From a virus, in the IMG/VR virus record IMGVR_UViG_3300047661_000052, positions 1-21,390 of that record: a stretch of DNA of 21,390 nucleotides, one strand, 5' to 3'. A program made the translations under genes and the position numbers. The notes beneath the pieces are model-generated. The model worked only from the letters and a program-made list of their open reading frames with translations, ran no database searches and was not told where the DNA came from. This document shows positions 1 through 21,390 of the stretch, piece after piece (the first letter of the stretch is position 1; the number at the start of each line of letters is the position of its first letter).

Positions 1-702
1 TGGGAGCGCGCTCTCGATAACTTCCCCCTGGCTGCCAGCTTCGATTACAGCCCGTCGCCCGCTGATCGCTGGAACTGGCCCGTCTACGGAGGCATGTGGA
101 ATCGTCTGGCTATCGATCTGCCTATGGGCCGCGTGCGCTGGGTCTCAGCCGTCAAGTATCAGAACGTCGATGGCAGTTGGACTGTTCTCGATCCATCGCT
201 CTATCGCGCCGATCTCAGTGGTATTCCCTGCCGTCTCACGCCCTCGCAGTCATCCGCTGGCGGCATGGTTTGGCCCTGGCAGGGAACCTACCTACCGGGC
301 TCGGTGCGAATCGTCTACGAGGCCGCCAGCTACGTTCAGCCCATCGCTGAACCATTCACTGTGCCAGTTGCGCCGGGGCCTTACACCTACCAATTAGACC
401 AGTTGCCCGTCACCGCTGTTGAATGGGTTGCCGACGCTGCCGGTGATCCGGTTACGGGTTGGTCGGTTAGTTCCTCCGGCCTTCTCACTCTTCCCGTAGC
501 CCAGGCCGGAGCATCGCTCGTCGCCAACTACTGCATCGCCAATTGCCCCGCCAGTGTGCAGCTTGCGCTGCTGATGCTGGTGGGCCACTTCTACCGCAAC
601 CCCGAGGCGACCACCGATCTCGAGATGGAGCAGCTGCCCTTTGGCGTGCAGTCGCTGCTCAGTTCCGAAGTCATCGACTGGACGGATTACCGGCCATGCT
701 GA
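1..702 (+). CDS. Head-tail connector, phiE125 gp8-like (5' end outside window)
   Basis: The reading frame is open from the first base, so this is the C-terminal 233 residues of a longer protein. It resembles the phage connector family that includes phiE125 gp8 (HK97 gp6-like adaptors), which forms the ring under the portal. The match rests on the opening WERALDNFP, the beta-rich middle, and the ending LALLMLVGHFYRNPEA ... LPFGVQSLLS, the usual family close in which a helix with an aromatic-Tyr motif is followed by LP-G-LL. About 70 extra residues, rich in Pro and Val, separate the central strand VRIVYEAASYV from the final helix. This is longer than I expect for the family and looks like an inserted beta domain. 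The stop overlaps the start of the next gene, consistent with one operon. Confidence 0.7.
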   Translation, partial: WERALDNFPLAASFDYSPSPADRWNWPVYGGMWNRLAIDLPMGRVRWVSAVKYQNVDGSWTVLDPSLYRADLSGIPCRLTPSQSSAGGMVWPWQGTYLPGSVRIVYEAASYVQPIAEPFTVPVAPGPYTYQLDQLPVTAVEWVADAAGDPVTGWSVSSSGLLTLPVAQAGASLVANYCIANCPASVQLALLMLVGHFYRNPEATTDLEMEQLPFGVQSLLSSEVIDWTDYRPC

Positions 703-1058
703 AAAATTCCATTCTCAGCCCGTCTATCCGCGCTGGCGAACTGTGCCATCGGGTCAGCTTTTCCCATGCCAGCGCTACGCAAGATTCCTTTGGGCAGCCG
801 ATCAACACTTGGACACCCTATCTCACCACCCGCGCCCGCATTGAGAACCTGAGCGGCCAGCAGCTCTTTCAGGCCCAGGAGTTCACCTCCCAGGCGATCT
901 GGCGCATCACCATCCGCTGGCCCGGCGCAGGTGTCGTTCAAACCGGCGACCGCGCCTTCTTCGAGGCCCATACCTTCGTTGTGCAAATCGTCAACAACAT
1001 GCTCGAACGCGGTCGCGTTCTTCAGCTCACCTGCCTTGAAATTGATGGGAGTTCCTAA
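696..1058 (+). CDS. Head closure / head-tail joining protein
   Basis: This 120-residue protein has the layout of the Phage_H_T_join family (SPP1 gp16-like stopper). These proteins sit between the connector and the tail and close the portal channel. Typical features are the N-terminal AGELCHRVSF strand, then a polar stretch with DSFGQPINTWTPY, then RARIENLSGQQLFQAQEF, where family members carry an ARIEPLSG-type segment, and a closing strand ending ERGRVLQLTCLEI. I chose the ATG at 696 because it starts inside the upstream stop region (7-base overlap) and gives the normal family length. The same frame stays open further upstream, but that would overlap the connector gene for over 150 bases and add residues with no family counterpart. 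Confidence 0.75.
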   Translation: MLKNSILSPSIRAGELCHRVSFSHASATQDSFGQPINTWTPYLTTRARIENLSGQQLFQAQEFTSQAIWRITIRWPGAGVVQTGDRAFFEAHTFVVQIVNNMLERGRVLQLTCLEIDGSS

Positions 1059-1579
1059 TGGATGACGACGGAATCACAATCGATACCAGCGATTTCGACA
1101 AGCTGGCGGAAATTCTTTCCCGCTTTCCAGACGATCTGCAAAACAAGCTTATGCAGCAATCGTTGCAGCCGGGAGCGCAAGTTTTACATGCGGCAGTCAT
1201 TGAAAAGTGTCCCGTCCGCCTGGATGAACCAACGGCCAAATCGACCGGAGCCAAACCCAACTGGCTCAAGGCTGATATTCGCATGGCGCGCAACAAAAGC
1301 GGTCATGGATGGCGCATTGGAGCTGGTCCCACCATGGCTTACCTGCTGCGTTGGCTGGAACTCGGTCACCGGCTCGTCAAGGGCGGCAAGCTCGGCAAGA
1401 AAAACAAAAAGAAAGGAACAACCGGAGTAGAGATCAAGTCTATTCCTGCCTACCCTGTCCTGCGCCCGGCTTTCGATGAGAACACGCAGTCGGCTGTACA
1501 TGCGATTGCTGTCGAGCTTGGCAATCAAATCGTCTCCTACTGGAAACAGACGTTGCGCATTCTCAAAAAATCCGCATAA
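1058..1579 (+). CDS. HK97 gp10-like head-tail / minor structural protein
   Basis: A 173-residue protein in the position and style of the HK97 gp10 family, which acts at the head-tail junction during assembly. Family-like features are the N-terminal helix beginning FDKLAEILSRFPDDLQ, the segment QVLHAAVIEKCPVR (family members usually have a run ending in AP-R-TG-L), and the later YLLRWLELGHR followed by IPAYPVLRPAFDE, which corresponds to the common E-GT ... PAHPFLRPA motif. A lysine-rich run (GGKLGKKNKKKG) lies between these two. The ATG overlaps the previous stop by one base (TAATG), which points to translational coupling. The family assignment is by motif pattern only. Confidence 0.75.
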   Translation: MDDDGITIDTSDFDKLAEILSRFPDDLQNKLMQQSLQPGAQVLHAAVIEKCPVRLDEPTAKSTGAKPNWLKADIRMARNKSGHGWRIGAGPTMAYLLRWLELGHRLVKGGKLGKKNKKKGTTGVEIKSIPAYPVLRPAFDENTQSAVHAIAVELGNQIVSYWKQTLRILKKSA

Positions 1580-1590
1580 GGAGTGCTCCC

Positions 1591-2010
1591 ATGCTTGAAG
1601 CGGGATTTCAGCAGCTCGTCGTCGCCAATGCCCGCGTGCAGGCGATTATCGGCAACCCGGCGCGCTTCTACCCGGTTCTTGTGCCCGATGAACCAATCTA
1701 TCCATGCGCCAGTTTCCAGGTCATCAGCGATACGCCGGTGGACCTGCTCGATGGATCGCTTGCTATCTGCTCCAAGCGCATCCAGGTGGATACGTGGTCG
1801 GGCGGATCCACGAATGCCAACTATGCCGACGTCAAGAATGCGCAGGAAGCCATCCGGGTCGTGTTGGAGAGTTTTACCGGGTTGCTGCCTGACGGCACCC
1901 GCGTCGCTTATATCCACGTCGTTAACGCCCGCGACCTGTACGAACAGGACGCGCGCAGTTATCGCACCTCGACTGATTTCATGGTGTACTACTACCCCGC
2001 CGCGGGATAG
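1591..2010 (+). CDS. Tail completion / tail terminator-like protein (DUF3168 type)
   Basis: A 139-residue protein with the pattern of the DUF3168 family (SPP1 gp17 / lambda gpU-like), which caps the tail tube at the head-proximal end. Visible landmarks are an opening helix, VVANARVQAIIGNPARFYPVLVPDEPIYPCASFQVIS (family: a short VGGRIYP-like element then PCVVYQ), a central strand KRIQVDTWSG, a helix AQEAIRVVLESF and a closing strand with a Phe-Tyr-Tyr-Tyr ending. The Shine-Dalgarno AAGGAG lies about 9 bases before the ATG, and the gap to the preceding gene is only 11 bases. It fits the expected gene order directly before the tail tube gene. Confidence 0.78.
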   Translation: MLEAGFQQLVVANARVQAIIGNPARFYPVLVPDEPIYPCASFQVISDTPVDLLDGSLAICSKRIQVDTWSGGSTNANYADVKNAQEAIRVVLESFTGLLPDGTRVAYIHVVNARDLYEQDARSYRTSTDFMVYYYPAAG

Positions 2011-2031
2011 CGGCAACAAAAGGAGCAACTC

Positions 2032-2541
2032 ATGACGGAAACTGCCCAGCCTATTATTGGCGTCAGCTCAAAGCTGTACATTGCCACATCCCAAGCCACA
2101 CCACCCACCATCGCCGCTGGCGTTGTCACCGGCGGCACCGCCGTTGGAAAAATCAAAACCATCAAAGCGCCCCAGCCCAAGTTCGGCACCGAGGATACCA
2201 CCACGCTCGACACGCCGGTGGGCACGCGCACCTTCATTAAGACTCTTCAGGATCCTGGCGATATGGACGTCAATGTCCTGTGGGAGTCGGCCGATCCGGG
2301 CCAAACCGCAGTCCTTACCGCCTTCAATACGCAATCCAATTCGGCCAATGGGGCGGCTTTTCCGTTCTTGCTGGTGTTGCCCACCAATCTTGAAGGCGGC
2401 CAAACCACCGAAGGCGATGCCTTCGCTTTCAGCGCCCTGGTCACCGATTACAGCGGCCCAGAGTTGCAAGTCGACAAAACCATTGCCTGGTCGTTCAAGG
2501 TCAAAATCACCGGGCCCATCACCTTCACCGAGGGCAGCTAG
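2032..2541 (+). CDS. Major tail tube protein
   Basis: A 169-residue protein that I assign as the tail tube subunit, the most abundant tail protein, which polymerises around the tape measure. The sequence is a chain of beta strands with Thr, Gly and Val and few Cys or Met. It includes segments seen in tube proteins: the KIKTIKAPQPKFGTEDTTTLDTPVGTRTFI stretch (family: ...ID.T.......R.FI.GL.D.G...), DPGDMDVNVLWESADPGQTAVL, and a C-terminal AFSALVTDYSGPELQVDKTIAWSFKVKITG strand pair. The start has a good Shine-Dalgarno (AAAGGAG). A strong hairpin follows the stop. Position between the tail completion gene and the chaperone/tape measure genes supports the call. Confidence 0.82.
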   Translation: MTETAQPIIGVSSKLYIATSQATPPTIAAGVVTGGTAVGKIKTIKAPQPKFGTEDTTTLDTPVGTRTFIKTLQDPGDMDVNVLWESADPGQTAVLTAFNTQSNSANGAAFPFLLVLPTNLEGGQTTEGDAFAFSALVTDYSGPELQVDKTIAWSFKVKITGPITFTEGS

Positions 2542-2562
2542 GATCGGCTCTCATTCACAAAC

Positions 2563-2595
2563 GGGGTACCCCAGGTCCAGATCCTCGGACCTGGG
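2563..2595 (+). other. Palindrome and 9-bp hairpin after the tail tube gene
   Basis: GGGGTACCCC (2563-2572) is a perfect 10-base palindrome. It runs into a second structure, CCCAGGTCC (2570-2578) with GGACCTGGG (2587-2595), which is a perfect 9-bp stem with an 8-base loop. No T run follows, so it does not look like a classic intrinsic terminator. A structure here could protect or trim the mRNA of the highly expressed tube gene, or lower read-through into the next genes. This role is inferred from position only. Confidence 0.6.
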
Positions 2596-2640
2596 ATGCT
2601 GCTCAAACTTGCCTGATAATTGAGAAATAGGAGAATAGGG

Positions 2641-2967
2641 ATGAGCGATTCCGAAAAAGCCGCCCAGGTGGGTGAGGCAATGCTTCTTTTTGAAAATCAG
2701 AGACGAGAACTGGCGCATTTAGCGGAAAAGATAGACAAAGTGAAAAAGGCGTATCGGACCTTTTCTTCCCAGAGTGCCCGCTGGTCTGTCGATGCCTCTC
2801 GGCCTACGAAGGTTTTTCTTTCCCACCCGGAAGCCGAGGAACGCGACCTTGCCTCCTACCTCTTCGCCGAGTCTGACCTTGCATCCCTGGTTACGGAATA
2901 TCAACAGGCGGAAGAAGCTCTCAGGGGCACAAAAGCCAAACTCGCCGGTTTCGGCGTCATGCTGTGA
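2641..2967 (+). CDS. Small helical protein of unknown function, paralog 1
   Basis: A 108-residue protein that I do not recognise. It is charged and predicted mostly helical: residues 1-45 form a long amphipathic stretch (EKAAQVGEAMLLFENQRRELAHLAEKIDKVKKAYRTF), and the C-terminal third forms another (SLVTEYQQAEEALRGTKAKLAGFG). This suggests a helical hairpin or coiled coil. The ATG at 2641 has AGGAG about 9 bases upstream and is preferred to an in-frame TTG 21 bases earlier. It has no signal peptide or membrane segment. It resembles the next gene in overall pattern and may be its tandem duplicate. Many phages have extra small genes between tube and chaperone genes, so it may be a minor tail or accessory protein. 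Confidence 0.6.
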   Translation: MSDSEKAAQVGEAMLLFENQRRELAHLAEKIDKVKKAYRTFSSQSARWSVDASRPTKVFLSHPEAEERDLASYLFAESDLASLVTEYQQAEEALRGTKAKLAGFGVML

Positions 2968-2984
2968 AGAAAGGCGAAAAAGCC

Positions 2985-3305
2985 ATGGAAACCGAAGAAA
3001 AACGTGCCATTCGGGCCGCTGCGCTGCTCGAATTCGAAGAGGCCAAGGCTGATTTGGCCCTTCTCCGCGCTAAGGCCGCGCAGCATGCAGCTCTTGTTCA
3101 CCCTGTTTATCGGCTGCTGCTGCGTATCAGCAACGAAAGCACAATGTCGGCAGATAGCTTGCGCTCCGACGTCCTCAACCGGTGCTCTCAGATTCAATCG
3201 GCCCTCGACTTGGAGGCCATTCTTTCCCTTGACGCCGAACTCAAGGCTGCGGTTGACCGCCTCAATCAGGCTGATACGGCCAAAAAATCGCTCGGATTCA
3301 GTTGA
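2985..3305 (+). CDS. Small helical protein of unknown function, paralog 2
   Basis: A 106-residue, Ala/Leu/Glu-rich protein of unknown function. Residues 1-30 (METEEKRAIRAAALLEFEEAKADLALLRAK) and the last 40 residues form charged helices. A similar order of helix, polar middle, helix and a terminal K--LGF is seen in the preceding gene. The ATG at 2985 has AAAGG about 10 bases upstream. A GTG at 2964, overlapping the previous stop, is an equally coupled alternative that adds seven residues. No catalytic motif, signal peptide or membrane segment is visible. It is the last gene before the AT-richer accessory block. Confidence 0.55.
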   Translation: METEEKRAIRAAALLEFEEAKADLALLRAKAAQHAALVHPVYRLLLRISNESTMSADSLRSDVLNRCSQIQSALDLEAILSLDAELKAAVDRLNQADTAKKSLGFS

Positions 3306-3341
3306 AACCTGTAGCTTTTACCGAAAAACTCGCCCTCGATG

Positions 3342-3351
3342 ACGTAAAATT
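3342..3351 (+). promoter_or_regulatory. Possible -10 element before first accessory gene
   Basis: ACGTAAAATT lies just ahead of the start at 3358. TAAAAT (3345-3350) fits a bacterial -10 hexamer in four of six positions, and the same 10 bases recur at 4386-4395 before another accessory gene. No convincing -35 is visible. If used, transcription would begin at or within a few bases of the ATG, giving a very short leader. Weak on its own; the repetition is what makes it notable. Confidence 0.3.
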
Positions 3352-3357
3352 GGGGCC

Positions 3358-3567
3358 ATGAAACGCTGGGTGATTTTCGCGCTCCTCTTTGTCTCTGTTT
3401 GTTTCCAGGCGAGTGTTCCGGCATATGCGCGGGGAACTCGTTCTGGACCACGAACGCATTACACTGGCCACACGAGCGGCACGTATCAACGCGGTTCCGG
3501 AAGTAGCCATAAAGGCGGTCACTACCGGAATCCAAGCACAAACAACCATTACCAACATCACAAATAA
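3358..3567 (+). CDS. Small exported Gly/His-rich protein
   Basis: A 69-residue protein with a clear Sec signal peptide: basic MKRW, a hydrophobic core to about residue 20, and a likely cut after AYA (residue 24). The mature part, about 45 residues, is rich in Gly, His, Ser, Thr, Asn and Tyr, with no Cys, and ends GSSHKGGHYRNPSTNNHYQHHK. I recall the same SHKGGHY-NP-T-xHY ending in small exported proteins of other phages and bacteria, but no function is known to me. The His content might bind metal; this is speculation. It sits alone between two gaps and opens the AT-richer block, which suggests an added (moron) gene rather than a tail component. Confidence 0.7.
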   Translation: MKRWVIFALLFVSVCFQASVPAYARGTRSGPRTHYTGHTSGTYQRGSGSSHKGGHYRNPSTNNHYQHHK

Positions 3568-3607
3568 AGCCATGTTCAACTGAAACCAGCCATCTATGGG
3601 GGCATGT

Positions 3608-3613
3608 TATACT
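3608..3613 (+). promoter_or_regulatory. Possible -10 element (TATACT) before the HIRAN gene
   Basis: TATACT matches the TATAAT consensus at five of six positions and ends 7 bases before the ATG at 3621. A transcript starting from it would have almost no leader, and no good Shine-Dalgarno is seen before that ATG, so leaderless translation fits. There is no clear -35 at the usual distance. Confidence 0.35.
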
Positions 3614-3620
3614 TCCGCCC

Positions 3621-4391
3621 ATGGAAATGGCAGACGTAATTTGGCTCCGTTCGGAAAGCTCTGATTTCGATGTTGCAAAGTTCATCCTGATTGGAGTGGC
3701 TCTTCTTCTCTTCCTTGTTTTCAATGTGATACGGGCCGCTCTTCGTGAGAAGAAGCCTTCCACTCTGGAGCCTCGGCGAGAGGAACCGGAAGACAGCTAC
3801 CAGAAAGACTTCCACGCCAAGGCAAGCAAAGAAGCCACAAACACCAAGGCTCGTTCGACTCCTGTGCAGGAAGACAGCTTTTCCGAATTGGCAAAGGAAG
3901 AGTCTTTGGGCGCGAAGGTTTGGTCGCCAGAAGCCGAGTACGACCAGGATTTGGCGGATGCGCAGTTCGAATCGCACATTGACCGCATTGTTGCGCCATC
4001 GGACCGGACAAAAGGATTTTGTATCAAAGTGGCAGGTGTAAGCTACCCTAATCCAGACGGCACCTCGCGTACCAGCATTATTGAGCAATGCGCAGTTTTT
4101 GAGGTTTTGAATCTTCACCATGAACCAAATAACGAATTTGACCCCAACGCCATCGCGGTTCTGACGGCGTCAGGGGATCAAATCGGTTTTCTCGATGCTC
4201 GCTTGGCCGGAGAAGTGGCGCGTGATTGTGCTCGAAATGGCCCTTGCTGGATGGCTGTCTTTCGCCATCAAACGCACCATCCGGATACCGGTAGCGTTGT
4301 GGGTGCGGTCATCTATATGATTCGCTTTTCTGAGGATTACCTTGAGCGAAATGCAGCCGAGATCTCGGTTAAACTTCCTGGACAAACGTAA
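3621..4391 (+). CDS. Membrane-anchored HIRAN-domain protein
   Basis: A 256-residue protein in three parts. Residues about 20-42 (FILIGVALLLFLVFNVIRAAL) form one membrane helix, followed by REKK, so by the positive-inside rule the C-terminus should be cytoplasmic. Residues about 45-125 are charged and low in complexity, a likely flexible linker. Residues about 133-215 match the HIRAN pattern: KVAGVSYPNPDG, then FEVLNLHHEPNNEFDPNAIAVLTASGDQIGFLDARLAGEVA. The core N-EFDPNAIAV---G-QIG-L----A is the family signature. HIRAN domains in HLTF/Rad5 helicases bind 3' DNA ends, and in bacteria they occur alone or with other nucleic-acid domains. Tethering one to the membrane is unusual. No helicase or nuclease motif is present. 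As an accessory gene in a tail operon it may act in lysogens or at DNA entry; this is inference. Confidence 0.72.
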   Translation: MEMADVIWLRSESSDFDVAKFILIGVALLLFLVFNVIRAALREKKPSTLEPRREEPEDSYQKDFHAKASKEATNTKARSTPVQEDSFSELAKEESLGAKVWSPEAEYDQDLADAQFESHIDRIVAPSDRTKGFCIKVAGVSYPNPDGTSRTSIIEQCAVFEVLNLHHEPNNEFDPNAIAVLTASGDQIGFLDARLAGEVARDCARNGPCWMAVFRHQTHHPDTGSVVGAVIYMIRFSEDYLERNAAEISVKLPGQT

Positions 4392-4395
4392 AATT
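4386..4395 (+). promoter_or_regulatory. Possible -10 element before third accessory gene
   Basis: ACGTAAAATT is identical to the ten bases at 3342-3351. It covers the stop codon of the HIRAN gene (TAA at 4389-4391) and lies 17 bases before the ATG at 4413. Part of the identity could be chance, because the stop codon lies inside it. No clear -35 was found. Confidence 0.25.
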
Positions 4396-4412
4396 ATGGC
4401 GTTGGAGGGGCT

Positions 4413-5033
4413 ATGCGACGCTTTGTGATTTGCTTGATTTTGTTTATGGCTGCCGACTGCTGGGCCCAGAATGTAATATTGCTCCAACCGTTTGAGCGGA
4501 AGGAGACCGTGACGCCTGCCGAAAAGACTAAAGCGCAGATCGATACAGATGCTGCAGAAGTAATCAAACGTATGAATGCTCCTAGGTCTCCCTCTCCGAA
4601 GCTTCCAACGCCTCCTCAAGCTGCTGCGAAGGTCAATCACGATGCGGCGGCAGCAGGGAAATTGGCCTCTTCTGCAGAGATGGAAACTGCCTGGAAGGCC
4701 GCTCGGAAGGCAGAGATCGATGCTGTCAGGTCCGGGCATGGGAATTCTGTGGACCCCTCTGACTTAGAAGAATGTCAGCGAGCGATTGAGGTTGAGGATT
4801 TCAATGCTCGGCAGGCTAAATATGAGGCTTCGAAAAAAGAAGATTTGACACGTAATCACTGTTCTGAGGAAGTACAAATTGGAACATCGGAAACGTGCGT
4901 TTATCTTCTGATGGGGTATCCAGATCAAACAAACGTGGATTCTCTCAGTGGGAAGCAGCTTGTGTATCCAAATGATCGTTTTGTTTATATCAACACACAA
5001 GGTAATGTGGAAGATGTTCAATCTTCCAACTGA
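4413..5033 (+). CDS. Exported protein with BamE/SmpA-like C-terminal domain
   Basis: A 206-residue protein with a signal peptide (MRRFVICLILFMAADCWA, likely cut before QN at residue 20). Residues about 30-150 are helical and charged with a Pro-rich stretch (APRSPSPKLPTPPQ). The last 55 residues carry the pattern of small SmpA/OmlA/BamE-like folds: VQIGTSETCVYLLMGYPDQTNV (family: IGM---QV--LLG-P--), then QLVYPNDRFVYINTQGNVEDVQ, the usual Tyr-rich strand with an N-G-V turn. Two Cys (in HCSEE and ETCVY) could form a disulphide after export. BamE-like domains occur in outer-membrane assembly factors and many periplasmic proteins, so the fold says where it acts but not what it does. The start has GGAGG at short spacing. 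It is the last gene of the accessory block and is followed by a terminator. Confidence 0.6.
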   Translation: MRRFVICLILFMAADCWAQNVILLQPFERKETVTPAEKTKAQIDTDAAEVIKRMNAPRSPSPKLPTPPQAAAKVNHDAAAAGKLASSAEMETAWKAARKAEIDAVRSGHGNSVDPSDLEECQRAIEVEDFNARQAKYEASKKEDLTRNHCSEEVQIGTSETCVYLLMGYPDQTNVDSLSGKQLVYPNDRFVYINTQGNVEDVQSSN

Positions 5034-5059
5034 AATTTAAAACATCAACCATCAACCCT

Positions 5060-5083
5060 AGGCCGCTTTCGAGCGGCCTTTTC
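5060..5083 (+). terminator. Intrinsic terminator T1 closing the accessory block
   Basis: AGGCCGCT (5060-5067) and AGCGGCCT (5072-5079) form a perfect 8-bp stem around a stable TTCG tetraloop, followed by TTTTC. The Shine-Dalgarno of the next tail gene starts only a few bases after it, so the terminator separates the exported-protein block from the tail genes without leaving room for a usual promoter downstream. Expression of 5098 onwards would need read-through or antitermination of late transcription. Confidence 0.85.
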
Positions 5084-5097
5084 TATTGGAGGAAACA

Positions 5098-5460
5098 ATG
5101 CAAGGCGAAAACAAATTGGTAGTCATCGACTCAACCGCTCGTGAAACCTCTCTCACTGTAAACGGAAAGAATTATTTGCTCCGCTATAGCTTTGAGGCGA
5201 TTGCTGGCTTCGAGGAGGGCACTGGAATCAACCCGGCGATTCAAACGATTCCCCCTACAACCCAAAACCTCATGTTTCTGCTCTTCGCAGGCCTGCGCGC
5301 ACATCATCCGGAGATTTCTATCGAGACGGTTGCGAGTTGGTTCAATGAGGAGAGCGCTGGAGCACTCTGCAAAGTGGCCTGGGAATCCTTTTACGGCACA
5401 CTTCCTGAGCCGGAGAAGAAGACCACGGCGGATGAATCTCCAAACCCTCCGAGCGCCTGA
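5098..5460 (+). CDS. Tail assembly chaperone, short form (gpG-like)
   Basis: A 120-residue protein in the place of lambda gpG, directly before the tape measure gene. Gene position, size and the frameshift downstream support the call. So does the sequence: a strand pair SLTVNGKNYLLRYSFEAIAGFEEGTGI (GTA gp10-like chaperones read -LR-DF-AL--LE---G), then a helical part QNLMFLLFAGLRAHHPEISIETVASWF (family LR-LLWAGL---P-LT-EEV). Chaperones of this group coat the tape measure during tail assembly. The ATG at 5098 follows GGAGGA by 4 bases, and an in-frame TTG at 5086 is rejected because it would include the ribosome binding site. The last codons contain the slippery site AAACCCT, from which a longer form is made. 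Confidence 0.82.
   Translation: MQGENKLVVIDSTARETSLTVNGKNYLLRYSFEAIAGFEEGTGINPAIQTIPPTTQNLMFLLFAGLRAHHPEISIETVASWFNEESAGALCKVAWESFYGTLPEPEKKTTADESPNPPSA
5442..5448 (+). promoter_or_regulatory. Programmed -1 frameshift site AAACCCT
   Basis: In the reading frame of the chaperone gene these bases read A AAC CCT, a perfect X XXY YYZ slippery heptamer four codons before the stop. The -1 frame has stops at 5406 and 5433, so slippage must occur after 5436, and the heptamer is the only such site in the 5436-5460 interval. Downstream, AGCGC (5452-5456) can pair with GCGCT (5480-5484), or GCAGC (5464-5468) with GCTGC (5477-5481). Either could be the stimulatory hairpin. The site type and place are as in gpG/gpGT pairs of many tailed phages. 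Confidence 0.85.
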
Positions 5461-5822
5461 CCGGCAGCAAATGGTGGCTGCGCTATTGGTCTCTCGCGCG
5501 CTATGATCTCGGGCTCTCTGAGCCGGAATTCTGGTGGCTGACCTTGGCGCAGTTCCACGCTCTTTATGAGTGCCATGCGCAGGCGCGCAAATATGAAGAC
5601 TATCGTACCGGAGTGATCGCCAGCATTGTCGCCAACTTCGGTTTCTGCCATCCCAAAGAATGGCTTTCTCCAAGCGATATTATGCCGTCTTTGCGTGATA
5701 AGACGGGCATAGCTCAGGCTCCGGTATCTGCCAAAGATCAACTGAACTCGCTTCGCGCAGCGCTGCGCAGCATGGCCACAACCAAGATTCCAGCGCAAAA
5801 GGTGAAAAACGATGGCGAATGA
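5448..5822 (+). CDS. Tail assembly chaperone, frameshift extension (gpT-like part of gpGT)
   Basis: This is the -1 frame part of a 241-residue fusion that begins at 5098, reads 117 codons through CCT at 5446-5448, then continues at TCC 5448. The frame between 5436 and 5543 has clear coding character (LTGSKWWLRYWSLARYDLGLSEPEFWWLTLAQFHALYE) but no ATG or GTG, so it is not a separate gene beginning upstream. The only later option, a TTG at 5544, would cut away this conserved-looking Trp-rich part. The segment LGLSEPEFWWLT, followed by DYRTGVIASIVAN, is typical of gpT-like domains, which bind the tail tube protein while the gpG part binds the tape measure. It ends 11 bases inside the tape measure gene. 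Confidence 0.85.
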   Translation, partial: SERLTGSKWWLRYWSLARYDLGLSEPEFWWLTLAQFHALYECHAQARKYEDYRTGVIASIVANFGFCHPKEWLSPSDIMPSLRDKTGIAQAPVSAKDQLNSLRAALRSMATTKIPAQKVKNDGE

Positions 5823-8283
5823 AGAAGTAGCTGGGCTGTACCTTGTCGTTGATTCAAAGACGATCCAAGCCCGCGCTGAAATCGACAAGCTCACGAAAAC
5901 CGTCAAGGAAAGCTCTCGTCAGATGAAAGCTGACATGATGGAGACGCGCGCCAGCATTAAGCAGATCGGCGAGGAAATCGGCGTCAATCTCAACCGTCAC
6001 CTGGTCAGCTTCATGGCCAAGCTGCCCGGCGCGGGGGTCTTTGCCAAGGCTTTCCCCATCGCTGCGGTTGCCGGCATCGGCATGGCATTTGCTGAATCCG
6101 GCAAAAAAGCCTTCGAGTTCTTTGAAAAGTCAAAGGCGGTCGCCGGCGAAATCGGCGAAGCCATGCAAAAGATGCGCCAGGATACGGCAGCCTCGAATAA
6201 CGAGCTCGCGCTTGGCAATGCCAAAATTTCCGAACAGATCGCCAAACTCGAACATAAGCCGGTCAACTCGCTGGCAGTCGCCCTCGCCGAAGCCCGTGTC
6301 AAAGCGGATGATTTAGCTAAAGCGCTTGGCCGTGACATTGAGGAGATGGGTAAGCTTCTCAAGGAGAAACAGGTCACGATCATCGGTGGAATGCTGACCG
6401 ACCAGACTCCTACGGCTGGGGCGCAAGCGATGGAAGAGCGCCATTTCAACGCGATCAAGGCTGTTGATGATTCCGAAATTGAGGAACTAGGTAAGACGAA
6501 GACTTCGGACGAGAAAGACGAAATTCTCAAAAACAATAGGATTAAGCGTCTGGCGATTCAAGAGAACAAGAAAAACTGGAACGAACTGCATGATGCACAG
6601 ACTCAGCTTATTGCGCGGGATGAGGGTTATTCCAAAGGCAGCTCGAAGAACGATCCTGGCGTGCATGTGAATGATGCCTTGCTGACCATCTATGGTAACT
6701 TCGGCCATCAGTTTGAGGCAATGCGTCATGGGATTGAGCTGACGGGTGAGAGGGACGATCTAGATGCTCGATTGAAGAGAGACCAAGACGCTAAGCAAAA
6801 TACGTCTGAACGTTTAAAGGCGATGCAACGTGATTTTGAAACGCGTGAGCTGCTGCACGGCATGTCGCTTGGTGAGGAAGTGCTCTATTGGCAACGCTAC
6901 ACGAACGCTTTTGCACAAGGTAGCGATCAATGGATCGAAGTGAATCGCAAACTCGAAGAGGCCGAGAAGGCTTTTCAAAAGCAAAACAACGAACCGGGCA
7001 AGTTTCAGAAAGAGGGTAAGGAAGAAATAAAGCGTCAGTCCCAGCCGGTTCCTTTGGAAGTTTCCAGCAACAGCGTGGCTCTGAAGATGGAGCAAGACAA
7101 CCTTACGCATGCAGGTGAACGCTGGAGGGAATACCGCGTCGCCGTCGTCAGTGCGCAAGAGCAGGATGTAAAAATGGGCGTGGCACTCGATGCTACGCGA
7201 ACACGCTTTCTTGCCGAAACGGGTGTGATTACTAAGCAGCAAGAGAAACTGCGCGACTTGACGTCCGAGATGCAAAGCTTTGCGAAGCTTATCGATATAG
7301 TCAACGCCGAAAAGGAGGATGTTCAAAGTGATGCTTCACTCACCGATGTTCAGCGCGCTACACAGTTGCAGCAAGTTCAGAATAGGCTAGCCCAGCTTAC
7401 GGGTGAACAGGTTATGAAGCAAGCTGAGGTTAATGCATTTACCCGGAGCATGCAGCTTCGCAACGCCATGGCGACGATGTTCGATGAGTGGATTCTGAAG
7501 TGCAAGGACACCGAGGAGCAGTTCAAAGAACTCTGGAGTCAGTTCTCTACTTCCATGAATGACTCAATGGCCAAGGCGATGCTAGGCCAGAAAACGAGCT
7601 TCTCTGGAGTGTTTCGTTCTCTGGGAGAAACACTCACTAAAGACGCTCTCAAGCAGTCTGAAGCGCGTCTTGCGCCTTACGCCACCAGCGCCTTGCATAA
7701 GGTTCCTGGGCTGGGCGGATGGATGGACAAAATGAAAAAGCCGCCCGTCGCCGCCACGACCATGACCGTCACCGCTCAAACCGTGAACCTTAGCGGCGCG
7801 GTCAGCGGAGCAGGCGGCGCGGCGGGCTCCATGGGCTCGCCCACAGGTGACGCTGCGTGGGGCGCTAGCGGATCGACGGCGAGTTCGGCTCTGAGCACTG
7901 CGGGTAGCGCGATGCCAGCCTTGGGCGGCTTAATGAGCGCCTTCAGTTCCTCCGGGGCTGGCGCGGGGTTTGAAGCAGCGGACCTCGGCGACGCCTTGGG
8001 GGGCGCCATGGCCTTCGGCGGCCCAGTGTTGGCAGGCGTCTCCTACGACGTGGGTGAGATGGGCCGGGAGAAGTTCGTGCCCGACACCAACGGCCACATC
8101 GTGCCACATCACGCGCTGGGTGAGGGAGGGGCGTTCTACGAGATCCACGCCGAGGGCGCATCGGCCGCCGAAGTAGATCAACGGGTGCAGCGCGCCTTGT
8201 CGCGCGTACACAACTCTGCTGTGCAAAATGCCGTCGCTGTGCAAGCCGAACGCCGTCGCCGCGGCCCCAACCGCAATTCATAA
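5812..8283 (+). CDS. Tape measure protein
   Basis: An 823-residue protein that sets tail length and is ejected with the DNA. At roughly 0.15 nm per residue, the known relation for siphophages, it predicts a tail of about 120 nm. Residues 1-60 and about 100-630 are long charged helices with coiled-coil character. Residues about 65-98 ([32 protein letters not shown]) are hydrophobic, as in membrane-inserting tape measure segments. Residues about 650-740 are Gly/Ala/Ser-rich. Near the end, [34 protein letters not shown] is the common C-terminal tape measure motif (aG--Y-VGE-G-E-FVP---G-I). The ATG has AAGGTG upstream and overlaps the chaperone extension. The middle part has more A and T than the ends, possibly a sign of recombination. 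Confidence 0.92.
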
Positions 8284-8311
8284 CCGTTCGCTTTTCTCGA
8301 GGGGTAATCCA

Positions 8312-11300
8312 ATGCAAAGATTCATTCGCGTGGCTCTGGCCGCGCTCGCGGGGGTGTGCCTTTTGGCCCCTGTCACTGCCGTCGCAACCACGCCTTTGGG
8401 GTATGTCGCCCTCTCGTGCTCATCGTTGCAGGATTCCACGGGGACTTTGATCACCAATGCCACCATCAGCTTTGCGCCGGTCAATAGCTCAGGCGTGCCC
8501 ATCAGCTACCAGGTCAACGGCAAAGGGCAGGCCATCTACACGCCAGTCACGGCTCAAGTGTCCAGCGGAGCCTGTGCGATTCAGATCGCCGATACGGCGC
8601 TCACCGTGCCGGCGAATGTCTGCTTTTCCGTCGGCATCACAGATAACGCCAGCGGCAATGCCTTGCTTGGGCCCGGTTACACATGTGTGCAACCGGCAGG
8701 CTCTGGCGTGGCTGTCACCTCGGGATGGTGCACGGCCGCCACGAGTACCGCTGGAGGGGCGTGCAACTTCGACACGTATGCACCCACGCTGGCCGCTGGC
8801 GCTCTTGTCGTGGCTCCCACACTTTCTGCCGGAGCGTTCACGACCGGCGCGGCGGGCAGCTCTGTTGCATGCACGGTCAGCTTGCTGAACTATGCGCCGA
8901 ATTACCAGTTGAACTGCTCGATACCGCAAGGCGTCCAGGGCATCCAGGGGCAAGCGGCGTTGATGGGCACGGAGCGCGGCGCATACAGCGCGACGACGAC
9001 TTACGCCGTCGGCGATGTGGTCGCCTATAGCGGGCAGAGCTACGCATCGTTGATGGCGAGCAATACCGGCAATGAGCCTGACACGAGCATCGGCAAGTGG
9101 GGGCTGTTGGCGAACCTTTCGAACTTGCCCCAGGCCTTCGCCTCGCAGAGTCAAGCCAATCCGCAGCCGGTCTATGCAAGTAACGTCGTGGCTGGCACTA
9201 CGACAACCACCACCTCAATTGGCAGTACGGGAGTCATCTACCCAGACGGTACTACGCAGGCAAGCGCTGGGGCGATCATTGGCCCAATGACTACAGCCTT
9301 CACGCAAAAAGTGCCGATCTCAAAGTTTACTCCGAGCGGCTTGTTGGTTGGCGGCACATCGCGCGATTGGTGTTATGGAAACGACCTAAGCACCACAATC
9401 ACGTTAATGACTAATCCTGCGGCGGGGGTTACGCTGACGATCAGCGGAACTGCGGTCACGTTTGTTGCCTCTGGGGCAACCGGGAATCAGGTCAATATAG
9501 GTGCAAATATCGCTGCAACCACAATAAACCTTCAGGCCATGCTGGCTGCATCCACGGATACGAATCTTTCCGCAAACACTTACTTCACGCTTGCTCCAAA
9601 CCTTGTTGTAGTGCGGCCTCCGAGTTCAGCTGGGGTAGCGCCCTTTGTAACATCCAGTGTTCCGGGAGACTTTCAGACTTACTTTGCCCACCTTTCCGGT
9701 TGCTGGGTATATCGCGCATCAAGGTATTTAGGGGTTGGACCGGCGCACACTTACAACCGGGCGAATCCAGGCAATCAGGCTTGCAATGTGCTGTATTATC
9801 AGCTACTGCCTTACGACCCAGGTCCGACTTCCATTTCCAATGGCCCTCTCGTGGCGCTTGGAGGAAACGTCAACGACGTGACCTATGGTGGCGGATCGCC
9901 TGCGGGGACGTTGGGTCCAACTGCTCCGCCGTATCCGTATTTGCCTACATATAGCGAGTGTGAGCTAGCAAACATGAGCTATGAGGCGGTTCCTTCAACC
10001 TCAAAGGTCTTTGGCGGATCGGCAACAATGACGGGAAGTTGCACGGCGGATACAACTTTTCCCACGGTAACCGGCGTGACTTGCTCATCTACAGGTAGCA
10101 CCGCCGTTTTTAGTGGCTCAAATCTGACGACAACGCAGACGGGGCCGTTTTACGTGTGGGTAGAGCACGGAGATGGTATAGCCGGTGGCGGCACTGTTCA
10201 GGTTGATTCGCTTACACCTGTCTCGTTTGCCACAGCAACCGCTGAACCGATTCTGACGAACAACGGCAATACGCACGGAGTCGGCTTTATCCGCATCCCA
10301 TCGGTGGCGGCGGGGTCACACACTGTTACGGTGACTCAGACCGTCGCGGGAAGCATTACCGTTCTGGCCGCAGGTGCGCCGCCGACAGGCACAATACTCG
10401 GCAAGCCTTGGGAGGTCGTGATGGACATTGCAAACCAAGGCAACAACATCAATCAGACCACGCTGAATGCCTACAACGTGCAGACCTACGCAGACTACAA
10501 TCTGCTGCTTGGCGACGGGCTAAATCTCAACATGGCCCCGGAGAGTTTGCACGTCAAAGGTCCGGCGCAGTACGGAGAATTCATTGGCTCGTCCGATCAC
10601 GAGAATAATCGCGTAGGACAAGCTGAAATCTTTGATGCTTTTCTGGATGCGATTGCGCCAATAGTCAAGAATCCAACAGCTACGGACACAAGTTGCCTTG
10701 GAGCTAATGGAGGCATCATCTATACACTTCCTGAAGACATTACGTGCGTTAGGTCTACCGGAACCGCTACGTTGATTTTGCCGAGCAGTTTCCCTGCCAG
10801 TGGTTATCCTGGTGCGATTGCAGGTGTCAGAGAGGTTCTCATCTCCAATGAATCAGGAAGCACATATCTCACGCTATCTGGGATGGTTGGTGGCAACGCG
10901 CCGGGCACTATTGGTCCTGGCATAGCTTCTGTAAAGCTTTATAGCCCCGGTGGCGGATACTGGTATCAAGAAGGGCAAGGTGTTGCCCAGACAGCCGTTA
11001 ATTCCCAGAATGCCATCACGGCTGGATTGGGACAGTTTTCCGGTCAGACCACTCAAGCATTACAGATGATTGGAACTGCTGGTGGTTATGCCGCCCTGCA
11101 AACTTGCACCTACATCAACTACGTGTTGACCGGGGTTTGCGGGCCGAGCGCCGGAACCAACAATAATATGGCTGCGTGGTTTAAAGGCGGCACTCAATTT
11201 TCTCTTTTTGCCAAGGCGTCTACTCCCGGTGCAACCGCATCGAGCCCGATACTCGACGTGAATGACGGCTACGGATTTTCGTGGGGATCTACTGGTACTC

Positions 11301-11854
11301 TTGGTCCGAAAATTCTCAGCAGCGCTTACGTGCCGCAAGAACAAGCCGTCAATCCGGGGCTCACCATTGGCGTGGTAACCCCTCCTTCCTTAACAGCTAT
11401 TACCGCCTCTTGCGCGACTTGCTCACTGCCCGCAAGCACGACGTATTACTACAAAATAGTCGGGGTGCTCGCCGGGGGAGTTTATACGCCACAGGGTGCT
11501 GAAATTTCACTCACAACCGGTTCGGCCACCAGCACGAACAGCAACACGATTAGCAATGGGAAAACCACTCCGGGTGTTTACTCGTGGACAATCTGCCGGG
11601 GTGCCAGTTCTGACTCTGAGTTGGTTTTGGCGTCAGGGGTTGGTAGCAATTGGGGGAATGGGAACTTTTACTATATCGATACCGGCGCTGTGACGCCATC
11701 TGGTACGTGCCCGTCTGGAATAGGGACTATTGGCAATGTTCCTATTATGTCTACTACCGCTCCCACGGCAGGGGCTGGAGTTTGCTGGAAGACACCAACA
11801 ACGCTAGGCACCTGCACGGCAGGAACCTGGCCAAACTGCACGACCTGCAATTGA
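8312..11854 (+). CDS. Exported fibre-like protein with carbohydrate-binding module
   Basis: A 1180-residue protein with a typical Sec signal peptide ([25 protein letters not shown], likely cut before TT at residue 26). The frame is open upstream, but GAGGGG lies 7 bases before the ATG at 8312, and only this start exposes the signal. Parts: residues 30-130, a beta-rich domain ([25 protein letters not shown]); about 205-215, a short collagen-like GVQGIQGQ; about 223-267, a CBM5/12-like module ([28 protein letters not shown] ... GKWGLL); about 305-320, the tail-fibre motif [11 protein letters not shown]; about 480-780, a possible SGNH-esterase-like region (GGNVND at about 518, DHENN at about 762); and a Cys-rich fibronectin-like end. 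About 26 Cys suggest disulphides outside the cytoplasm. Placed after the tape measure gene, it looks like a receptor-binding fibre, yet fibres are normally assembled in the cytoplasm. It could instead be displayed by the lysogen. Confidence 0.7.
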
Positions 11855-11862
11855 GGAAAGAA

Positions 11863-12231
11863 ATGAAACGCTTATCGCTTTTGCTTATCGTTACCCTGGG
11901 CTGCTTTATAGCAACAGCTCACGCCACCACTGCGTTACAAGCAGGCCCGAACGTAAATGTCGTTTACCAAGGATCTAATGCCCCCGCATACGAGTGGAGT
12001 TTTGTGGTCACAGACTTGCCTGCGAATTTGCTCACGTCTGTCCCATCCATCTTCACTCAGGTTTCTTCGAGGGCACCGGTGGATGCTGCGCTGATTGCCA
12101 CTACGCAGTCAGCTATTCTAGCAAAAATAACGCTGGCAAACACCGCCGCGCCTAACCAATATGTCACCGTGACGGTATCTCGATCTGCTCTGGATTCGGT
12201 GGCAAATTACACGGTCGTCACGATCTGGTAG
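11863..12231 (+). CDS. Small exported protein of unknown function
   Basis: A 122-residue protein starting at the ATG at 11863, which has GAGGAAAG directly upstream; the frame is open earlier but lies inside the fibre gene. MKRLSLLLIVTLGCFIATAHA is a signal peptide with a probable AHA cut at residue 21. The mature 101 residues are beta-rich with many Ala, Thr and Val (VNVVYQGSNAPAYEWSFVVTDLPANL ... YVTVTVSRSALDSVANYTVVTIW) and no Cys. I do not recognise the family. It starts 8 bases after the exported fibre-like gene and precedes a terminator, so the two are probably co-expressed and may act together, for example as a partner or stabiliser of the fibre. This pairing is inferred from position. 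Confidence 0.65.
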   Translation: MKRLSLLLIVTLGCFIATAHATTALQAGPNVNVVYQGSNAPAYEWSFVVTDLPANLLTSVPSIFTQVSSRAPVDAALIATTQSAILAKITLANTAAPNQYVTVTVSRSALDSVANYTVVTIW

Positions 12232-12287
12232 GCGCTCCAGTTGTACCCACTACGGTGCCTGACAGAATCGCAACTAATCAACACAAC

Positions 12288-12312
12288 AGGGCGGCCTTTG
12301 GGTCGCCTTTTC
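12288..12312 (+). terminator. Intrinsic terminator T2 after the exported fibre block
   Basis: AGGGCGGCC (12288-12296) pairs with GGTCGCCTT (12301-12309) through a TTTG loop, with two G-T pairs in a 9-bp stem, followed by TTC. It shares the 12 bases CCTTTTCTATTG with terminator T1 (5077-5088 and 12306-12317), in the same place relative to the hairpin and the following Shine-Dalgarno. The two terminator/leader units are probably related by descent or recombination. Confidence 0.78.
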
Positions 12313-12330
12313 TATTGAAAGGGAGATCGG

Positions 12331-12792
12331 ATGTATTTTAGTGCTGCGGGATTAGCGCTTCTCAAGCGCTCGGAAGGGTTGCGACTATTTGTCTATCGGG
12401 ATGCCGCGGGCCTGCCGACCATTGGTTATGGGCATAAGTTGACGCCCGGTGAACATTATCCCAAGGGAATCACCGAGGCTGAGGCCTTCGTGCTCCTCGA
12501 CAAAGATCTGTCTGTTGTCGAAAAATTCGTTGCTTCGCTTGTACACGTAACTCTAACCCAGGGGCAGTTTGACGCCCTGGTGGATTTTGTCTACAACCTG
12601 GGCTACAGACGGCTGGCCGGGTCCACGCTGCTGCGCGATCTGAATGCCGGCAACTATGACCTGGTTCCTAAGCAGCTTTTGCTGTGGGATCACGGCGATA
12701 TGCATGGCAAAGAGGTCGAGCTCAAAGATTTGAAAGCGCGCCGCCAGGCCGAAGCGAAACTCTGGACGACAACTCAAGCCAGTCTGGCTTAA
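12331..12792 (+). CDS. Phage lysozyme (endolysin), T4 type, GH24
   Basis: A 153-residue endolysin that cuts the beta-1,4 bond between N-acetylmuramic acid and N-acetylglucosamine in peptidoglycan. The catalytic triad Glu15 (LLKRSEGLRL), Asp24 (YRDAAG) and Thr30 (PTIGYGH) has the same spacing as Glu11/Asp20/Thr26 of T4 lysozyme. Further family features are LTQGQFDALVDFVYNLGYRRLAGSTLLRDLN and the final RRQAEAKLW. There is no signal peptide or N-terminal membrane anchor, so release through a holin pore is expected, and a holin-like gene follows. GGGAG lies just before the ATG. The position between tail genes is unusual for a lysis gene. Confidence 0.93.
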   Translation: MYFSAAGLALLKRSEGLRLFVYRDAAGLPTIGYGHKLTPGEHYPKGITEAEAFVLLDKDLSVVEKFVASLVHVTLTQGQFDALVDFVYNLGYRRLAGSTLLRDLNAGNYDLVPKQLLLWDHGDMHGKEVELKDLKARRQAEAKLWTTTQASLA

Positions 12793-12808
12793 CTCTCTTA
12801 CACAAGTT

Positions 12809-12876
12809 TCCCGGCACAGGTCGGGAATGGGCGGGGGCCGCATTCCCCCTTCTCCGGCCTCGGCGCGAAGCGAGGC
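12809..12876. repeat. GC-rich gap with hairpins between lysozyme and holin genes
   Basis: The 138-base gap between the two lysis genes is very GC-rich and holds several inverted repeats: TCCCG/CGGGA near 12809-12826, GGGAATG/CATTCCC near 12822-12847, and GCCTCG (12857-12862) with CGAGGC (12871-12876). No T run follows directly and no gene is seen. It could be a folded mRNA element that lowers or times holin expression, or a small repeat insertion. Stem limits at the first two are approximate. Confidence 0.4.
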
Positions 12877-12930
12877 GCGCCGGGGCTTGCCCTCTCCTCG
12901 CTCAAAAAACCTCATCATAAGGAGCTTCAA

Positions 12931-13779
12931 ATGAACCTCGTCTCGAATATCTGGGACCATCCTAAAACCTCCATAGCCGGTCTCTTGATCGGCATCGTCA
13001 CCATTGCCGGCGTGCTCTCGCAGCAAGGCATCACCCTGGGCACTGCCGGCACCGGTACTGTAATCGCGCTGATTTCCGGCATTGCCACGGCGTTGCTGGG
13101 GCTGCTGGCAAAAGATCCTGACGACGCTTCGACCAGCACGAGCACTACCTCCACGGCCAAGCTGGGCGTGATCATGCTCTGCGCGATTCTGCTGACGGGC
13201 ACGCTGCCGGTGGTCGGGTGCAGCGGCGCCACGGTGGCCCAGGACATTGTCAATTGGACGCCGGCGCTGGAGTCCGCTGTGACCACGGTTGATTCCACCG
13301 CCTCGATCTTGCTTCCCGTCGATGCGCCCATTTTTACCGCGGCTACGGTTGGCTTTGATGCGGCTGCGACGTTGCTGGTTGCGCAGGCTAAGGCGTATCT
13401 GGCTAATCCATCCGCCAGTGTGCTGGCCAAACTGCAAGCCGCCGTGGTGAGCCTGCAGCAAACTGTCAACGCGTCGATTTTGTCGGCGGCCAAGATTACC
13501 AACACCGCCAGCCAGCAACACGCCCTGGCGGCCATCAACGCCGTGGGAACCATCGTGACGGCCATCCTGGCTGAGGTGCAATCCATCTCCGGCAAAGCTG
13601 CCGTGGCGCAAATGGCCTCGCAAAGCACCATCAAGCTGGCGCGGATTGAGCCGCTGCGCACCGGACAAGACCGCGCGGCAGAGGTGGTCATGCTGGCCGC
13701 TCACTACAATCTCACGCCAGCCCAATCGGCGCGGATCGCCACCACTGGCCGCGCGGAACTGATGCAAACCGGCTTTTAA
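12931..13779 (+). CDS. Holin-like protein fused to a lipobox-containing domain
   Basis: A 282-residue protein with two recognisable parts. Residues 1-62 look like a small holin: HPKTSIAGLLIGIVTIAGVL (membrane helix 1), SQQGITLG, then GTVIALISGIATALLGLLAKDP (helix 2). After a Ser/Thr linker, KLGVIMLCAILLTGTLPVVGC (about 77-97) is a third hydrophobic segment ending in VVGC, a good lipobox with Cys97. The remaining 185 residues are Ala/Val/Thr-rich helices and a C-terminal AARIATTGRAEL-like stretch. Two membrane helices next to an endolysin support a lysis role. The lipobox segment looks like an outer-membrane spanin-like lipoprotein merged in frame; whether it is cut and lipidated inside a fusion is doubtful. 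The Shine-Dalgarno is AAGGAG. Terminator T3 follows. Confidence 0.62.
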   Translation: MNLVSNIWDHPKTSIAGLLIGIVTIAGVLSQQGITLGTAGTGTVIALISGIATALLGLLAKDPDDASTSTSTTSTAKLGVIMLCAILLTGTLPVVGCSGATVAQDIVNWTPALESAVTTVDSTASILLPVDAPIFTAATVGFDAAATLLVAQAKAYLANPSASVLAKLQAAVVSLQQTVNASILSAAKITNTASQQHALAAINAVGTIVTAILAEVQSISGKAAVAQMASQSTIKLARIEPLRTGQDRAAEVVMLAAHYNLTPAQSARIATTGRAELMQTGF

Positions 13780-13785
13780 CTGGGA

Positions 13786-13825
13786 AAGGCGGCGAGGTCT
13801 GTTCTGTCGCCGCCTTCTTTTTTTT
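13786..13825 (+). terminator. Intrinsic terminator T3 after the lysis block
   Basis: AAGGCGGCGA (13786-13795) and TCGCCGCCTT (13807-13816) form a perfect 10-bp stem with an 11-base loop, followed by C and eight T. It is the strongest terminator in the window. The next tail gene starts only 12 bases after the T run. Confidence 0.92.
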
Positions 13826-13836
13826 CGAGGATTCTT

Positions 13837-14091
13837 ATGGCATCGAGCACACCGCAAATCTTTCAGAACATCACGCCGGAACAATACGAATCTTTTGTCG
13901 CCAAGGCAAAGGCTGCCGGCATCGCCATCACCGGTGACAGCGGTACGGCCAGCAAAATGGGCGTTACCGTGAGCTGGTCGTATGATCCGCCACGCCAGCA
14001 GCTCACCGTCCAGGTTATCAGCACGCCTTTCTTCATCAAGGCCTCAACCGTCGACGCCAAAATCGCCGCGCTGGTCAAGGAAAATCTGTGA
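13837..14091 (+). CDS. Small cytoplasmic protein of unknown function, tail tip module
   Basis: An 84-residue protein without a signal or membrane segment. The N-terminal half is helical (ITPEQYESFVAKAKAAGI), the middle is a strand pair (GVTVSWSYDPPRQQLTVQVIS), and it ends with a short helix (STVDAKIAALVKENL). I do not know a function. The start has CGAGG upstream, and the stop overlaps the GTG of the distal tail gene (GTGA), so the two are translationally coupled. It therefore belongs to the tail tip operon although it sits directly after a terminator, and may be an assembly helper or minor tip part. Confidence 0.6.
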   Translation: MASSTPQIFQNITPEQYESFVAKAKAAGIAITGDSGTASKMGVTVSWSYDPPRQQLTVQVISTPFFIKASTVDAKIAALVKENL

Positions 14092-14738
14092 GCTATCCGA
14101 CGTTCAATGACTGGACCATCATCGATCCGCCGTCCGCGCCGGGTTTCAAGGGCATCGTGCTGCGCATGAACGATACCGTGGCTGAGGCTCGTTCGCCTTT
14201 TACCGCCAAGTCGCAGGTGCAGGCGTGGCCCGGCGCGGATTGGTGGGAGGTCGAAATTGAAATGCCGCCATTGCAGCCCAGCCAAACCGCGCCCTGGCAG
14301 GCGTGGTTGGCTTCGCTGCAAGGCAAGGGGAATGTCTTTCAGGTTGGCGATCCGAGCCGAAAGATGCCGCAAAATCCTGTCGTCGGCAGTGTGCCTGTTT
14401 GCGCGACCGGCGCACTGCCTTCGGCGGTCAACCTTACCGGAGCAACATCGCTGGTTACGCGTGGCTGGCTCCCGTCGCGGCAGCGGATTTTGCTGCCGGG
14501 CGACTATCTCCAAGTCGGTTACCGGCTGTATATGGTTTTGCAGCCGGTAGCTTCTGACGCCGAAGGAAACGCCACCATCAATGTCTGGCCAACTCTGCGC
14601 GAGCAACCGGCCGACGATGCGCAAATCATCCTCAACTATCCCAAAGGGCTATTTCGCCTGGCGGATAATGCCCGGCAAATTTCCATCGCCGTCACGCGCC
14701 TGAGCGCCGTCGGCTTCAAGTGTGTGGAGGCTCGCTGA
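14088..14738 (+). CDS. Distal tail / minor tail protein
   Basis: A 216-residue protein in the place of the distal tail protein, which links the tube to the hub. The layout fits phage minor tail proteins of the type: strand FKGIVLRMNDTVAEARSPFTAKSQVQAWPGADWWEVEIEMPPLQPSQTAPWQAWLASLQGKGNVFQVGDP, then a second beta domain GWLPSRQRILLPGDYLQVGYRLYMVLQ ... NATINVWPTLREQP. Pieces such as W--E---PP-----A---FL-S--G----F--GDP, and GD--Q-G---Y-V followed by I-P-L, are common in this group. Translation starts at GTG 14088, overlapping the previous stop, with AAGGA about 7 bases upstream. The next gene's ATG overlaps its stop by one base. Confidence 0.68.
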   Translation: MSYPTFNDWTIIDPPSAPGFKGIVLRMNDTVAEARSPFTAKSQVQAWPGADWWEVEIEMPPLQPSQTAPWQAWLASLQGKGNVFQVGDPSRKMPQNPVVGSVPVCATGALPSAVNLTGATSLVTRGWLPSRQRILLPGDYLQVGYRLYMVLQPVASDAEGNATINVWPTLREQPADDAQIILNYPKGLFRLADNARQISIAVTRLSAVGFKCVEAR

Positions 14739-15289
14739 TGCCGCGTAATCTCGCCACTCCCAATCAGTCGGCTGTGCTCAGCCAATACCTTGAGCCGGTG
14801 CTCTTGGTGCGTCTGGATTTCGTTTCCGAAACTGTCTATATCGCCTCGACACCCTTCAATCTTGCCTGGAATAGCCAGACCTGGCTAGGCGTCGGCAGTC
14901 TTGGTTCTGTCTCCGGCGTATCAGAAGATACCGAAGTCAAATCTAACGCCACAGTGCTGAAAATGTCGGGCATCCCCACGGATCTGATCAACGATGCGCA
15001 GCAGGTCGTCATCTATGACGGCAAGGCGCAGCTCTACGTCGGGTTTCTCAATGAGGGCGCGCTGGTCACCGATCCCATTCCCGCCAACCTCGGCATCATC
15101 GATGCGCCGGCCTTCGATGTGGATACGCCGACGTGCTCCATCTCGATCACCATCGAATGCGAAATGAGCGACCTGCAGCGCGCCCGTGGCGGCCGCCTCA
15201 CCGGTTGCGATCAGCGCAGCCGGTATAACTGGGACGCCTGCTGTGATGCCGTCTCGCTCATTCAAGACAAGCTGCTGCTCTGGCAGTAA
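14738..15289 (+). CDS. Tail hub-like protein (DUF2163 / GTA gp13 type)
   Basis: A 183-residue protein with the order distal tail, this gene, peptidase, tip, which is that of gene transfer agent and related siphophage tails, where it forms part of the hub. Residues 10-60 read SAVLSQYLEPVLLVRLDFVSETVYIASTPFNLAWNSQTWLGVGSLGSVSGVSEDTEVKSNAT, matching the usual opening of this group (--L---L-RL-F-----R-TD---D----G-TY---P-----S-). The C-terminal QRARGGRLTGCDQRSRYNWDACCDAVSLIQDKLLLW has three Cys. The ATG overlaps the previous stop, with GGAGG about 7 bases upstream. An in-frame GTG at 14720 is possible but lies within that site. Confidence 0.65.
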   Translation: MPRNLATPNQSAVLSQYLEPVLLVRLDFVSETVYIASTPFNLAWNSQTWLGVGSLGSVSGVSEDTEVKSNATVLKMSGIPTDLINDAQQVVIYDGKAQLYVGFLNEGALVTDPIPANLGIIDAPAFDVDTPTCSISITIECEMSDLQRARGGRLTGCDQRSRYNWDACCDAVSLIQDKLLLWQ

Positions 15290-15312
15290 TCCCGTTTCTA
15301 TCTGGAGTTTCG

Positions 15313-15756
15313 ATGATTCAACGCAAGCAAACTTGGCAAACTCTGTTGCACGTCTTTCTTGAGGCGCGTTGCCGGCAGCCCTTCGCCTGGGGCTCGAACG
15401 ATTGCGCCCTCTTCGCGGCTGACGCCGTCAACGCCATCACCGGCACGGATCTGGGCGCGGACTTTCGCGGCAAATATGCAACCCAAGCCGAGGCCGAGGC
15501 CTTGATGCAAACAATCTGTGGCAGCGCCGACGCCCTGGCGTTGGGAACTTATCTCTGCAAGCAAGCTGGCTTTGCGCTGCGGCCGTCGGTCAACTTCGCC
15601 CAGCGCGGCGATGTAATCGTGCTCAAGAACAGCGATGGCAGCCACTCGCTTGGCATTGTGGGCCTCAACGGCGTTCATGCGCTGTTTGTTACCGAGGGTG
15701 GCTTGCGCCGTATCCGTGTGCGCAATTGCGTCAGTGCATGGAAGGTGGGAGTGTAA
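15313..15756 (+). CDS. Tail tip Cys/His peptidase-like protein (DUF6950 / NlpC-P60-like)
   Basis: A 147-residue protein in the position of the NlpC/P60-type peptidase of GTA and lambda-like tails (lambda gpK). PFAWGSNDCALFAADAVNAITGTD is the family's nucleophile region, with Cys31 as the predicted catalytic residue. Further on, QRGDVIVLKNSDGSHSLGIVGLNGVHALFV has the RGDV and the His of the G-HS-GIV strand expected for the dyad. The final VRNCVSAWKV is also a common ending. It probably opens peptidoglycan locally during DNA entry or only serves assembly; some members lost activity, but both key residues are present here. GGAG lies before the ATG. The next gene begins directly after its stop. 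Confidence 0.78.
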   Translation: MIQRKQTWQTLLHVFLEARCRQPFAWGSNDCALFAADAVNAITGTDLGADFRGKYATQAEAEALMQTICGSADALALGTYLCKQAGFALRPSVNFAQRGDVIVLKNSDGSHSLGIVGLNGVHALFVTEGGLRRIRVRNCVSAWKVGV

Positions 15757-18621
15757 ATGGCAAAAGCGATCATTGGAGCAGTTGAAATCGGCGCAGGTAT
15801 AACGCTTATGGCCACCGGGTACGGCGCGGCCTTTGGACTTGGGCTCATCATGGCCGGTGCCGGCGAAGAAATGGCCTTCGTCGCCCAGGAATTACAGGGC
15901 AATCCGGCACTCACCGCCAGCGCCAAGCTGCCCAGCGCACCGCGCGAAGGCGTCTATGGCATGGTGCGCAAAGGTGGCACGTTTATCTATCAATCCACCA
16001 CCGGCCACCAGCTCAATCAGGTGATTGTGTGGGCCGCTCATTCTTGCCAAAGCATCATCGCTCTGTATGCCGATCAGCGCAAATTCTATTACAGCGATGA
16101 TGGCACTCTCTCGCAGCGCAGCCCTTACGGGGGCGGCAATGGCGATGGCAACGATCACGTTGATGATTCCGGCAACACGTATAATTTCGGAGGAAAAGCC
16201 GCGGCCTGGCACCATTGCGGATGGGGCTGCGGAACCTCGGTTTGGTCTGCCGGCATGACTGCCAGTCGGAATCAGTCGGGCGACACGGCTAGCACCTTCG
16301 AGCCCACCATTGTCGGCGTGGCTATCGGCGGCACAACGTATGCTTTTGCCTGTGTCAGTGCCGCCGTTGCGGGCTCCGATTCGACGGTATTCAACGCAGC
16401 CTCCGCTGTAGGCGCTCTGGTCACTGATGGTGGCGTCACCTGGGTCAATATCGGTCCCGCTCCCGGCGGCTATTGGTTTGTGCAACTCTACAATCAAGCC
16501 AGCGATACCGAGCAGTGGAACAACGATTGCACCATGACGGGACTCTGCGCAACGTACTTCAAGGCGACATATGACGCCAGCCTTTTCAGCGGTCCACCGC
16601 AACTCCGCGCAACCATACAAGGCCGCAATGACATCTACGATCCGCGCCTCGATACCAATCCGCCCACCTTTCCGGCATCGGCCTATGGATACACCACCAA
16701 TGCCGCTCTCTGCATTGCCGCGCATCTGAATGATTCGCAGTTTGGCTTTGGCGTCAGTTACAACACGGGCATCGATCTTGATCAGCTTATCGCCGCGGCC
16801 AATCTCTGTGACGAGCAGGTACAGTTGGCCGCCGGCTCGCAGCCGGGCACCGCCTCGGCATGGCAGTCTTGGACGGATTATGCAACGGGGGCAGAATTCA
16901 CCTATGGTGGCTACACTTACACCGTCATCTCCAACTACTATTCAGGCGCTTATTTTGGCCAAACCGACATCGTCGGCGTAACCATCGAGCAGAACACCCT
17001 CGGTTCGGTGACAGAAAGCCGCTATGCCATCAACGGCTACTTCAACAGCGATCAGACTCCAGGCGAAATTCTGAGCTCGATGCTGATGGCCTGCGAGGGA
17101 CGCATCACGCGGCAGGGCGGAGTGTACAAGATCTACCCGGCGGCCTGGTACGGAACGAGCTTGACTTTCGGCGCGGACGATCTCTGCGGCCCGGTCAAAT
17201 GGCAATCCGCAATCAAGTTCCGCGATCGCTGCAATTGTGTGCGCGCTACCTTCGTTTGCCCTCAGTATCCGTACAACGTCAGCGGCTACAGCTACGACCA
17301 CAAGAACGACAATATCTTCGCCGGCGAATGGCAGCCCACCGATGCGCCGCCTTACGCGCAAGACTACCTGCATGGCTATGGCTCCATCACCGATCCGTAT
17401 GAGGGAGATGCCAACCTTGAACAGGATGGCGGCGTGCGTCTCTATAACGATCGGCGCTATCAGTTCGTCATCAGCGTAAGCCAGTGCCAGCGCTTGATGA
17501 AAATCTACATGCTGCGCAAGCGCTTCGAGGGCAATGGAACTTTCCCGATGAAGCTTTCGGCCCTGCAGGCGCAATGCCAGGATGTGATCAATTTCACATT
17601 TTCCTACCTGGGGATGAATAACACCTACCTTGAGGTGGCCAAGTTCGATTGGGCCATGCAGGAAGATGAGGAGGCTGGCGGCGGTGACGGGGCGCGCCCT
17701 GTGCGTCTCACCACGCAATTGGAGTTGCAGCTCACCGACCCGAGCGTCTACGAATGGTCTGTGACGGAAGAGATGACTCTGTACGATCAGTCCAGCCCGG
17801 CGCTGGAAAACTCTTTCCAGGTCTCTCCACCTACGGCTGTCACTGCTACCAGCGCACTGAGCACCGCATTGGTGGCGGCCGATGGCATTGTCACGCCGCG
17901 GATCGAGATTACCTGGACTGAGCCTGCCGATCCCTATGTAACCAGCGGTGGAAGTATCCAGATCCAGAGCACACCGCATGGAACTGGGGCGTGGGCGGAC
18001 GTGATGACGCTTGCTGGCACGGCACAGATCGCCTATCTGGGCAATGTCGTGAGCGGTAATAGCTACGATGTCCAGATTCGTTCCGTGCGCGCCTCTGGTG
18101 CGTACTCGGCCTGGGTCCAATGCCTCAATGTAGTCTGCGGCACCGCTCTCAGTTCCATCTCCGCTTCATCGATTGCAGGTCTGACGGCGGAAACTATTTC
18201 AGGACTGGCGGCCTCGGCCACGATTAACACGACGGACGCGGGGAATATTTCCAGCGGTACGCTCTCGGCCTCACGACTGCCGGCCTCGGTTGCGTCTCTC
18301 GCTCTGGCGAGCTCTGGCTCCGCAACCGCCACGCTGGGAGCGGCGGCGCAGATCGGAGCAGGGGCGACGGTAACTGTCAGTGGGTCGGCGGCGTCCGGAA
18401 CGGTCACTCTCGTTACCGGGACGGGCACGCTGGCCTCCGGAGTGATTTGCACGGTGACGTTTCCGTCCATACTGAGCGCTGCGCCGCAAGGTGTCTGCGC
18501 GCCCAACGGCGCGGCAATTCCGGGCCTTAGCTGGACTACCAGTACAACGCAGCTTGTGTTGAGCGCGAGCGCGGCTCTCACGCCCAGCACAAACTACGAA
18601 ATCGGTTATTCACTGGTATAG
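15757..18621 (+). CDS. Tail tip / central fibre protein (gpJ/GTA gp15-like)
   Basis: A 954-residue tip protein, expected to form the central hub fibre that contacts the host. Residues 1-45 include a hydrophobic Gly/Ala-rich stretch (IGAVEIGAGITLMATGYGAAFGLGLIMAGAG). The middle holds two inserted repeats of a small surface module: about 177-240 (ending TDGGVTWVNIGPAPGGYW) and about 368-405 (WQSWTDYATGAEFTYGGYTYTVISNYYSGAYFG, CBM5/12-like). Residues about 470-655 resemble the Phage-tail_3/TipJ region (FRDRCNCVRATFV ... DGGVRLYNDRRYQFVISVSQCQRLMKIYMLRKRFEG). About 688-790 is a fibronectin type III-like domain (PPTAVTATS ... ITWTEP ... YDVQIRSV). The rest is Ser/Ala/Thr-rich with the fibre motif NISSGTLSASRLP and a final beta domain. 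It starts at the ATG immediately after the previous stop. Confidence 0.85.
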   Translation: MAKAIIGAVEIGAGITLMATGYGAAFGLGLIMAGAGEEMAFVAQELQGNPALTASAKLPSAPREGVYGMVRKGGTFIYQSTTGHQLNQVIVWAAHSCQSIIALYADQRKFYYSDDGTLSQRSPYGGGNGDGNDHVDDSGNTYNFGGKAAAWHHCGWGCGTSVWSAGMTASRNQSGDTASTFEPTIVGVAIGGTTYAFACVSAAVAGSDSTVFNAASAVGALVTDGGVTWVNIGPAPGGYWFVQLYNQASDTEQWNNDCTMTGLCATYFKATYDASLFSGPPQLRATIQGRNDIYDPRLDTNPPTFPASAYGYTTNAALCIAAHLNDSQFGFGVSYNTGIDLDQLIAAANLCDEQVQLAAGSQPGTASAWQSWTDYATGAEFTYGGYTYTVISNYYSGAYFGQTDIVGVTIEQNTLGSVTESRYAINGYFNSDQTPGEILSSMLMACEGRITRQGGVYKIYPAAWYGTSLTFGADDLCGPVKWQSAIKFRDRCNCVRATFVCPQYPYNVSGYSYDHKNDNIFAGEWQPTDAPPYAQDYLHGYGSITDPYEGDANLEQDGGVRLYNDRRYQFVISVSQCQRLMKIYMLRKRFEGNGTFPMKLSALQAQCQDVINFTFSYLGMNNTYLEVAKFDWAMQEDEEAGGGDGARPVRLTTQLELQLTDPSVYEWSVTEEMTLYDQSSPALENSFQVSPPTAVTATSALSTALVAADGIVTPRIEITWTEPADPYVTSGGSIQIQSTPHGTGAWADVMTLAGTAQIAYLGNVVSGNSYDVQIRSVRASGAYSAWVQCLNVVCGTALSSISASSIAGLTAETISGLAASATINTTDAGNISSGTLSASRLPASVASLALASSGSATATLGAAAQIGAGATVTVSGSAASGTVTLVTGTGTLASGVICTVTFPSILSAAPQGVCAPNGAAIPGLSWTTSTTQLVLSASAALTPSTNYEIGYSLV

Positions 18622-18632
18622 GAGGTGATTCG

Positions 18633-18914
18633 ATGGTGGCTCGTGATTTGATCGAGAGTATCTTTTCGCGCCCGGCGTGGCGCGGGACGCCGGGCAACGT
18701 ACGCCGCATCACGCGCGACCAGCTCGTCTACCTGCGCAATCTGATTGAAGCTGATCCAGAGGCCGAGGCGGTAAAGCGCGGCGCGCCTGGCTCGCTGGTG
18801 TGGATGCCTTCAGGGCGGTACAAGTTTGTACTTACCGAGGATCTGATCGGCGACAAACATACCCTGACCAAGCTCAGCAATATCGTTGCAAGTAAAACGG
18901 GGATGTTGTTTTGA
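18633..18914 (+). CDS. Small protein of unknown function, end of tail operon
   Basis: A 93-residue protein that follows the tip gene by 11 bases. Its Shine-Dalgarno, AGGAGGTGAT, matches the complement of the 16S rRNA end almost without a gap, the best in the window, so strong translation is expected. The protein has basic and helical parts (RDLIESIFSRPAWRGTPGNVRRITRDQLVYLRNLIEADPEAEAVKRGA) and a strand pair (GSLVWMPSGRYKFVLTEDLIG). No signal peptide, membrane helix or known motif. It is the last rightward gene before the convergent regulator genes, with no terminator visible in the 8-base gap. Function unknown; a small DNA- or RNA-binding regulator or a virion protein are both possible. Confidence 0.6.
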   Translation: MVARDLIESIFSRPAWRGTPGNVRRITRDQLVYLRNLIEADPEAEAVKRGAPGSLVWMPSGRYKFVLTEDLIGDKHTLTKLSNIVASKTGMLF

Positions 18915-18922
18915 GTGGGAAC

Positions 18923-19117
18923 CTACTTTACCGCTTTGTCGGCTCTTCGCTCCAAATATTCGGCGATGGCGATCTGGATCAATGACGAGCGCGTCGTTCC
19001 CATGCGCTCGGCGAGCTCGTCGAGCGCCGTAATTTTGCGGCGCTGCATACGTAGGGTCACGTTTTGGGCATCTCCGCCAGTAGCGTCTTTTTCTGTGTGC
19101 GAAACCATAGCTGTCAT
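18923..19117 (-). CDS. Ribbon-helix-helix transcription regulator 1
   Basis: A 64-residue protein read from the ATG whose first base is 19117 (MTAMVSHTEKD...). A second ATG three codons later is also possible. The frame stays open 141 bases upstream, but that stretch is AT-rich non-coding-like sequence with the operator repeats, so the long version is rejected. The last 46 residues, QNVTLRMQRRKITALDELAERMGTTRSSLIQIAIAEYLE, form a CopG/Arc-type fold: a short strand with alternating residues (NVTLRM), helix 1 (KITALDELAERM), the G-TRSSLI turn, and helix 2. Such proteins dimerise and bind repeated DNA sites. Two TTGCAAGATA copies lie just upstream, suggesting self-regulation. No toxin partner is next to it. 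Confidence 0.72.
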   Translation of the reverse strand: MTAMVSHTEKDATGGDAQNVTLRMQRRKITALDELAERMGTTRSSLIQIAIAEYLERRADKAVK

Positions 19118-19134
19118 TATTTTCCATATTTTGG

Positions 19135-19180
19135 TATCTTGCAAGCGATGGCAAGTAAAAATACATCGATTATCTTGCAA
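19135..19180 (-). promoter_or_regulatory. Operator-like repeats upstream of regulator 1
   Basis: On the minus strand TTGCAAGATA occurs twice, exactly 36 bases apart (plus-strand TATCTTGCAA at 19135-19144 and 19171-19180). Between them, plus-strand GCAAG (19151-19155) pairs with CTTGC (19138-19142) to make an inverted arrangement, so there are three TTGC half-sites. TTGCCA followed 17 bases later by AAATAT could be the promoter, overlapped by these sites. Spaced short repeats of this kind are typical for ribbon-helix-helix dimers. Repression of its own gene is inferred. Confidence 0.5.
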
Positions 19181-19217
19181 AATGCGTATTGTTGATATAC
19201 AAAAGAGCTTCCGGTTC

Positions 19218-19379
19218 TTATAGGCGAGCGTCTGGCAACTGTTTTTCAGCTTCTGCAAGACGGGTGAGGGCGAGCCTGATCACGTTGGTCTTGTCGAGGT
19301 TGAGCTTTTTGGTCAGCTGTTCGAGTGTGCGATATTGAGCCGGGCTCAAGCGTACCGTAAGTGTATGGTTTGGTGACAT
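19218..19379 (-). CDS. Ribbon-helix-helix regulator 2
   Basis: A 53-residue protein from an ATG whose first base is 19379; the frame is open to another ATG at 19451 that would add 24 residues with no resemblance to the fold. Neither ATG has a good Shine-Dalgarno, so the start is uncertain. The sequence HTLTVRLSPAQYRTLEQLTKKLNLDKTNVIRLALTRLAEAEK is a ribbon-helix-helix domain: strand LTVRL, helix 1, LDKTNVIRLAL as the turn and helix 2. It differs from the neighbour and is not a recent copy. It lies upstream of regulator 1 on the same strand and faces away from the integrase, so it may control the shared upstream region, including integrase expression. It could also be an antitoxin relic; no toxin is seen. 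Confidence 0.65.
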   Translation of the reverse strand: MSPNHTLTVRLSPAQYRTLEQLTKKLNLDKTNVIRLALTRLAEAEKQLPDARL

Positions 19380-19501
19380 ATAGCCATCGTAAATGGATTT
19401 TTGTCCACCAAATTGCCGGATTGTGGTTGCTGATAGCGACCAAATAGACATCCTATACGCGCGAACGCAAGGGCACCCGATACAACGATGAGGGGGCGCG
19501 T

Positions 19502-20713
19502 ATGGGTAATATGAGTAAAAATCTAGCGCAACATACGTTGGGTCATCGCAATTGTCCGGCGTGCAATGGGGCCATCGAAATGCAGGACTCCGAGTTGTCT
19601 CCGCTTATGACTTTCGCGGAGGCTTTTGATGTATGGATAGCACAGCGGGTAATAAAAAACGCGGGAATCTGGACAAATGCCCGCTACATCAGTGATCGCA
19701 CGGAGCGAGATCTACGGCAATATGCGCGCTCAGCGGGGAAATTCTTCGGTAGCCTGCGTCTGGAGGAGATACATATTGGGCATCTACGCCAGTATCAGCA
19801 GGCGCGGGCTATCAATCTCATTAAGGTCGCCAGCGTCCAGGGTGCTTGCGATACGCATCCTTGGGAACAACCTGCTGGCGCTAACTTAATCCGCAAGGAA
19901 GTTGGAACCGTTATGCGGGTGATGCGCTCCGCCGGTGCATGGACGAAGCATCATGAAGAAGTTTATGAACCATTGGCCTCGGTCAATAGCGATGTGCCTC
20001 GCGCGATGTCTCCGGAAGAACAGCATCGATGGTTACATGTGGCGTCATCCCGCGAGCAGTGGCAAACAGTACACCAGTGGTCGTTGGTTGCCCTGCAAAC
20101 AACAGCGGCCACAAATGAGATGCGCGCCTTGCGTTTCGGCGACATTTTTCTATCCCAAGGCACGATACAGGTGCGCAATGAGGGCGCTAAAAACAAGTTC
20201 CGAATTCGCACGATCCCGTTGCAGACGCCTGAAATAGTATGGGCTCTGAATGGATTGATGGAGCGTGCGCGCGCGATGGGCGCCAATGGGCCACAGTGCT
20301 ATTTGTTTCCATTCCATTTGACAGCTAATCGTTACGATCCTTTGCGGCCTATGACGGTCTGGGGGTTGCGCAAACATTGGGAAGAAGTCAGAGCGGCTGC
20401 CGGACTGGAATGGCTGCGCATCTACGACCTTCGCCATACTGCGATTACACGGATGGCAGAGGCCGGTGTGCCGATTCACGTGATTATGAGCTTTGCCGGG
20501 CATATCAGCCCGCGCATGCAACAGCACTACACTGCCATCAGTATGGAAGCTAAACGGCGATGGGCAGTAGCTGCTTGGGCTGGTGGCGAAATGCCGTTCA
20601 CTCCTGCAAGCGACAGATGGGAAAGCGATAATTCTCCTTCGTCAACGCCCCGATTTGGGCCGCAGCCGGCGCGTCCTGACGGATCGCAACCGAATGCAGT
20701 GGGCTGGCGATAA
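19502..20713 (+). CDS. Tyrosine recombinase / phage integrase
   Basis: A 403-residue integrase that recombines attP with the tRNA-Lys target. Residues 35-150 form the core-binding domain. The catalytic domain shows Arg208 (TNEMRALRFGDI), Lys230/232 (GAKNKFRIRTIPL), Tyr308-Asp-Leu-Arg311-His312 (YDLRHTAI), His334 (FAGHIS) and the nucleophile Tyr343 (HYTAIS), with the usual 9-residue spacing from His334. In the HxxR box the first position is Tyr, a variant seen in other integrases. The N-terminus has H11, H15, C18 and C21 (HTLGHRNCPAC), a possible zinc site. The C-terminal 45 residues after the domain are Pro-rich. The ATG at 19502 has GAGGGGG upstream; ATG 19511 is an alternative. It ends about 120 bp before the attachment site. 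Confidence 0.93.
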   Translation: MGNMSKNLAQHTLGHRNCPACNGAIEMQDSELSPLMTFAEAFDVWIAQRVIKNAGIWTNARYISDRTERDLRQYARSAGKFFGSLRLEEIHIGHLRQYQQARAINLIKVASVQGACDTHPWEQPAGANLIRKEVGTVMRVMRSAGAWTKHHEEVYEPLASVNSDVPRAMSPEEQHRWLHVASSREQWQTVHQWSLVALQTTAATNEMRALRFGDIFLSQGTIQVRNEGAKNKFRIRTIPLQTPEIVWALNGLMERARAMGANGPQCYLFPFHLTANRYDPLRPMTVWGLRKHWEEVRAAAGLEWLRIYDLRHTAITRMAEAGVPIHVIMSFAGHISPRMQQHYTAISMEAKRRWAVAAWAGGEMPFTPASDRWESDNSPSSTPRFGPQPARPDGSQPNAVGWR

Positions 20714-20735
20714 CGGTTCACTTTTGGTTTTTTCC

Positions 20736-20763
20736 TTGACATCCGTCTAAATTTCTTTAATCT
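20736..20763 (+). promoter_or_regulatory. Candidate promoter pointing into the attachment site
   Basis: TTGACA (20736-20741) is a perfect -35 hexamer. A -10 is weaker: TAATCT (20758-20763) at 16 bases spacing. It lies just after the integrase stop and would transcribe rightward through the tRNA fragment toward the 3' end of bshA, antisense to it. In the circular phage genome it would read across attP into the left arm. Confidence 0.4.
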
Positions 20764-20798
20764 GGATCGCAGTGCATTCTGGACATGTTGAGTTCCGT

Positions 20799-20823
20799 GC
20801 GTTGGTTTTCTATCGACCAACGC
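20799..20823. repeat. Perfect inverted repeat next to the attachment site
   Basis: GCGTTGGT (20799-20806) and ACCAACGC (20816-20823) are an exact 8-bp inverted repeat with a 9-base spacer. It starts about 35 bases before the tRNA fragment. It may be an integrase or accessory factor binding site, or end the integrase transcript; without a T run the former is more likely. Confidence 0.5.
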
Positions 20824-20835
20824 CCTGCACTGAGT

Positions 20836-20890
20836 GAGCAACGCCCTTTTAAGGCGTGGGTCCTGGGTTCGAATCCCAGCGAGCTCACCA
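20836..20890 (+). other. Attachment site: 3' fragment of tRNA-Lys(UUU)
   Basis: The sequence folds as the 3' part of a tRNA: end of the D stem (GAGC, A), anticodon stem ACGCC/GGCGT with loop CTTTTAA (anticodon TTT at 20848-20850), a short variable loop, T arm CTGGG-TTCGAAT-CCCAG, the acceptor strand CGAGCTC, A and an encoded CCA. The matching 5' acceptor strand (GAGCTCG) and the D-arm start are missing upstream. This is therefore a fragment, as left at one end when a phage integrates into a tRNA gene. The intact tRNA-Lys should stand at the far left end of the prophage. The core identical sequence is expected to be about 55 bases, extending from near 20836 to 20890. Confidence 0.85.
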
Positions 20891-20998
20891 CCCCCATGGC
20901 CGTGGTATGCCCCGAGATCTCCTGTCAGACTGCGCGCAACAAGCCAGCCCCCTGCCGGGAGAGGCATTCCCCTTCCCTTACATTCACTTCAGGCATAT

Positions 20999-21390
20999 TT
21001 AGACCGCCGCCAGCACCTGTTGGTAATAGCGCACGTAATGAGGCACGACAAGCGAGGAGCAGAAGCGCGTCTGCGCAGTGTTTCGACCGGCGTTGCGCAT
21101 TGCTTCGAGGCGGCTGCGATCTTTGAGCAGGCTGACCGCTCCGGCGGCCATTGCCGTGACGTCGCCGACAGGGTAAAGCATTCCGGTCACGCCGTCTTCA
21201 ATCAGCTCCGAGACTCCGCCCACGCGGGTTGCGATGGCGGGCACTTTGCAGGCCATGGCCTCGAGCGCGGCCAAGCCAAAGGACTCAAGTTCGCTGGGCA
21301 TCAGCATGAGATCGGCGAGGGGCAACAACTCGTGAACGCGCTCCTGCTTGCCCAGGAAGTGAACCCGACTCTGAATGCCCAGGTCGTGGG
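20999..21390 (-). CDS. bshA: BshA, N-acetyl-alpha-D-glucosaminyl L-malate synthase (C-terminal part)
   Basis: A GT4 glycosyltransferase cut by the window edge; about 130 C-terminal residues are seen, from HDLGIQSRVHFLGKQERVHELLPLADLMLMPSELESFGLAALEAMAC onward. The E-SFGLAALEAMAC segment (nucleotide-sugar binding, with the conserved E-x7-E), then VPAIATRVGGVSELIEDGVTGMLYPVGDVTAMA, is very close to BshA. The enzyme joins UDP-GlcNAc and malate in the first step of bacillithiol synthesis, in the cytoplasm. It is the only clear host gene here and lies outside the prophage, convergent to the integrase. Related GT4 enzymes share parts of the motif, but the whole pattern favours BshA. Confidence 0.85.
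   Translation of the reverse strand, partial: HDLGIQSRVHFLGKQERVHELLPLADLMLMPSELESFGLAALEAMACKVPAIATRVGGVSELIEDGVTGMLYPVGDVTAMAAGAVSLLKDRSRLEAMRNAGRNTAQTRFCSSLVVPHYVRYYQQVLAAV

Follow-up and report, generated by a model that had tools for sequence, protein, structure and literature searches.

Tail-fibre genes in viruses of soil Acidobacteria encode a predicted export signal exactly ahead of the tail-docking domain

Tails of tailed phages are assembled in the cytoplasm, and textbook assembly is cytoplasmic throughout; to our knowledge, no tailed phage has been shown to send a fibre through Sec. The tail operon of a 21.4-kb IMG/VR record (21,390 nt, referred to as a whole as the window) contains a fibre-like gene whose product begins with a predicted Sec signal peptide, which raises the question of whether the host exports this fibre and, if so, where the exported protein would act. 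The original prediction had placed an open reading frame of 1180 residues right after the tape measure gene, and its coordinates were found to be correct, with a gap of 28 bp between the tape measure stop and the fibre ATG. The features of the 5′ part of the gene are as follows.

8312 to 11854, plus strand: whole fibre gene, 1180 aa, ATG at 8312 and last stop base at 11854
8300 to 8304, plus strand: ribosome-binding site AGGGG of the fibre gene, from sequence
8312 to 8386, plus strand: predicted Sec signal peptide, residues 1-25, with a predicted signal peptidase I site between AVA and TT
8390 to 8791, plus strand: mature N-terminal beta-sandwich, residues 27-160, tail-docking fold by AlphaFold and VIA-align

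The start codon at 8312 was retained after two other starts had been considered. One at 8228 was dropped because of its overlap with the tape measure gene and because homologues begin at the signal peptide, and an internal start 3′ of the signal peptide was dropped because it has no ribosome-binding site. In nearly all homologues, a ribosome-binding site lies 5′ of the matching signal-peptide start. An assembly error or gene fusion was likewise discarded, since the fibre architecture repeats in dozens of contigs and one MAG. The N terminus itself has an n-region of net charge +2, a strongly hydrophobic h-region, and a cleavage site between AVA and T, and thus the n-, h-, and c-regions and the AxA motif of Sec/signal peptidase I proteins, as judged by a rule on charge, hydrophobic core, and the −3/−1 residues rather than by SignalP. 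Neither a twin-arginine motif nor a lipobox was found in this N terminus.

We then compared the domain that directly follows the predicted cleavage site with known structures. An AlphaFold model built with 39 homologues reached a pLDDT of about 95 over model residues 1-130. VIA-align matched it best with residues 1-105 of the A-1(L) tail fibre (PDB 8kec chain b; Z 9.9, rmsd 2.1), followed at Z 8.0 by two tail tips, those of Ur-lambda (9e7m chain Ta) and Bxb1; chains of the phage XM1 neck and of cyanopodophage Pan3 ranked lower. Z values of 8 are just moderately over the background described for the tool. From its chain length, 8kec chain b was inferred to be the A-1(L) short fibre, and 9e7m chain Ta corresponds to residues 1-94 of lambda orf-401 (Stf) by a sequence match of E 6e-60. 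The top three matches are all N termini of virion tail proteins. Residues 2-110 of the A-1(L) short fibre form a ring that anchors to the baseplate (PMC10966104). Foldseek alone gave no match below E 0.001, and lambda Stf did not match the domain significantly by sequence (hhalign probability 1.8%). By its model, the segment that directly follows the predicted cleavage has a tail-docking fold.

To collect relatives, viral contigs were searched with the whole protein, which returned no matches, and with residues 27-160 alone, which worked; the whole-protein search was empty because only this N-terminal domain is widely common. Domain scans of viral contigs gave 13 and then 43, 7, and 22 loci, partly overlapping. 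As the A1-based scan pattern contained cysteine, two scans were added with patterns that did not require the conserved cysteines. One further match occurred in an Acidobacteriaceae MAG, and a sample of 396 genomes of the MAG's phylum yielded more family members. Removal of redundancy left 49 fibres. Their docking domain is followed by collagen-like repeats and CBM5/12-like, pectate-lyase-like, or GDSL hydrolase modules in varied combinations, and such variable modules behind a conserved N terminus are the usual build of a receptor-binding fibre. Pfam Collagen matched 15 of the 39 homologues scanned, GDSL/SGNH modules occurred in both signal-bearing and signal-less fibres, and no tail-fibre N-terminal family was found among the Pfam matches of these 39 (E up to 5).

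A signal peptide was found in 39 of the 49 non-redundant relatives, from siphovirus tail operons as well as from podovirus-like loci; the ten signal-less fibres are L009, L058 to L062, L066, L068, L074, and L081. The strict signal rule passed the window fibre and 34 of the 39 signal-bearing fibres, the remaining five being signal-like by eye, and none of the ten signal-less ones, but it also passed 11 of the 139 other proteins encoded in the tail operons of these loci, a false-positive rate of about 8%. Furthermore, the predicted cleavage falls 2-4 residues N-terminal of the docking domain in nearly all signal-bearing relatives, and the start codons of the signal-less relatives (MPTGF, MGY) fall 1-3 residues before the same point. 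This coincidence indicates that both kinds of fibre would give the same mature protein, the signal being an exact N-terminal addition. The signal-peptide sequences have diverged among relatives, yet they hold their form at a near-constant distance from site to domain. Taken together, these data delineate a family of tail-fibre genes in viruses of soil Acidobacteria with a predicted export signal exactly ahead of the docking part, an arrangement which suggests that the host exports the fibre from the cytoplasm before it joins the virion.

Export into an oxidizing compartment predicts that cysteine pairs should accompany the signal, and this was what we found. The conserved residues lie within the docking domain.

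8621 to 8623, plus strand: Cys104, first half of conserved pair 1 (NVC[FY])
8684 to 8686, plus strand: Cys125, second half of pair 1 (GYxCVQP)
8729 to 8764, plus strand: Cys140 and Cys151, conserved pair 2 (WC...CNFD)

Pair 1 is complete in 36 of the 37 signal-bearing relatives on the tree versus none of the 10 signal-less ones, and pair 2 in 32 of 37 versus none of 10. Among signal-bearing fibres both members of a pair are usually lost together, and signal-less fibres mostly retain Cys125 alone. Beyond residue 170, cysteine makes up 1.54% of signal-bearing and 0.76% of signal-less fibres (Mann-Whitney p 0.001). The window fibre has 27 cysteines, 26 of them in the mature part, in line with the roughly 26 first reported. 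Cysteine richness by itself was dropped as evidence of export, because other tail proteins of this phage are rich in cysteine too; its cytoplasmic tail-tip protein contains 19 within 954 aa. At least four changes of signal-peptide state occur on the best tree, but well-supported branches force only one change and the AU test does not reject a signal-less group of single origin (p 0.3), so the association between cysteines and signal may rest on few independent events. The window fibre is probably disulphide-bonded, as its conserved pairs suggest. With the signal kept in 39 of 49 relatives and paired cysteines tracking it, the outcome that the original prediction had named as speaking against it, homologues mostly without a signal, did not occur; its signal-peptide claim is borne out, as a prediction, by the n-/h-/c-region rule and by the relatives. 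From this comparison, export of the window fibre is much better supported than from its own sequence alone.

The surroundings of the gene were examined in the window and in related loci. In the window, the following neighbours were assigned.

5812 to 8283, plus strand: tail tape measure protein, directly upstream (Pfam Tape_meas_lam_C, E 3.2e-6)
11863 to 12231, plus strand: 122-aa accessory protein with a predicted signal peptide, 8 bp 3′ of the fibre gene
12331 to 12792, plus strand: soluble phage lysozyme, endolysin (Pfam Phage_lysozyme, E 9e-35)
14088 to 14738, plus strand: distal tail protein (phrog_1302, E 2.6e-38)
15757 to 18621, plus strand: J-like tail tip or central fibre protein without a signal peptide (phrog_5616, E 9e-53; phrog_31, E 7e-15)

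In siphoviruses the fibre gene is flanked by the tape measure gene and the distal tail gene, or occupies a position 5′ of the tape measure gene or one 3′ of the tail tip gene. The first of these slots holds signal-bearing fibres in the window, L007, and L033 and signal-less fibres in L060 and L061, and the slot next to the tail tip gene holds signal-bearing fibres in L003, L005, and L006 and a signal-less one in L062. Fibre genes of the podovirus-like group begin with an ATG that overlaps the stop codon of a portal gene (phrog_21, E about 1e-100), and translation of the two genes is predicted to be coupled. A chromosome-sized contig from the MAG's phylum also carried a signal-less fibre together with its tail operon, indicating that host phylum does not dictate the export state.

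Accessory genes next to the fibres tend to share their export state, as far as signal prediction tells: a signal peptide was found in the non-core gene immediately 3′ of the fibre at 13 of 17 signal-bearing versus 0 of 5 signal-less loci, a grouping defined after the data had been seen. CHB_HEX_C/Fn3_assoc domains occur in two downstream accessory neighbours of signal-bearing relatives. The accessory protein encoded at 11863-12231 is probably exported along with the window fibre, given its own signal peptide. Between its genes for the major tail protein and the tape measure, the window has two more small signal-peptide genes, at 3358-3567 (69 aa) and 4413-5033 (206 aa), and its tail operon is thus predicted to encode at least four exported proteins.

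Behind the docking domain, the window fibre carries further modules.

8918 to 8965, plus strand: short collagen-like stretch (GVQGIQGQA), from sequence; many homologues have long Gly-X-Y runs here
8981 to 9100, plus strand: CBM5/12-like module, residues 224-263 (Pfam PF02839, E 7.6e-5, under the curated cut-off)
9236 to 9268, plus strand: 11-residue fibre motif, residues 309-319
9395 to 9553, plus strand: mobile Ig-like module, residues 362-414
9674 to 10666, plus strand: SGNH-hydrolase-like region, residues about 455-785, by alignment with L078 and L005

The fibre motif and the collagen-like stretch of the original prediction were both recovered, the latter being very short. The match behind its CBM5/12-like module exists, but scores just below the Pfam cut-off (23.1 bits, or 25.9 on the fragment, versus 26.2); the module is 59% identical over 44 aa to the tail fibre of Caulobacter phage S2B. 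The Ig-like module, an insertion in the fibre, is 55-67% identical to tail and tail-tube proteins of Rhodobacter phages and occurs in 25 further phage loci. In the SGNH-like region, L078 has all blocks (VVLGDSISMG, SGDQA, GTND, and HPGPLGH). Block I of the window fibre is degenerate, with VYRAS in place of VLGDS (GD to RA), and the Ser, Gly, Asn, and His positions are kept; its enzymatic activity is uncertain on these residues. Pfam gave no match for this region, and its model, with a pLDDT of 34, was set aside. The docking fold (27-160), the Ig-like module (about 362-414), and the degenerate SGNH-hydrolase-like region (about 455-785) had been overlooked originally.

With an N-terminal docking fold, a gene within the structural operon, and variable C-terminal modules behind a conserved N terminus, the window fibre has features by which side tail fibres are recognised. 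Like lambda Stf (9e7m Ta) and the A-1(L) fibre (8kec b), it is a tail-operon product with an N-terminal beta-sandwich ahead of fibre repeats and variable receptor-binding modules, but in those two the docking domain starts at residue 1-2 and a signal peptide is absent. The signal-less fibres of related phages have the same docking domain, collagen-like and SGNH-like modules, and the same kinds of slot, and differ in having no signal peptide, no conserved cysteine pairs, and no exported accessory gene that we saw. The Bdellovibrio MAT fibres (PMC10769870) are exported, as is predicted for the window fibre, but they are bacterial predation adhesins encoded outside phage structural operons. Lambda Lom is also an exported protein coded among tail genes and demonstrates that an exported non-virion protein can reside in a tail operon (PMC12309495); unlike the window fibre, it is an outer-membrane beta-barrel expressed in lysogens, has no docking domain, and is not a fibre.

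We consider it an even call that the window fibre is the receptor-binding side fibre of a lambda-like siphovirus of Acidobacteriota that is exported through Sec and docks at or after lysis. The original prediction had reasoned that export of a fibre suggests another role. The exported protein could indeed stay off virions and act in the periplasm, on the cell surface, or free in the lysate, where it might bind or deacetylate surface glycans so that progeny avoid debris and infected cells, or block competing phages. The export signal with its tracking cysteine pairs, the carbohydrate-binding and SGNH-like modules, the exported CHB_HEX_C/Fn3_assoc accessory proteins beside relatives, and the several phages with two exported fibres would all suit such a role, for which the Lom precedent and the MAT fibres, phage-fibre-like adhesins with a beta-rich domain directly after the signal, can be cited. 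However, it would leave the conserved tail-docking fold without obvious use, signal-less relatives with shared C-terminal modules occupy the same kinds of slot, and coupling to the tape measure gene, or to the portal gene in another phage type, points to a structural gene. Thus the step from export to a non-virion role is not supported for a mature protein that starts with a virion-docking fold, and such a role, the main rival reading, is possible but less likely.

Display on the lysogen surface, for receptor masking or exclusion of other phages, had also been proposed. It would agree with the export signal and with the window being a prophage, as predicted from its integrase, partial tRNA match, and bshA fragment. 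However, the tape measure gene is only 28 bp away, homologue genes are mostly packed tightly with structural genes with little space for a separate promoter, and the protein has no membrane anchor or lipobox. A promoter and terminator scan gave nothing above chance and no promoter-like coding-strand site near the fibre start, a test that is weak outside Proteobacteria. Because embedding in the structural operon suggests late lytic expression, we regard display by the lysogen as very improbable. An improbable reading, too, is that the signal is unused and the N-terminal hydrophobic stretch of a normal cytoplasmic virion fibre is vestigial or otherwise employed; established tail fibres do assemble without export and signal-less relatives exist, but the diverged signals hold their form and their near-constant distance to the domain, and cysteine pairs and accessory genes track them.

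Gene structure, conservation, fold, covariation, and context were established here by sequence and structure comparison, and the route of an exported side fibre that they suggest would be as follows. The fibre would be made late alongside the tail genes, exported through Sec, and form its disulphides in the periplasm; the soluble lysozyme (12331-12792) and a holin would then open the cell, upon which the fibre would meet the cytoplasm-assembled tails and dock onto the tail tip. In T4 and P22, fibres or tailspikes can join finished particles late in vitro, so post-lysis docking is mechanically possible. More broadly, and somewhat short of an even chance, a tailed-phage lineage may divide its assembly, with capsid and tail made in the cytoplasm and disulphide-bonded fibres and exported partners in the periplasm, meeting only at lysis, and with fibre cassettes that switch between exported and cytoplasmic forms. 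The parts are known, but the open-access literature searched yielded no account of a tailed phage with Sec-exported tail fibres, nor of a signal combined with a docking domain in a phage structural operon, and the chance that the route of assembly is itself new is substantial. Assembly in the cytoplasm limits fibres to folds that are stable under reducing conditions; a second route, if true, would allow disulphide-bonded receptor-binding proteins and make assembly order dependent on lysis. An evolutionary bridge to exported adhesins that resemble phage fibres, like the ones in Bdellovibrio, would also be plausible. Signal-bearing and signal-less forms occur naturally within one bacterial phylum, which makes the question directly testable.

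Several minor observations were made in the same loci. In the window, a tyrosine integrase, a bshA-like fragment on the minus strand, and a partial tRNA match (20827-20879, sub-threshold at E 0.038) within 19502-21328 mark the prophage-chromosome junction, and the bshA-like fragment may reflect bacillithiol production by the host. Five phages (L015, L065, L069, L007, and L021) carry two different signal-bearing fibres in tandem or near-tandem, and L021 encodes two more predicted exported proteins between them. In one genome, a frame-broken second copy of the docking domain (G250:C5:2349401-2349608; L117, L118) and an intact signal-less fibre are about 45 kb apart. A distant acidobacterial relative (L113 / L120:1907-3718) has a signal peptide, a GDSL-like motif, and cysteine pair 2 without pair 1, once more with one entire pair absent. 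Finally, in two phages (L038:212-290 and L039:4423-4500), a repeat-like insertion encoding CHPERPERSGGSRRTCGCF lengthens the n-region of the fibre signal peptide.
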